This document shows, in pieces, positions 1 to 56,470 of a DNA stretch of 56,470 nucleotides. Position 1 is the stretch's first letter. Each line of letters begins with the position of its first letter. The translations under genes were made by a program, and so were the position numbers. The notes beneath the pieces are model-generated. The model was given only the letters and a program-made list of their open reading frames with translations. It did not search any database and was not told where the DNA came from. Source of the stretch: Lachnospiraceae bacterium (GTDB lineage: Bacteria; Bacillota; Clostridia; Lachnospirales; Lachnospiraceae); assembly GCA_029062895.1 (NCBI GenBank), contig JAIDPF010000041.1, positions 1 to 56,470 of the forward strand. Reading direction: 5' to 3'.

Positions 1-69
1 GAATTAAACTTATCCGTACTTGATGAAACCGTTATGTGGATCAATGAATTACGAGGAGGTAAAGATTGA
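1..69 (+). CDS. SdpR-like ArsR-family repressor, 3' end only
   Basis: The window opens inside a reading frame that runs from base 1 to a TGA at 67-69. The last residues (LSVLDETVMWINELRGG) match the usual C-terminus of small ArsR/SdpR winged-helix autorepressors. It directly precedes an SdpI-family gene, and sdpR-sdpI is a known pair in which SdpR represses the operon. Its stop overlaps a possible TTG start of the next gene. Only 22 codons are visible, so the call rests on this tail and the neighbour. Confidence 0.7.
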   Translation, partial: ELNLSVLDETVMWINELRGGKD

Positions 70-71
70 AT

Positions 72-728
72 ATGAAAACAAAAAAAGCCATATATTATTT
101 TTTTATGTATCTTCCTTTCATGGTTGCCTTGGCGTTATTGCAATATCTTCCAGACAAAATTCCCGCACATTATGGATTTGATCATCAAGTGACCCGTTGG
201 GGAAGCAAATATGAAGCTTTGCTGCTTCCCATAGCAACTCTCTTAATGGGGTATTTTCTGCTTGCAATGGCAAAACTGGCAGCGAAGCAGGAAATACATG
301 GAAAAAACAACGAAAGAACTATTCTCATTGGAGGCATTTTAGTGCTAATACTTTTTAATGTTTTAAGTGGGTATTCTCTTTACACAGCCTTTAACAAGGT
401 TGAAAATCTCTTATCAGTTCCTCTTGATATCAACCAGCTTATTTTTAGTATTACCGGTGTACTGATGATCATTGTAGGGAATATCATGCCTAAATTACGA
501 ATGAACTCTATTGTGGGATTAAGGACGCATTGGAGCATGAAAAATGAAGTCGTATGGAAAAAATGTCAGCGAATCGGAGGAATTTCTTTTATTGTTGGCG
601 GAATTATTATAATAGGCGTTTGCTTAGCATTAAAAGGTACTCCTTGTTTATTATCTGTTTTAGGAATATTGATGATTTTGATAGTGATCGACGTTTTCTT
701 CACATATAGGATTGCCAAAAAGAATTGA
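72..728 (+). CDS. SdpI/DUF1648-family membrane protein
   Basis: This is a roughly 218-residue integral membrane protein with about six hydrophobic segments. The N-terminal stretch with LPDKIPAHYGFDHQVTRWG is the DUF1648 signature, and the later IVGNIMPKLRMNSIVGLRTHWSM is the SdpI signature. SdpI gives immunity to the SdpC toxin in Bacillus and signals to SdpR; many Firmicutes homologues have no linked toxin, and none is visible here. An AGGAGG box at 54-59 precedes both a TTG at 66 and an ATG at 72. The ATG is preferred although its spacing is long. The 3' end abuts the convergent tadA. Confidence 0.85.
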   Translation: MKTKKAIYYFFMYLPFMVALALLQYLPDKIPAHYGFDHQVTRWGSKYEALLLPIATLLMGYFLLAMAKLAAKQEIHGKNNERTILIGGILVLILFNVLSGYSLYTAFNKVENLLSVPLDINQLIFSITGVLMIIVGNIMPKLRMNSIVGLRTHWSMKNEVVWKKCQRIGGISFIVGGIIIIGVCLALKGTPCLLSVLGILMILIVIDVFFTYRIAKKN

Positions 729-1301
729 TTAATTTAATTTGGCGTTGTCCTTTGCATGGATTCGCAGGGATTGAAAAAAGCCGGATAACAGCTCGCTACA
801 TTCTTCCTCCAGAATCCCTCGCGTCACATTTACCTGATGGTTAAATTCCGGCATTTCCAATATATTTAAGACAGAACCGCCGCAGCCCGCCTTCGGATTC
901 ATGCAGCCCATAACCACTCTCGTCACTCTCGCCTGAACGATGGCTCCGGCGCACATCTGGCAGGGTTCCAACGTCACATACAGAGTGCAGTCTTCCAACC
1001 GCCAGTCACCGATGGCTTTACTTGCTTTTTTGATTGCAGTGATTTCCGCATGGGAAAGTGTGCTCTTATCCGTATTACGTCTGTTGTAGCCCCGCCCAAT
1101 GATCTTGTCTTGATGCACAATCACACAGCCAATGGGCACCTCGCCTAATTCCGCCGCTTTTCCTGCAAGCTTTAAAGCCTCGCGCATATATTTTTCATCA
1201 TTTTTTTCCTGCAGCAGACGCTGCCTCTCCGCTTCCGCTTCCTTCTCCTGTTTCCTAAGAAGTCTGTTCGCAGCCCTTTTTGCACTTTTGCTTTCTTCCA
1301 A
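729..1301 (-). CDS. tadA: tRNA-specific adenosine deaminase TadA
   Basis: TadA deaminates A34 to inosine in tRNA-Arg(ACG), an essential wobble modification. The zinc site is clear: H84-A-E86 supplies the metal ligand and proton shuttle, and P113-C-Q-M-C117 completes the PCxxC motif. At 190 residues it is longer than usual (about 150-170) because of a highly charged N-terminal extension of about 38 residues rich in Lys, Arg and Glu. The start is a TTG about 10 bases behind a GGGAAGG box. The first internal ATG (residue 39) has no ribosome-binding site, so the extension is probably real. Confidence 0.93.
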   Translation of the reverse strand: MEESKSAKRAANRLLRKQEKEAEAERQRLLQEKNDEKYMREALKLAGKAAELGEVPIGCVIVHQDKIIGRGYNRRNTDKSTLSHAEITAIKKASKAIGDWRLEDCTLYVTLEPCQMCAGAIVQARVTRVVMGCMNPKAGCGGSVLNILEMPEFNHQVNVTRGILEEECSELLSGFFQSLRIHAKDNAKLN

Positions 1302-1412
1302 AATCAGATACCTTCCCTCTCCGTATCGTTCCGGTCAGATGATACATTGTTTCTTGATTCCTTGCGTTATCTCATAAAAATGATATACTAATATTACAAC
1401 TATCTATTTTTT

Positions 1413-1419
1413 AAATTAG
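1413..1419. repeat. Left target-site duplication of the MITE
   Basis: AAATTAG lies immediately outside the left end of the palindromic element and is repeated exactly at 1657-1663 outside the right end. A 7-bp direct repeat is the expected footprint of transposition. Confidence 0.65.
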
Positions 1420-1656
1420 GATTCGGGTGTCAAAATGAACCTTTAAAGAAATGATATGACAAGCTGCACAAATCATAATCTGTGCATATGCATTGGAAGG
1501 AAATTAGAAATTCTTAACATTCCTATCCAATACCCAGCAATTTCGGAACATCTTCCACAGCTTAAATTAGGAATGTTTTACAGCGGCATAGGCACAGATT
1601 ATAATTTGTGCAGCTTGCCACCTCAAAATTATAAGGTCCCTTTTGACACCCGAATC
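1420..1656. mobile_element. MITE-like palindromic element, copy 1 (237 bp)
   Basis: The ends are inverted repeats, GATTCGGGTGTCAAAA and its complement. Inner arms such as CAAGCTGCACAAAT and ATTTGTGCAGCTTG are also inverted, so the whole unit can fold into one long hairpin. A 7-bp direct repeat (AAATTAG) flanks it. A second copy lies at 40243-40540. It encodes no transposase; an 84-codon open frame through it looks accidental. It fills most of the gap between tadA and the radical SAM gene, so it could carry promoter or terminator activity for either. Confidence 0.8.
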
Positions 1657-1663
1657 AAATTAG
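1657..1663. repeat. Right target-site duplication of the MITE
   Basis: Second copy of AAATTAG, exactly outside the right terminal inverted repeat. Confidence 0.65.
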
Positions 1664-1741
1664 ATAATCGTGAAAAAGTTATAAAGCAATTGTTTTTTGA
1701 TCACATATAGTATTTTAAATAATTATAAGGAGAAAATCAAT

Positions 1742-2548
1742 ATGAAGATCGGCGGATTTCTTCCTACAACATTATTAGATTATCCGGAAAAACTGGCATG
1801 TACCGTTTTTACATGCGGCTGCAACTTCCGCTGTCCGTTTTGCCAGAATGGTTCTCTGGTGCTTGGAGCACCTTCCGATGTTTTAGATGCTTCTACATAC
1901 CAGAGTTCAGATATTCTTGAACGGATCGGAAAAAGAAAAAACATACTGGAAGGCGTATGCATCACCGGTGGAGAACCCACCCTGCAAAAGGATCTTTCGG
2001 ATTTTCTCAGAGAAATTAAAAATCTGGGATTGCTTGTGAAACTGGATACCAACGGCAGCCGACCGGATATCGTCAAGTCATTGTATCAGGAAGGCCTTAT
2101 CGATTACGTCGCAATGGATGTCAAATCCTCCAAAGGAAACTACTCTACCGTCAGCGGCATATCCAATCTTTCCATTGCGGTCATCGAGGAATCCGTGGAA
2201 TTTCTGATGCATTCCGGTATCGCTTATGAATTCCGAACAACACTGGTCAAAGGGCTGCATACTTATGCTGATATGGAAGACATTGCCGCATGGCTGAAAG
2301 GGGCGGAAAAATATTATCTGCAGTCCTACGAGGACAGTGAGCAAATCCTCTACAAATTGATGCCGTCCTCTACAGACAGCACGACACATACCGCTTCTTT
2401 GATATCAACGAATAGCGAAAAAGACCTGCTTTCTGATAACTTTACTCTGCAAACATTTTCTACAGAGGAACTACAGCAGTTTCTTGAGATCGCACGCAAA
2501 ACGATCCCTTCCGCCGCACTGCGCGGTATAGAGATGCCGGCATCCTAA
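1742..2548 (+). CDS. Radical SAM protein, anaerobic RNR-activase-like (NrdG2 type)
   Basis: The CxxxCxxC iron-sulfur motif (C27, C31, C34 in CNFRCPFC) marks a radical S-adenosylmethionine enzyme. The opening IGGFLPTTLLDYPEKLACTVF and the motif CITGGEPT match the family annotated as anaerobic ribonucleoside-triphosphate reductase activating protein. That family installs a glycyl radical on a partner enzyme, but no nrdD is nearby, so the partner is unknown. The start at 1742 is chosen because AAGGAG lies about 9 bases upstream; an upstream ATG at 1697 has no such site. The 3' end overlaps the convergent gene by 4 bases. Confidence 0.85.
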   Translation: MKIGGFLPTTLLDYPEKLACTVFTCGCNFRCPFCQNGSLVLGAPSDVLDASTYQSSDILERIGKRKNILEGVCITGGEPTLQKDLSDFLREIKNLGLLVKLDTNGSRPDIVKSLYQEGLIDYVAMDVKSSKGNYSTVSGISNLSIAVIEESVEFLMHSGIAYEFRTTLVKGLHTYADMEDIAAWLKGAEKYYLQSYEDSEQILYKLMPSSTDSTTHTASLISTNSEKDLLSDNFTLQTFSTEELQQFLEIARKTIPSAALRGIEMPAS

Positions 2549-3663
2549 AATTCTACTTTCCGCATATAATATCCCACGCCGCCCGCCGGTTCGTAGCCTT
2601 CAAATCCAAACATCTCCGCCACCATCTGCTCCCGCTCGTCAAAGGTTCCCGGCACGCCGATATAATATCCCTGCCGTTCATCATCCTGATAATACCCAAG
2701 GATCAGATGGCGGTAATTATAGAAACCATGCAAGAGAAAGCTGTTGTTAGCCAGCTTCCGGTACTCCGGCGCAAGTAATTTCAAGGTAAATGGATTGATG
2801 CTGATATAATCCCCCTGATCTTCAAAGGGATGCACCAGCTGATGCGTTTCTGTCAACTCCTCCCATGTCGTCCTGTGGACATGCTTCTGCTCTTGGGAAT
2901 ATGTCCTGAAATCACTGCTATGCAATTCACTTTCCGAATTGCCGTTCATTTCGTCAACATATTCCCTGCTTTCCGAATTGCCACTGATCGCGTCTTCATA
3001 TCCGCCGCTTTCCGGATCGACACCAATCGAGTCATCGTATCCACCGCTTTCCAAATCGGTGCCAGTCACATCTTCGTATCCGCCATTTTCCAAATCTGCA
3101 TCTGTCGCGTCTTCGTATCCGCCGTTTTCCAAATCAATACCAAAACCATCGTCATACCGTCTGTTATTTGAATAGCCAACATTGCGGTCAAGAATTTGCA
3201 TTTCTTCCGTATTACCATCGGAACTGATCTCGGAGGAATATGTCCGCGCAGTCCGCTTCACAGGCTTCTCCTGAAAGGTAGGCTCCATATGCTGCTTTAT
3301 ATTTCTGAAAAAACAGCTTCCCCACCGTCTTTTCCCAAGCGCAAAATAAAATCCTTCCAGAGCCGAGAAATCCACTTCCGTTCTGCCCAGACTGTTTCTT
3401 TTATAACAGCTTACAAAATCGGCCTCACCCTTTTCCACCCGGAATTCTTCCAAAAAAACCTGTTCACTGTTAATCAGGCCAAACCAGCGGCACAGCCTGT
3501 TCTCCACTCCCGGAAGATTCCTGATCCCCACATGCACATGGCAGTCATCGTTCTTAAAAGTCAGGCTGATAAATCCTGCATTGGATATTCTGCTGCCGTT
3601 TTCATAATAATCTATGTAATAAATTTTCTTATCAAAATAAAACAACCTCATCCCTCCAATCAT
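2545..3663 (-). CDS. DUF6128-like protein with 13-residue tandem repeats
   Basis: This 372-residue protein has no signal peptide or clear membrane segment. It has three parts. The N-terminal domain (about 1-125) is basic and aromatic. The middle (about 171-247) is an acidic tandem repeat of period 13 with core (D/N)xESGGYED. The C-terminal domain (about 262-372) has TTWEELTETHQLVHPF and a glycine/tyrosine-rich end. The N- and C-terminal parts resemble a Lachnospiraceae family I know as DUF6128, function unknown. The start is uncertain: GGAGGG lies between the first ATG and a second ATG (MRLFYF), and a TTG just after that has the best spacing. Confidence 0.7.
   Translation of the reverse strand: MIGGMRLFYFDKKIYYIDYYENGSRISNAGFISLTFKNDDCHVHVGIRNLPGVENRLCRWFGLINSEQVFLEEFRVEKGEADFVSCYKRNSLGRTEVDFSALEGFYFALGKRRWGSCFFRNIKQHMEPTFQEKPVKRTARTYSSEISSDGNTEEMQILDRNVGYSNNRRYDDGFGIDLENGGYEDATDADLENGGYEDVTGTDLESGGYDDSIGVDPESGGYEDAISGNSESREYVDEMNGNSESELHSSDFRTYSQEQKHVHRTTWEELTETHQLVHPFEDQGDYISINPFTLKLLAPEYRKLANNSFLLHGFYNYRHLILGYYQDDERQGYYIGVPGTFDEREQMVAEMFGFEGYEPAGGVGYYMRKVEF
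2923..3153 (-). repeat. 39-bp tandem repeat inside the DUF6128-like gene
   Basis: About five to six in-frame 39-bp units encode acidic 13-mers such as DLENGGYEDATDA and DLESGGYDDSIGV. The units diverge progressively towards the 3' side of the gene. Confidence 0.85.
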
Positions 3664-3736
3664 CTACTATGGAAGCACCGATTTTCAGTGGAATTATGCT
3701 GCTTTGCAGCGCAAATCCGGCGCGGGAAACACCTTT

Positions 3737-3751
3737 ATCAGCGTTTCCCTA
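3737..3751. repeat. REP-like intergenic repeat, copy A
   Basis: ATCAGCGTTTCCCTA also occurs exactly at 31923-31937 and 50509-50523. Here it ends a 135-bp gap whose other end (GGAAGCACCGATT near 3671) resembles the partner half-site seen beside the copy at 31.9 kb. Confidence 0.55.
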
Positions 3752-3798
3752 TAAATAGTATATGAGAAATGAAGTTGAAATATTACTTTAAATTGTTT

Positions 3799-4890
3799 TT
3801 ATACACCCTCCTGTTGGTGCAGATATTTCATGTATCTGGCAACCATCAGCGCAATCTTAAAGGTCAATGCATCATCAAACTTACGGATATCCAGACCAGT
3901 TTGCTTTTGCAGTTTTTCCAGCCGGTAGACCAGTGTATTTCGATGGACGAATAATTCCCTTGCTGTCTCGGAAACATTAAGATTATTTTCAAAAAACATA
4001 TTGATTGTTCCCAGTTCTTCTTCACTTAAGTTCAGAATATCCTTATCTTCAAAGATCTCATGAAGATACATTTCACACAGCGAGATCGGAAGCTGATGGA
4101 TCAGGCGTCCAATCCCTAGAGACGCATATGCCGCAATCTCATTGCCCTGATCAAAAATCCCCGCGACCTCCAGCGCCACTTTTGCTTCCTTATATGATTT
4201 GGAGAGATCCTTCAATTCCTTAACCATCGTGCCATATGCTACCCTGACCTTCACCATCAGCTCCGTATTAACCGTGCTGGCAATCTGCCTGCCGATCTCA
4301 TCAAGCCGCTCCCTATCCTTCTCCTCAGAAATGGATTTGATCAGGATCAGGCTTTTTTCGTCTACCGCGGTCACAAAATCGTCCGTATTCTCGGAGAAAA
4401 TATTTCGCAGCAGCTCTCTACACGGTTCCGCCAGATCGCTTCCAATCTCGATCAGATAGATCACACGGTCAAGCACAGCGCGGATATTTAATTTATTGGC
4501 TTTATTGTAGATATCCACAGTCAGAAGATTATCCATCAGCAGGTTTTGGTAAAATCCATTATAATCAACTCTCTCCTTATATGCTGATAACAGATGCGTG
4601 ATTTCACTGACCGCAATGCGCCCCAGCACATATCCGTCACTTCCATTGCCATGAACAATAAGAACATAGACAATGTCATCTTCATCTATGATCTTCAAAA
4701 GATGATATCCCGATATATTCTGGCTATCCGCCGGAGACGCGGCAAATCCCATGATGATATCCTGCGGCAAATCCAAATATTCAAATGTCGTCACCAATTC
4801 CCTGCCAGTCTCATCTGCCACGCAGAAATCCGCCTTGGTAATCTTTTTCAGGTCATTTATACTGCTCTGTATGATCTTTGACGATAACAT
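3799..4890 (-). CDS. PucR/CdaR-family transcriptional regulator
   Basis: A 363-residue cytoplasmic regulator. The N-terminus (IIQSSINDLKKITKADFCVADETGREL) resembles the sugar-diacid/ligand domain of CdaR proteins. The C-terminus (about 285-355, NMFFENNLNVSETARELFVHRNTL followed by YRLEKLQKQTG) is the PucR-type helix-turn-helix. The family senses small carbon or nitrogen compounds such as sugar diacids or purines; the ligand here cannot be read from sequence. No obvious target operon lies beside it. The start has GGAGGG five bases upstream. Confidence 0.88.
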   Translation of the reverse strand: MLSSKIIQSSINDLKKITKADFCVADETGRELVTTFEYLDLPQDIIMGFAASPADSQNISGYHLLKIIDEDDIVYVLIVHGNGSDGYVLGRIAVSEITHLLSAYKERVDYNGFYQNLLMDNLLTVDIYNKANKLNIRAVLDRVIYLIEIGSDLAEPCRELLRNIFSENTDDFVTAVDEKSLILIKSISEEKDRERLDEIGRQIASTVNTELMVKVRVAYGTMVKELKDLSKSYKEAKVALEVAGIFDQGNEIAAYASLGIGRLIHQLPISLCEMYLHEIFEDKDILNLSEEELGTINMFFENNLNVSETARELFVHRNTLVYRLEKLQKQTGLDIRKFDDALTFKIALMVARYMKYLHQQEGV

Positions 4891-5041
4891 ATCTTCCCTC
4901 CGTCCGATTAAATCTATCTATATGGTACAATACCCTTATCAAAAAATCAAGAAGCGTCAAAAACGCGCCCGCTACTGCGGACGCGTCATGCATCATTTCA
5001 AAATTGATATTAAATAATATTTTAATCCGTCATCTGGTTGT

Positions 5042-5305
5042 TCAAAGATGCGGTGCATTTCCTACGATCTCCATCCCCTTGCTGACTTCTACCGTGACTT
5101 CTATGTCTCTTTGTATCTGATTGGCTTCAAATCGATAAAACACATTTCCTTTAAGGGAGCGCACATATTGTGCCGGTAGCCGATTTAATGCATACGCTGC
5201 CACATCCATACGGCATTTTTCACATTTACAACAATCTCGTTCCGCCCACAACTGATCAATTTTATCAAGCACCGTCTGCTCCATTAAATTTACTAACCCT
5301 TCCAT
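5042..5305 (-). CDS. ComFB-like late competence protein
   Basis: This 87-residue protein has a cysteine cluster (C25, C26, C28, C31 in CCKCEKC) followed by RMDVAAYALNRLPAQYV. That pattern is typical of the ComFB family (PF10719), whose members are small and often of unclear function; some bind cyclic di-nucleotides. No other competence genes are adjacent, so a role in DNA uptake is not implied. It may be co-transcribed with the PucR-family gene downstream, about 150 bases away. Confidence 0.75.
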   Translation of the reverse strand: MEGLVNLMEQTVLDKIDQLWAERDCCKCEKCRMDVAAYALNRLPAQYVRSLKGNVFYRFEANQIQRDIEVTVEVSKGMEIVGNAPHL

Positions 5306-5451
5306 CTGAGTTTTTCCCCATTTCTATCCTTTTTGTAATATTGGTGCATATCTCTGATTTATTGTATCATAAGTTTCATTCATTCGCGCACTGTTCATTG
5401 CTTTCGCGTATATTATACCATATTTTCTTATTTAATACAGTATTATCTATC

Positions 5452-5488
5452 AAAAAATGCGCCTGCATATAAACAGGCGCATTTTTTT
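5452..5488 (-). terminator. Intrinsic terminator after ugpC (bidirectional)
   Basis: AAAAAATGCGCCTG pairs with CAGGCGCATTTTTT across an 8-base loop. Poly-T on either strand follows the stem. It lies 17 bases downstream of the ugpC stop. Confidence 0.85.
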
Positions 5489-5504
5489 AATGAACATCTG
5501 AAGC

Positions 5505-6617
5505 CTAGTTAGTAATTGTAACCTCTGTATCTTTGTCGAAAACATGAATCTTATCAACATCGAATGCAAACTTAACAACATCTCCAGGTCTTGCCGTTGT
5601 TCTCGGATCAACCCTTGCTGTCATCGGGAAGCCTTCCAGATCGAAGTACAGATATACTTCTGCACCAAGAAGCTCGTAAACCTTGATCGTTGACTCAAAT
5701 ACGCTGAGCGGAGATGCCTCAACCATCATTTCGCTGTCATATACATCTTCCGGACGGATACCAAATGTAACAGTCTGACCATCATAACCACCGTCGATCA
5801 ACTTCTTGGACTTAGCCGGAGAAAGAGGAATGGAACGGTCAGCAATCTTTAAATACGCAATTTCACCTTGAACTTCTACAACTGCATCCAGGAAGTTCAT
5901 CTGCGGTGATCCCATAAATCCTGCTACGAACAGGTTCTGCGGTTTCTCGTAAAGGTTCTGCGGTGTATCTACCTGCTGTACGATACCATCCTTCATAACT
6001 ACGATTCTGGTTCCCAGAGTCATAGCCTCTGTCTGGTCATGTGTTACATAGATGATGGTAGTACCAAGTCTCTGGTGAAGCTTAGCGATCTCAATACGCA
6101 TCTGTACACGAAGTTTTGCATCCAAGTTGGAAAGAGGCTCGTCCATAAGGAATACCTTAGGATTACGAACGATCGCACGACCCATAGCAACTCGCTGTCT
6201 CTGACCACCGGAAAGAGCCTTCGGCTTACGATCAAGCAGGGAAACCAGATCCAGAATCTTAGCTGCTTCCTTAACCATCTTATCGATTTCGTCAGAAGGA
6301 ACCTTTCTTAACTTAAGACCAAACGCCATATTATCATAAACTGACATATGAGGATACAATGCGTAGTTCTGGAATACCATTGCGATATCTCTATCTTTAG
6401 GCTCTACATCATTTACCAATCTGTCACCGATTCTTAATTCACCGGAACTGATATCTTCCAAACCTGCAATCATACGAAGTGTTGTTGACTTACCACATCC
6501 GGAAGGTCCAACGAAGATGATGAACTCCTGATCCGCAATCTCAAGGTTGAAGTTCTTTACTGCTTCAAATCCGTTAGAATAAACCTTGCAAATGTTTTTC
6601 AATGATAAACTTGCCAT
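5505..6617 (-). CDS. ugpC: Sugar ABC transporter ATPase, UgpC/MsmX type
   Basis: A 370-residue ATPase of the CUT1 sugar-import class. Walker A is GPSGCGKST (37-45), followed by the Q-loop region, the signature [14 protein letters not shown] and Walker [16 protein letters not shown]. The C-terminal third is a TOBE/regulatory domain. No permease or binding-protein gene is adjacent. In Firmicutes such orphan ATPases (MsmX/MsmK) commonly energise several sugar importers encoded elsewhere, which is the likely role here. AGGAGG stands seven bases before the ATG, and a strong terminator follows the gene. Confidence 0.93.
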
Positions 6618-6860
6618 TTTCCTGCCTCCTAATTATTGAATTTAAACTATGTACGTATATCTCGCACTTAAGTATAAGTATAGAATTTTTTCGATAAAAT
6701 TTCTATTGTTTACTTACCAAAAAATAAAGTTTTTCCTTGTGAGAAATACTAATAAATTCCCATGCCGGACTTCTCTTTCGTCAAGATGACAATGCTTTTT
6801 TATTTTTTATGTATAAATTGACGAACCCTTTGCAGCCATGCAACATTCTGTTTCACTTTA

Positions 6861-7361
6861 TCACTTGAAATACCATACCATTGGGGTAAATCTAATCCCA
6901 TCCTTGCTTTCTTCCGGTTTTACGGCGTGAAATCCAATCTTTTTATAAAATTCTACGGCATACGGAGCTGCATTGACTGTACAGAATATCCGTTCCTTCT
7001 CTTCATAAAGATACCTTGCCGCATAGTTCAATAGCGCCCTGCCGATCCCTTGTTTATGATATTTTTCATCCACAAAAAGCAGGGAAATATGATTTCCTTC
7101 ACGAAGGGAGATCAGTCCTACGATCTTCTCCTCCATTTCAATCTGGGTCCCACCATATCTTTTCGGCTCTTTTTCCACCGCCACGAACAGTTGATAATTG
7201 CCCATAATAAACATCCGGTTCAGCGTCGTATCCGAAATAAAATCCAGAAAGCTGTCAACTCCCTGCGGCGTATAATCCGAAGCTTCAAAACGCAAAAAAG
7301 TCCTCCATGCCAATGCCATGGCGGGCTCCCATTCATCTCGTTTTGCAGGCCTGATCTTCAT
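6861..7361 (-). CDS. GNAT-family N-acetyltransferase
   Basis: A 166-residue protein with the GNAT fold. The acetyl-CoA loop is visible as VDEKYHKQGIGRALL (Q/RxxGxG/A), followed by the late segment NAAPYAVEFYKKIGFHAV typical of motif B. The substrate is unknown. It stands alone between ugpC and the divergent two-component system. The start has GAGAGG about seven bases upstream. Confidence 0.88.
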   Translation of the reverse strand: MKIRPAKRDEWEPAMALAWRTFLRFEASDYTPQGVDSFLDFISDTTLNRMFIMGNYQLFVAVEKEPKRYGGTQIEMEEKIVGLISLREGNHISLLFVDEKYHKQGIGRALLNYAARYLYEEKERIFCTVNAAPYAVEFYKKIGFHAVKPEESKDGIRFTPMVWYFK

Positions 7362-7542
7362 ATATGATCCTCTCTATACATCACTGCGACCTTACGAGAA
7401 TATCCCGCAAAGCCGATTTATGATCCCGAAGTTAATGATATCACTAACTTATTTTTATTATTATAATTCCATAATCTCTAATTTACAAGTCCATCTCTGA
7501 AACGGTTCCTAAACCGTGTACATCCGCCTTGTAAGATTATCA

Positions 7543-7571
7543 TTGCCATCTTTCAGGGCAGGTATTATAAT
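7543..7571 (+). promoter_or_regulatory. Predicted SigA promoter of the two-component system
   Basis: TTGCCA (7543-7548), a 17-base spacer, then TATAAT (7566-7571), about 36 bases before the response-regulator ATG. Confidence 0.65.
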
Positions 7572-7606
7572 AAATCCGTAAATTCCGAAAGGGCATAATT
7601 ATCAGT

Positions 7607-8275
7607 ATGGAACAGATTATGATCGTTGAAGATGATAAAGAACTAAACCATGGATTGTGTATGGCGTTAAAAGCCGATCATCGGCAGATCGTATCCTGCC
7701 AGAATATTCATTCCGCCAAAGAACAGCTTCTGATGGGATATCCTGCGCTTGTACTGCTGGATGTTACCCTGCCCGATGGAAGCGGTCTCGACCTGCTCCG
7801 GCAGATCAAGAAGGAGCATCCCCTCGTTCCGGTCATTCTATTGACTGCCAATGATACCGACATGGATATTGTAGAAGGACTTGAGCAGGGTGCTGACGAT
7901 TATATTACCAAACCCTTTTCCTTATCCGTTCTCCGGGCAAGAGTCAATACCCAGCTGCGAAAAACACAGTGCCCCGCCGGAGAAAATATATTCCGTACGG
8001 ATCGCTTTACCTTCGATTTTTCCCATATGCGCTTTACTGTAAATGGCATCGACGTGGAACTAAGCAAAACGGAACAAAAACTTCTTAACCTGTTGATAGA
8101 GAATCGTGGAAACACCTTAAATAGGAATTATCTGATTGACCACATCTGGTCGGATCCTTCTGTATATATTGACGAAAGCACCCTCTCGGTTACGATAAAA
8201 CGGCTGCGTGATAAACTGGGAGCTCATGATGATATTAAGACAGTCTATGGCATCGGCTACCGATGGATCGTATAA
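7607..8275 (+). CDS. OmpR-family response regulator
   Basis: A 222-residue regulator. The receiver domain has acidic residues ED(D) at 8-10, the phospho-acceptor D52 in LLDVTLPDGSG, and the conserved K near 101 in YITKPF. Residues about 125-222 form an OmpR/PhoB winged helix (NRNYLIDHIWSD, TVYGIGYRW). It is followed by a cognate kinase and then an ATPase/FtsX permease, so it probably controls that exporter, as BceR- or VncR-type regulators do. Confidence 0.93.
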   Translation: MEQIMIVEDDKELNHGLCMALKADHRQIVSCQNIHSAKEQLLMGYPALVLLDVTLPDGSGLDLLRQIKKEHPLVPVILLTANDTDMDIVEGLEQGADDYITKPFSLSVLRARVNTQLRKTQCPAGENIFRTDRFTFDFSHMRFTVNGIDVELSKTEQKLLNLLIENRGNTLNRNYLIDHIWSDPSVYIDESTLSVTIKRLRDKLGAHDDIKTVYGIGYRWIV

Positions 8276-8353
8276 ACCACGTGAATACCGGGCAAAGCGG
8301 AACATCGACATGACCGAAAGATGGAATGATTGAAAGGAGCATAATTTATAAAT

Positions 8354-9253
8354 ATGAGTGATATCCTATGGCTAGCTGCCGCATTATCTCTGCCGACTGC
8401 AGTCATTATCGTATGCTGTAACTATTACCGCACCAAAAAAACTCTGGATACCTTAGAAAAGATGCTGGACTCCGTTATAGATGGATCATTTTCGGAAGAA
8501 ATTTTTGACGAAAAACGGCTGTCCCGGCTGGAGACCAGATTCGCCCATTATCTGTCTGCATCCGCAATTTCCGCAAGAAAGACCGCGGCGGAAAAAGACA
8601 AAATCAAAACATTAATTGCAGATATTTCCCATCAGACCAAAACACCCATTGCAAACCTTCTTCTTTACAGCGAGCTGCTTCGGGAAGCAGAAATGCCGGA
8701 TAACGCCCGCAGTAACGTGGACGCTCTTTACAACCAGACAGAAAAGCTTCGCTTCCTGATTGATTCCTTAGTCAAGCTGTCCCGGCTGGAAAACGGCATT
8801 ATATCCTTATCACCATCAAAAGAAGCAATACAGCCCATTCTTTTGACAATATGCAGCCAGTATCTTCCTAAGGCGGAAGCAAAGGGGCTGTCACTGCATA
8901 TGTCAGATACGGACGCTTACGCTGTCTTTGATACCAAATGGACTGCCGAAGCAATCGGTAATATTGTGGATAACGCCGTCAAATATACAGAGCAGGGCGG
9001 TATCACCATTTCGGTTACGAAATATGAAATCTTTACCCGTATTGATATTGCGGATACCGGTATCGGCATATCAGAAGAAGAACTCCCCAAAATCTTTACC
9101 CGCTTTTTCCGGTCGGAAAATGTAAAAAACTTTGACGGCGTCGGCATCGGGCTTTATCTTGCAAGGCAAATTATCAATGAGGAAAACGGCTATATCAAAG
9201 TAACCTCCCATCCCGCAGAGGGAAGCTGTTTTTCCGTATTTCTTCCCAGATAA
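8354..9253 (+). CDS. Sensor histidine kinase of the ABC-linked system
   Basis: A 299-residue kinase with only one clear membrane helix (about 5-24) and no extracellular sensor domain. The H-box is DISHQTKTP with H93. The ATPase part has DNAVKYTEQGG (N box), DTGIGISEEELPKIF (G1) and GVGIGLYLA (G2). Kinases this short usually rely on a partner transporter to sense the signal, which fits the FtsX permease downstream. The AAGGAG box lies 14 bases from the ATG, unusually far, so translation may be weak. Confidence 0.92.
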   Translation: MSDILWLAAALSLPTAVIIVCCNYYRTKKTLDTLEKMLDSVIDGSFSEEIFDEKRLSRLETRFAHYLSASAISARKTAAEKDKIKTLIADISHQTKTPIANLLLYSELLREAEMPDNARSNVDALYNQTEKLRFLIDSLVKLSRLENGIISLSPSKEAIQPILLTICSQYLPKAEAKGLSLHMSDTDAYAVFDTKWTAEAIGNIVDNAVKYTEQGGITISVTKYEIFTRIDIADTGIGISEEELPKIFTRFFRSENVKNFDGVGIGLYLARQIINEENGYIKVTSHPAEGSCFSVFLPR

Positions 9254-9293
9254 TATTTCTTTTAAAAATTAATTGTCTAATCCATTCCAATTC

Positions 9294-9307
9294 TTACAAA
9301 ATTGTCA
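9294..9307. promoter_or_regulatory. Predicted response-regulator operator
   Basis: TTACA-AAAT-TGTCA is an imperfect inverted repeat resembling the BceR/VirR box (TnACA-N4-TGTAA). It lies about 175 bases upstream of the ABC ATPase gene, where a two-component-controlled promoter is expected. This is inference from pattern only. Confidence 0.4.
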
Positions 9308-9360
9308 GAATTAATCTCCCTTCTGTTAGAATGTAGAAAGAATCTTATGAGATAATCAAT

Positions 9361-9452
9361 GTGAGAAGAACTTCTAATTACTCGCAGCAAAGGCTGCTTC
9401 GCAAAGAAGTTCTAAGTCTCACATCGGAGATGTCCAAAATTCGGACATCTCC
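9361..9452 (+). promoter_or_regulatory. Structured leader before the ABC genes
   Basis: Two nested structures are visible. GTGAGA-AGAACTT at 9361 pairs with AAGTTCT-aa-TCTCAC near 9414-9422 and encloses a small GCAGC/GCTGC stem. A second perfect stem, GGAGATGTCC/GGACATCTCC, spans 9426-9452. No poly-T follows, so these are not ordinary terminators. They may control readthrough or mRNA stability. Confidence 0.5.
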
Positions 9453-9482
9453 CAATAGAAAGCGAAAGGCGGATAATTGAAT

Positions 9483-10178
9483 ATGGAAATATTACAGGCA
9501 AAAGATCTAAAAAAAATTTATGGGTCCGGTGAAAATGCCGTTCACGCATTGGATGGCGTCAATTTTTCTGTTGATAAAGGAGAATTTGTCGCCGTGGTCG
9601 GAACATCGGGAAGTGGAAAATCCACCCTACTTCATATGCTCGGTGGTCTGGACCGGCCTACCGACGGAAAGGTAATCGTCGATGGAAAGGATATTTTTTC
9701 TTTAAAAGACGAAGCCCTGACCATTTTTCGCCGCCGCAAAATTGGCTTTGTTTTTCAGGCATATAATCTAGTGCCCGTGTTGAATGTCCATGAAAATATT
9801 GTTCTTCCCGTCCAACTGGATGGCAGTGAAGTTGAAAAATCATTTATGGACCAGATTGTCCAGACACTCGGACTGGACGGGCGGCTGGATGCTCTTCCTA
9901 ACCAGCTTTCCGGCGGACAGCAGCAGCGTGTGGCAATCGCCCGTGCATTGATCGCAGCGCCAGCCATTATCCTTGCCGATGAACCTACCGGCAATCTGGA
10001 CAGCAAAACCAGTCAGGATGTTTTAAGCCTCTTGAAAGTTACCAGCCGGAAATTTACCCAGACCATCGTTATGATCACCCACAATGAGGAGATTGCACAA
10101 ATGGCTGACCGGATCATCCGTATCGAAGACGGACGCATTGTCAGCGGACATACTCCCGCCGGGAATTCACCGGCATAA
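9483..10178 (+). CDS. ABC exporter ATPase, MacB/LolD type
   Basis: A 231-residue ATPase with Walker [10 protein letters not shown], signature [15 protein letters not shown] and Walker [17 protein letters not shown]. The DEPTGNLDS form is typical of ATPases that pair with FtsX/MacB-type permeases, and the next gene is such a permease. The ATG at 9483 lies 10 bases after AAAGGCGG; a TTG six bases earlier is possible. Confidence 0.93.
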
Positions 10179-10216
10179 CAAGTACGCTGCAAAAGACTTA
10201 TCAAAGGAGGCTAATC

Positions 10217-12880
10217 ATGAAAGTAAAAAATCAACAATGCATCCGTCGTTTAAGCTATAGATCCCTGTGGGCATCCCGGAAGCGGAACCTGATCGCCATC
10301 ATTGCGATTGCCCTTACAACACTGCTCTTTACGTCCCTGTTTACAATCGTCATGTCCATCAATTCCAGCTATCAGACTTATCAGTTCCGACAGCTGGGCG
10401 GCTATAACCATGGTACTTTTAAATCTGTAAACGAGGAACAGCTAGCAGCCATTTCCGCCCATCCAAATGTAAAGGAAGCCGGCGTCCGTACGGTCATCGG
10501 AATCTTAGCTACGGATTCATTTGCAAAAATCCCCGCAGAAATCAGCTACATGGATGCCAATACTACCAAATGGTGCTACGCTCTGCCCACCGTCGGACAT
10601 ATGCCGGAAAAAGACAATGAGATCGCCATGGATACAACGGCGTTGAAACAATTAGGTGTCACACCGGAACTGGGAGCCGAAATACAGCTCTCCTATACGC
10701 TGAACGACAAGGAGCAAACCGGTTCGGAAATCAAAGATACCTTTATTCTTTCAGGATATTGGGAGTATGATGATCTGATGCCGGTACATTATATCAATAT
10801 TTCCGAGGGGTATCTGAAAGAAATCATAGATGCGGCTATGGCGGAGGGAATGGAATCGTTCCGCACAGACTTAAACGTGATGATGAAGTCCACCATAAAT
10901 ATACAGGGACAGATGGAACAGGTAGATACGGATCTCGGCTATACATGGGACAGCCATGTCGATGAAAACAGCGTCCGTATCGGCGTGAACTGGGGCTATA
11001 CTTCTTCCCAGATTGACGAAACGCTGGATCAGGAGATGGTTTTAGCTATCATTGCATTTATCATACTGGTGGTGTTTACCGGGTATCTGATCATCTATAA
11101 TATCTTTCAGATTTCCGTTACCGGGGATATCCGGTTTTATGGTCTTCTGAAAACCATTGGCGTAACACCTGCGCAGCTGCGGCGCATCATCCGGCAGCAG
11201 GCTTTACTTCTTTGCCTGATTGGGATTCCTATCGGTCTCCTGCTCGGATATATCACAGGCGCAGTACTAACGCCGGCAGTGATCAAAAGCAGCACATCCC
11301 TCGGAGAAACATCTTCCACTATCAGCGTCTCTCCGCTTATTTTTGTGGGTTCAACACTGTTTTCTCTGCTTACGGTTCTGTTATCCTGCAAGAAACCCGG
11401 ACGGATCGCAGCAAAGGTATCTCCTATCGAAGCAACAAAATATACGGAAAATACCCAAACAAGAAAAAAGCAGCGTCACACCCGTGGGGCAAAAGTATCC
11501 CATATGGCATTTGCCAATCTGGGACGCAACCGGAGCAAGACCATTCTTGTCTTTGTATCGCTGGCTTTGTCCGTTATACTGCTGAATCTCCTATATACAT
11601 TCGTCAGTGGATTTGATATGGAACTTTATCTTAGCAATCAAACCTGTGCAGACTTTATTGTCAGCAGTACCGATTACTTTCGTTTTAATCAATCCTCAGA
11701 ATTTATTACAGAGAATGCCATAGAGCAGATCGAGTCAAATACCGAAAAGTCCCTTGCCGGTTGCGGTTATATCTTATCCGATTATAAGCGCCCGTTATGC
11801 TGGGTATCAGAAGAAACCTATAGGGCTTTATATGCCAACTGGGTAACCGAAGAGCAAATGGAGCAGTTATTATCATTATCCCTGGAAGTTAACGACGACA
11901 ATAAAGTGTCTACCGACGTACAGCTTCTAGGGCTGGATCCTGCGCTGTTTGAGAAACTGACTGTTCTGGAAGGAGATCTTGACTCCCTGTTTTCGGGAAA
12001 CAGCCACGCCATTGCTTTGTCTGTTTATACGGACGATTACGGCAACGTAATGCATCGGGAAATGTATCCGGAAATAGGAGATACTCTCAGGCTGACTTAT
12101 GTTTCCGAGGGCTACTATATTGACAGCCGCACCGGTGAATATTGTACGGAAAATACCCCTGAGGAATATATGGAATATCACATCAGCAAAAGCATTGATA
12201 TAGACTATACCGTATGTGCGCTGGTAAGCGTGCCACATTCCATGAGTCATAGATATGCTACCATCGGCGCCCTTGGCGCCATACTTCCGGCAGAGACGAT
12301 CACACGGGACAGCGGCATGTCAGTAATCCCCCTCTACTATCTGTTCGATACTCCGACAGAAGCGGCGGAACAAAACGCAGAAGCTTATCTGGCAGAGCTG
12401 ACTGCCAATGATCTCCCGGAACTGATGTATAACAGCAAGGAAACGCTGCGTAAAGATTTCGAGCAGTTTCAGAACCTGTTTATACTGCTGGGCGGACTGC
12501 TTTGCACCATCATCGGATTCGTAGGCATCCTGAATTTCTTTAATGCGATTATGACCGGTATCCTTTCCCGCCGCAGGGAATTTGCAGTATTACAGGCAGT
12601 AGGTATGACCAACAGCCAATTAAGATCCATGCTGATCTTTGAAGGTCTTCTTTATTCACTGGGATCCGTATTGATCGCGCTGATTCTATCTGCTGTCATG
12701 AATCCGTTCATCGGTAAAATGCTGGAAAATATGTTCTGGTTCTTCCGACCCCATTTTACCATTCTTCCTGTTGTGATCGTGATTCCTGTCTTTCTGCTGT
12801 TTGGATGGCTGATCCCTACCATCCTGTATGGACAGACCGCAAAACACAGCGTGGTAGAACGGTTAAGGGAAACGGAATAG
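10217..12880 (+). CDS. FtsX-type ABC permease, two FtsX domains
   Basis: An 887-residue membrane protein. A first helix at about 24-46 is followed by an extracytoplasmic domain. Three helices then span about 270-390 (first FtsX unit, with FYGLLKTIGVTPAQLRRIIRQQ). The architecture repeats: a helix near 440-460, a large external domain, and three helices at the C-terminus (with REFAVLQAVGMTNSQLRSML). This arrangement fits mechanotransmission or lipid/peptide extrusion rather than channel transport. It forms an operon-like set with the ATPase and the two-component genes. AAGGAGG is eight bases before the ATG. Confidence 0.92.
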   Translation: MKVKNQQCIRRLSYRSLWASRKRNLIAIIAIALTTLLFTSLFTIVMSINSSYQTYQFRQLGGYNHGTFKSVNEEQLAAISAHPNVKEAGVRTVIGILATDSFAKIPAEISYMDANTTKWCYALPTVGHMPEKDNEIAMDTTALKQLGVTPELGAEIQLSYTLNDKEQTGSEIKDTFILSGYWEYDDLMPVHYINISEGYLKEIIDAAMAEGMESFRTDLNVMMKSTINIQGQMEQVDTDLGYTWDSHVDENSVRIGVNWGYTSSQIDETLDQEMVLAIIAFIILVVFTGYLIIYNIFQISVTGDIRFYGLLKTIGVTPAQLRRIIRQQALLLCLIGIPIGLLLGYITGAVLTPAVIKSSTSLGETSSTISVSPLIFVGSTLFSLLTVLLSCKKPGRIAAKVSPIEATKYTENTQTRKKQRHTRGAKVSHMAFANLGRNRSKTILVFVSLALSVILLNLLYTFVSGFDMELYLSNQTCADFIVSSTDYFRFNQSSEFITENAIEQIESNTEKSLAGCGYILSDYKRPLCWVSEETYRALYANWVTEEQMEQLLSLSLEVNDDNKVSTDVQLLGLDPALFEKLTVLEGDLDSLFSGNSHAIALSVYTDDYGNVMHREMYPEIGDTLRLTYVSEGYYIDSRTGEYCTENTPEEYMEYHISKSIDIDYTVCALVSVPHSMSHRYATIGALGAILPAETITRDSGMSVIPLYYLFDTPTEAAEQNAEAYLAELTANDLPELMYNSKETLRKDFEQFQNLFILLGGLLCTIIGFVGILNFFNAIMTGILSRRREFAVLQAVGMTNSQLRSMLIFEGLLYSLGSVLIALILSAVMNPFIGKMLENMFWFFRPHFTILPVVIVIPVFLLFGWLIPTILYGQTAKHSVVERLRETE

Positions 12881-12909
12881 CGCGATACATCGCTTACAAA
12901 AGTTTTTAC

Positions 12910-12948
12910 GGAATAGGAAGCACTGACATCATCAGTGCTTCCTATTCC
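12910..12948. terminator. Long perfect hairpin between convergent genes
   Basis: GGAATAGGAAGCACTGA (12910-12926) pairs perfectly with its complement (12932-12948) across a 5-base loop. It overlaps the last codons of the HD-GYP gene. Neither strand has a classic T-tract, so termination is inferred from the stem and its position. Confidence 0.55.
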
Positions 12949-14891
12949 ACATCATCCAAAGCTCCCTCTTGAATCAGCTCCAAAAGAATATCCACAATAT
13001 GGGTATCCAACTGTGTTCCTGATACCCTCTTCATCTCAGCAATAATGTTTTCCATCGGCATACATTCTCTGTAGGGGCGGGTAGAATGCATGGCATCAAA
13101 GGTATCTGCAACCGCAATAATCCTTGCAACCTGCGGAATTTCTTTTTCATGCTTTCCACTCGGATACCCCTTCCCATCCAGCCGCTCATGATGAAACCCG
13201 GCACCCAATGCCAGATTCGGCAGACAGTCGATCTCCTTTAATATTTCATAACCGTATTGTGCATGCTGTTTAATCGTTTCGTACTCATCATTTGTGAGTT
13301 TACCGGGTTTGTTCAAGATATCTTCTGGAATGACAACCTTCCCGATATCATGCAGCAATGCAATATGATAAATGTTCTCCAACATTTTTTCGTTATATCC
13401 CAACTTCGCTGCGATCATCCTAGCATACGTTGCTACCCTAAAAGAATGTCCCTTTGTATACTGATCTTTAATGTCAATGCTCTTAGCAAAAGCGCGTATC
13501 ATCTGATTGATAAACAACTCGCTTTCCTTTTCCTCCTTAATTGCCTGCTTTAATTCTTTATTCTGCTCTTCCAGTCTGACAGAAAACGCATGAATCCGAT
13601 CCTTCATAAAGTGGATACAGTTTTCCGGTATATTGCTGCCGTTGTAAATTGCCTCTGCCATTTCCATACAATTTCCGTAACCGCACGCTCCACAGTTAAT
13701 ATTCCTCTGCTCCCAGCTTATTTTGTTCATAGAAAGGAATATAGCATCCAACTCCTTCTCGTCCGGTTCACGCAGGGAAATACTGCCGGATTTATCGGTA
13801 TAATTCCGCATAAAATCCCGGATATCCAATTGGGAAAACTGCTTGTTAAATTGTTTTAGGCGTTCTGCCGGCGCAAGCGCTTTTGAAAACGGACTCTCTC
13901 CGCTGTTCTTTTTACAACGTTCCCTGATCTCCTGCAGATTATAATAATTTTCCTCTGAATCATTTTTTTCAGTTTCGATACCCGTCCCATATAGGCAGCC
14001 TCTGTCACAATTTAAAATATCTACCATAAACGGCAATTTTTGTCCTTTTGCCAATCTCTTCCTATAATCCTTTAGGAAGGTATAGGCGCGCTTTTCCCCT
14101 TCTACCTGCCGTACAAATGCTTCCTCACCGCAAAACCAGTAGACATTTTCCTTAAGCCCTCCCGGAGTGGGATAAACAGAGCCCAAACCATATTCAATCT
14201 CATCTGTTGCGTCTGCACCAGCAATATGATGTTTCCGCGCATATTCCATAAAATGACGGAAGGTCAGATTATAAGATACATAACCGTATGTATTTGGATC
14301 AGTAATTTCGATTTTTTTTGCCATACACGGACTGATAAATGCCAGCTTATCCGTAATATGCAAATATTTTTTCGCATAAATCGCCGCACACAACAGGGGG
14401 CTGTGAATCGGAATCAATTTCTGTATCAGGTCCGGTGCGTAATGCTCAATATAATTAACCACTGCGGGACAGGGTTGGGAAATTCCGCCCTGCAGGTCAT
14501 GCTCTGAAATATAGTTGATATATCCCCATGTGGTAATGTCAGCACCAAAGCTGACACTGATGATCCGGTTAACTCCCAAATCCTTCAATCCGCCCAAGAT
14601 AGAGGCATATTCCTCCGGGTAATTCGCCTGAAATGCCGGAGCGAGCAGCACAGAGATCTGTTCCCCCTGCTCTAAATCATGGAAAAACTGTTCCGTATCA
14701 TCATAATAATCTCTGGCATTATGTTCACACACATCAAAACAGGCACCACACGCGATGCAATTTTCACTATGTACTTCAATCCGCTGTCCGTCCTCTGATT
14801 GAACAGAATAATTTGCAGTAAGAACAGGACAGACCGAAATGCAGCGATTACACCCCTGACACTTTTCATTTGTATAGACCAGCTGACCCAT
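12942..14891 (-). CDS. Ferredoxin / hydrogenase-like / HD-GYP fusion protein
   Basis: A 649-residue, apparently cytoplasmic, multidomain protein. Two 4Fe-4S clusters lie at the N-terminus (C11, C14, C17, C21 and C45, C48, C51, C55). Next comes a domain like the H-cluster domain of [FeFe]-hydrogenases, with QPCPAVVNYIEHYAPDL, SPCMAKK and NCDRGC in place of the catalytic motifs. A further Cys-rich motif, CGACGYGNC, precedes an HD-GYP domain (about 482-649) with H514-D515 and HHERLDGKGYP. The HD-GYP motifs are intact, which fits cyclic-di-GMP hydrolysis. The front half resembles sensory hydrogenases (HydS group), suggesting redox or hydrogen input. Confidence 0.85.
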   Translation of the reverse strand: MGQLVYTNEKCQGCNRCISVCPVLTANYSVQSEDGQRIEVHSENCIACGACFDVCEHNARDYYDDTEQFFHDLEQGEQISVLLAPAFQANYPEEYASILGGLKDLGVNRIISVSFGADITTWGYINYISEHDLQGGISQPCPAVVNYIEHYAPDLIQKLIPIHSPLLCAAIYAKKYLHITDKLAFISPCMAKKIEITDPNTYGYVSYNLTFRHFMEYARKHHIAGADATDEIEYGLGSVYPTPGGLKENVYWFCGEEAFVRQVEGEKRAYTFLKDYRKRLAKGQKLPFMVDILNCDRGCLYGTGIETEKNDSEENYYNLQEIRERCKKNSGESPFSKALAPAERLKQFNKQFSQLDIRDFMRNYTDKSGSISLREPDEKELDAIFLSMNKISWEQRNINCGACGYGNCMEMAEAIYNGSNIPENCIHFMKDRIHAFSVRLEEQNKELKQAIKEEKESELFINQMIRAFAKSIDIKDQYTKGHSFRVATYARMIAAKLGYNEKMLENIYHIALLHDIGKVVIPEDILNKPGKLTNDEYETIKQHAQYGYEILKEIDCLPNLALGAGFHHERLDGKGYPSGKHEKEIPQVARIIAVADTFDAMHSTRPYRECMPMENIIAEMKRVSGTQLDTHIVDILLELIQEGALDDVE

Positions 14892-14960
14892 TATTTCTTT
14901 CCTCTCCCCCTTTATACATACATTTGTATTTTATCATATCCGCAATGCATTTACCACAAG

Positions 14961-15005
14961 AAAAAAGGCTGCCGCATTAAATAATCAGCGCGCAGCCTCT
15001 TTTTT
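14961..15005 (-). terminator. Intrinsic terminator of the D-lactate dehydrogenase gene
   Basis: GCAGCC near the 3' end pairs with GGCTGC at 14967-14972, and both arms continue into A/T runs. On the minus strand the stem is followed by TTTTTT. Confidence 0.75.
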
Positions 15006-15013
15006 CAATGAGG

Positions 15014-15991
15014 TCATTTTACCTCATTTGTTAACTCTTCCCCTTTTTCCAATGCCGCAGCGTTTTCAAGCGTGACCTGCGCAATGGAATGCATTGCCTC
15101 CTTTGTAAAGAAGCCCATGTGTGAAGTCAGGATAACGTTTGGAAACGTGGTAAGCCTTGCAAGGTTTTCGTCCCGTATGATTTTATTAGAACAGTCCTCA
15201 TAGAAAATTCCCTCTTCCTCTTCATAGACATCCAGCCCCACGCCGGCGATCTTTTTTGATAACAGTCCGTCGATCAGCGCGCCGGCATCAATCAAACCAC
15301 CTCTCGAAGTGTTAACAATATAAACGCCCTTCTTCATCTGACTGATGCTTTCCTCGTCAATGATATGATACGTGTCCTTCATCAACGGACAGTGCAGCGA
15401 GATCACATCCGCCTCTGCCAGAAGATCCTTTAACGGCATATATTCTACCTTAAGATCCTTATTCGGATAGGGATCATACGCAATGATCCTCATAGAAAAT
15501 CCTTCCAGAATCTTGATCATACACTGCCCGATCTTACCGGTTCCGATGACACCGGCTGTTTTTCCGTGGAAATCTACGCCCAGAAGGCCGTTGATATTCA
15601 TATTAAAATCCCTTGTCCTGCCGTAAGCCTTGTGAATCATACGGTTACAGCTGAGCAGCAGTCCCATGGCAAACTCCGCAACTGCATCCGGCGAATACGC
15701 CGGCACCCTTAATACCTTGATCCTTCCAGATGCCGCTTTCATATCCACATGATTATATCCCGCGCTTCGAAGCAGGATCGCCTTGACACCCATATCTACC
15801 AGCATATTAACCGCCTCGGCATTCGCGTCATCATTGACAAATATGCAGACGGCGTCATATCCCCGCGCCAAAGACGCGGTATCGACCATAAAAGGAAGCT
15901 CGATAAAATGTATCTCATGACCATAGGTTTCGGCCATTGGCTCAAACCAGATCCTGTCATACGGTTTTGTACTGTAAAATGCAATTTTCAT
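15014..15991 (-). CDS. ldhA: D-lactate dehydrogenase (2-hydroxyacid dehydrogenase family)
   Basis: A 325-residue NAD-dependent enzyme that interconverts pyruvate and D-lactate, a fermentation end step. The nucleotide-binding motif is GVIGTGKIG near residue 146. The catalytic arginine lies in VNTSRGGLID, the acidic partner in GVGLDVYEEEEG, and the catalytic histidine in TSHMGFFTKEAM. The MGFFTKEA form is typical of LdhA-like D-lactate dehydrogenases rather than glycerate or phosphoglycerate enzymes. A terminator follows immediately. Confidence 0.87.
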   Translation of the reverse strand: MKIAFYSTKPYDRIWFEPMAETYGHEIHFIELPFMVDTASLARGYDAVCIFVNDDANAEAVNMLVDMGVKAILLRSAGYNHVDMKAASGRIKVLRVPAYSPDAVAEFAMGLLLSCNRMIHKAYGRTRDFNMNINGLLGVDFHGKTAGVIGTGKIGQCMIKILEGFSMRIIAYDPYPNKDLKVEYMPLKDLLAEADVISLHCPLMKDTYHIIDEESISQMKKGVYIVNTSRGGLIDAGALIDGLLSKKIAGVGLDVYEEEEGIFYEDCSNKIIRDENLARLTTFPNVILTSHMGFFTKEAMHSIAQVTLENAAALEKGEELTNEVK

Positions 15992-16087
15992 AATAATAAC
16001 CCTGCCTTTTCCTTAGATTATGCTTTTTTAGTTTAAGGAAAAAGCAGAGTTTTATTCATAATTATCCTCTTTTCAATTTTAAAATTA

Positions 16088-16855
16088 CTACCTCACAGTG
16101 GATTTGAAAAGAAGATATCCGATAGCTATTGCAACAAACGCAATCACCCAGACAGAGATACACGGCATGTCTTTTTTAAGATAAAATTCCGCCGGATCAT
16201 CCGGATTAATCATGAGATCATACTGCTTGCCAATCTTCGGCACGTTATAATATCTTACTTCTCTTCCACTGCTGCCTGTAGTAGTGACTTTTATTTGTTT
16301 TCGAGAAGAACCCGCAATACGGAGCTTATTACCCCTGAATGTAAACTCATAAATCGGGATAAACCTGACCGATCCTCCTCTACTTCTATATGACCATCTT
16401 TGCTGCAGATTGATGCAGACTGCCTGCACCTCTTGTGTACAAGTCTTTTTCCGAAAATAATAGTTTAAAAAATGAAAAATAAGGAGCAAAGATCCAATGC
16501 TACCAATAACAGCACCTGAAACCATGCCTTGAACTCTACCATTCATTGTCTGCAGCGACGGATTCGATCCTGCAAGCAGCTGATACCCTGAAGCCAATAT
16601 TACTTCAACGCCAAAAATCACCCAAACCCAGTTCTTTGTATGCTTTTTTAAAGAATTTCTTTGATCGGTTATGATGCCCATTCCAATAAGAATACACACA
16701 ACCCCAATAGAAAAAATTAAAAATCCACTATGATCAACCAACTTCAAGGAAAAAACTCCCGCAAAAAATATAAGTATTGCAAAACCAGCAAACAAGGGCC
16801 TTATGAAAAGCCTATTTTCCCGAGCACCGATTTGCTCATATCCATTTTCACTCAT
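16088..16855 (-). CDS. DUF3592-like membrane protein, second of a pair
   Basis: About 255 residues with four or five hydrophobic segments in the first half and one at the C-terminus. A soluble segment contains IPIYEFTFRGNKLRI and INPDDPAEFYLKKD, the pattern of DUF3592-type proteins. It is a paralogue of the gene just upstream (same EFTFRGN / YDLMINP segments) and is probably co-transcribed with it. The start at MSENGY is chosen because AGAGGA lies about six bases before it. Function unknown. Confidence 0.72.
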   Translation of the reverse strand: MSENGYEQIGARENRLFIRPLFAGFAILIFFAGVFSLKLVDHSGFLIFSIGVVCILIGMGIITDQRNSLKKHTKNWVWVIFGVEVILASGYQLLAGSNPSLQTMNGRVQGMVSGAVIGSIGSLLLIFHFLNYYFRKKTCTQEVQAVCINLQQRWSYRSRGGSVRFIPIYEFTFRGNKLRIAGSSRKQIKVTTTGSSGREVRYYNVPKIGKQYDLMINPDDPAEFYLKKDMPCISVWVIAFVAIAIGYLLFKSTVR

Positions 16856-16947
16856 AATTATCCTCTTTTCTACGCTACCCTTATTGCAATATGGTCTTCT
16901 AGCTATTAATAGCATTTTTATTATTTGTCAAAAGACAATCAGACATC

Positions 16948-17913
16948 CTATGGAATACAGCACAAAAAGAAGCCAGCCAGAATAAAGATCATAGAAAAAG
17001 CAACAATCCCTACTATTGATTGCCCATTTTTTTTGTTAAACATCGTCGGTTCATACGGATTAATATAAAGCTCATGTCTGCTGCCAATCGACACGCTTTT
17101 ACCTCCATAATCTTCTGCTGCACAATATGTATTACCTCTGAACTGGTACTCATAGACCGGAGCGTATTTGATATACGTATGTCCATCTTTATATTCCTTT
17201 TTCTGTTTCAGATAAACGCAGACTGCCTGCACCGGTTCTGTACAGACCTCGTTCAGATATTGGTAGGTGATACAGCTCAGAATCAATAACAGCGCCCCAA
17301 CCGCAACAAAACCAACACCCCCCATAACTACGAGCCTCGGCTGCGGAAGCTCCGGAATCATCTTCGCCAGAATACAATACAATGCCATCAATATCAAGCC
17401 GATACCTATCATCATCACAAGAGTACTTTTAGCATGTCTTCTAAAATTAAATTTTTCATCGCTCACAAGTCCTATTCCGAATATAACAAGCATAATTCCC
17501 ATACAGATACAAGCAATTACGGGTACGGTCTGAAAAAACAAAATCATTCCTCCGATACCTATGATCAGAGCCGCGATGGCAGGTCCCGGCTTCATTTGGG
17601 CCGTAAGCGTTGGTGATTCCGCATTCTCATACTTTGCGTTCCTACCTTGGTTTTCCTGCTCCGCCATTGCCATGGTGTCTTCTATCTTGTTTCTCAGCCC
17701 TTCTGGAAGTCGTTCCATCATCCCCTCCGGCAGATTCACCTGTGGGGTACTATTATAACTATTATCAAACTGCTGATCATAGCTGTTGCCGTATTGCTGA
17801 TCGTAGCCATTGCCGTATTGCTGATCGTAGCCATTGCCGTATTGCTGACCGCCATATTGCTGATCGTAGCCGTTATTATACTGCTGGTTGTAATCGTATC
17901 CATTTTCGTTCAT
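16948..17913 (-). CDS. DUF3592-like membrane protein with GYDQQYGN repeats
   Basis: About 321 residues. The N-terminal 55 residues are a low-complexity stretch built from an eight-residue unit (YGNGYDQQ) repeated four to five times, rich in Tyr, Gln, Gly and Asn. A linker, then four or five membrane helices and the DUF3592-like segment (VYEYQFRGNTYC, HELYINPYEP) follow. The tail resembles prion-like or self-associating sequences, and presumably faces the cytoplasm. AGGAGG lies seven bases before the ATG. It heads a two-gene unit with its paralogue. Function unknown. Confidence 0.72.
   Translation of the reverse strand: MNENGYDYNQQYNNGYDQQYGGQQYGNGYDQQYGNGYDQQYGNSYDQQFDNSYNSTPQVNLPEGMMERLPEGLRNKIEDTMAMAEQENQGRNAKYENAESPTLTAQMKPGPAIAALIIGIGGMILFFQTVPVIACICMGIMLVIFGIGLVSDEKFNFRRHAKSTLVMMIGIGLILMALYCILAKMIPELPQPRLVVMGGVGFVAVGALLLILSCITYQYLNEVCTEPVQAVCVYLKQKKEYKDGHTYIKYAPVYEYQFRGNTYCAAEDYGGKSVSIGSRHELYINPYEPTMFNKKNGQSIVGIVAFSMIFILAGFFLCCIP
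17765..17890 (-). repeat. 24-bp tandem repeat encoding YGNGYDQQ
   Basis: In-frame 24-bp units (core TTGCTGATCGTAGCCA on the plus strand) occur four to five times with few differences, which suggests recent expansion or slippage. Confidence 0.8.
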
Positions 17914-18120
17914 TGGTGAGCCTCCTAATTTTATCATTCTAAAACACCGTACTGCTGATTATCTGAAAACAATAACCAAACAGCGTACCTGTATTTCGCA
18001 CCCGCTTCGTACGGTGCAAATATAATCTTAATAAGACTATATCATATAGGTAATGATATTACATACGAAGATATTCCACATTAACTATACTCTTTTTAGA
18101 AAAACAGCAACGATATTCTC

Positions 18121-18148
18121 CAAAAATAAAGACCGGTCAACCCGGTCT
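18121..18148 (-). terminator. Intrinsic terminator of the TPR-DUF4037 gene
   Basis: On the minus strand AGACCGG-gttga-CCGGTCT is followed by TTATTTTTG. The stem overlaps the stop codon of the gene. Confidence 0.75.
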
Positions 18149-20792
18149 ATAATTTTTCTTCCGCATCTTTTACGGATTCATAACCATACAATAACGCCGT
18201 CTGGTTCATGATCTCATATGCAAGGTTCTTCCCCGCCTGCTGTACGGATACGATAAATCTGCCGTACAGGATCAGGGTTTCCTCGGAATAAGTCCCAAGC
18301 TCTCCCCGAAGATATGTCTCATAGGAAGTATTATACGGTGTGTCTTCACTAGTATGGATGCTTCTCGCATTGCCCGCCATCTTCGGATATTTATCCGCAA
18401 ATTCCTCCATCCATCCGACCTGTATCTTGATGATTTCCTCCTGAATGGCAATCCTCTCTTCACTTCTTTTAGGCAGATCTTTTTCCAGTCCGGCATACTT
18501 TTCCGGAGCCGTGGACTCCATCATGCGGGCATATTTTTCTGTAATCAGGTTCCAACCTCTCTCATCTGCCTCCATAAGATCCTGATAGAAACTTGCCAGA
18601 AGCTCCTCCGTCCATGTCAGATACTGGCTTTTACGCATAATAGAAAACGTATTCCAGTTATTCTGACAGTCGGCGCGGCCGCCTTCATTTTCCACTTTGT
18701 CAAACTGCTTCCATTCCAAAGCTACTATCTTCTCTACATATTCTTCCTTTGACATAGCTGATGCTTTCCTTTCCAATACATCTCCAATATAATTTTCCAG
18801 AAACGGCGGCTGACCGTCCATGGAAATCCTTCTTTGTACCAGTCCCTGCCATTCCATTTCATCCAAAAGCTCCTCCGCGATCTGATCAAATGCAGCCATG
18901 ATCTGATCTTCATGATTCCCCTTCACGGGATCATATGCCACGTTCTCCCACGCCTCCGCCTGAAGTTCCAGCCCGCTGATCCGGTCAAGAATTTTTATGA
19001 TCTTTTGCGGCGGTGCAGATCTCCTTCCCAGTGTCTCCATTCCTTTCCGCATCCATTTATAATAAGGCGCATAGACGCGGTCCAATAAATAGCAAAGCTC
19101 CATTGCGGCTTTCATTCCTTCCGCCACGCAGATCTTAGCAGTCACATAATCTTTTCTTGCCATCATCCGCGAATAATTACTCTGGGCATACTGCGAAAAT
19201 TCATGCAGTTTTTCCGCCATCCTTTTCCCCCGAATCTCATCCGAATAATATGCCCTGATCTGCTCCCGAATAGCGGTAAATGTTCCAAGATCGTCACGAA
19301 AAACCTCGCCATTTACGACTGTGGCAAGACGTTCCTCCGCAAGCCGCTGCCATACATCATCGCGTAGCGGTTTATTTACATCCTCCTGCACATTCCATAT
19401 AGCTCCTGTTCCCAACAAGTCTTCATAAAATGCATGGATCTCAAATACGCCTCTGCGTTTCTTCAAAAAAAGTTCTATAATATCCGCCTCATATCCCCTG
19501 CTGTTTATGAGCCGTTGACGATACTCATCAATCAGTCGGTCATACTCCTTCTGCAATACTTCCCCGATCTGCCGATCATCCTCAGGCAGCAGCCACATGC
19601 AGAAACCGATCCCGTAATCGTGATCCTTGGAAATCTCATCATCAAAGCCAAAACAGTCGGAACCCTCACCCACCATTCCAACAGCGATCCGATGCTCATA
19701 TTCCGGAAACATTTCATGGATCATCGGCGCACCGTAATCCTCATAAAACCTGCGGCAACGGACGAGATTGCCCTGACCCGCTTCTGGTTCCTCATCCTCT
19801 TCTGATGCCTGTCGATCCGCCACAAAAACCGACTGCCCAACTCCCGGATGTTCTGTGCTCGGATGTTCTTCCTCCGAACACCCAGTTCCCTGTTGGTCTG
19901 CCCCCTGCCGGTCTGATGCTTCTTCGGACAGTCTGACCGCAGCCGCATAATTCTCCGCTACTCTATCATATGCTTCCGTGCGGCCTACATGCTTTTCCAA
20001 TTCCTTCATTGCTTTAGCATAATATTCCGCCGCCTCACCATACCGCCGATCCAGATAAAGTGCGTCTCCCATGGCTGAGAGGACGCCGCTGTAATGCATA
20101 TCCTGCCCACCGTCCCTTTCATGGATCTCAAGGGCTTTTTTCAGATGCCTGACTGCCTGAGAGTATATTTCCTTTGCTTGCTTTGACATATCCTCATGTT
20201 CCGGGATTTTCTGACATTCCCGCTGCTTTTCCTGATATAGATGCAGTAGCGTCACCGCAAGGTTACAGTGTGTGGTAGCAATCGGCATCACAGCATCCGG
20301 ATAACCGTACACCACCTCCAAGGCTTTCTCCAACATAATTCTCGCATTGTCAAAATCCTGCATCTCCTGATACAGTAGACTCCAGTTGTTATACAGGCTC
20401 GCATAGTTAAATTCTCCCGCCGGAAGTTTCTTCTGATAGATCGCCTGAGTCTGCTGATATAAAGCAAGGGAATCCTCCCATTTTCCAAAGGCACGGTATG
20501 CATTGGCAACATTAAGAAGGCTGGTAGCGTACTCCACGCCGCCTTCCAGCCCCATCTCCCGCATCAGCTTCAGATCCTGCTCGCAATACTTCAACCCTTT
20601 TTCATTCTGACTCGTATCCCGGCAAAATCCGATGATTTCATTTAAAAGCGTTACCGCAGAGTAGTAATCCGGTTCCGCGTAGGCTTTATCGATCTGCTCC
20701 ACAAGGAACGCCTCGATTTCGTCAAGTCCTTTCACACCAAACATACTATCATATTCCGTTAAAACCTGATTAATATCCATACTGGTAACCAC
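18147..20792 (-). CDS. TPR protein fused to nucleotidyltransferase-like DUF4037 and DUF4125
   Basis: An 881-residue soluble protein. Residues about 1-285 are tetratricopeptide repeats (for example YATSLLNVANAYRAFGKWED and ALYLDRRYGEAAEYYAKAM). An acidic linker follows. The middle has GMVGEGSDCFGFDDEISKDHD, the G-S...DxD pattern of a nucleotidyltransferase fold seen in DUF4037. The C-terminal third, starting near MSKEEYVEKIVALEWKQFDKV, resembles DUF4125. Function is unknown; the fusion suggests a peptide- or protein-binding front end on a transferase-like core. The start is GTG or, four codons later, ATG (MDINQVL); neither has ideal spacing. Confidence 0.75.
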   Translation of the reverse strand: MVTSMDINQVLTEYDSMFGVKGLDEIEAFLVEQIDKAYAEPDYYSAVTLLNEIIGFCRDTSQNEKGLKYCEQDLKLMREMGLEGGVEYATSLLNVANAYRAFGKWEDSLALYQQTQAIYQKKLPAGEFNYASLYNNWSLLYQEMQDFDNARIMLEKALEVVYGYPDAVMPIATTHCNLAVTLLHLYQEKQRECQKIPEHEDMSKQAKEIYSQAVRHLKKALEIHERDGGQDMHYSGVLSAMGDALYLDRRYGEAAEYYAKAMKELEKHVGRTEAYDRVAENYAAAVRLSEEASDRQGADQQGTGCSEEEHPSTEHPGVGQSVFVADRQASEEDEEPEAGQGNLVRCRRFYEDYGAPMIHEMFPEYEHRIAVGMVGEGSDCFGFDDEISKDHDYGIGFCMWLLPEDDRQIGEVLQKEYDRLIDEYRQRLINSRGYEADIIELFLKKRRGVFEIHAFYEDLLGTGAIWNVQEDVNKPLRDDVWQRLAEERLATVVNGEVFRDDLGTFTAIREQIRAYYSDEIRGKRMAEKLHEFSQYAQSNYSRMMARKDYVTAKICVAEGMKAAMELCYLLDRVYAPYYKWMRKGMETLGRRSAPPQKIIKILDRISGLELQAEAWENVAYDPVKGNHEDQIMAAFDQIAEELLDEMEWQGLVQRRISMDGQPPFLENYIGDVLERKASAMSKEEYVEKIVALEWKQFDKVENEGGRADCQNNWNTFSIMRKSQYLTWTEELLASFYQDLMEADERGWNLITEKYARMMESTAPEKYAGLEKDLPKRSEERIAIQEEIIKIQVGWMEEFADKYPKMAGNARSIHTSEDTPYNTSYETYLRGELGTYSEETLILYGRFIVSVQQAGKNLAYEIMNQTALLYGYESVKDAEEKL

Positions 20793-20834
20793 GCCTTTCC
20801 ATAACCTGCGAATTTATTCCGAATACACGATATA

Positions 20835-22835
20835 TCAGCAAATCTCCGCTCCTGCCGGCATCTCCTTCTCCGGCGTCATCAATGCAAGATTGCCATCCTG
20901 ATCCTCCGCACATAAGAGCATACCTTCCGAAAGCACGCCAGCCAGCTTCGCAGGTTTTAAGTTCAGAAGCACCATGACTTTCTTGCCGACCATTTCTTCC
21001 GCGCTATAATACTGCTTGATGCCGGATACGATCTGCTTCACCTGATTGCCGACCTTCACCTGCGAGCAGAGCAGCTTTTTAGACTTTGGCACTTCCTCAC
21101 ATTTAATAATCTCACCGACTACAAATTGCATCTTGTCAAAGTCCTCATAGGAAATCTCCTCTTTTAATTCCACGGTAATCTCCTGTCCTGCAGATGCACC
21201 GTCCGCAGCATCGCCGACTGCCCCGTTTCCGGATGCAGCTTCTTCCGCCGTCTTACGCTCTGCGAACATGGTGTCAACTTTCTCCACTACTTCCTTTACG
21301 TCCAGACGGGCAAATAAGATCTCCGGCTTCTCCACAACTTTCGTACCGCTTGCATAATGCCCAAAGCTTCCCAGCTCGTCAAACGCCGCCAAAGAAGTAT
21401 TGAACTGCTCTGCGATCTTCTTTGCTGTTGCAGGCATAAACGGCTCCAGCAGGGATGCCCCGGTGAGAATGCCCTCAGCTAAATTGTACAATACGGTTGC
21501 CAGACGGTCTTTTTTACTTTCCTCTTTTGCAAGTACCCATGGCTCCGTCTCATCAATATATTTATTACAACGTTTAAATACGGCAAAAATCTCCGTCAGG
21601 GCGTCAGCAACGCGAAGAGAGTCCATTTTTTCTTCTACTTTCCGGTATGCTTCAGACACTACCGCCTTTAAGTCCGCGTCCATATCGTCTTCTACGCCTT
21701 TATTTTCCACAATGCCGCCAAAATACTTATTACTCATGGAAATGGTTCTGTTCACCAAATTACCGAGGGTATTGGCAAGATCCGAATTGATCCTTTCGAT
21801 GATCAGTTCCCATGAAATCGTACCGTCATTCTCAAAAGGCATCTCATGAAGCACAAAATAGCGAACGGCGTCTACTCCAAAGAAAGATACCAGATCATCC
21901 GCATAGATCACATTTCCCTTGGACTTACTCATCTTGCCGTCACCCTGCAGCAGCCACGGATGACCAAAGACCTGTTTCGGCAGTTCCTCACCCATTGCCA
22001 TCAGGAAGATAGGCCAGTAAATAGTATGGAAACGAATAATATCCTTACCGATCAAATGCAGGTCAGCCGGCCACAGCTTCTTATATTGCTCACTGCTGCC
22101 CCCATCCGCATCATATCCGATTCCAGTGATATAGTTCGTTAATGCGTCCAGCCACACATAGACCACATGCTTATCATCAAAATCTACCGGAATGCCCCAC
22201 TTAAAGGACGTACGGGATACGCAAAGATCCTGTAAGCCCGGAAGCAGGAAATTGTTCATCATTTCATTCTTTCTGGATACCGGCTGGATAAATTCCGGAT
22301 GAGTGTTAATATGCTCAATGAGGCGGTCTGCATATTTACTCATCTTAAAGAAATATGCTTCCTCTTTGGCCGGGATCACCTCCCGTCCACAATCAGGACA
22401 TTTGCCGTCAACCAGCTGGGACTCTGTCCAGAAGGATTCACAGGGCGTACAATATAACCCCTCATAAGCGCCCTTATATATGTCACCCTGATCGTAAAAT
22501 TTTTTAAAGATCTTCTGAACCTGTTTTTCATGATAATCATCCGTCGTACGAATAAAATGATCGTAAGAGGTATCCATCAGATTCCATAGTTCCTTGATCG
22601 TCCCTGATACCTGATCAACGAATTCCTTTGGCGTAATACCCGCTGCAGCCGCTTTCTCTTCAATCTTTTGACCATGCTCGTCCGTTCCAGTCTGAAACCA
22701 TACGTCATAGCCATCCTTTCTCTTATACCTTGCGATCGCGTCCGCAAGCACGATCTCATAACTGTTGCCGATGTGCGGCTTGCCGGAAGTATAGGCAATC
22801 GCTGTTGTAATATAATACTTTCCTTTGTTTGACAT
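20835..22835 (-). CDS. metG: Methionyl-tRNA synthetase
   Basis: A 666-residue class I synthetase that charges tRNA-Met. The HIGH motif is KPHIGN near residue 22 and the second signature is GKMSKSKGN. Four zinc cysteines occur as CTPC and CPDC. The C-terminal about 110 residues form the tRNA-binding (EMAPII/Arc1p-like) domain, VVGEIIKCEEVPKSKKLL. The start at 22835 (MSNKGKYYITTAIAYTSG) is used because homology begins there and AAGGAAG precedes it. The longer upstream frame runs into the T-box terminator. Regulation is by that T-box. Confidence 0.96.
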   Translation of the reverse strand: MSNKGKYYITTAIAYTSGKPHIGNSYEIVLADAIARYKRKDGYDVWFQTGTDEHGQKIEEKAAAAGITPKEFVDQVSGTIKELWNLMDTSYDHFIRTTDDYHEKQVQKIFKKFYDQGDIYKGAYEGLYCTPCESFWTESQLVDGKCPDCGREVIPAKEEAYFFKMSKYADRLIEHINTHPEFIQPVSRKNEMMNNFLLPGLQDLCVSRTSFKWGIPVDFDDKHVVYVWLDALTNYITGIGYDADGGSSEQYKKLWPADLHLIGKDIIRFHTIYWPIFLMAMGEELPKQVFGHPWLLQGDGKMSKSKGNVIYADDLVSFFGVDAVRYFVLHEMPFENDGTISWELIIERINSDLANTLGNLVNRTISMSNKYFGGIVENKGVEDDMDADLKAVVSEAYRKVEEKMDSLRVADALTEIFAVFKRCNKYIDETEPWVLAKEESKKDRLATVLYNLAEGILTGASLLEPFMPATAKKIAEQFNTSLAAFDELGSFGHYASGTKVVEKPEILFARLDVKEVVEKVDTMFAERKTAEEAASGNGAVGDAADGASAGQEITVELKEEISYEDFDKMQFVVGEIIKCEEVPKSKKLLCSQVKVGNQVKQIVSGIKQYYSAEEMVGKKVMVLLNLKPAKLAGVLSEGMLLCAEDQDGNLALMTPEKEMPAGAEIC

Positions 22836-22872
22836 AATCGTATATCTTCCTTTCTTTGATATAGTTTTCAGC

Positions 22873-23127
22873 AAAAAAAGGTTCGCCTTCCTGCTACAGA
22901 AGACGAACCTTATGTCCGTGTTACCACTTCTATTCATGATTTTCTCACAAAAACCACCTTATCAGGTTCCCCTAAATCCCAAATTGGGAAACCCTACCGC
23001 TATAATGGGCGAATCCCATCGCAGCCTGACTGTTACCAGCTCGGTGCGCCGCTCAGGAGCCATGTTCATCATCCTTCTGTCTCAGTCCATCTCAGCATAT
23101 ATGCCATATCATGACATAGGACTTTCT
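22873..23127 (-). ncRNA. T-box riboswitch (methionine) leader of metG
   Basis: The leader holds the T-box element GAAGTGGTAACACGG, which pairs with the acceptor end of uncharged tRNA, just before a terminator stem (AAGGTTCG...CGAACCTTTTTTT). Uncharged tRNA-Met is expected to favour the antiterminator and switch metG on. The likely specifier ATG is at 23061-23063 (GAACATGGC on the minus strand), but stem I was not folded and other ATGs are close. Stem I looks shorter than usual. Confidence 0.82.
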
Positions 23128-23133
23128 CTGTAG

Positions 23134-23162
23134 AGTATCCGAATGATTACTCTTTCCGTCAA
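23134..23162 (-). promoter_or_regulatory. Predicted promoter of the T-box/metG transcript
   Basis: On the minus strand TTGACG, a 17-base spacer, then GATACT. Transcription would start near 23127, just before the leader structure. Confidence 0.55.
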
Positions 23163-23182
23163 AGCATTTCTGTTACATTATT

Positions 23183-25210
23183 TTATTTTATATTTTCCTT
23201 TTTCCTAAATACATATACAGCACCTGCAATAAAGATTATCGACATACCGCCGCCAAATACCGCCCATGGCAGCTTCCTCTCACCAGTCTGTGCTGAAGTC
23301 ATGGAGGTCAGCGAATTTGAACTACCTCCACCAATTATGTCAGTGGCTGTCTCCACATTGACAAACCGCAATTCCGTAGTCGGCGTTGCGCTGCCGTCCT
23401 CCTGGAACAGTACCTTGCCATCTGACGTAATCGCCACTGTGAATCCCTTACCCGGCTCACTGTGTGAAAGATCATTGTCTGCCGGATCCGTATCTTCTAC
23501 TACATAATAAGTGTTAAATCCTTCTGACGGCTTAGGAGCCTCCACCGTAACGACTGCAACATTCCTTGACGGATCCCATGTGATCTTCGTTACATTTTCC
23601 GTCACATCATTGCCATCCTCATCTGTAATCTTAATCGTCGTATTCTTGGTCAACTCCTCAATCCTCTCCGTTGTGGAAGAAGAATCAATATGCTCATACT
23701 CGATCAGAATCTCGTAACGTACCTTGCCGTCCGGAGTAGTCGGCGGTGTCGGTGGTGTACTCGGAGTATTCGGTGTTGTCGGCGGAGTATTCGGTGTACT
23801 CGGCGGAGTATTCGGTGTACTCGGCGGAGTATTCGGTGTACTCGGCGGAGTATTCGGTGTACTCGGTGGTGTATTCGGTGTACTCGGTGGTGTATTCGGT
23901 GTACTCGGTGGTGTATTCGGCTCATCCGGTGTATTTGGCTTATCCGGATCCTCTGGTGATCCCGGATTCTCCGGCTCTGTCGGTTCTTCCTCTTTCGGAT
24001 CCTCTGGCTTTGTTTCTTCCGGATCCCTTGTTGCATCAAGCGCACACACATCCATCCTGTGAGATTCATTGCCATTATGAATAATAGTATCTGCAGCAAC
24101 AGTTCCGTTCACTGCACCAACCGTTATCTCAGCACACGGTGCCAGAATTGTTCCGCATACCGTACCTCCAAAAGTAACCTTTCCATGATAAAGTTGATCA
24201 TTGGAACCAGAATCATAAATATTATAAATGATTCTATATGCACCGTATTCGGTGGTATTATACTCCCTATTCCCAAACTCTTCACCACCCTTAATATTTG
24301 AATTAACGGTAGTTACCTTTATTCCAGAACCATTCAATGTAAGGGTAGGCTCCGTCTGCCACTCCGTCTGCAAATAGTTCTCACAATCTTTCATATCTAT
24401 ATTGATAATCAGAATACCAGTATTTTTTGTATTACCATTCAAATTTCTTATTGTAATCTCATCACTACCACACGCAATCCATTCTTCATAAGTAAGGTTC
24501 AAGAAAACATTCGTATCGCCTGTATTCAGATTGTCTACATCAATCCAACGGCTTCCATCATCCTTATTTTCAATGCTGTATTCAATACCGTCAGTAGTAT
24601 CTTTCGCAGCCCACTCTTTACTCCGATCTTTTAATATCTGAAATTCTCTATCGAAGTCTATTAGCGTTCCATTCCCATCCTGATAAATGTGATTGGTTTT
24701 ATCTAAGTATATTTCTCCGTTGTTTGTCATAATCGGCCATCTTTTATCACCACCCTGTGGTTCACGATAGTTAATCCCATTTCCAACTACCAGAATATCC
24801 AGAGCAGAGGAAGCGTTGATGGTCCTTAACTCATTCTGTATATAATTAACTTCATGATACCAGTCAAGAGGATTGAATTTCCCTGTGACACCACCTATGG
24901 TGTTATTCTCATCTCGTGTACCAGTTTCGCCTAAATCTCCGATCTGGCAAAAGATATTTCCATGAGTATGAACACTGGAAATAACAGTCCGGCCAAACAA
25001 ATGCACATGCGTAGCCGCACCCAGTATATCGCCACTGTCATAGATATACTTATGTTGTCCATCATCATAATATGGCGTTTTGATACCAGAACTGTCCTCA
25101 GCCGCATTTACGGTATAAATGCCCATATCCGACAGATTGACACTCCCCCACACCAAAATCACTGCCAGTGCCGCGGCTGCGATTCGTCGTAGTTTTCTGC
25201 TTATCTTCAT
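23183..25210 (-). CDS. Surface protein: choice-of-anchor A domain, Pro/Thr repeats, sorting tail
   Basis: A 675-residue exported protein. The signal peptide (MKISRKLRRIAAAALAVILVWG) ends near VNAAE. A choice-of-anchor A domain follows (about 45-400; ILDILVVGNG-like start, GTILAPCAEI near its end). Next are an acidic Pro/Glu linker, a PNTPPST repeat of seven or more units, a beta-rich domain, and a C-terminal anchor: SAQTG, a hydrophobic helix and RKKENIK. No canonical LPXTG is present. The start has AGGAGG eight bases upstream. It lies 70 bases downstream of a class B sortase, its probable anchoring enzyme. Confidence 0.82.
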   Translation of the reverse strand: MKISRKLRRIAAAALAVILVWGSVNLSDMGIYTVNAAEDSSGIKTPYYDDGQHKYIYDSGDILGAATHVHLFGRTVISSVHTHGNIFCQIGDLGETGTRDENNTIGGVTGKFNPLDWYHEVNYIQNELRTINASSALDILVVGNGINYREPQGGDKRWPIMTNNGEIYLDKTNHIYQDGNGTLIDFDREFQILKDRSKEWAAKDTTDGIEYSIENKDDGSRWIDVDNLNTGDTNVFLNLTYEEWIACGSDEITIRNLNGNTKNTGILIINIDMKDCENYLQTEWQTEPTLTLNGSGIKVTTVNSNIKGGEEFGNREYNTTEYGAYRIIYNIYDSGSNDQLYHGKVTFGGTVCGTILAPCAEITVGAVNGTVAADTIIHNGNESHRMDVCALDATRDPEETKPEDPKEEEPTEPENPGSPEDPDKPNTPDEPNTPPSTPNTPPSTPNTPPSTPNTPPSTPNTPPSTPNTPPSTPNTPPTTPNTPSTPPTPPTTPDGKVRYEILIEYEHIDSSSTTERIEELTKNTTIKITDEDGNDVTENVTKITWDPSRNVAVVTVEAPKPSEGFNTYYVVEDTDPADNDLSHSEPGKGFTVAITSDGKVLFQEDGSATPTTELRFVNVETATDIIGGGSSNSLTSMTSAQTGERKLPWAVFGGGMSIIFIAGAVYVFRKKENIK
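23737..23930 (-). repeat. 21-bp tandem repeat encoding PNTPPST
   Basis: At least seven in-frame 21-bp units (plus-strand core GTGTACTCGGCGGAGTATTC) encode a Pro/Thr-rich stalk. Near-identity of adjacent units suggests length variation between strains. Confidence 0.9.
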
Positions 25211-25280
25211 AAAAGAATCCTCCTTCTGGTAATATGATATTACCTTAATTTTTATTATATATTCCTTAGTTAGGCACCGC

Positions 25281-26243
25281 TTAACTTTCGTCTGTTTTCT
25301 GCACCAGTTCCCCAATATTCTCCGCTGTGATCTGACGCGCTCCCACAATTATCCTTCGGTTCCTTGCAGGAAGACAGGTAGACCAGAAGATCATATGATC
25401 CTTTTCCGTCGGAGCATGATCCGAGCGGAAGTTCCCTCCCAGTCCAAGGGCTTCGATCCTGTCATAAATGAGTTTCCCTTCTCCCCCTTCAAATCCGTGA
25501 AACTCATAAAGATTTTCCTCTATCTGTGTATAGCAACTGACCAGCAGATGCTCATTGTTGTATTTTGCCGCAAGCACGACTTCATATATCCGTATCTCGT
25601 CAGGTAAATATAAAAAGTAAAACCGATGTCCGTCCAGATATTCCGGGTCAAGAAAGTTCTCTAAATCGCTAAACATTCCGCCGGTAAATAAATGGTGTCC
25701 GTAGATAACTGCTGCCGGGTCCTCAAAATCAGGACGGTTCATGTTCTCTATATATAGGCATCCGGGATAGCCTGTGCTGCCATCCAGATTGTGTTCTAAG
25801 TAATAGTTATTTTCTTCATGCTGCAATACCGGATAGTCAATCACGGAATCGGGCAGATAAAGGTATGCCACGATATCATCATTGATCTGTCTTAAAGCGG
25901 TAAAATCCGGGACCTCTGTCAAACAATCCCCGTACAGTTCCTGATATCCGTCGATCGCAAGGAACTCTGCAATCACATCAATCTCTTCCTGTGGTTCTGC
26001 TTCCTGTTCCGACCCTGCGTTCTGCTCCACCTGCGGCTGGCTGACTGTCGTCTCCTGCGGCAGCGGAACCCGGTACTCCTGCGCCATCTGCTGAAATATC
26101 GCCTGCTGCTGCCTAAAATCACATACCCGTCGTGTACAGTAGCCTGCAAAATACGATATTATCAAGGCCGCCAAAAATAATAATATCCGTATAAAACGAT
26201 GTTTTTTGATATATTGTATTATCTTAGACAAACCAGCATCCAC
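25281..26243 (-). CDS. Class B sortase
   Basis: A 320-residue membrane-anchored transpeptidase. A single N-terminal helix (about 17-34) is followed by a linker and the catalytic domain. The catalytic histidine lies in AVIYGHHL. The cysteine lies in WSTCLP, with the arginine a few residues on in RNRRIIVGAR. The insertion pattern, FTALRQINDDIVAYLYLPDSVIDYPVLQ, is typical of class B enzymes. It probably anchors the surface protein encoded next in the same transcript. Confidence 0.88.
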   Translation of the reverse strand: MDAGLSKIIQYIKKHRFIRILLFLAALIISYFAGYCTRRVCDFRQQQAIFQQMAQEYRVPLPQETTVSQPQVEQNAGSEQEAEPQEEIDVIAEFLAIDGYQELYGDCLTEVPDFTALRQINDDIVAYLYLPDSVIDYPVLQHEENNYYLEHNLDGSTGYPGCLYIENMNRPDFEDPAAVIYGHHLFTGGMFSDLENFLDPEYLDGHRFYFLYLPDEIRIYEVVLAAKYNNEHLLVSCYTQIEENLYEFHGFEGGEGKLIYDRIEALGLGGNFRSDHAPTEKDHMIFWSTCLPARNRRIIVGARQITAENIGELVQKTDES

Positions 26244-26361
26244 GCCTTTTTATATCATATCGCTTCTTAACGATTCGACCAAATTTTTCCGATCTTTCTA
26301 TGTATATTACAGCGGATAGTTACTATGCCAGACAAAAATCCACCTATAGCTAGTTACTAAA

Positions 26362-26390
26362 ATTTTAACACCCTGCAATCCTGCTGTCAA
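26362..26390 (-). promoter_or_regulatory. Strong SigA promoter of the sortase operon
   Basis: On the minus strand TTGACA, a 17-base spacer, then TAAAAT. It lies about 120 bases before the sortase start. Confidence 0.75.
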
Positions 26391-26626
26391 TTAGTTCAAC
26401 ATGCCAAAAATTTAATTCAATTACTATATAATATTCCTAATTTTTCGGAGTGATGACATGTCCTTTATGGTCATATTTCACTACCCCGATCTTTTTCTCC
26501 CTTTAAACCTCAAAAGACGCATAGTTAACAATGATCAGCCCCTTGTCAAGTAGGCAAGGGGCTGATCACAGTTTCTATATGCTCTAACGTTGTTACCGTA
26601 TTGGATTTTGATTGATATTATGCTCA
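26391..26626. other. Intergenic region with a short plus-strand open frame
   Basis: No standard gene is seen. A 31-codon plus-strand frame (26458-26553) has GGAG seven bases before its ATG and a TATAAT-like motif near 26430. It encodes a hydrophobic then basic peptide and ends inside the hairpin at 26533-26567. Coding status is doubtful. Confidence 0.3.
26533..26567. terminator. Terminator-like hairpin after transketolase
   Basis: GATCAGCCCCTTG pairs perfectly with CAAGGGGCTGATC across a 9-base loop, about 60 bases beyond the transketolase stop. T-tracts on both sides are weak. Confidence 0.5.
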
Positions 26627-27574
26627 TCATAATTCTGCCAGATACGCCTTCACCTGCTCATAGATTCCTTTTCCATCCAGTCGGTACTTTTCCATCAATG
26701 CAGCCGCGGAACCGGATTCCCCATAAATATCCTCAATTCCAAGCTTCTTCACTCTTACAGGATATTTCTCACAGATTACATCACATACCGCGCTACCCAA
26801 TCCGTTAATGGTAGAGTGTTCTTCCATAGTGATCACTTTTCCCGTTTTCTTCACGCTCTTTAACAAAATCTCTTCGTCAATCGGTTTAATGGTATGAATA
26901 TCTATAATTTCCGCGCTGATGCCGTCCTTCTCCAGCATCTCCGCCGCCTCCATCGCACTGTTGACCATGATACCGGTAGCGACCAGAGTCACATCCGTTC
27001 CCTCTTTTACGAGGATCCCCTTTCCCCACTCAAACTTATAATCCGGTCTGTCATTGATCACCGGAACTGCCGAACGTCCGAGACGAATATATACCGGTCC
27101 CTCATAAGCTGCTGCCGCCCTGACAGCCGCCCGCGCCTCGATATCGTCTGCAGGACACATAACCACCATCCCCGGAATCGAACGCATCAACGCAATATCT
27201 TCCAGACACTGGTGGGAAGCTCCGTCCTCGCCGACAGTGATTCCGGCGTGAGATGCGCAGATCTTAACATTCAACTGCGGATATCCGATGGAATTTCTGA
27301 TCTGCTCATACGCCCGCCCTGTCGCGAACATCGCAAAAGAACTGATAAACGGAATCTTTCCACTTGCAGCAAGCCCTGCCGCAATCCCTGCCATATTGCC
27401 CTCCGCAATACCGGCATCAAAGAACCTGTCCGGATACGCCTTTGCAAACAGCGCCGTCTTCGTCGCCGCTGCAAGATCGGCATCCATTACCACAATATCT
27501 TTATTCTCCGCCCCCAGCTCCACTAAAGTCTGTCCGTAACTGTCTCTGGTTGCGACCTTCTTTTTTTCTGACAT
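26627..27574 (-). CDS. Transketolase, C-terminal subunit
   Basis: A 315-residue subunit holding the pyrimidine-binding and C-terminal domains. DADLAAATKTALFAKAYPDRFFDAGIAEGNMAGIAAGLA is the diagnostic segment, and GEDGASHQCLEDIALMRSIP follows. With the preceding gene it makes one complete transketolase of the non-oxidative pentose phosphate pathway; this split form is common in Clostridia. The start at 27574 (MSEKKK) has GGAGG seven bases upstream. Confidence 0.93.
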   Translation of the reverse strand: MSEKKKVATRDSYGQTLVELGAENKDIVVMDADLAAATKTALFAKAYPDRFFDAGIAEGNMAGIAAGLAASGKIPFISSFAMFATGRAYEQIRNSIGYPQLNVKICASHAGITVGEDGASHQCLEDIALMRSIPGMVVMCPADDIEARAAVRAAAAYEGPVYIRLGRSAVPVINDRPDYKFEWGKGILVKEGTDVTLVATGIMVNSAMEAAEMLEKDGISAEIIDIHTIKPIDEEILLKSVKKTGKVITMEEHSTINGLGSAVCDVICEKYPVRVKKLGIEDIYGESGSAAALMEKYRLDGKGIYEQVKAYLAEL

Positions 27575-27616
27575 CACTAATCCTCCATGCTGCTTCTGAC
27601 TGCCTAAAACTATCCT

Positions 27617-28453
27617 TTACAGCCTGTCAAGCTCCTCGCCTATTTTTACAAGCTCCTCCATTGCAACCGCATACTCTTCATCATTCGGCGCCTTGCCATG
27701 CCATGACGCATTGTTCTCCATATAGGACACGCCCTTGCCCTTGATGCTGTGCGCAATGATTGCCGTCGGCTTACCCTTCACTGACCTTGCCTCTGCAAAC
27801 GCTTTACGGATAGAATCAAAATCATGCGCGTCCATCTCGGTCACATGAAAATTAAATGCTTCAAATTTCTTATCGATCGGATACGGAGAGCAGACATCTT
27901 TGATATCACCGTCGATCTGCAGTCCGTTATTATCAATGATAATGCACAGATTATCCAACTGATGCGCACCGGCGAACATCGCCGCCTCCCAGATCTGACC
28001 TTCCTGAATCTCACCGTCTCCAAGCAGGGAATATACTCTGTAATCTTTACCATCCAGTCCTGCCGCCAGCGCCATGCCCACCGCTGCCGACATCCCCTGT
28101 CCTAAAGAGCCTGTGGACATATCAATGCCCGGCGTATGCTTCATGCTGGGATGTCCCTGAAGATGGGAACCGACCTTGCGCAACGTCAACATTTCCTCCC
28201 TCGGGAAAAAACCTTTCTGCGCCAGCACCGAATAAAGTCCCGGCGCTGTGTGTCCCTTGGAAAGAACAAAACGATCCCTGTCCGGATCCTCCGGGTGATT
28301 CGGATCAACCTTCATCTCTTCATAATACAAGAATGTAAAAATCTCTGCCGCCGACAGCGAACCTCCCGGATGTCCGGCCTTTGCGCTATGTGTCGATGCA
28401 ATAATATCCTTGCGGACTTCATTCGCTATTTTCTTCAGTTCAAGATTTTCCAT
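27617..28453 (-). CDS. Transketolase, N-terminal subunit
   Basis: A 278-residue subunit carrying the thiamine-diphosphate site: GDGEIQEGQIWEAAMFAGAH, then IIIDNNGLQIDG. It also has HSAKAGHPGGSLSAAEIF and LSKGHTAPGLY. It is followed after 42 bases by the C-terminal subunit. The start at MENLEL is preferred because AAAGG lies about 10 bases upstream; an ATG three codons earlier is too close to that site. Confidence 0.93.
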   Translation of the reverse strand: MENLELKKIANEVRKDIIASTHSAKAGHPGGSLSAAEIFTFLYYEEMKVDPNHPEDPDRDRFVLSKGHTAPGLYSVLAQKGFFPREEMLTLRKVGSHLQGHPSMKHTPGIDMSTGSLGQGMSAAVGMALAAGLDGKDYRVYSLLGDGEIQEGQIWEAAMFAGAHQLDNLCIIIDNNGLQIDGDIKDVCSPYPIDKKFEAFNFHVTEMDAHDFDSIRKAFAEARSVKGKPTAIIAHSIKGKGVSYMENNASWHGKAPNDEEYAVAMEELVKIGEELDRL

Positions 28454-28562
28454 ATTCACCATGCCTTTCCACTGTCCTTATAAGAACAGCCGAAGATATT
28501 TTAGCACAGTTCTGTTCATTTGAAAAGAATACATTCATTTTTTTACATTATTTTACATCATT

Positions 28563-30056
28563 TTATAGTTTTGCCCATGGCTGCTCCGACGATTCCAAAA
28601 TAACGGTATCATCTGCCTGCAAATAATCCGTATATTCCGCCGTATCCTGCCGCGTCTGGTCTTTGACGTATTTTTTAAAATAAATCCCTGTTCCAATGGC
28701 AGCAATGATAATGCTAACAATTACCAGAATCGGGAACAACAGAGACAACTTCTGACCCTGTAAAGTCACGCCTAAGATTCCATATCCGCCAAAACCAATC
28801 ACGAAAAAGATTGCTCCTAAGATAAATTTTATCGGAACCAATTTTGCCGGTCCCTGCAGATATTTTATGATGCTTCCATCCTTTAATGAAATGTTGGCAG
28901 TAGCATCCGTATATCTGTTTTTCTTCCTAAATAACGAGCCATCACCGGTGAGAATATGTAGCAATCCCAACAATATCACGTAAGAAAACAACGAAACAGA
29001 ATGTCGCCTTGTGAAACGTCTACGTCTCGCAAACACACTGTACATCATCAATAATCCAAGACTTTCCCAGAAATTTGCCAAAAACAAAACCAAAAAATCT
29101 CGAGTATTTCTCTGTTCTTCAATCACGACTTCCCCATCAGTCTTACCAGTCTGTCCGTTTACATAAACCATTCGTTTTTTATTTTTATAAGTGTACGAAC
29201 AGATCCATACCGGAACAAGCGCATAATAGATTTCTTTTAATTCCGTCGCGCCCTCCGACGTTTGCTCCGTCTCAATTTCGGAATATCCGTGCGCATTTGT
29301 ACAAATATGTTTCCTGCACTGTTCCTTTCCAAAATCGCGTACCCGTTTGATCATTCTCGGAATGACGTCCTGCGCTTCAATAGAATACTGCTCCGCAGGG
29401 AATCCGGAGAGATACGCAGGCGTAAAATCCTGCAGTTTAGTATAATCATAAGGTTCGATTCCCTGAAACCGCGTACTCGAAAAATTGTAAGAAGCAATCG
29501 ACGGAACCCTGCCGAAAATTGACGATATGACTTTTCGGATCAGATAATATTTCCGCACGAACTCATCATCCGTTTCCTCTGTTCTGACCACTGCAGTGAT
29601 ATCCGTCTGTACGTTGGTATCAGACAACCAGACAGGAAGATATAGCGGATGAATATCAAACTTCATTTTTACCTGATCGTATTCTGGCATGATATCATGC
29701 TCCATCCACCATTGGTTAAAATGATTAATGGCCTGCTCCTTACTTATGGAAAACGGAATTACTTTCTCGGGACGTATTTTATTCTCCATACTTCCAAATA
29801 CAGCCATTTCCGTTCCGCACCATCTGCAACTATGGGTCACCTGCAGATTCTCCGTAAGCATTTCAGCTCCACAGCTTGGGCAACGGTAACTGCTTGTATC
29901 ATCACCGCACTTTTGTCCGCCGTCTAACTCGATCTCCTTTGCGTCGTAATCTTCTACCGATACATCAACTCCGCAGGTCGGACATTCCATTTTCTGTTTT
30001 TGCGCGTTAAATCTCATATTGCTGGCACAACCCGGACATTTAAAAATACATATCAT
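28563..30056 (-). CDS. TFIIB-type zinc-ribbon membrane protein, second of a pair
   Basis: About 497 residues. The N-terminus has four CxxC pairs, two in FKCPGC/CPTCG and two in YRCPSCG/CRWCG, which would bind two zincs. A soluble domain follows with IEPYDYTKLQDFTPAYLSG, then about four or five membrane helices in the C-terminal 200 residues. It is a close paralogue of the gene upstream, separated by 30 bases. The start MICIFKCPGC has GGAGA just before it and matches the paralogue. Such proteins are common in Lachnospiraceae and unexplained. Confidence 0.75.
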   Translation of the reverse strand: MICIFKCPGCASNMRFNAQKQKMECPTCGVDVSVEDYDAKEIELDGGQKCGDDTSSYRCPSCGAEMLTENLQVTHSCRWCGTEMAVFGSMENKIRPEKVIPFSISKEQAINHFNQWWMEHDIMPEYDQVKMKFDIHPLYLPVWLSDTNVQTDITAVVRTEETDDEFVRKYYLIRKVISSIFGRVPSIASYNFSSTRFQGIEPYDYTKLQDFTPAYLSGFPAEQYSIEAQDVIPRMIKRVRDFGKEQCRKHICTNAHGYSEIETEQTSEGATELKEIYYALVPVWICSYTYKNKKRMVYVNGQTGKTDGEVVIEEQRNTRDFLVLFLANFWESLGLLMMYSVFARRRRFTRRHSVSLFSYVILLGLLHILTGDGSLFRKKNRYTDATANISLKDGSIIKYLQGPAKLVPIKFILGAIFFVIGFGGYGILGVTLQGQKLSLLFPILVIVSIIIAAIGTGIYFKKYVKDQTRQDTAEYTDYLQADDTVILESSEQPWAKL

Positions 30057-30086
30057 ATCTTCTCCCATCTTTCTTTAATTAATATT

Positions 30087-31628
30087 TTAATATACCTGTT
30101 CTGACGATTCCAAAATATCCGTAATGGACATATTAAGATAATCATTATACTCCGCCGGCTTCTGTTCTTTTTCTTTCTGCACATGAATCTCCAAAAAGAG
30201 TACAGTCCATACTACTGACAAAACCAATGTGAGCAGCGCAACTTCCAGCATATTCAGCGAGAAAGCATATGGAAATCTCGGAGAGTGGCTAAACGCTACG
30301 GCAATCGGCAGAAGCAGTGTTCCAATGATCGTCCTTCGAATCACAATATTTCTCGGTTTAACAAAATCCTTTTTGACATACTCTATATCCGCATACATTT
30401 CTACTGTTTCTTCTCTTCTATTATGCTTACGCGTCAGCCTCTTTGGCAGATTTCCCGTCAATGACCCAACAAAGCAGGAAATAAATATTCCCCATAACAT
30501 TGCGACATTCTCAAGACTCAGCCCATTCAGCGAAAGCAGAAAAAGCAGTAACGCAAAATATTCAAGATACGTGGAAAGGAATACGGTAACTGCATATGAA
30601 TTCATCCGTTCCTTGGAAGATACGACTTCACCGTCCGCCTTGCCGGTCTGCCCATTGACATAAACCATATGCCTCTTTCCCATAAACTTATAAGAACAGA
30701 TCCACACCGGAACCATTGCATAAATGATTTGTTTTAACTCTATCGACTGGATGCAGCCTGCCTCCTCTATAATTTCAGACTCCCCCGTATGGCTGCCTAA
30801 AATATAAGTTTTACACTGTTCTACCCCAAATCCTTTAATGCGTTTCAACGCCCGCGGAATCACATCGCTTGCTTCTATAGAATAATGCTCCGCCGGCAGT
30901 CCCGAGATATAGCCGGGTGCAAAATCCTCTAACTTCGTATAATTATACGGCTCAATGCCAAAAAATCTCGTGCTGGAAAAATGATACGACGCGTTGCTCG
31001 GCACCTTAAAAAACTTAGAATAAAGAGATTTGTGGATCAAATAATTTCTTGTTCTTTTATCCCTGTCAGAAAATGTCAAATTATCTTTCTTCATACCCCA
31101 TTGAGAGTTCTGTGTTCCACTATAGGAATATGTACCGCCGATGGTTTCTTCTCTCTTAACAACAGCGCTCATATCTGTTTTTGTATTGGCATTCACCAGC
31201 CAGACCGGCATATACATCGGTCGTATCTCAAATTTCATATTCTTTCTGTTAAACTCCGGCATCGTATCATGTTCCGTCCACCATTTGCAGAAAGCTACCT
31301 CAGCCGCCGCCTGATCAAGCTCAAACGGGACGATCTTCTCCGGTGCCATCCTGCCGTTTTCTCCGGCAAATACCGCCATTTCTATTCCACAGTAACTACA
31401 GGTGCAGGTCGCCTGGGAGCTATCCACCTCCACCTCCGCCGAACAGGTCGGACATCGGTAGCTGATAATATCTTCACCGTATTCCTGTCCGCCTTCAAAG
31501 ACAATCTGCTTTTCATCATAATCCTCTGCCCCAATCTCCGTTCCGCATGACTGACATACGAGCTGCTGCTTCTCAATATCAAATGTCATATTGCCGTTGC
31601 AGCCCGGACATTTAAAAATACAGATCAT
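30087..31628 (-). CDS. TFIIB-type zinc-ribbon membrane protein, first of a pair
   Basis: About 513 residues with the same plan as its neighbour: CPGC/CQSCG and YRCPTC/CSYCG zinc ribbons, a conserved central domain (IEPYNYTKLEDFAPGYISG, YSIEASDVIPRALKR) and C-terminal helices. It has an insertion of about 25 residues (GGTYSYSGTQNSQWG) absent from the paralogue. Cysteine-rich ribbons next to membrane helices suggest a metal- or redox-responsive membrane assembly, but that is inference. Confidence 0.75.
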   Translation of the reverse strand: MICIFKCPGCNGNMTFDIEKQQLVCQSCGTEIGAEDYDEKQIVFEGGQEYGEDIISYRCPTCSAEVEVDSSQATCTCSYCGIEMAVFAGENGRMAPEKIVPFELDQAAAEVAFCKWWTEHDTMPEFNRKNMKFEIRPMYMPVWLVNANTKTDMSAVVKREETIGGTYSYSGTQNSQWGMKKDNLTFSDRDKRTRNYLIHKSLYSKFFKVPSNASYHFSSTRFFGIEPYNYTKLEDFAPGYISGLPAEHYSIEASDVIPRALKRIKGFGVEQCKTYILGSHTGESEIIEEAGCIQSIELKQIIYAMVPVWICSYKFMGKRHMVYVNGQTGKADGEVVSSKERMNSYAVTVFLSTYLEYFALLLFLLSLNGLSLENVAMLWGIFISCFVGSLTGNLPKRLTRKHNRREETVEMYADIEYVKKDFVKPRNIVIRRTIIGTLLLPIAVAFSHSPRFPYAFSLNMLEVALLTLVLSVVWTVLFLEIHVQKEKEQKPAEYNDYLNMSITDILESSEQVY

Positions 31629-31857
31629 AACCTCTCCCACTTATATAACGCTTCTATACTTGTCTTCAACCCGTACCAAATTTCTTGAATGTTCTTTCAG
31701 GCTGCCATATTCCATAATAATTATAATATACGAGCTGCTGCAGCACATTCAGTAATTCTGCACATTAACATTTCTATTTTCCGAAAAATCACCACAATAT
31801 CTCTCTTCTATATCGAAACTCTGCTGTGAGCAATTAGGCTTTTACACTTTTTATATC

Positions 31858-31885
31858 TTGATTTCTCCCGATTCTGTGCTATACT
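31858..31885 (+). promoter_or_regulatory. Predicted promoter of the AEC transporter
   Basis: TTGATT, a 16-base spacer, then TATACT. Confidence 0.5.
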
Positions 31886-31907
31886 GATTTCCGGTAAATA
31901 TTCCCAA

Positions 31908-31937
31908 AGAAGCACTGATTAAATCAGCGTTTCCCTA
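31908..31937. repeat. REP-like hairpin, copy C
   Basis: GAAGCACTGATT pairs imperfectly with AATCAGCGTTTC. The right half is the 15-base sequence shared with 3737-3751 and 50509-50523. It lies between the predicted promoter and the AEC gene, so it would be in the 5' UTR. Confidence 0.55.
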
Positions 31938-31959
31938 GCATTGTAAAGGACAAAATACC

Positions 31960-32940
31960 ATGGACAGCCTGATTTTCAGTTTAAACGCCACTATCCCGAT
32001 CTTTCTTGTCATGCTCATCGGTTACGGCTTAAAACACACAAAACTGGTGACACCCGACTTCGTAAAGTCATTAAATCAGTTTAATTATACGCTGACTCTG
32101 CCCATTTTGCTGTTTATAGATATTTCTACAGCGGATTTTTACAGCGTATGGGATACTTCCTATGTCCTTTACTGTTTCTTTGTCACATTATTCTGCATCC
32201 TCGCCATCTGGGCCGGCGCAGGACTGGTATTTCATATAATCGATAGCCATTCTGTCGGGCATCCATCCTCCGGTTCCATCCTCGGAGAATTTGTTCAGGC
32301 TTCCTACCGTGGCAGTGCGGCAGTCCTTGGCATCGCCTTTATCGAGAATATCTACGGCACCTCCATCATCGGACCCCTGATGATCTTAGGAACCGTACCT
32401 TTATACAATATCATGGCAGTCATCGTCTTATCCTTTACTGCGCCTGATATGCATGGGCTGAACAAAGCCCAGTTGAAAAAGACCTTTCTTGGCATCCTGA
32501 CCAATCCCATCATCATCAGTATCTTTCTTGGGATGCTTTTTTCTTTGCTTCGGATCCGGTTGCCATTTGTCATCGAAAAATCTTTTCGCATGATCGCCCA
32601 ATTGGCAACCCCTCTGGCGCTACTTACTCTGGGTGCCGGTTTTGAAGGAAGGAAAGCACTTGCCAAGATCAAACCCACGCTTGCCGCTTCCTGCCTGCGT
32701 CTGATCGTACAGCCGGCGCTCTTTTTAATGCCTGCCGTCGCACTGGGTTTTCGCGGAGAGCAGTTAGTCGCTCTGCTTGTTATGCTCGGCGCACCAACCA
32801 CTGTCAGCAGCCATATCATGGCCAAAAACATGCACCATGAAGGCGTCCTGACCTCCAGCGTCATCGTTACCACAACCTTCTTAAGTTCCGTCACCATGAC
32901 CTTCTGGCTCTTCCTACTCCGTCATTTCGGATATGTTTAA
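31960..32940 (+). CDS. AEC-family (auxin efflux carrier type) transporter
   Basis: A 326-residue membrane protein with about ten helices in two halves. The opening NATIPIFLVMLIGYGLKHTKLVTPDFV and the late GAPTTVSSHIMAKNMHHEG are typical of bacterial AEC permeases, which move organic acids such as malate or malonate. The substrate cannot be assigned. It is monocistronic and convergent with the FtsX gene, whose stop is four bases away. AAAGGA lies nine bases before the ATG. Confidence 0.88.
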   Translation: MDSLIFSLNATIPIFLVMLIGYGLKHTKLVTPDFVKSLNQFNYTLTLPILLFIDISTADFYSVWDTSYVLYCFFVTLFCILAIWAGAGLVFHIIDSHSVGHPSSGSILGEFVQASYRGSAAVLGIAFIENIYGTSIIGPLMILGTVPLYNIMAVIVLSFTAPDMHGLNKAQLKKTFLGILTNPIIISIFLGMLFSLLRIRLPFVIEKSFRMIAQLATPLALLTLGAGFEGRKALAKIKPTLAASCLRLIVQPALFLMPAVALGFRGEQLVALLVMLGAPTTVSSHIMAKNMHHEGVLTSSVIVTTTFLSSVTMTFWLFLLRHFGYV

Positions 32941-32944
32941 ATTA

Positions 32945-35900
32945 TTACTCAACGGATTTCAGCGATTCCGCCATATTGATCTTATTTAATTTAAAATACA
33001 TAAACAGATTTACCATCAAAGCAAACAGCAACGTTATGAAGAAACTATATACATAACTGGAATTTTGAATAATATTATCAAATGCCACCATATCAATATC
33101 TATCTTCTCTATCACAAACATATGAAGCCATTTCCCTAAAAGCAGTCCCACTAGCGCCCCGATCCCCGTCAGGATCAGATTTTCACGAAAGACGTAATTG
33201 GCAGTCTCCAACGGGTAAAATCCCAGCACCTTAATGGTCGCAATCTCCCGGATCCTTTCCGTAATATTGATATTCGTCAGGTTATATAGAACGATAAAAG
33301 CCAGCATCGCCGCACAACCGATGATCAGGATAACGATGTATTTCAGACTGTCGAGCATACCGCCCACACGGTCCCTTGAGTCTTGATTAACCGTAACGCC
33401 AAGAACCTCGTCCAGATTTAACAGGTTTGCAGCGGCGCCATGGATATCCTCGCCATCTATTACATTGGCATACAGATTCTGATATTGGGGAGCCTCTCCC
33501 ATGGCATCCAGATAAGTCGCCTCGTTGATGATGGCGTAATTATGGATGTAATTTTTATAGGTTCCCGATACCGTCACCACAATTTCATTCATATCACTGT
33601 CCCTAAGCCTCAGGGTATCCCCGGTCTTAACGCCCAGTCTCTCCGCGATCTTATGGGACAAGAGCACCTCGCCGTCACCCGGAAGCGCCACGGGATTGCC
33701 TTGTTCGTCCTGCAGCAACACATAATCCGTAAATCGTTCTTCCTCCTGCGGCACCAGAAGATTTACTGACTTAATCGTTCCCGCCGACACGGCGTCCATC
33801 GTACTGATATGAAGATAGGTATGATCTTTTAGAACCTCATCTAGCGCCATTTCAAAAGCTTCCTGATCTTCCTCATCCACTTCCTCATGCAGCAGGATAT
33901 TATAATCATAAACCTCAATCTGCGTATACTGCATATCGACAACATCTACGATAGAATCCTGAAATCCAAGTCCCGTAAGCACCAGAGCCGTACAGCCGCT
34001 GATGCCGATAATCATCATAAAGAAACGTTTTTTGTAGCGAAAGATATTCCGCAGGGAAACCTTATGAAGAAAAGGAAGTCGTGTCCAGAGGAATGTGATA
34101 TATTCCAAAAAGATACGTTTGCCGGCTCTTGGCGCCTTGGGCCGGAGCAATTCCGACGGCATGCTCTTCAGTTCCTTAACGCAGGAAAACCATGTCGCTC
34201 CCATAGTACATAACAATGCAGCCAGCAGGGATACGATACCCAGCACAGGATCCGTAATATACTGCATCGGTGCAAATCCGTACATAAGACTGTACCCAGT
34301 CCAGATGACCGCCGGGAACAGATAGGTTCCGCCGATATATCCTGAAACAGCGCCTATCAAAGCCGCGCTGCCTGCATAAAACAGATATTTCCCCATAATG
34401 GCTCCCGTCGTATATCCCATCGCTTTTAACACACCGATCTGCATCCTCTGCTCCTCGATCATGCGGTTCATGGTCGTTATGCACACCAGCGCCACAACTA
34501 AGAAAAAGAAAACGGGAAATACCACAGCTACCGCCTCTACGATCTGGGTATCGCTGTCAAAGCAGACAAGACCCACATTGCTGCCGCGGTCCAGTACAAA
34601 AACATCCACTTCTTCCAAATCATCCAGTTCCGCTCTTGCGTCTGCCAGTTCTGCCTCAGCATCCGCAATCTCCTGCTCAAACTCAGCCACAGCGTCATAA
34701 TACTCTATAAAACCGTCTTCCAGCTCCTGACGACCTTCTATCAGATCTGCTTCTCCATCCATAAGCTCCTGTCTGGCGTCCGCAAGTTCCCGTCTGGCGT
34801 CCGCAAGCTCCCGTTCCCCATCCTCCAGCTCTGCGATCGCGTCTTCTAACTCCCGCCAGCCGTCTTCCAGCTCCATTCTGGCATCCGCAAGCTCCGCTAC
34901 GGCATCCTCGTATGTAGCAAGACCGTCAGCGTACTCAGTCAGCCCACGCCACAACTCCTGCTCGCTTTCATCAATTTTATCCTGTGCCTCCAGCAAATCC
35001 CCCTTGGCAAGGCAGATTTGTTCTTCGGCGTACTTTAACTGATTGGCAGCGTCCAGACATAAGAGATACTGGCTGTACAGATAATCTTTGGAGCCAGTCA
35101 ATTGTGCATGCTGCTCGTTCAGATACTCTGCAGAGGGAATAGTAGCAAGCTGAGATTGTAAATATTGCAATTGTACCTTTAATACTTCCTCCCCCGGATA
35201 AGCGGGATTCTCAGGGTGCTGAAGGAGAATCTCCATATTCTTGATTGCCTCTTCCATATTTTGCCGGCCAGCCTGTGCCTCTTCGATCTGATCAATGCCG
35301 CTATCCACCATCCCCATACCATAGGAAAGCTGACTGCCCTTTTCATCCAGCTCCGCCTTTGCCGCCTCCAGCTCCTCTTCCTTTTCTGCAATCTGCGCCC
35401 ATCCGCTGGCGATCTCCGTCCTTGCGTCATCGATCTCCCGCTGCGCGTCCGTAAGCTGGATACGGGCGTCGATCAGTTCTATTCTGGCATCCTCAAGCTC
35501 CGCCGCACCATCCGCGTATTCGTTTTCCCCATCTAACAGTTCTGCTCTGGCATCCTCTATTTCAACCCAGCCATCCGCAATCTCTGTTTCTGCATCGGCG
35601 ATCTCTATCTCTGCATCCGCGATCTCTCTTTCTCCATCCAGAAGTTCTTCTTCTCCATCGGCGATCTCCTGCTGTGCATCCATTAACTCCTCATACGCGT
35701 CCGCCAGTTCTTCTTCTCCCTCTGCCCTCGCATCGGCAAGCTCCTGCTCTGCATCTTCAAGCTCCTCTGTATATTCCTGAATGACAGCCAGATAACGCCG
35801 TTCACCGGCTTCCTCAGCTGCCGCCTCCACCCTGTCAGTCACACTGTCGATATAAGCGTCATATTCCTCAGAATACAGTGGATACCTGACTCCCATTCTT

Positions 35901-36535
35901 AGGTAGACTTCCGTATAGATATCACTATCAAACGCTTCCCTCGGCACATAGATAAAACAGTCCACCACGCCGTCTAAAAGCGCTGTGGTCCCACGCTCAT
36001 AATTCAGATAATTTGGCGACTTAATCAGACCAACTACCGTATAGGTATCTTTGTAAAAAACATCCAGTGTGTCTTCCTCATTCTGTTCGGACCACGTCAG
36101 CTCTCTTCCCAGCATATCAGAGGAGAACCATTTCGCATCCACAAGACATTCTCCGGCATTCTCCGGCATACGCCCTTCTATCAGCAATACATGGTTCATA
36201 CTCTGGGTGATCGAATGGACCTTTGCAACTGCGATTTCCTCTCCAAAGGAAAAGATCACGTCATAAGAAAAAGACCCTTCTGCATCCGAGACTCCTTCAA
36301 GTCCGGACAGGGTCTTTACATCTTCTTCCTCAAATCCATAGGTAGACACCAGACGGTAATCATAAAATTCCGCATTCTCCAGATACTGGTTACCTACATT
36401 GACCATGGCGGGCGTACAGATCTTCAATCCGCCAAAAAATCCGACACCCAGTGCCGTAATAGCCAAAATAGCAATGTATCTGCCAAAACTATTTTTAATT
36501 TCACGAAATGTAGTCTTGCGTAGATTACGGTTCAT
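32945..36535 (-). CDS. FtsX-type permease with long periodic coiled coil
   Basis: A 1196-residue membrane protein. The N-terminal helix (about 17-40) starts a MacB-like periplasmic domain. Residues about 250-670 are one long heptad-rich coiled coil made of units like ELADARxEL(M/L)DGExEIADA. Three helices with an FtsX unit follow (RMQIGVLKAMGYTTGAIMGKY), a second external domain, and a last FtsX unit (REIATIKVLGFYPLETANYVF). No ATPase gene is adjacent, so its motor is encoded elsewhere. The coiled coil could span the thick cell wall. The upstream 99-residue membrane protein is probably co-transcribed. Confidence 0.88.
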   Translation of the reverse strand: MNRNLRKTTFREIKNSFGRYIAILAITALGVGFFGGLKICTPAMVNVGNQYLENAEFYDYRLVSTYGFEEEDVKTLSGLEGVSDAEGSFSYDVIFSFGEEIAVAKVHSITQSMNHVLLIEGRMPENAGECLVDAKWFSSDMLGRELTWSEQNEEDTLDVFYKDTYTVVGLIKSPNYLNYERGTTALLDGVVDCFIYVPREAFDSDIYTEVYLRMGVRYPLYSEEYDAYIDSVTDRVEAAAEEAGERRYLAVIQEYTEELEDAEQELADARAEGEEELADAYEELMDAQQEIADGEEELLDGEREIADAEIEIADAETEIADGWVEIEDARAELLDGENEYADGAAELEDARIELIDARIQLTDAQREIDDARTEIASGWAQIAEKEEELEAAKAELDEKGSQLSYGMGMVDSGIDQIEEAQAGRQNMEEAIKNMEILLQHPENPAYPGEEVLKVQLQYLQSQLATIPSAEYLNEQHAQLTGSKDYLYSQYLLCLDAANQLKYAEEQICLAKGDLLEAQDKIDESEQELWRGLTEYADGLATYEDAVAELADARMELEDGWRELEDAIAELEDGERELADARRELADARQELMDGEADLIEGRQELEDGFIEYYDAVAEFEQEIADAEAELADARAELDDLEEVDVFVLDRGSNVGLVCFDSDTQIVEAVAVVFPVFFFLVVALVCITTMNRMIEEQRMQIGVLKAMGYTTGAIMGKYLFYAGSAALIGAVSGYIGGTYLFPAVIWTGYSLMYGFAPMQYITDPVLGIVSLLAALLCTMGATWFSCVKELKSMPSELLRPKAPRAGKRIFLEYITFLWTRLPFLHKVSLRNIFRYKKRFFMMIIGISGCTALVLTGLGFQDSIVDVVDMQYTQIEVYDYNILLHEEVDEEDQEAFEMALDEVLKDHTYLHISTMDAVSAGTIKSVNLLVPQEEERFTDYVLLQDEQGNPVALPGDGEVLLSHKIAERLGVKTGDTLRLRDSDMNEIVVTVSGTYKNYIHNYAIINEATYLDAMGEAPQYQNLYANVIDGEDIHGAAANLLNLDEVLGVTVNQDSRDRVGGMLDSLKYIVILIIGCAAMLAFIVLYNLTNINITERIREIATIKVLGFYPLETANYVFRENLILTGIGALVGLLLGKWLHMFVIEKIDIDMVAFDNIIQNSSYVYSFFITLLFALMVNLFMYFKLNKINMAESLKSVE

Positions 36536-36560
36536 AATATTCTAATCATTCATTCCGCTA

Positions 36561-36860
36561 TTATTCTTCATCCTCTACTGCAGCTGCAACGGAACTTACA
36601 ACGGAAGACACTACACTGATCACAACGGAAAGGATGATGATCAGTCCGCCGCCGAGTACAAGAAACAAAACAGCATTCTCATCATCCTCTGCTGTTGAAG
36701 ATACTTCTGCTGTTTCCCTCGTCGTCTGCGGGCTCTCCGCCGCCATGACAACAGCCTGTCCCGATACCATGCTTATCCCACCAAATCCAAGCATCAAAAC
36801 AACCGCCATCATCATAAGATATTTTACCAGACTTTTTACTACATTCTTCATAACCTTCAC
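36561..36860 (-). CDS. Small exported membrane protein beside the FtsX permease
   Basis: A 99-residue protein with a signal-like N-terminal helix (LMMMAVVLMLGFGGISMVSG), a short Ser/Thr-rich linker, and a second very hydrophobic helix (LFLVLGGGLIIILSVVISVV) ending in an acidic tail. I do not recognise the family. It ends 25 bases before the FtsX start, so the two are likely co-expressed and may interact. The start is GTG with AAAGG just upstream; an ATG three codons later is also possible. Confidence 0.55.
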   Translation of the reverse strand: MKVMKNVVKSLVKYLMMMAVVLMLGFGGISMVSGQAVVMAAESPQTTRETAEVSSTAEDDENAVLFLVLGGGLIIILSVVISVVSSVVSSVAAAVEDEE

Positions 36861-36980
36861 GAAACCTTTCTGTCAGCCTTACAATATTCGCTCATGGCTT
36901 TCACATGTAAAATTTATTTTACCACATTTTTTTCATTCGTAAAAGGGGTTCCTTAGAATTTCTAAAAATAACCGGATACA

Positions 36981-37505
36981 CTATAGTCCTGCAAGAAGAT
37001 AGCTTGCCACAAGCCCAGCGAAGGTTGCAATCAATGCCCCTGCCAGCGTATATCTTGTCTTGGAAACTTTTACAGTCATAAAATATACCGACATCGTATA
37101 AAAGATCGTTTCCGTGGAACTCATGGAAATACTGACAAATTTTCCCAGAAAAGAGTCTGTTCCGTGCTCCTTAAATACATCCAGAGCAAGACCTGTTGCC
37201 GCAGAGGAAGAAAACATCTTGACAATCGTAACAGGAACCGCCTCTGCCGGGAATCCGATACTGCCTAACAGCTTAGAACATGCCAGACCAAGAAAATCTA
37301 AAAATCCGGACGCACGGAGCACTCCCACAGCCACCATCAGGCCAACTAAGGTCGGCATGATCTTTACAACCGTCTTGATGCCGTCCATTGCCCCTTCCAC
37401 AAAATCATCATATACCGGCTGTCCCTTGGAGACACCGTATCCCACCACCGCAAATATGATCACCGGAACCAGAATACCGGATATCTTTGATAATATTTCA
37501 AGCAT
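36981..37505 (-). CDS. spmB: Spore maturation protein B
   Basis: A 174-residue membrane protein. SKISGILVPVIIFAVVGYG, PVYDDFVEGAMDGIKTVVKI and FSSSAATGLALDVFKEHGTDSF match SpmB. SpmA and SpmB are needed for spore-core dehydration and heat resistance in Bacillus. The ATG at 37505 follows directly on the poly-T of the serpin-operon terminator and has no visible Shine-Dalgarno site. The usual partner spmA is about 12 kb away. Confidence 0.88.
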   Translation of the reverse strand: MLEILSKISGILVPVIIFAVVGYGVSKGQPVYDDFVEGAMDGIKTVVKIMPTLVGLMVAVGVLRASGFLDFLGLACSKLLGSIGFPAEAVPVTIVKMFSSSAATGLALDVFKEHGTDSFLGKFVSISMSSTETIFYTMSVYFMTVKVSKTRYTLAGALIATFAGLVASYLLAGL

Positions 37506-37549
37506 AAAAAAACCGCACAAAATGTAATTATTACATTCTATGCGGTTTT
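37506..37549 (-). terminator. Intrinsic terminator of the serpin operon
   Basis: AAAACCGCATAGAATGTAA pairs with TTACATTTTGTGCGGTTTT, followed by T7 on the minus strand. The T-tract abuts the spmB start codon. Confidence 0.85.
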
Positions 37550-37603
37550 CACGCGATTAGAAGTTATCTTGACCCATACGGTTACATTGCAGCTGCCGCA
37601 GGT

Positions 37604-38896
37604 TTACTGCGCGCTCTGCAGCGTCCCGATAAACAGCGGCATACCGGTATCTACTTCTACAATAGCATACACAAACGGACGATCCAGATAGACTTCCTTG
37701 ATCTCAACCGGTTCCGGCATTGTACTGCCAGCCTCCATGATAACTGCCGTAACCGCAGCTGCACGGGTTCTTTCCTGCCCTACCTCGATAAACGTTTTAT
37801 GCAGTACTATATCAATATACAGATTTCCATTTAAAAACTCAGCAATTCCGTTAAAATTAGCATTCTTCTCATCAAATGCCTGAACCATTCCCATAGCACT
37901 TAAGACATCATTCATTTTCAGCTCATATTCATAAGTAAATTCCGGCAGCTTTGTCCATACGTCATAAGCAGTCGTCCGGCTGTTCCAGAACTCCATATAT
38001 TTCTCACCGGTAAGACTTTGCACATATTCATCCACCGTCATATTCTCATCAGGAAGGATGGCAAGAAACGCATATTCATATCCCTCATAGTATTTCATAA
38101 ACCCGACGGCGTCCTCCGCCTCAAAGTAGATATCTTCCGTGCTGTTTAACATCTTCACGTCTTCCGCATCACCGTCCGCATTGGTAAACGTCTCCTCCCT
38201 CACCTGATAATCCTCATATGGGTCCGCCCATGGCGCATCTAAAGCCGTAGCATTCATCAGAATCAACTGCGCATTCGGATCAATCTCATCTAACAGTTGA
38301 TCGATCATCCCATCTGTCTTGTCATCGCACCACTGATTGACCGCATCAACCGTCGTCTGGTCAAACGGCGCTATCAGGACCTCCGCATCAAAAATACGAT
38401 CTGTCCGCACCAGATATTCATCTTTTATCTGATTCGCAGCCGTATCCCTGATCCAGATGGAATTGGCCAGATGCAGCTCCACGTCCTGACTTCCCTCATA
38501 TCTGTCAAGAAGAGTACGGCAGAAATGTTCAACCTGTTCCTGACTGGCGCCCTCACAAAATAAATCTGTAATCTGATCCTGCGTTTCCCCATTGGCTCCG
38601 GCTGCCGCCATATCCAGCGCCATCATCACTGACACCGGAGAGATCATACTGTTCGTCCCTTCTGTCACCGATCCGGCAAACAATCTCATGGAATAATCCA
38701 GATATCCCTCCTGCATCAGTTCTGCGTCATAATCTTCCAGACTTTTATTAATCTCTTCCCACAGCAGCTCCTCTACCGCCGGATCAATGTTTTGTTCCGG
38801 AATTTCCACAGTTACCGAATCAGAAACCTTCTCTCCGCATCCCACAACTCCAATCATTAATGCCGCGATGATTGCCGATAAAATACACTTTTTCAT
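37604..38896 (-). CDS. Lipoprotein serpin 1 (predicted P1 Gly)
   Basis: A 430-residue serpin, last of four in the operon. The lipobox is VVGC after a short signal peptide, so it should be tethered outside the membrane. Serpin landmarks include NSMISPVSVMMALDMAAAGA, HLANSIWI, TFIEVGQ and the C-terminal RPFVYAIVEVDTGMPLFIGT. The hinge is RTRAAAVTAV; the loop beyond it is IMEAG-STMPEPV, which places Gly at P1 and Ser at P1' by count from P14. The small residues at P12-P10 are those of inhibitory serpins, although P15 is Arg instead of Gly. The start at MKKCIL has AAAGGAG seven bases upstream. Confidence 0.9.
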   Translation of the reverse strand: MKKCILSAIIAALMIGVVGCGEKVSDSVTVEIPEQNIDPAVEELLWEEINKSLEDYDAELMQEGYLDYSMRLFAGSVTEGTNSMISPVSVMMALDMAAAGANGETQDQITDLFCEGASQEQVEHFCRTLLDRYEGSQDVELHLANSIWIRDTAANQIKDEYLVRTDRIFDAEVLIAPFDQTTVDAVNQWCDDKTDGMIDQLLDEIDPNAQLILMNATALDAPWADPYEDYQVREETFTNADGDAEDVKMLNSTEDIYFEAEDAVGFMKYYEGYEYAFLAILPDENMTVDEYVQSLTGEKYMEFWNSRTTAYDVWTKLPEFTYEYELKMNDVLSAMGMVQAFDEKNANFNGIAEFLNGNLYIDIVLHKTFIEVGQERTRAAAVTAVIMEAGSTMPEPVEIKEVYLDRPFVYAIVEVDTGMPLFIGTLQSAQ

Positions 38897-38928
38897 AATA
38901 ATTCTCCTTTCTTTAATCACAGCTTAAT

Positions 38929-40209
38929 TTACTGCGCACTCTGCAATGTCCCGATAAACAGCGGCATACCGGTATCTACTTCTACAATGGCATACACAAA
39001 TGGCCGATCCAGATAGACCTGTTTCCTCTCCAGAGGTATTTCTGCACTCTTCCCTTGCAATAGCACCGCAGTAACAGCCGCTGCCTGAGTTCTATACTGC
39101 CCAACCTCAATAAACGTTTTATGTAATACTGTGTTAATATACAGATCCGGTTCACCAGTAATCCCCGTAAAATCAGCACTATACGCAAACGCCTGAACCA
39201 TTCCCATATCACTTAAGACATCATTCATTTTCAGTTCATACTCATAAGTAAATTCCGGCATTTTTGTATCCACTTCATATTCTGCTGTCCGGCTATTCCA
39301 GAATTCCAGATATTTTTCACCGGTAAGACTCTGCACATACTGATCTACTGTCATGCTTTCCTCCGGAAGAATGGCAAGGAACGCATATTCATATCCTTCA
39401 TAATATTTCATAAAACCTATAGCATCCTCTGTCTCAAAATAAGCTCTCTCCGTGCCGTTTAACATCTTCACGTCTTCCGTATCGCCGTCCGCATTGGTAA
39501 ATGTCCCTTCCGTCACCTGATGATCCTCATATGGTTCCGCCCAAGGCGCATCTAAAGCCGTTGCATCTAAAAGAATCAGCTCCACATCCGGCTCGATCTC
39601 ATCTAACAGATGATCGATCATCCCATCTGTATTGTCACCGCACCACTGATTGATCGCATCAACCGTTGTCTGGTCAAACGGTGCTACCACTGCATCCGCA
39701 TCAAAAATATGATCCGTCCGCACCAGATAATCCTCGTTAATATGATCCACATACGTATCCCTGATCCAGATGGAATTGGCAAGATGCAGCTCCACGTCCT
39801 GACTTGACTCATACCTGTCAAGAAGATCACGGCAGAAATGTTCCACCTGTTCCTGACTTGCCCCCTCACAAAATAAATCCGTAATCTGCGACTGCGTTTC
39901 CCCATTGGCTCCGGCTGCCGCCATATCCAGCGCCATCATCACTGACACCGGAGAGATCATGCTGTTAGTCCCTTCTGTCACCGATCCTGCAAATAATCTC
40001 ATGGAATAATCCAGATATCCCTCCCGCATCTCCTCAATGTCATAATCTTCAAGATTTGGGTCAATCTCATACCGCAGCTGCTCCTCCACTGCCGGATCAA
40101 TTTCCTGTGCTAAAACTTCCGTATTCCCGGAAACGGAAGCACCCTCTCCGCATCCCGCAACGCCAATCATTAATACCGCAATTATTACAGATAAAATACA
40201 CTTTTTCAT
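38929..40209 (-). CDS. Lipoprotein serpin 2 (predicted P1 Lys)
   Basis: A 426-residue serpin with lipobox VAGC. The framework is nearly that of serpin 1 (same SISPVSVMMALDMAAAGANG-like segment, same AFLAILP and TFIEVGQ). The hinge is RTQAAAVTAV and the bait LLQGK-SAEIP, giving P1 Lys and P1' Ser, as expected for an inhibitor of trypsin-like proteases. The reading frame continues upstream to 40443 only because it runs through the MITE. The start at 40209 has GGAGG six bases before it and aligns with serpins 1 and 3. It lies 32 bases upstream of serpin 1. Confidence 0.9.
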   Translation of the reverse strand: MKKCILSVIIAVLMIGVAGCGEGASVSGNTEVLAQEIDPAVEEQLRYEIDPNLEDYDIEEMREGYLDYSMRLFAGSVTEGTNSMISPVSVMMALDMAAAGANGETQSQITDLFCEGASQEQVEHFCRDLLDRYESSQDVELHLANSIWIRDTYVDHINEDYLVRTDHIFDADAVVAPFDQTTVDAINQWCGDNTDGMIDHLLDEIEPDVELILLDATALDAPWAEPYEDHQVTEGTFTNADGDTEDVKMLNGTERAYFETEDAIGFMKYYEGYEYAFLAILPEESMTVDQYVQSLTGEKYLEFWNSRTAEYEVDTKMPEFTYEYELKMNDVLSDMGMVQAFAYSADFTGITGEPDLYINTVLHKTFIEVGQYRTQAAAVTAVLLQGKSAEIPLERKQVYLDRPFVYAIVEVDTGMPLFIGTLQSAQ

Positions 40210-40242
40210 AATCATCCTCCCTTCTTTATATATCGACTTTAA

Positions 40243-40540
40243 GATTTGGGTGTCAAAAGGTACCTTTAAAGAAATTATACGGCAAGCTGCACAAATAATA
40301 ATCTGTGCATGTGCCATTGGAAAGAAATTAGAAATTCTTAACATTCCTATCCAATACCCAGCAATTTCGGAACACGATGTTCCGAAAAGGGGCAACTGAG
40401 CCATGGATGGCGAATTTGCCCCGTTTGCGTCCGTCTTCCACAACTTAAATTAGGAATGTTTTACAGCGGCATAGGCACAGATTATTATTTGTGCAGCTTG
40501 CCACCTCAAAATTTATAAGGTACCTTTTGACACCCAAATC
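40243..40540. mobile_element. MITE-like palindromic element, copy 2 (298 bp)
   Basis: The ends, GATTTGGGTGTCAAAAGGTA and the complement, pair perfectly for over 20 bases. The internal sequence is close to copy 1 at 1420-1656 except for about 59 extra bases at the hairpin apex (40375-40433). That insert contains its own stems. No flanking target duplication is clear here. It lies between serpin 3 and serpin 2 and may separate or modulate their expression. Confidence 0.8.
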
Positions 40541-40558
40541 CTATAATTTCAACTTAGT

Positions 40559-41845
40559 TCACTGCACACTCTGCAATGTCCCGATAAACAACGGCATACC
40601 GGTATCTACTTCTACAATGGCATACACAAACGGACGATCCAGATAGACTTCCTTGATCTCAGAAAGTTCCACCATTGCACAGCCATCTGTCGCCTCAACT
40701 GCCGTAACCGCAGCCGCACGCGTTCTGTATTGTCCTACCTCAATAAATGTCTTATGCAGCACCAGTTCAATGTATAGATCGGTATAGTCGGTAATTCCGC
40801 TAAAATCCGCCGTTGCGGAATCAAATGCCTGCTTCATTCCCATATCCGCCAAAACGTCATTCATCGTCAGCTCATACTCATAGGTGAATTCTGGCAGCTT
40901 TGTCCATACATCATAATCAGTCGTCCGGCTGTTCCAGAACTCCGTATATTTCTCACCGGTAAGACTCTGCACATACTGATCTACTGTCATGCTTTCCTCC
41001 GGAAGAATGGCAAGGAATGCATATTCTCCGCCTTCATAGTATTTCATAAATCCGACAGCGTCCTCTGTCTCAAAATAACTATATTCCGTACTGTTTAACA
41101 TCTTCACATCTTCCGTATCGCCATCCGCATTGGTAAATGTCTCTTCCCTCACCTGATGATCCTCATATGGGTCTGCCCAGGGCGCATTCAAAGCCGTGGC
41201 ATTCAAAAGAATCAACTTTGTATCAGGCGCAATTTCATCCAGCAGATGATCGATCATTCCATCCGTTTTTTCATCACACCAGCCGTTGACCGCATCCACA
41301 GTCGACTGGTCAAATGGCGCAAGCACCGCCTCCGCATCAAAAATATGATCCGTCCGCACCAGATAATCCTCATTGATCCCATCCGCAATCGTATCTTTGA
41401 TCCAGATGGAATTGGCAAGATGCAGCTCCACATCCTGACTTGACTCATATCTGTCAAGAAGATCACGGCAAAAATTTTCCATCTGTGACTGCTCCGCTCC
41501 CGCGCAGAACAACTCCGTGATCTGTGACTGTGTTTCTCCATGGGCTCCGGCTGCCACCATATCCAACGCCATCATCACCGACACCGGAGAGATCATGCTG
41601 TTAGTCCCTTCTGTCACCGATCCTGCAAACAATCTCATGGAATAATCCAGATAGCCCTCCTGCATCTCATCAACGTCATAATCTTCCAGACTTTTGTTGA
41701 TCTCATCCCGCAACTGCTCTTCCACCGCCGGATCGATCTCCTGTTGCGGAATTTCCGCATTTCCCAAAGCGGAAGCTTTCTCTCCACATCCCGCAACTCC
41801 GATCATTAATGCTGCAATCATTGCCGATAAAATACACTTTTTCAT
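40559..41845 (-). CDS. Lipoprotein serpin 3 (predicted P1 Gly, P1' Cys)
   Basis: A 428-residue serpin with lipobox VAGC and the same framework as serpins 1 and 2. The hinge is RTRAAAVTAV and the loop EATDG-CAMVEL. By count from P14 the bond would be Gly-Cys, and it is the only member with Cys in the loop, so thiol chemistry or dimerisation is possible. GGAGG lies seven bases before the ATG. It starts 30 bases after serpin 4 ends; the MITE follows its stop by 18 bases. Confidence 0.9.
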   Translation of the reverse strand: MKKCILSAMIAALMIGVAGCGEKASALGNAEIPQQEIDPAVEEQLRDEINKSLEDYDVDEMQEGYLDYSMRLFAGSVTEGTNSMISPVSVMMALDMVAAGAHGETQSQITELFCAGAEQSQMENFCRDLLDRYESSQDVELHLANSIWIKDTIADGINEDYLVRTDHIFDAEAVLAPFDQSTVDAVNGWCDEKTDGMIDHLLDEIAPDTKLILLNATALNAPWADPYEDHQVREETFTNADGDTEDVKMLNSTEYSYFETEDAVGFMKYYEGGEYAFLAILPEESMTVDQYVQSLTGEKYTEFWNSRTTDYDVWTKLPEFTYEYELTMNDVLADMGMKQAFDSATADFSGITDYTDLYIELVLHKTFIEVGQYRTRAAAVTAVEATDGCAMVELSEIKEVYLDRPFVYAIVEVDTGMPLFIGTLQSVQ

Positions 41846-41875
41846 AAATAATCCTCCATTCTCTCTTACGATCTA

Positions 41876-43237
41876 CTACTGTACACTCTGCAGCGTTCCG
41901 ATAAAAATCGGAGTGCCATTCTCCATATCAATGATGGCATAAATGAAGGGTCTGTTTAAATAGACCTCCCTGTATTCCTCTTCTATGGGCATGGAAAGAT
42001 TTGTCATCATTACCCCGGTAACTGCCGCCGCTCTTGTTTCGTACTGCCCCACTTCGATAAATGTTTTATGCACCACCAGATCAATATACAGATTGCCCGT
42101 GACCGGACTAGCAATACCGGAAAAATCAGCCAGACTGCCATCAAACGCATCCTTCACCCCAAGAGCATACAATACGTCGTTCATGGTCAGTTCATATTCA
42201 TATGTGAATTTAGGCATCATGGTATGAACCTTATACACTCCTGTTCTGGTATCATAAAACTCCCGGTAACTCTCTCCTGTCATACCGGCAAGATATTCCT
42301 CAACCGTCATTCCTTCCTTTGGCAGGATCGCCAGAAAACCATACTCGCCGCCCTCGTAATATTTCAAAAAACCTACGGCATCCTCCGTCTCAAAATAATC
42401 TTCCTCCATACCGTGCATCATCTCCACGGACTGCGTCTGTCCCGCCGCAGCGGTAAAATCATCCTTCCAGACCTGTGCGTCCTCATAAGGCTCCGCCCAA
42501 GGCGCCTCTACAGCAGTTGCATTGAGCAGGCACAACACTGTATCCGGCTGAAGCGAATTTAACAGACGATCAATCATGCCGTTCGTATTTTCATCTACCC
42601 AGCCGTTGATCTCATCCACCGCCGCGGCATCAAAGGGAAGCACCCTTGCCGTTGCATCAAAGACCTGATTGGCTCTGTCCAGATATTCCGTATTTATTTC
42701 TTCTGCAAAACCGTCGTTAATCCAGATGGAATTGGCAATATGAAGCTCCACATCTTCATTGGCTTGATAACGCTCCAGCAAATCGTTTAAATAACTCTCG
42801 ATCTGCGCCTGACTTGCGTCTGGGCAGAACATCTGCGTTATCTGATCCTGCGTGTTGCCCTTCGCCCCTGCTGCCGCCATATCCATCGCCATCATCACCG
42901 ACAAGGGAGAGATCATGCTGTTGGTCCCATCTGTCACGGACTCCTTCAACAGTTCGATCGAATAGTCGATATACCCATCTCTTATCTGTTCTTCATCATA
43001 TTCTGCCATTTCCACACTTCCTTTGTCTGCACTGTCTTCAGCATCCTGCTCACTTCCGCTTTCCGTACTGTCTCCGGCAGCCTGCTCACTTCCACTGTCC
43101 ACACTGTCTCCGGCAGCCTGCCCGCTCTCAATCCCTGGCTCATCCATCCGGCTCGTCGCATCCCCCTGAGCGCAACCTGCGCAGAGCGCCATGCCAAGCA
43201 GTGCTGCCAATATTGTTCCAACAATCCTCTTTTTCAC
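41876..43237 (-). CDS. Lipoprotein serpin 4 (predicted P1 Leu), repeat linker
   Basis: A 453-residue serpin, first and most diverged of the four. The start is a GTG with GGGAGG seven bases upstream; an in-frame TTG at 43261 lacks such a site. The lipobox is CAGC. A linker with a 12-residue repeat (core SGSEQAAGDSTE) sets the serpin fold away from the membrane. The hinge is ETRAAAVTGV and the bait MMTNL-SMPIEE, giving P1 Leu and P1' Ser, as expected for chymotrypsin- or elastase-like targets. The framework has the same landmarks (TNSMISPLSVMMAMDMAAAG, HIANSIWI, RPFIYAI). Confidence 0.9.
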   Translation of the reverse strand: MKKRIVGTILAALLGMALCAGCAQGDATSRMDEPGIESGQAAGDSVDSGSEQAAGDSTESGSEQDAEDSADKGSVEMAEYDEEQIRDGYIDYSIELLKESVTDGTNSMISPLSVMMAMDMAAAGAKGNTQDQITQMFCPDASQAQIESYLNDLLERYQANEDVELHIANSIWINDGFAEEINTEYLDRANQVFDATARVLPFDAAAVDEINGWVDENTNGMIDRLLNSLQPDTVLCLLNATAVEAPWAEPYEDAQVWKDDFTAAAGQTQSVEMMHGMEEDYFETEDAVGFLKYYEGGEYGFLAILPKEGMTVEEYLAGMTGESYREFYDTRTGVYKVHTMMPKFTYEYELTMNDVLYALGVKDAFDGSLADFSGIASPVTGNLYIDLVVHKTFIEVGQYETRAAAVTGVMMTNLSMPIEEEYREVYLNRPFIYAIIDMENGTPIFIGTLQSVQ

Positions 43238-43305
43238 TTTGCTTCCTCCCTTTCCTTCCAATTTTGACCTATCCGTAAGTTTTCTCTCAATTTTATTTTT
43301 TGTTT

Positions 43306-44574
43306 TTAGTCGGTATATGGCTCAAAGATATGCCATTCCCCATCAATGGATACCTCAATGCCACTCATGCCATATTGATAGCCATATCCTGTGCCAAAAT
43401 TGGACTGATCGTCTTCCGCAGGCACCGTATCCACTGTGCTTGTGATCTCTCCGTCCATCATCCCGCAACGAAGCTCCGTACTGATCTTTCCCGTATCCTT
43501 ATACAGGACTCCATCTACCACGACCATGGCAGGATAATCCCCCTGTGAGGCTGCCGATGTCTCCTCGTTTTGGATAGGAAGCTCGCAAAACAGTCCCGGT
43601 GTGCTACCAAGGAATACATCCAGATGCGGCTGCTTTTCTCCCCACAAGCATACGCCTGAAGATTCCTCCGTATATTCCACTCTGTAAGATTCCCATATCC
43701 CGTCATACCGAAATTCATTCCAGCCATGGATCTCATCCGTACAAAGATAGATCCAAAATAGATGTTCCGACTGTGTCTTTTCATAAATATCTTCTATGAT
43801 ATCCTGTATGCTGCCTTGGACCTCTTCTACCCGGTCCTCCGGAATGCAGATCATAATATTCATTCCCTGCTGATAAAATGTTTCCGCGGATACTTCGGTC
43901 GTTGTCATCATTCCATGGAGATTTACAAAAATTTCCTCCTGACCGATCCCGTCAGACGCTACCGCCTCATATATATATCTGTCGATATCTTCCCGATAAA
44001 GTTCGTTATAATATTTATCCCACCATAGCTCCAATTGATCCGCACCCCGCACATCAACCGCAAACCGAAGCCCAGGATCCGCTACCGGATAGGCGGTCAG
44101 ATCCATCAATAACGAAAATTCTTCATAATAAATATATTGCTCGCAACAGAACTCCTCTCCGTATTTATCTGCAAGAAGTCTCTCTACCGCATCCGTCAGT
44201 TCCGTATCCGTCAACGTCTGATATGCTTCCGAGGCAGATACCTCTATCCCGCCTACCGTAAACGATTCCTGAAAATATTCCTGATATTCCTGATTAGACG
44301 CCTGAATAGTCCTCTGACGTGGTTCCTGAGTTTCAACATTGTTAAATACTTCAAACCCTAAGATTTTAACAATCGTTCCTTCGAGATAAACCAGCTCAGA
44401 ATCTACTAAGTCCATGCTATGAACCTTATGCACACTGTAGAGGGCAGCTTTATACACAACAGTTCCACCATCCTTTAAGTGCAGGGGAATGGGAAAGAGC
44501 AAAATGATGGTCAACAGGGCACATAGCCCAAAGATAACTTTCTTAGAGATAACTATCTTTTTTTGACCGCACAT
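43306..44574 (-). CDS. Unknown membrane-anchored protein heading the serpin operon
   Basis: A 422-residue protein with one N-terminal helix (about 11-31) and a large extracytoplasmic part. Three regions are seen: VYKAALYSVHKVHSMDLVD with VYLEGTIVKILGFEVFNN near the N-terminus, an acidic central domain (about 95-300), and a C-terminal segment from VVVDGVLYKDTGK to NFGTGYGYQYGM. The first and last segments resemble short exported Lachnospiraceae proteins, so this may be a fusion of two such modules around a new centre. It begins about 60 bases after the predicted promoter and ends 68 bases before serpin 4. Function unknown. Confidence 0.7.
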   Translation of the reverse strand: MCGQKKIVISKKVIFGLCALLTIILLFPIPLHLKDGGTVVYKAALYSVHKVHSMDLVDSELVYLEGTIVKILGFEVFNNVETQEPRQRTIQASNQEYQEYFQESFTVGGIEVSASEAYQTLTDTELTDAVERLLADKYGEEFCCEQYIYYEEFSLLMDLTAYPVADPGLRFAVDVRGADQLELWWDKYYNELYREDIDRYIYEAVASDGIGQEEIFVNLHGMMTTTEVSAETFYQQGMNIMICIPEDRVEEVQGSIQDIIEDIYEKTQSEHLFWIYLCTDEIHGWNEFRYDGIWESYRVEYTEESSGVCLWGEKQPHLDVFLGSTPGLFCELPIQNEETSAASQGDYPAMVVVDGVLYKDTGKISTELRCGMMDGEITSTVDTVPAEDDQSNFGTGYGYQYGMSGIEVSIDGEWHIFEPYTD

Positions 44575-44602
44575 GACTTAAACCACTTCCTTTCCCGCAA
44601 TC

Positions 44603-44636
44603 TTATATAACTGGGTTATTTAACCCAGTTATATAA
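44603..44636. promoter_or_regulatory. Perfect 16-bp inverted repeat, likely operator of the serpin operon
   Basis: TTATATAACTGGGTTA, two bases, then its exact complement. It lies 28 bases upstream of the first gene and covers the transcription start implied by the TATAAT at 44641-44646. No T-tract is present, so it looks like a repressor site rather than a terminator. Confidence 0.6.
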
Positions 44637-44640
44637 CCTG

Positions 44641-44646
44641 ATTATA
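44641..44646 (-). promoter_or_regulatory. Candidate -10 box of the serpin operon
   Basis: TATAAT on the minus strand. No good -35 is visible at 16-18 bases, so an activator may be needed. Confidence 0.45.
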
Positions 44647-44707
44647 AAAGATACGTTTTAAGAAATGATTTTTATGGGAATTTTTGAAAATTTTGATAAT
44701 TTTATTT

Positions 44708-45655
44708 TTAGAGATTCAATCCTTTCGTTTCTTCACAGCTCAACAGCAGATTCATACACTGAATCGCCGCTCCGGAAGCGCCTTTTCCAAGATTATCAAA
44801 CTGCGATGACAATACGATACGTTCTTCATTGCCCGTCACATAGATCTTAAGTCCATCCCAGCCGGACAGCGCATTGCCTGCCAGAAAACCGCCGGCGGCA
44901 ATCTCGTCCTCCGGTCCGCTCACCTGAATAAACGCCTCTCCCTGATAATAATCCGCATAATAAGAAAGCAGCTTCTCCGGTGTCTGCGCTCCATTTAGCA
45001 TATCTGCATAGAGCGGCACAGAAACCACCATCCCACTGTAATAATCATCTATGATCGGAGAAAACAGCGGCGTCCTTGTAAGCCCTGTGATCTTCTGCAT
45101 CTCCTTCAGATGTTTATGCTGCTGTGTCAGCGCATACTCCCTGCCGGACTCCAATTCTTTCGGTCTGTCTTTCCCTTCATACACCGCAATCGTCTTTTTT
45201 CCCGCCCCGCTGTATCCCGAAAGCGCAAAGCTGCTCACCGGATAATCCTTCGGCAAAATGCCGCCCGTCACCAGCGGATATACGAGCGAAATAAATCCCG
45301 ACGCGTAACATCCCGGCACAGCGATCCGATTGCCTGTCCGGATCGCTTCCCTGTGTTCTTTGGAAAGCTCCGGAAATCCATATGCCCAGCCGGGCTCTGT
45401 CCGATGTGCCGTAGAAGTATCAATAATCTTCACATGTTCATTTTCCAAAAGACTTACGGATTCCTTTGCCGCCGCGTCCGGAAGGCATAGGAATGTAATA
45501 TCCGACTGATTGATCAGCCGCTTCCTCTCATTAACGTCCTTACGCAGTTCCGAAGCAATGGGAAGCAATTCAATATCCTCCCGTCCCGCAAATCTCTCAT
45601 AAATGCGAAGTCCTGTCGTCCCTTCACTTCCGTCTATAAATACCTTTGTCTTCAT
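44708..45655 (-). CDS. argC: N-acetyl-gamma-glutamyl-phosphate reductase (short type)
   Basis: A 315-residue enzyme of arginine synthesis that reduces N-acetylglutamyl phosphate to the semialdehyde. FIDGSEGTTGLRI is the NADP-binding turn and the catalytic cysteine is C116 in IAVPGCYASGF. The length fits the shorter ArgC class. No other arg gene is adjacent. Confidence 0.93.
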   Translation of the reverse strand: MKTKVFIDGSEGTTGLRIYERFAGREDIELLPIASELRKDVNERKRLINQSDITFLCLPDAAAKESVSLLENEHVKIIDTSTAHRTEPGWAYGFPELSKEHREAIRTGNRIAVPGCYASGFISLVYPLVTGGILPKDYPVSSFALSGYSGAGKKTIAVYEGKDRPKELESGREYALTQQHKHLKEMQKITGLTRTPLFSPIIDDYYSGMVVSVPLYADMLNGAQTPEKLLSYYADYYQGEAFIQVSGPEDEIAAGGFLAGNALSGWDGLKIYVTGNEERIVLSSQFDNLGKGASGAAIQCMNLLLSCEETKGLNL

Positions 45656-45798
45656 AACATGATACCTCTTTCTTTTTTATACAGAATCTATTGTACTATT
45701 AAAATCAGATTCTGCCTACCTTAATTTTTACTTAGATTGACCATTACCCATTTTCTTATTGTAATTTCTTGAATATTACTTAATCTTATTGAATCTTA

Positions 45799-45827
45799 TT
45801 GAAATAACTTATTTCTCCGATTATAAT
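45799..45827 (+). promoter_or_regulatory. Predicted promoter of the glycosyltransferase gene
   Basis: TTGAAA, a 17-base spacer, then TATAAT, about 117 bases before the ATG. A short direct repeat (TCTTATTGAA) overlaps the -35. Confidence 0.65.
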
Positions 45828-45943
45828 ATTGTTTATTAGAAACAGTCAAAATACCGCACTAAAATTTCAACCGAAAGCAGATAGCTGAATGGATATAAAC
45901 AACCCCAAAAATAGGAAAGGAGCGGTTATCCGCAAAAAACATT

Positions 45944-47437
45944 ATGAAATCAGTGGCAATCGGAATTCCTACCTACCATCATCCGGAAGCGGTCAACGAG
46001 ATCCTCTCCCTGACGGCACAGTATCTCTATGATCTGCATATAGACGTGTATTATTATGATGGGAGCAGCGATACAAAAACCAAAGAAGTGGTAGAAAATT
46101 TTCGCAACAGAGGATTTACCAACTTATATCATTTACATTTTCCCGAAGACAACCGGCGACCAGAAATGATCTTTAACGGTCACGGCATGCTCCACGAATA
46201 TGATTACATATGGCCTTCCAAGGATCGGTGTATGTTTACGGAAGAGGTTGTGACCGCCGTTATAGAGGCATTGGAAGAAGATCCCGATGTTCTTTGCCTG
46301 AACCAGACTTTTGCTTATCATGGAATTCAAAAACATATCTACCACGAACCGACAGAATTTTATCATGTTCATGGCTGGATCGCAACGTCAATTAATACGA
46401 TTATATATAAAAAATCATCCATGATTGGCTCTTTCCAAAGCTGGATCTATCCGGAACTTTTTAATCCCTATTTCAGCCATTTATTCCATACCCTTGCACA
46501 GATGGACACAATGAATATCTGCGTTTTGATCGGTGATCATATCATGATCCACAATTCGGCTGATGCAGCCTCTTCATGGGAAAACAAAGTCTTTCAGGTA
46601 TGGAAGGACGACTGGATCACTGTCAATGACCTGTTGCCGGAATGTTATGCCCCTTATAAAGATTATGTGATCAAAGTAACCGCTTCTCTTCCATGGCTGC
46701 TGGGCGATGTGGAACGGTTACAGGAATTTCATGATAAGGGACTGCTGACTCCGGAAACCATGTCCCAAGTAGAAACAAACTGGGAACGGGTATCCTCTGT
46801 TCCAATCGAAATCGTTCGAGAAATTGCGGCAGGCACATATGATTCTGCTCATGATATGAGGAGAGTCGTCTCTGAAAGTGAATTCACGGATATGACTATT
46901 TCTATTCATAAAATGTTACTAACCGGTCAGATGAATACCAGCCAGATTCCATGGGAGGCTTTTCAGAATTATATCCATAACCGCCTCCAATCGCAAAAGC
47001 GCATGAATGCTGAAGAAATCGCACAGATTTTTACTGCCATCCGTGGTCTTAAATCTTTATCAGAAGAAAAGCTAGATGACACAGAACGGACAGCAAATAT
47101 TGTGCAGATGATCCTTGTATTTCTCTTTTTCACGGACCGGAACAAATCGCTTGATTCCGTCTCCACCATTGAATTACGCGGCCTGAATACGACGATCTGC
47201 GAAAATGTCCGGAATAACCTTATGACGGTGGACGATATCCCTTGGAAAGCCTTTCGGGATTATATACATGAGCATCTGGAAGGATTAAATGTAGTAGAAA
47301 CACCCAATATTCCGCTCATTATGGGAAGCATCGGCGATCTGAAACAATTATCTTTAGAGCAGCCCGATAACACAGAACGTCTCACGAATCTGATCAATGT
47401 TGTTACCGTTTTACTCTTACTGATGGAAAAAGGTTAG
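45944..47437 (+). CDS. GT2-like glycosyltransferase with duplicated C-terminal module
   Basis: A 497-residue protein. Residues about 1-220 look like a GT-A glycosyltransferase: SVAIGIPTYHHPEAVNEIL, VYYYDGSSDTKTKEVV, and the loop YIWPSKDRCMFTEEVV, where DxD would normally be. The remainder has two related units of about 85 residues, each with IPW(E/K)AF(Q/R)(N/D)YIH and L(D/Q)(D/P)(D/-)TER(T/L)(A/T)N. The same module doubled suggests a binding or assembly domain. The sugar and acceptor are unknown. AAGGAG lies about 22 bases upstream, so the start is not certain. Confidence 0.72.
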   Translation: MKSVAIGIPTYHHPEAVNEILSLTAQYLYDLHIDVYYYDGSSDTKTKEVVENFRNRGFTNLYHLHFPEDNRRPEMIFNGHGMLHEYDYIWPSKDRCMFTEEVVTAVIEALEEDPDVLCLNQTFAYHGIQKHIYHEPTEFYHVHGWIATSINTIIYKKSSMIGSFQSWIYPELFNPYFSHLFHTLAQMDTMNICVLIGDHIMIHNSADAASSWENKVFQVWKDDWITVNDLLPECYAPYKDYVIKVTASLPWLLGDVERLQEFHDKGLLTPETMSQVETNWERVSSVPIEIVREIAAGTYDSAHDMRRVVSESEFTDMTISIHKMLLTGQMNTSQIPWEAFQNYIHNRLQSQKRMNAEEIAQIFTAIRGLKSLSEEKLDDTERTANIVQMILVFLFFTDRNKSLDSVSTIELRGLNTTICENVRNNLMTVDDIPWKAFRDYIHEHLEGLNVVETPNIPLIMGSIGDLKQLSLEQPDNTERLTNLINVVTVLLLLMEKG

Positions 47438-47444
47438 GGTTCTT

Positions 47445-47735
47445 TTACTCTACCTTCTGATAACGGCTGAAAATCTTATCCTCGCCGCACACATGCTTTG
47501 TCCCATCGATGTCCCTGACTACATAGTCGCCTTCGCCGATAAATGTGCGTCCCCTGCGGGTATTGATATAAGGACATACTACAGAACCATTTTCTCTTTT
47601 GATCCGAACCAGAGAATCTGTAACGATCCAGCCTTTTGTCACGACATCGGATAATAATTCAAATCCGTCTTCCATGTTTTTTCCGACTTCATACTTTTCA
47701 ACTTCTGCTTCTAATGCGATTCTGGTACATTTCAT
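47445..47735 (-). CDS. PGDYG-like small protein
   Basis: A 96-residue soluble protein. The segment INTRRGRTFIGEGDYVVRD and the end EDKIFSRYQKVE resemble PGDYG-domain proteins, often found in phage and accessory DNA; function unknown. The start at MKCTRIAL has GGGGGTG before it. It lies seven bases from the convergent glycosyltransferase gene. Confidence 0.6.
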   Translation of the reverse strand: MKCTRIALEAEVEKYEVGKNMEDGFELLSDVVTKGWIVTDSLVRIKRENGSVVCPYINTRRGRTFIGEGDYVVRDIDGTKHVCGEDKIFSRYQKVE

Positions 47736-47781
47736 ACTGATCACCCCCATCTTATTTTATGGTTATTTGTTGGCTGCTCAT

Positions 47782-49434
47782 TTATCGCTTTTTCAGTCTG
47801 AAATTACGGGTCTGATTTTGCAGCAAATTCACCTGTTCATACAATTCTGAACTTACACTTGCAGACTCTTCACTGTTAGCAGAATTTGACTGTACCACAT
47901 CGGAAATTTGCCCGATGCCTTCGGCCACTTGTGAAATTGCATTAGCTTCAACCTGTACAGCGTCAGTAATTTCATCAATAGCTCGATTGGACTGAGTAAC
48001 TAATTGAAGAGTTTTCTGCAAAGACGCCGAAACTTCATCCACAATCTTATTTCCTTGTTCTGCCGCCCGTACAGAACTTTCAATCAATTCTTTTGTAGCT
48101 TTGGCCGCCTGATCGGAGCGAGAGGCAAGGTTACGAACCTCCTCCGCCACCACCGCAAATCCTCTTCCCGCCTCACCGGCCCGGCTGGATTCTACAGCAG
48201 CATTCAAGGCAAGTATATTGGTCTGGAAAGAAATAGTTTCAATCGTAGTAATAATATTTTCAATTTGTTTGGAAGTATCGCTAATATTCATCATTGCATT
48301 TACAAGCTGCTCCATCTGCTGGCTGCTTAAATTCACCTGATCTCCGGTAAGATGGGCGTTATTCCGCATTTCAGCAGCCATCTGGATATTTTGGTCGGCG
48401 CTTTTAGAAAGCTCCGATAAAGTAGATGAAAGTTCTTCCACCGCACTGGCTTGCTCCATTGCTCCTTTTGCCAGCATCTGAGAACCATCGGAAAGACTTC
48501 TTGCATGACCGAATACCTTCTGTTCCACCTTATTGATATTAGCAATAACCGAAGAAAGTGAGTCCGTAAAACTATCAATCGAGTCCGAAATAGAGCTAAA
48601 GTCCCCAATAAAAGGAACAGATGTGGATACGTTAAAATTACCTACAGAAAGCTGAGTCATGATGCGATTAATATCTTCTATATATTGACACGTCTGCTCT
48701 ATGGAGTGTTTCAGCGTTTTGGCCAGATCGCCAATCTCATCGTTGACTTTATAATCCAGCTCAAATTTCATAGTGCCATCCTGTAACGGTTTTGTTTTTT
48801 CCGTAATCAAAAGAATAGGTTTTACTACGCGCCGCATGATATAAATCACCAGACTCAGAAGGCAAAACAATACCAGACATAACCCTGCGGCAGTTATGAT
48901 GTGCATCGTCGTTACCGTTTCTTTCATACTTTCCGTACTTGCTTCGTTGAGTGTCAAACCACGCTCCACAACTTCATCCAAAAGTCCAACCAGCACCGTC
49001 AGATTAGCCATAATCGTATCTTGATAATATTCCTTCGCCGCCTTCGGATTCGTTTCCATCAAATCCAAAACATATACAGCCGACTGGTGAAGTTCTCTAT
49101 GAAGCGGCTCCATCTGATTTCTCAACTCAAGAATATGTTCATCATCTGTTCCCGCCTCACCATAGAGCCACTGCCCCAATATACAGCCGGTAGGATCCGT
49201 ACTTCCGGTAAATTCCGTACCGCTGTATAAGGCGTTACTGAGATTCGAAGACCATTTATAATGGGCCACTTCTGCGCTTTGGGCTCTCTGTAGAAGAGCA
49301 TTCACCTCAACATTAAATTCCTCGGAACGATCCATATTGATAATATTCTTTGTTGTCAGAAAACTAAACATCAGAACAGACAGAAAAGCCGCTACCACCC
49401 TGACTCCTACCATTACTTTTATACTTTTCCGCAT
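47782..49434 (-). CDS. Methyl-accepting chemotaxis protein with extracytoplasmic CZB domain
   Basis: A 550-residue receptor. Helices lie near 10-30 and 172-195. The domain between them has H58, C84, H112 and H116 ([28 protein letters not shown]), the CZB pattern that binds zinc and senses zinc or hypochlorous acid in other bacteria. A HAMP domain follows, then the coiled-coil signalling domain with the tip [27 protein letters not shown] domains are more often cytoplasmic, so the position is unusual. No flagellar genes are in view. Confidence 0.9.
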
Positions 49435-49537
49435 TTTTCCCTCCTTATTATTTTGGGTTTACAGTTTCCGAACCTTTTATATTTTCTAGTGATCATAAAA
49501 ACCCTTTTTTTATTCTTTTAAAATAAAGTTCATTTCT

Positions 49538-49610
49538 AAAAAAATTCCAGCTTTACTTTTATGGTATATAGCCGTATTGGGGTTATCCTGCCATAAAGCA
49601 AAGCTGGAAT
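49538..49610 (-). terminator. Intrinsic terminator of spmA
   Basis: ATTCCAGCTTTGC pairs with its complement at the other end (CCATAAA arms continue the stem), leaving a large loop. On the minus strand the stem ends in TTTTTTT. Confidence 0.7.
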
Positions 49611-49719
49611 GATTTATTCTGCAAAATTACTGTACAATATTAAACGCAAGGTACTTACCTTGCATCTATTATACCATATCCGCTGTTTTATTTCAATTAC
49701 TAAAAATACCGGGATAACA

Positions 49720-50352
49720 CTATCTGTTCCCCATCCTCATCAATTTACAGAAAATGATTGCGGCAAGAGTACTACAGAAAGTTGCGACAATCGCCGGTGC
49801 TATAATCGCCGTCGGATCTTCACTGCCATACTGTGTACGATAGGCAATCATTGTAACGGGAATTAGTTGCAACGAAGAAATATTCAAAATAAGAAAATCA
49901 CACATTTCATTACTTGCAGTATCGTTTCCAACCGATCTTTTCCGATCCCCCCGACTTCCATTACTTATATTATAATTTCGTTCTTTCTCCAGTTCGGACA
50001 GTTCCTTCATCGCTTCCAGTCCTGCCGGCGTCGCCGCCCAGCCAAGCCCCAAAACATTTGCAATGATATTCAGAGAGATTGGTTGTTCCGCCTTATGCCC
50101 TTTAGGAATATCCGGAAACATAAAATGTACAAACGGTCGGATAACCTTTGTCAATCCCGCAACAATCCCCGCTCTCTCCGCCACCTTCATCAATCCCACC
50201 CAGAACGCCATCACACCGCACATCGTAAAACAAAGCTCCACTGCCTCCCCTGCAGAAGAAAAGGCTGCTTCTCCCACTGCGCCGATATTTCCTGTCAGGG
50301 CACCGTATACAACGCCGATGATAATCATAACCGCCCAAAAATAATTCAGCAT
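49720..50352 (-). CDS. spmA: Spore maturation protein A
   Basis: A 210-residue membrane protein matching SpmA: YFWAVMIIIGVVYGALTG, LCFTMCGVMAFWVGLMKVAE, ANVLGLGWAATPAGLEAMKEL and NISSLQLIPVTMIAYRTQYGS. Between the two halves lies a polar insert (ERNYNISNGSRGDRKRSV). SpmA normally works with SpmB, whose gene is usually adjacent but is at 36981-37505 here. Confidence 0.9.
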   Translation of the reverse strand: MLNYFWAVMIIIGVVYGALTGNIGAVGEAAFSSAGEAVELCFTMCGVMAFWVGLMKVAERAGIVAGLTKVIRPFVHFMFPDIPKGHKAEQPISLNIIANVLGLGWAATPAGLEAMKELSELEKERNYNISNGSRGDRKRSVGNDTASNEMCDFLILNISSLQLIPVTMIAYRTQYGSEDPTAIIAPAIVATFCSTLAAIIFCKLMRMGNR

Positions 50353-50508
50353 AGCACACCATACCCGGCATCATAACCACTGTCGGATATCCTTTATATG
50401 ATCTGATATTTATAATATTCTATTCAGCCGCAAAAGCATATATATCAATTCCTAAGGATCTTTTCTCTTAATTTTCTCTTAATTTTCCCTTCCTCTACTA
50501 AATCGCAC

Positions 50509-50523
50509 ATCAGCGTTTCCCTA
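50509..50523. repeat. REP-like repeat, copy D
   Basis: ATCAGCGTTTCCCTA, identical to copies at 3737 and 31923. The last bases form the stop codon of the adjacent membrane-protein gene. Confidence 0.5.
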
Positions 50524-51174
50524 TCTCTGCAGTATGACTTCGACCTTCTTTGCTAACAGCCGACAAAAAAATTTCACCGCCAATCCGGTACATACTGCGG
50601 CAAAGATCGTTCCCTCCCTGCAGCCCTGTATTCTACCATCAAAAAATAAAACGGATAATATCAACGAAAACACGACGCAGAAGATATCAAATCCAATCTT
50701 TACATTGCCAAATTCTTTATGTATAGTATCTGCAACCGCTTTTACAAAAGCCTCTCCGGAATTCATGATAACATTTGCCATCACCGACAACGCTACACCA
50801 AATCCAAGTATCACCGTTCCAACAATGACCAGTATGGCGCGAAACCAATACACTTGCGGTTGTATGCCGGACAACATCCACATCCAAAAATCTGTGAAGT
50901 AACCAAACAGAAATGATAATGGGATCTGTAATAACTGTATCCACTGGAATTGTCTGCGTAAAATAAGAATCTGTCCAAGAATCATCAAGCAATTCCATAC
51001 GATCAGCCAATTGCCCAACGACAATATCGTAAATTTCAAACTGAGTACATTGGCCACCGAAGAAATAGGCGATACCCCAAGTTCTCCCTTCTTTGTTACG
51101 GCAACGCCAAGCGCTGCAACAAATAGACTGATAATAAATAAGATGTATCTTTTGCACAATTCTTTTTTATTCAT
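50521..51174 (-). CDS. YczE/YitT-like membrane protein
   Basis: A 217-residue protein with about five or six helices. RYILFIISLFVAALGVAVTKKG, LGVSPISSVANVL and VIMNSGEAFVKAVADTIHKEFGNVKIGFD are typical of the YczE/YyaS/YitT group, of unknown function. The start at MNKKEL has GGGGA about seven bases upstream. The 3' end lies on a REP-like repeat. Confidence 0.75.
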   Translation of the reverse strand: MNKKELCKRYILFIISLFVAALGVAVTKKGELGVSPISSVANVLSLKFTILSLGNWLIVWNCLMILGQILILRRQFQWIQLLQIPLSFLFGYFTDFWMWMLSGIQPQVYWFRAILVIVGTVILGFGVALSVMANVIMNSGEAFVKAVADTIHKEFGNVKIGFDIFCVVFSLILSVLFFDGRIQGCREGTIFAAVCTGLAVKFFCRLLAKKVEVILQR

Positions 51175-51222
51175 AACAATTTCCCCATGCCGCCTTCGGC
51201 GGTTCAAATTCCCATGTATTTC

Positions 51223-51250
51223 AAAAAAAGAAGAACTCTTCGTTCTTCTC
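51223..51250 (-). terminator. Intrinsic terminator of the signalling operon
   Basis: On the minus strand AGAAGAAC-gaaga-GTTCTTCT is followed by TTTTTT. Confidence 0.8.
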
Positions 51251-51280
51251 TTCGGATCTCACAAGTTTATTGACCGGTCC

Positions 51281-51643
51281 TTAAGAAAGCGCCTGTTCAA
51301 ATACTTTAAGTAACTGCTCCTGATGAAAAGGCTTATCCACAAAACCTTTTGCTCCAATAGCTTTTGCCTTTTTATAAGTATCATCATACGCAAGGGATGA
51401 GATCATGACGATCCTTGCATCCGGATGTTCCTTCAATATAAGCTCTGACGCATCCAGACCGTCCATTCCCTGCATAATGATATCCATCGTCACAATATCA
51501 GGCTTGACTTCATCATATTGCGCGATTGCATCCTCACCGCTGCGGCAGTATGCTACAATCTCGTAATCCGTGCCCTCCAAGATATCTCCCAACTGAACCC
51601 GCACCAGCCGGGAATCATCTACTACCATAATTCGTTTGCTCAT
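51281..51643 (-). CDS. CheY-type response regulator
   Basis: A 120-residue stand-alone receiver domain. D9 and D10 bind metal, D54 (VTMDIIMQGMDG) is the phospho-acceptor, and K in FVDKPF is conserved. Last gene of a four-gene operon after a hybrid kinase, a longer receiver and CheX. It could act on motility machinery or serve as a phosphate sink. Confidence 0.9.
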   Translation of the reverse strand: MSKRIMVVDDSRLVRVQLGDILEGTDYEIVAYCRSGEDAIAQYDEVKPDIVTMDIIMQGMDGLDASELILKEHPDARIVMISSLAYDDTYKKAKAIGAKGFVDKPFHQEQLLKVFEQALS

Positions 51644-51661
51644 TTCATACGCTCCCTTCTA

Positions 51662-52162
51662 TCAGGTCTTACCAGAAACATCCCCACCCTTTTCAGAACA
51701 GGGTACATGATGAATCAACTGTGCGCCTTCACTATACTCGTTGGAATATGTCAGCGCAAATTGTATCTCACGCCCCTCAGGCTCATAGCGGCCATGGTAA
51801 AACACAGGCGGACCAAAATGAGCCGGGATCTGTGTGGCACGAAACATGGCTCCCGCTATCCTGCCGCAAAGTACATTAAAATATTCCTTACTAAATTCTT
51901 CCAGATCTTCAGGGCTGACCGATTCCTCATGGAAAGAATTGCAAGCCATGCGATACAACAGACTGGTGTCGGCACAGAGTGTAAGACTGGTGTTAAACCC
52001 TCTGTCAAATGTGATCTGAACCGTACAAAGGTCGTCTCCCGATGACTGCCCGCCCTGAAACAGATGCACGCCCGCAGTACGTTCCGTCACATCTTGAACC
52101 GCCTGATCCAGTATCTGCTCAAGTTCCTCCTGTTCCATAGCGTTATTCATTTCATAAATCAC
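51662..52162 (-). CDS. CheX-like CheY-P phosphatase
   Basis: A 166-residue protein. E93 and N96 (KEYFNVLCGRIAGAMF) form the ExxN motif CheX and CheC use to dephosphorylate CheY-P. It lies directly before a CheY gene, the expected substrate. The start is taken as the GTG that overlaps the stop of the preceding gene (GTGA), implying coupled translation; an ATG four codons on is an alternative. Confidence 0.78.
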   Translation of the reverse strand: MIYEMNNAMEQEELEQILDQAVQDVTERTAGVHLFQGGQSSGDDLCTVQITFDRGFNTSLTLCADTSLLYRMACNSFHEESVSPEDLEEFSKEYFNVLCGRIAGAMFRATQIPAHFGPPVFYHGRYEPEGREIQFALTYSNEYSEGAQLIHHVPCSEKGGDVSGKT

Positions 52163-52659
52163 CCCTCTTTGTTATCTTCCAATTGTTTCTGATCAGCCTC
52201 CGCTTGTTTCTGATCACTTTCTACTCGTTCCTGATCATCTTGCAATTGTATCTGATCACCATCTACTTGTTTCTGATTTTCTTGCTCAAAAGCCCGACGG
52301 ATCCTTTTCCGCAGATCATCAGAAGAAAAAGGTTTCAATATATAATCGCAGATTCCAAGTCTGGCACTCTTTAAAACAATATCCCTATCCTCCACGCCGG
52401 TAAGCATGATCACAGGTATGTCCTCCCGGTCTTTCATAGTTCGTATCTTATTCAGCGTCTCAACACCATCCAAAGGCGACATCTTGATATCCAGCAGGAT
52501 AAGATCCGGTTTTTCCTCTTTCAGATATTTCAATGCCCGTTCCCCTGAATTGACGGTAATCACATCATAAGCATCCCGCAGAGTATTTGAAATCCTCGTT
52601 AAAATAATTGCAGTATCGTCCACCGCTAAGATACATTTTTTGTTACTTGTTTTACTCAT
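52159..52659 (-). CDS. Response regulator with heptad-repeat tail
   Basis: A 166-residue protein. The receiver domain (1-125) has D57 as acceptor (LILLDIKMSPLDG) and the late KPF motif. It continues into about 40 residues of seven-residue repeats (DQ(K/I/E)Qxxx), strongly charged and likely helical. It has no DNA-binding or enzyme domain. It overlaps the kinase gene by four bases (ATGA) and CheX by three. Confidence 0.85.
   Translation of the reverse strand: MSKTSNKKCILAVDDTAIILTRISNTLRDAYDVITVNSGERALKYLKEEKPDLILLDIKMSPLDGVETLNKIRTMKDREDIPVIMLTGVEDRDIVLKSARLGICDYILKPFSSDDLRKRIRRAFEQENQKQVDGDQIQLQDDQERVESDQKQAEADQKQLEDNKEG
52175..52290 (-). repeat. 21-bp tandem repeat in the response-regulator tail
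   Basis: Units of 21 bp with a TGATCA in most copies encode the DQxQxxx heptads. Confidence 0.75.
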
Positions 52660-55508
52660 CTATCTTCTCCCTTCTTCTCAAGAATATCCAGAAGCTGCCC
52701 CAACAAGTCTTCCGCATTATCATCTTCAAATAATCTTAGCTGTTCCTGTATCTCCAAAAGACGCTTTGCCACGTCCTCTGGCAATTCATGAGCCAGAATC
52801 TTCTCCACTCTTTCCGCACAATCATGGGACCGAAAATGTTTCAATTCTTCCAACGCTGCCGCTGTCTGGTCCCGCAGTTCCTGTACGGATAAAGCCGGAA
52901 GTTTTTCTTTTTTGTCATTTTCCTGCTTATGCCGTTCCAAAAACTGTTCTATATTCGCCAGAAGAGTCTCATATTCTCCCATCAACAACGGAAACTGCTC
53001 GGAAATAAATTCCTTCTCTCCTCGTGCCGCGGCATTCTCCTGCTCACGTGCCATCGCCGAAACCTCCATGGCTCCGATATTAGCGGATGCGCTCTTTAAT
53101 CCATGTACTTCGATCTGATAACGTAAAATATCTGAATCCACGAGTTCACGCAGAAGATCTACCTTACGCTTGCCATCCATACAATAAAGCTCCAGTAAAT
53201 CGTAAAACCCATCTTCATCACCGGAATAATACTGCATCGCAGCATCCATATCCACCCCTTCAATCCGAAATGCCGCCGGATTCAAAGGCTTGAATTGCTC
53301 CTTCCTTCCGTCCGTCTGCCTGTACTTCTCCGGAACCCAGCGTAGCAAAAGCTGGTTCAGTTCCCTCCTGTCAAGAGGTTTTGCAATAAAATCCTGAAAA
53401 CCGCACTTCAAAAAATGTTCCCGCATTCCTTCCATGGCATTTGCAGTCAATGCAACCATAACAGGTGCTGTCCCATTTTCGCCGCATTCGCTGCGGATAA
53501 TTTCCGCCGCCTCAATGCCGTCCATACCGGGCATCATATGATCCATAAAGATGATGTCATACCGAACAGAACGCACCAATTCTATAGCTTCCGGACCACT
53601 TTCCGCCTCTGTCAGATCAAAACCATAATTCTTCAAAAAGCTTCTGGCTACCTTACGATTGATCACATTATCATCAACAATAAGCACTTTCACGCCATGC
53701 GCGGTAAACATATCCACGATTTTCTGTTCTGTCTGCGGAATTACCGGCATCTCCGAAATCGGACGGCTGTCTACGATCTTCTGGGGGATGGTAATCGTAA
53801 CCATCGTTCCCTTACCATAGGTACTTTCCACCTTGATCGTACCCTCCATCAGTTCCACCAAATGCTTCACAATGGCAAGTCCCAGTCCGGTACCTTCCAC
53901 ACTCCGGTTTCGCTTAGAATCCACCTGACGAAAATCCTCGAAAATCTTGTCAAGATCTTCCTCACGAATACCGCAACCGGTATCCTCCACACAAAAAGTA
54001 ATCAATTCTTCATCCGCGTTCCTTCCAGGTTTTCCGGTAACATACGCGCGTACATATCCTTTTTTCGTAAACTTTATTGCATTGCTGAGTATATTGATCA
54101 GAATCTGTTTGATTCTGCCATCGTCACCGCAATAACGGCAGGGTATGGTTTCGTCACATTCATACTTCAGGATCAATCCGCTTTGGGAAGCAGCCATATC
54201 CATCATTCCTATGACCTCATCCACCGTGACTTTTATGTAATAATTTACTTTTATCAGTTCCATTTTGCCCGATTCCACCTTGGAAAGGTCCAAAATATCA
54301 TTGATGATCGTCAGCAGATTTTTTGCCGCAGACTGCGCATCTTTGGCATGGGCATAAATCTCAGTATCTCCGCATTCCTCCATAATAATATCATTCAACC
54401 CAATGATGGCGTTCATCGGCGTTCTTATCTCGTGGGACATATTTGCAAGAAATTCACTTTTTGCAATGCTGGCTTTCTCCGCTTGATGCCGCACCCGTTT
54501 AATCTCATTGATATAAGCCTTGATATCGGTCATATCAAGAATCAAAATAACACAACCCTGTATCTTTCCGTTTTCATCTATAATATGCTTGCTGTGGCTT
54601 TCATAGTGCTGTCCATTGATCGAAAAACTCTGCGGAATTTCCTCATTAAGCATTTCCTCCTGGAAGCCCTCCACTACTCGGATGTTCTCTCCCGGCCTAT
54701 GGGCACGCAGATGGGTAAATATATTCGCCGCCGCTCTGTTATAGCTGACCAGCCGATCATGATCATCCAGCGTTATCACGCCATCACCCATACTCTCCAA
54801 AACCTTCTCTGCCGCCAGATGACGGAAATCATAATTACGGCGGCTCCAGATCACGATGACCACCATGGCCATAGAGATCGTATACGTCACCGGAGTAAAA
54901 TCAAAAACTTTCAATAGTTTAACGACGTAGGCGATCAAAACCATCACCGGCAGTGTGGAAATAAAGAGGATCGTCCAATACTGGCGATTGACCTGCTGAT
55001 CCGAGCGTTCATGAATAGCCCTCATCAGCGTGATGATACAAAGCACATAGGGAATAATAATTTGAACGGTCGTAAAAAAAATATATAATGGACCGTAGCT
55101 GAGACTGATATAATTAAATCCGTCCATAAACTCCAGCCACTGTACTTCCCGATAAAAAAGACCTTGCCAGTTAAAAATCATCGCAGGCAGAGATAAAAAA
55201 CAAAATACGAAAAGAATCCTTAAAAATAGTTTCGGCGGATTTATAGAACAATAGATATAAATAAACCAGCAGTAGCACAGCGGCGTAAAAGCGGAAGCCA
55301 CCTTTTCCACAGTCACCGCCGTCATGGCGGCCTCCATCGTAGGCGCGATCAGTTCCAATAAATATCCCACATTTTGTATCAGTGAGCCGCACATAATGAT
55401 GATCAGCAGTTTCTGCTCTCTAGACCCCTCCCCGTTAAACAAAAGGAGTACAGCTATAATGGTCAGACATATGCCAAAACACTCTAATGCAATGACAAAA
55501 TTTATCAT
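52656..55508 (-). CDS. Hybrid histidine kinase with 7TM input, receiver and Hpt domains
   Basis: A 950-residue kinase. Residues about 5-225 hold seven membrane helices (7TM histidine-kinase input). A PAS-like domain is followed by HisKA (FLANMSHEIRTPMN, H near 360), ATPase motifs (ILINILSNAIKFT, GTGLGLAIVKHL), a receiver domain near 605-725 (FMDHMMPGMDG) and an Hpt domain with VHGLKSASANIG. All parts of a phosphorelay are therefore in one protein. The start at 55508 (MINFVIALE) has GAGAGG just upstream. The next genes are a receiver with a repeat tail, CheX and CheY. Confidence 0.92.
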   Translation of the reverse strand: MINFVIALECFGICLTIIAVLLLFNGEGSREQKLLIIIMCGSLIQNVGYLLELIAPTMEAAMTAVTVEKVASAFTPLCYCWFIYIYCSINPPKLFLRILFVFCFLSLPAMIFNWQGLFYREVQWLEFMDGFNYISLSYGPLYIFFTTVQIIIPYVLCIITLMRAIHERSDQQVNRQYWTILFISTLPVMVLIAYVVKLLKVFDFTPVTYTISMAMVVIVIWSRRNYDFRHLAAEKVLESMGDGVITLDDHDRLVSYNRAAANIFTHLRAHRPGENIRVVEGFQEEMLNEEIPQSFSINGQHYESHSKHIIDENGKIQGCVILILDMTDIKAYINEIKRVRHQAEKASIAKSEFLANMSHEIRTPMNAIIGLNDIIMEECGDTEIYAHAKDAQSAAKNLLTIINDILDLSKVESGKMELIKVNYYIKVTVDEVIGMMDMAASQSGLILKYECDETIPCRYCGDDGRIKQILINILSNAIKFTKKGYVRAYVTGKPGRNADEELITFCVEDTGCGIREEDLDKIFEDFRQVDSKRNRSVEGTGLGLAIVKHLVELMEGTIKVESTYGKGTMVTITIPQKIVDSRPISEMPVIPQTEQKIVDMFTAHGVKVLIVDDNVINRKVARSFLKNYGFDLTEAESGPEAIELVRSVRYDIIFMDHMMPGMDGIEAAEIIRSECGENGTAPVMVALTANAMEGMREHFLKCGFQDFIAKPLDRRELNQLLLRWVPEKYRQTDGRKEQFKPLNPAAFRIEGVDMDAAMQYYSGDEDGFYDLLELYCMDGKRKVDLLRELVDSDILRYQIEVHGLKSASANIGAMEVSAMAREQENAAARGEKEFISEQFPLLMGEYETLLANIEQFLERHKQENDKKEKLPALSVQELRDQTAAALEELKHFRSHDCAERVEKILAHELPEDVAKRLLEIQEQLRLFEDDNAEDLLGQLLDILEKKGEDR

Positions 55509-55640
55509 ATTACCTCTCCGCGCTTTCAAATCTTCATGCTAAAAATACAATATTACAATTTCCATGCTATGTCAAGAATAGCGTGTCTCTGGTTGTAGCT
55601 TTATCTCTAAACAGAAATCATTCCTTTAAGGTTAAAGGAA

Positions 55641-55669
55641 TAATAAAAAAAGACCTTTTTAGGTCTTTT
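55641..55669 (-). terminator. Intrinsic terminator of the tRNA operon
   Basis: On the minus strand AAAAGACCT-aaaa-AGGTCTTTT continues as T residues, two bases after tRNA-Lys. A palindrome (ATTCCTTTAA-gg-TTAAAGGAAT) lies directly beyond. Confidence 0.85.
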
Positions 55670-55670
55670 A

Positions 55671-55743
55671 TGAGACACGGGGGATTCGAACCCCCGACAA
55701 CCTGATTAAAAGTCAGGTGCTCTACCAACTGAGCTAGTATCCC
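55671..55743 (-). tRNA. tRNA-Lys (UUU)
   Basis: Cloverleaf with anticodon TTT in loop CTTTTAA, acceptor GGGATAC/GTGTCTC and discriminator A. Last gene of the array. Confidence 0.95.
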
Positions 55744-55777
55744 ATCATATATATTTTGAACAAAAGCCAAAATATAA

Positions 55778-55850
<73 letters not shown>

Positions 55851-55856
55851 ATTGAG

Positions 55857-55930
55857 TAGCGGGGACAGGATTTGAACCTATGACCTTCGGGTTATGAGCC
55901 CGACGAGCTTCCAGACTGCTCCACCCCGCG
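55857..55930 (-). tRNA. Initiator tRNA-fMet (CAU)
   Basis: Anticodon CAT with the initiator mark GGG/CCC in the anticodon stem and a mismatched first pair (C1-U72). Confidence 0.93.
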
Positions 55931-55997
55931 ATATTATATTAATTTATCCCTTTTGTACAGTCAAAAAACTCTTTTTCGATCAAGTTCCCTTATAGAC

Positions 55998-56079
<82 letters not shown>

Positions 56080-56131
56080 ATATAATATTATATATATTTC
56101 ACTTGTAAAAAGTGATAGTGCCGATTATAAG

Positions 56132-56204
56132 TGGGGCCTATAGGGCTCGAACCTATGACCCTCTGCTTGTAAGGCAGATGCTCTCCCAGCTGAGCTAAGA
56201 CCCC
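56132..56204 (-). tRNA. tRNA-Val (UAC)
   Basis: Anticodon TAC in loop CTTACAA, acceptor GGGGTCT/AGGCCCC, discriminator A. Confidence 0.95.
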
Positions 56205-56231
56205 TTATTACCAAAAATTTTAACACAACTA

Positions 56232-56285
56232 CGAATTTGAACCTCAGGTTCAAATTCGCGATTGAAAATCTCTGATTTTTCAATC
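56232..56285. repeat. Two hairpins between tRNA-Asp and tRNA-Val
   Basis: CGAATTTGAACCT/AGGTTCAAATTCG is a perfect 13-bp palindrome around one base. GATTGAAAA/TTTTCAATC follows it. They may guide processing of the precursor. Confidence 0.6.
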
Positions 56286-56288
56286 TGA

Positions 56289-56362
56289 CGACCCAGATCG
56301 GACTCGAACCGACGACCTCCGCCGTGACAGGGCGGCGCTCTAACCAACTGAGCCACTAGGCC
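56289..56362 (-). tRNA. tRNA-Asp (GUC)
   Basis: Anticodon GTC in loop CTGTCAC, acceptor GGCCTAG/CTGGGTC, discriminator G as usual for Asp. First gene of the array in view. Confidence 0.95.
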
Positions 56363-56470
56363 TTATCAAATATTTTCATACATGATGATACATGTACCTT
56401 CAAAACCGAACACAGATCAATCTCTTTCTGATTCCATCTTCTCTTTTTCTTTCTTCTCTTTTTCTCCGGA
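56363..56470. other. Upstream region of the tRNA operon
   Basis: No gene is seen. The minus strand carries GTTCGGTTTTGAAGG, similar to leader/spacer sequences near rRNA genes in Clostridia, so an rRNA operon may lie beyond the edge. This is inference. Confidence 0.35.

Follow-up and report, generated by a model that had tools for sequence, protein, structure and literature searches.

Bacterial Group T serpins include tengpin (a member according to PMC8233489), siropin, miropin and the Bifidobacterium longum serpin. A gut-bacterial pair, siropin 1 and siropin 2 from Eubacterium siraeum, has loops 48% and proteins 60–63% identical; the two are reported to inhibit neutrophil elastase and proteinase 3, and only siropin 2 is predicted to be extracellular in the accessible part of the report (PMC5127057). 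The B. longum serpin and saburopin, also from gut commensals, have reported elastase-type targets and are characterised singly in the text available (PMC8201313).

Within a 56,470-nucleotide stretch of Lachnospiraceae DNA (hereafter, the window), four serpin genes, S1 to S4, are arranged in tandem. Like the siropins, they combine related proteins with far more divergent loops and, like the bifidobacterial serpins, presumably belong to a gut inhabitant, but they number four instead of two or one, and the available text of the siropin paper contains neither the word 'lipoprotein' nor 'tandem' (PMC5127057). Their best solved relative is tengpin of Thermoanaerobacter tengcongensis (2vh4, 2pee and 2pef; best E-values 9e-77 to 2e-84), which aligns with all four across the whole serpin core without large gaps. 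Unlike S1–S4, however, tengpin has Gly at P15 and an aligned loop that is two or three residues shorter; the window genes, for their part, form a tandem group of four. We regard it as probable, with considerable room for doubt, that the cluster encodes membrane-anchored, single-use protease traps with partitioned specificities, a variant of the tengpin- and siropin-like bacterial serpins. The array amounts to a natural loop-swap experiment with three similar frames, one more distant frame and four baits, each mostly kept by sister species, and it allows four related proteins to be compared side by side on the question of what these serpins protect against.

Organization of the array and its flanks

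As proposed in the initial annotation, the window carries four tandem serpins: S1–S4 are complete open reading frames on the minus strand between 37604 and 43237, transcribed in the order S1, S2, S3, S4, and a search of the 3.07-Mb, 115-contig assembly returned these serpin genes only. All four match Pfam PF00079 (E-values 4e-75 to 4e-79; 253.7–267.1 bits against a cut-off of 27) over profile positions 5–367 of 370. Their frames had been called near-identical, which was an overstatement, as identity is 82–85% among S2, S3 and S4 (dS 0.41–0.62) and 60–63% between S1 and the others (dS 1.4–1.5).

S1 (41876–43237) begins with a GTG codon preceded by GGGAGG and has a longer acidic, serine-rich linker; its bait loop, taken from P6 to the last residue ahead of VYL, spans 41966–42013 and reads VMMTNL-SMPI from P6 to P4'. 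The corresponding loops are VEATDG-CAMV in S2 (gene 40559–41845, loop 40649–40699), VLLQGK-SAEI in S3 (38929–40209, loop 39019–39066) and VIMEAG-STMP in S4 (37604–38896, loop 37694–37744). The S3 reading frame as listed extends to 40443; translation of the lipoprotein probably begins at the ATG at 40209 (or 40215).

Immediately upstream of S1 on the same strand lies a 422-amino acid gene (43306–44574), kept in the sister arrays and with zero matches in Pfam or NCBIfam; it is preceded by a syntenic gene at 44708–45655, also on the minus strand, that we take to be argC-like. The downstream syntenic flank encodes a Gate (PF07670) protein (36981–37520, minus strand). A terminator-like hairpin followed by a T run 3' of S4 (37508–37550, minus strand), recognized by consensus match, is possibly the end of the serpin transcript. 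Between S2 and S3, a MITE-like palindromic dispersed repeat, listed without a strand, occupies 40240–40543; it is missing from the array of the nearest sister species (L005). A recent mobile origin of the array found no support, with matches in 18 of 72,556 plasmid and 2 of 50,697 phage records, all below 60% identity.

A lipobox is recognizable by motif in every protein, as the initial annotation stated, in the form V[AV]GC in S2–S4 and as CAGC, atypical in having Cys at −3, in S1. Each serpin would accordingly be a candidate for export, lipidation at the lipobox Cys and tethering by a short acidic linker. The earlier placement on the outer face of the cell should be restated: in a cell with a single membrane, as is usual for Lachnospiraceae, the site would be the outer face of the cytoplasmic membrane.

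The shutter and breach residues Ser53, Ser56, Asn186, Trp194 and His334 (alpha1-antitrypsin numbering) are all present in S1, S2 and S4. The window S3 retains four of the five and carries Asp in place of Asn186, a substitution that may weaken this copy. An AlphaFold model of S2 computed from an 11-row alignment had a mean pLDDT of 41; two scans of viral contigs for relatives that could deepen this alignment found none.

Divergence of the reactive loops after duplication

The initial annotation had named loop variation no greater than the framework rate in advance as one of two outcomes that would refute its proposal. For nonsynonymous divergence between paralogs, the loop ranks first and 0 of 317 equal-length framework windows reach its value; its identity is 25, 31 and 47% among S2–S4 and 25–31% between these and S1. 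The claim that the bait loops differ strongly thus holds. Across 25 loci, 38 of 39 same-locus pairs show lower identity in the loop than in the frame; 15 of the 39 pairs are contributed by the window array and its two sister copies.

Between orthologs, the loops are far more alike. Window and L005 loops are 88, 76, 94 and 88% identical for S1, S2, S3 and S4, respectively, and the range across all ortholog pairs is 56–100%. By the canonical count from the P14 Thr, P1/P1' is Leu/Ser in S1, Gly/Cys in S2, Lys/Ser in S3 and Gly/Ser in S4, as had been read initially (Ser at P1' in three of the four); P1 Lys is kept in three of three S3 and P1 Leu in three of four S1. The trypsin-like and chymotrypsin/elastase-like proteases named in the initial annotation are at most candidate targets. 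Gly at P1, as in two of the four, is a poor site for the common serine proteases, suiting neither trypsin nor chymotrypsin nor a typical elastase. Bacterial serpins can also be cut away from P1, as described for the siropins at P3-P2 and P6-P5 in the available text of PMC5127057.

When nonsynonymous change in the loop is scaled to synonymous change in the frame, the pooled ratio for the window paralogs is 1.29 (0.83–2.07), an interval that spans 1; the two S2-S4 paralog pairs are low, at 0.85 and 0.42. The pooled ratio for the four window–L005 ortholog pairs is 0.31 (0.13–0.55), which is under the neutral value, although in three of nine single ortholog pairs (0.73, 0.85 and 1.42) the interval contains 1. 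Codon models give an omega of 0.56–0.62 for the loop and 0.15–0.18 for the frame. A loop omega below 1 and intervals spanning 1 fall short of proving adaptive change. Hence, of the earlier suggestion of duplication followed by selection on specificity, loop-focused divergence and the retention of most loops stand, whereas selection for change does not follow from these rates.

The same values have to be weighed against relaxed constraint alone, in which any unstructured bait would work, targets would not be partitioned and the four genes would be dosage copies. The loop omega is compatible with this reading, as are the synonymous differences, which are likewise raised in paralog loops (pS ratio 1.5–1.7), and the position of the loop near the top for nonsynonymous change between orthologs, where 4 of 317 framework windows reach it. 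The pooled ortholog ratio, even with its three exceptions, points the other way, and so does a loop composition that is far from random (relative to the frame, Cys, Met, Ala, Pro and Glu are increased, and aromatics and His are nearly absent). We judge relaxed constraint as the sole explanation to be quite unlikely.

Frames that resemble each other around variable loops could also result from gene conversion homogenizing the frames around loop cassettes, or the loops could be targets of a diversity-generating retroelement. The fastest variation indeed lies in a single C-terminal stretch, the rest of each gene being similar, and the genome contains one reverse-transcriptase gene. This gene, however, is on another contig, and a search for a template repeat, in which the S4 loop was the only one queried, matched the 101-base query only to itself and to parts of S2 and S3. 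A tree of frame and loop and a frame-only codon tree both group the genes by ortholog, with weak support in places; in the frame-only DNA tree, S4 is not one clade and the window S4 joins S3 (support 24), but the frame-only codon tree recovers the S4 clade (support 76). Paralogs are closer to each other than orthologs in only two adjacent 30-codon windows, within one very conserved stretch, and in one window at the 3' end. Gene conversion as the cause of the similar frames is thus without support apart from short tracts, and targeted diversification or homogenization of either kind is scarcely credible.

These comparisons support a history in which the loops diverged after duplication and were then mostly kept in sister species. 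In the protease-trap model, the cluster would have grown by duplication between the argC-like gene and the Gate gene, with S1 branching off first and S2, S3 and S4 separating afterward but ahead of the divergence among the window species, G034 and G033. After duplication, the loop with the scissile bond may have diverged at about the silent-site rate while the frame was under strong purifying selection, and each loop would have been mostly kept thereafter. The cell would then hold several baits for different proteases, be they of host, competitor or dietary origin.

The hinge and inhibitory competence

The published hinge consensus for P17-P9 is ExGTEAAAA (available text of PMC8233489). In S1–S4, P14-P8 is T-x-A-A-A-V-T, with Thr at P14 and P8 and Val at P9. 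P15, where Gly is expected, is Arg in S2–S4 and Glu in S1; Arg, Lys or Glu occupies this position in 13 of 13 sampled members of the cluster, all of which also have Gln at P17. As Glu occurs at P17 in just 157 of 224 sampled serpins, it is P15 that is the telling position: Gly is found there in 208 of the 224, and a different residue in 3 of the 211 outside the cluster.

The initial annotation presupposed a canonical hinge. The departure at P15 bears on inhibitory competence and is an argument for regarding the four proteins as non-inhibitory serpins that kept the fold, lost fast insertion and serve as cleavable decoys, substrates or binding proteins with weakly constrained, drifting loops. 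The Asp at the shutter Asn of the window S3 and a paralog loop rate indistinguishable from neutral would fit as well. Against it, Thr at P14, Ala-Ala-Ala at P12-P10 and Thr at P8 are kept in all four, and conservation extends to most ortholog loops and their P1 residues, an outcome not expected from drift alone. We consider the non-inhibitory explanation doubtful, though of real weight.

Across the 224 serpins, P12, P10 and P8 show almost no variation (0.22, 0.46 and 0.22 bits), whereas P13, P11, P9 and P7 vary (2.20, 1.03, 1.75 and 2.70 bits); P14, at 1.10 bits, fits this alternation less well than P12-P8. Even-numbered hinge residues are those buried upon loop insertion, and the pattern gives indirect support to insertion of the loop into sheet A. 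If S1–S4 act as protease traps, a protease cleaving the exposed loop would be carried along as P14-P8 enters sheet A and thereby be inactivated. Their P15 residue offers a probe of which parts of the textbook hinge rule are indispensable.

Cysteine near the scissile bond

A Cys near the scissile bond is present in 22 of 41 serpins of the genus, 13 of these 41 rows being the window array and its orthologs, and in 61 of all 224 sampled serpins, compared to 5% of framework 10-mers. The sample is part of the matches listed, mostly high-scoring ones, and not a random draw: 30 loci and 60 fetched regions among the matches listed for the family, 29 loci and 20 regions for the order, and the 30 loci returned for the phylum. 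From 229 serpins, 224 were kept after removal of one with a cut loop, two without a recognizable hinge, one fragment and one duplicate. Loop Cys peaks at P2-P2' (50 of 67, p = 8e-15 with kinship ignored). Its excess over the serpins' own frames is 8.8-fold in the genus, 5.1-fold in the family, 3.0-fold in the order and 8.6-fold in the phylum. Given the order and phylum values, the relative excess is not restricted to the family; the raw frequency of loop Cys is.

The overall loop Cys share of 2.9%, near the random-codon expectation of 3.3%, speaks for drift as its origin, while the peak at P2-P2' and the depletion of aromatics, His and Arg far below random expectation count against a neutral origin. 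On a 194-row frame tree, the trait requires at least 39 changes, compared to 45–58 (mean 51.5) in 60 shuffles, so loop Cys is labile with some inheritance. Exchanges of Cys and Ser at P1' were seen twice, between the window S4 (Ser) and its three orthologs (all Cys) and between G031 and G006. Simple replacement of the usual P1' Ser by Cys would fit these two exchanges; it does not account for the 25 Cys found at P2 and P1.

Among eukaryotic serpins, clade B members SERPINB1, B6, B8 and B9 have Cys at or adjoining P1, and bomapin (SERPINB10) is reportedly redox-sensitive; the likeness to the window proteins lies in Cys position or redox sensitivity and implies no close kinship. The serpins of this genus and family could, by a tentative and rather unlikely extension, be thiol-bait serpins, in which Cys at P2-P2' would make the trap dependent on a reducing gut, with oxidants tuning it or turning it off (or would engage the target's thiol chemistry), and in which tandem arrays would mix Cys and non-Cys baits to cover both conditions. 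Serpin-redoxin fusions were considered as support for a redox role and set aside, as just one of four has a loop Cys. The Cys excess at the scissile bond represents a specific and falsifiable chemistry. Met, for its part, is raised about 3-fold in the loops of every group.

Loop divergence among paralogs and retention between species

In the four tandem lipoprotein serpin genes of the window, S1-S4 in transcription order, we compared the frame, that is, the serpin body outside the bait loop, with the loop itself, defined as the stretch that starts at P6 and stops just ahead of VYL. The frames, initially annotated as near-identical, are so only loosely and in at best three of the four proteins (S2-S3, 84.7%; S2-S4, 82.4%; S3-S4, 82.9%), since S1 shares just 60-63% of its frame with the others, at a dS of 1.4-1.5. 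Loop identity is 25% for S2-S3, 47% for S2-S4, 31% for S3-S4, and 25-31% between S1 and the rest. Whether loops vary beyond the framework rate was examined with a segment of loop size moved stepwise through the frame: none of the 317 frame windows reaches the nonsynonymous divergence of the loop among S2-S4, in a pool of paralogs from three genomes, or between S1 and S2-S4. The second most variable stretch of S2-S4 is the acidic loop preceding the HKTF strand. Synonymous divergence between paralogs is also higher in the loop (ratio 1.5-1.7). The ratio of loop nonsynonymous to frame synonymous distance is 1.29 (95% interval 0.83-2.07) for the three pooled window paralog pairs and 0.42-1.68 for seven single pairs, with S2-S4 lowest (0.85 and 0.42); codon-model omega is 0.18 for the frame and 0.56 for the loop in S2-S4, and 0.15 and 0.62, respectively, with S1 included.

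Orthologs from related genomes keep much of the loop. Against G034, identity in S1, S2, S3 and S4 is 88, 76, 94 and 88% for the loop and 95.7, 95.4, 94.2 and 90.5% for the frame; loop identity to G033 is 88% (S1), 62% (S3) and 88% (S4), that to G008 is 69% (S1) and 71% (S4), and all ortholog pairs span 56-100%. P1 is Lys in all three S3 genes, Gly in both S2 genes, Leu in three of four S1 genes (Asn in G008) and Gly in three of four S4 genes (Ala in G008). Even between orthologs, nonsynonymous change in the loop is close to the highest rank, with 4 of 317 frame windows reaching it, and the loop is thus under weaker constraint than the greater part of the frame. The distance ratio is 0.31 (0.13-0.55) for the four pooled window-G034 pairs and 0.16-0.32 in six of nine single pairs; the remaining three, 0.73 (S1, G008), 0.85 (S2, G034) and 1.42 (S3, G033), have intervals that include 1. 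The pattern is mostly one of loop change after duplication followed by retention. The initial proposal of duplication followed by selection on specificity holds to that extent, and positive selection is unproven by the rates.

Such divergence is of a kind already known from the siropins, two gut serpins whose loops (48%) are less alike than their frames (60-63%) and which are reported to be cleaved at P3-P2 and P6-P5. Loop divergence between serpins at one locus is widespread in our sample: of 39 such pairs, taken from 25 loci, 38 have lower identity in the loop than in the frame, and 15 of the 39 come from the window array and the two sister arrays. What is new is a lipoprotein array with four baits, its loops compared by ortholog, together with a departure at P15 and an excess of cysteine.

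Organization and history of the array

All four genes are complete and lie on the minus strand (S1, 41876-43237; S2, 40559-41845; S3, 38929-40209; S4, 37604-38896), each matching nearly the full Pfam Serpin profile at 253.7-267.1 bits (cut-off 27), and no fifth serpin was found in a search of the 3.07-Mb, 115-contig assembly. Each protein has a predicted signal peptide and a lipobox cysteine at its N-terminus; the lipobox reported for all four is thus present, with a regular motif in S2-S4 but CAGC, with Cys at −3, in S1. About 30 bases separate S1 from S2 and S3 from S4, and a terminator-like hairpin lies 3′ of S4. The S2-S3 gap is longer because it holds a MITE-like palindromic repeat (40240-40543) with 84-nt inverted arms and ends GGGTGTCAAAAGG...CCTTTTGACACCC. 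This insertion is without counterpart in the sister array; a second copy lies at 1416-1656 of the window, and nine others, which each cover at least 220 of 345 query bases, lie elsewhere in the genome. The window also encodes a 1196-aa FtsX/MacB-type permease that includes a very long acidic stretch, repetitive and coiled-coil-like (32945-36535), and a protein in which an HD domain is joined to one resembling iron-only hydrogenase (12942-14891).

In a survey of 35 genomes from the genus, counting the one that contains the window, the array was recognised in three others: G034 (L036, which appears to be contig L005) with four genes, G033 (L037/L006) with three, lacking S2, and G008 with S1 and S4 only, on two broken contigs. 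Synteny extends to its flanks, with a 422-aa gene and one resembling argC on the upstream side and a Gate gene downstream. The trees are consistent, with modest support, with duplication before the split of the window species, G034 and G033: window S4 joins S3 in the frame-only DNA tree (support 24) and its orthologs in the codon tree (support 76), and the G008 gene has no settled place. At the same position in G026 (L038, 2205-5605) the flanks enclose a single serpin and a second serpin follows Gate, both with cysteine-containing loops (ENCCVV and DSCSAD). These two are each other's closest relatives, pointing to a separate duplication, so the argC-Gate place has expanded more than once.

Serpins were present in 25/35 genomes of the genus, 140/397 of the family draw, 69/196 of the order draw and 75/398 of the phylum draw, own genome counted in each. 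Serpin-like proteins with 33-34% identity to S2 are encoded in two unannotated fecal 'Bacteriophage sp.' records (MT835777.1, MT835510.1).

Hinge and shutter

The serpin fold of S1-S4 is assigned via homology to tengpin; a structure model from an 11-row alignment had a mean pLDDT of 41. In serpins, the side chains of P14, P12, P10 and P8 point into sheet A upon loop insertion. In a set of 224 serpins drawn from the genus, the family, the order and the phylum, variability at these inward positions is 1.10, 0.22, 0.46 and 0.22 bits, respectively, compared to 2.20, 1.03, 1.75 and 2.70 bits at the neighbouring P13, P11, P9 and P7; from P5 onwards it is high. In a tree of 194 rows built from the frame only, P12, P10, P8 and P14 changed 3, 9, 7 and 21 times and P3-P1 118-128 times. 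Near-fixed P12, P10 and P8 next to a variable bait are expected if the insertion strand is conserved and the bait is free.

An inhibitory, membrane-anchored trap is the best-supported reading of S1-S4 from their sequences, the main doubt being P15, which is Arg, Lys or Glu in 13/13 members of the window cluster and Gly in 208/224 serpins. P17 is Gln in the cluster; Glu at this position is less general (157/224). The window copy of S3 may be weakened, as it has Asp at a near-invariant shutter Asn (Asn 213, Asp 3 among 224) that both S3 orthologs retain.

Cysteine near the scissile bond

Cysteine makes up 0.5% of frame residues. At P5-P5′ it occurs in 22/41 serpins of the genus, 30/102 of other genera of the family, 7/51 of other families of the order and 2/30 of the rest of the phylum, in total 61/224 versus 5.1% of framework 10-mers; these figures lack independence and come from a sample weighted to high-scoring matches. 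After collapsing similar loops, cysteine remains in 12/22, 29/91, 6/46 and 2/12 clusters of genus, family, order and phylum, respectively. None of 294 framework 10-column windows matches the loop (maximum 36 carriers versus 59/194). The peak is at P2-P2′ (50 of the 67 in P7-P7′), with P1′ holding 11 of 25 in the genus, and methionine is raised about 3-fold in the loop in every group.

A redox-sensitive bait is one explanation. Two duller ones are that cysteine is tolerated in the reducing gut, or that it stands in for the P1′ Ser. In the window S2 alone has a loop cysteine, at P1′, and S4 has Ser where its three orthologs carry Cys. Literature searches of titles and abstract starts returned no title on bacterial serpin loop cysteines, which is weak evidence of absence; they did return bomapin, a eukaryotic serpin reported to be redox-sensitive (PMC2874763). 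Lipoprotein serpins with a C-terminal AhpC-TSA/Redoxin fusion occur at L042, L044, L048 and L050 (G002, G006, G021 and G031), the first two identified by Pfam and the others by sequence likeness.
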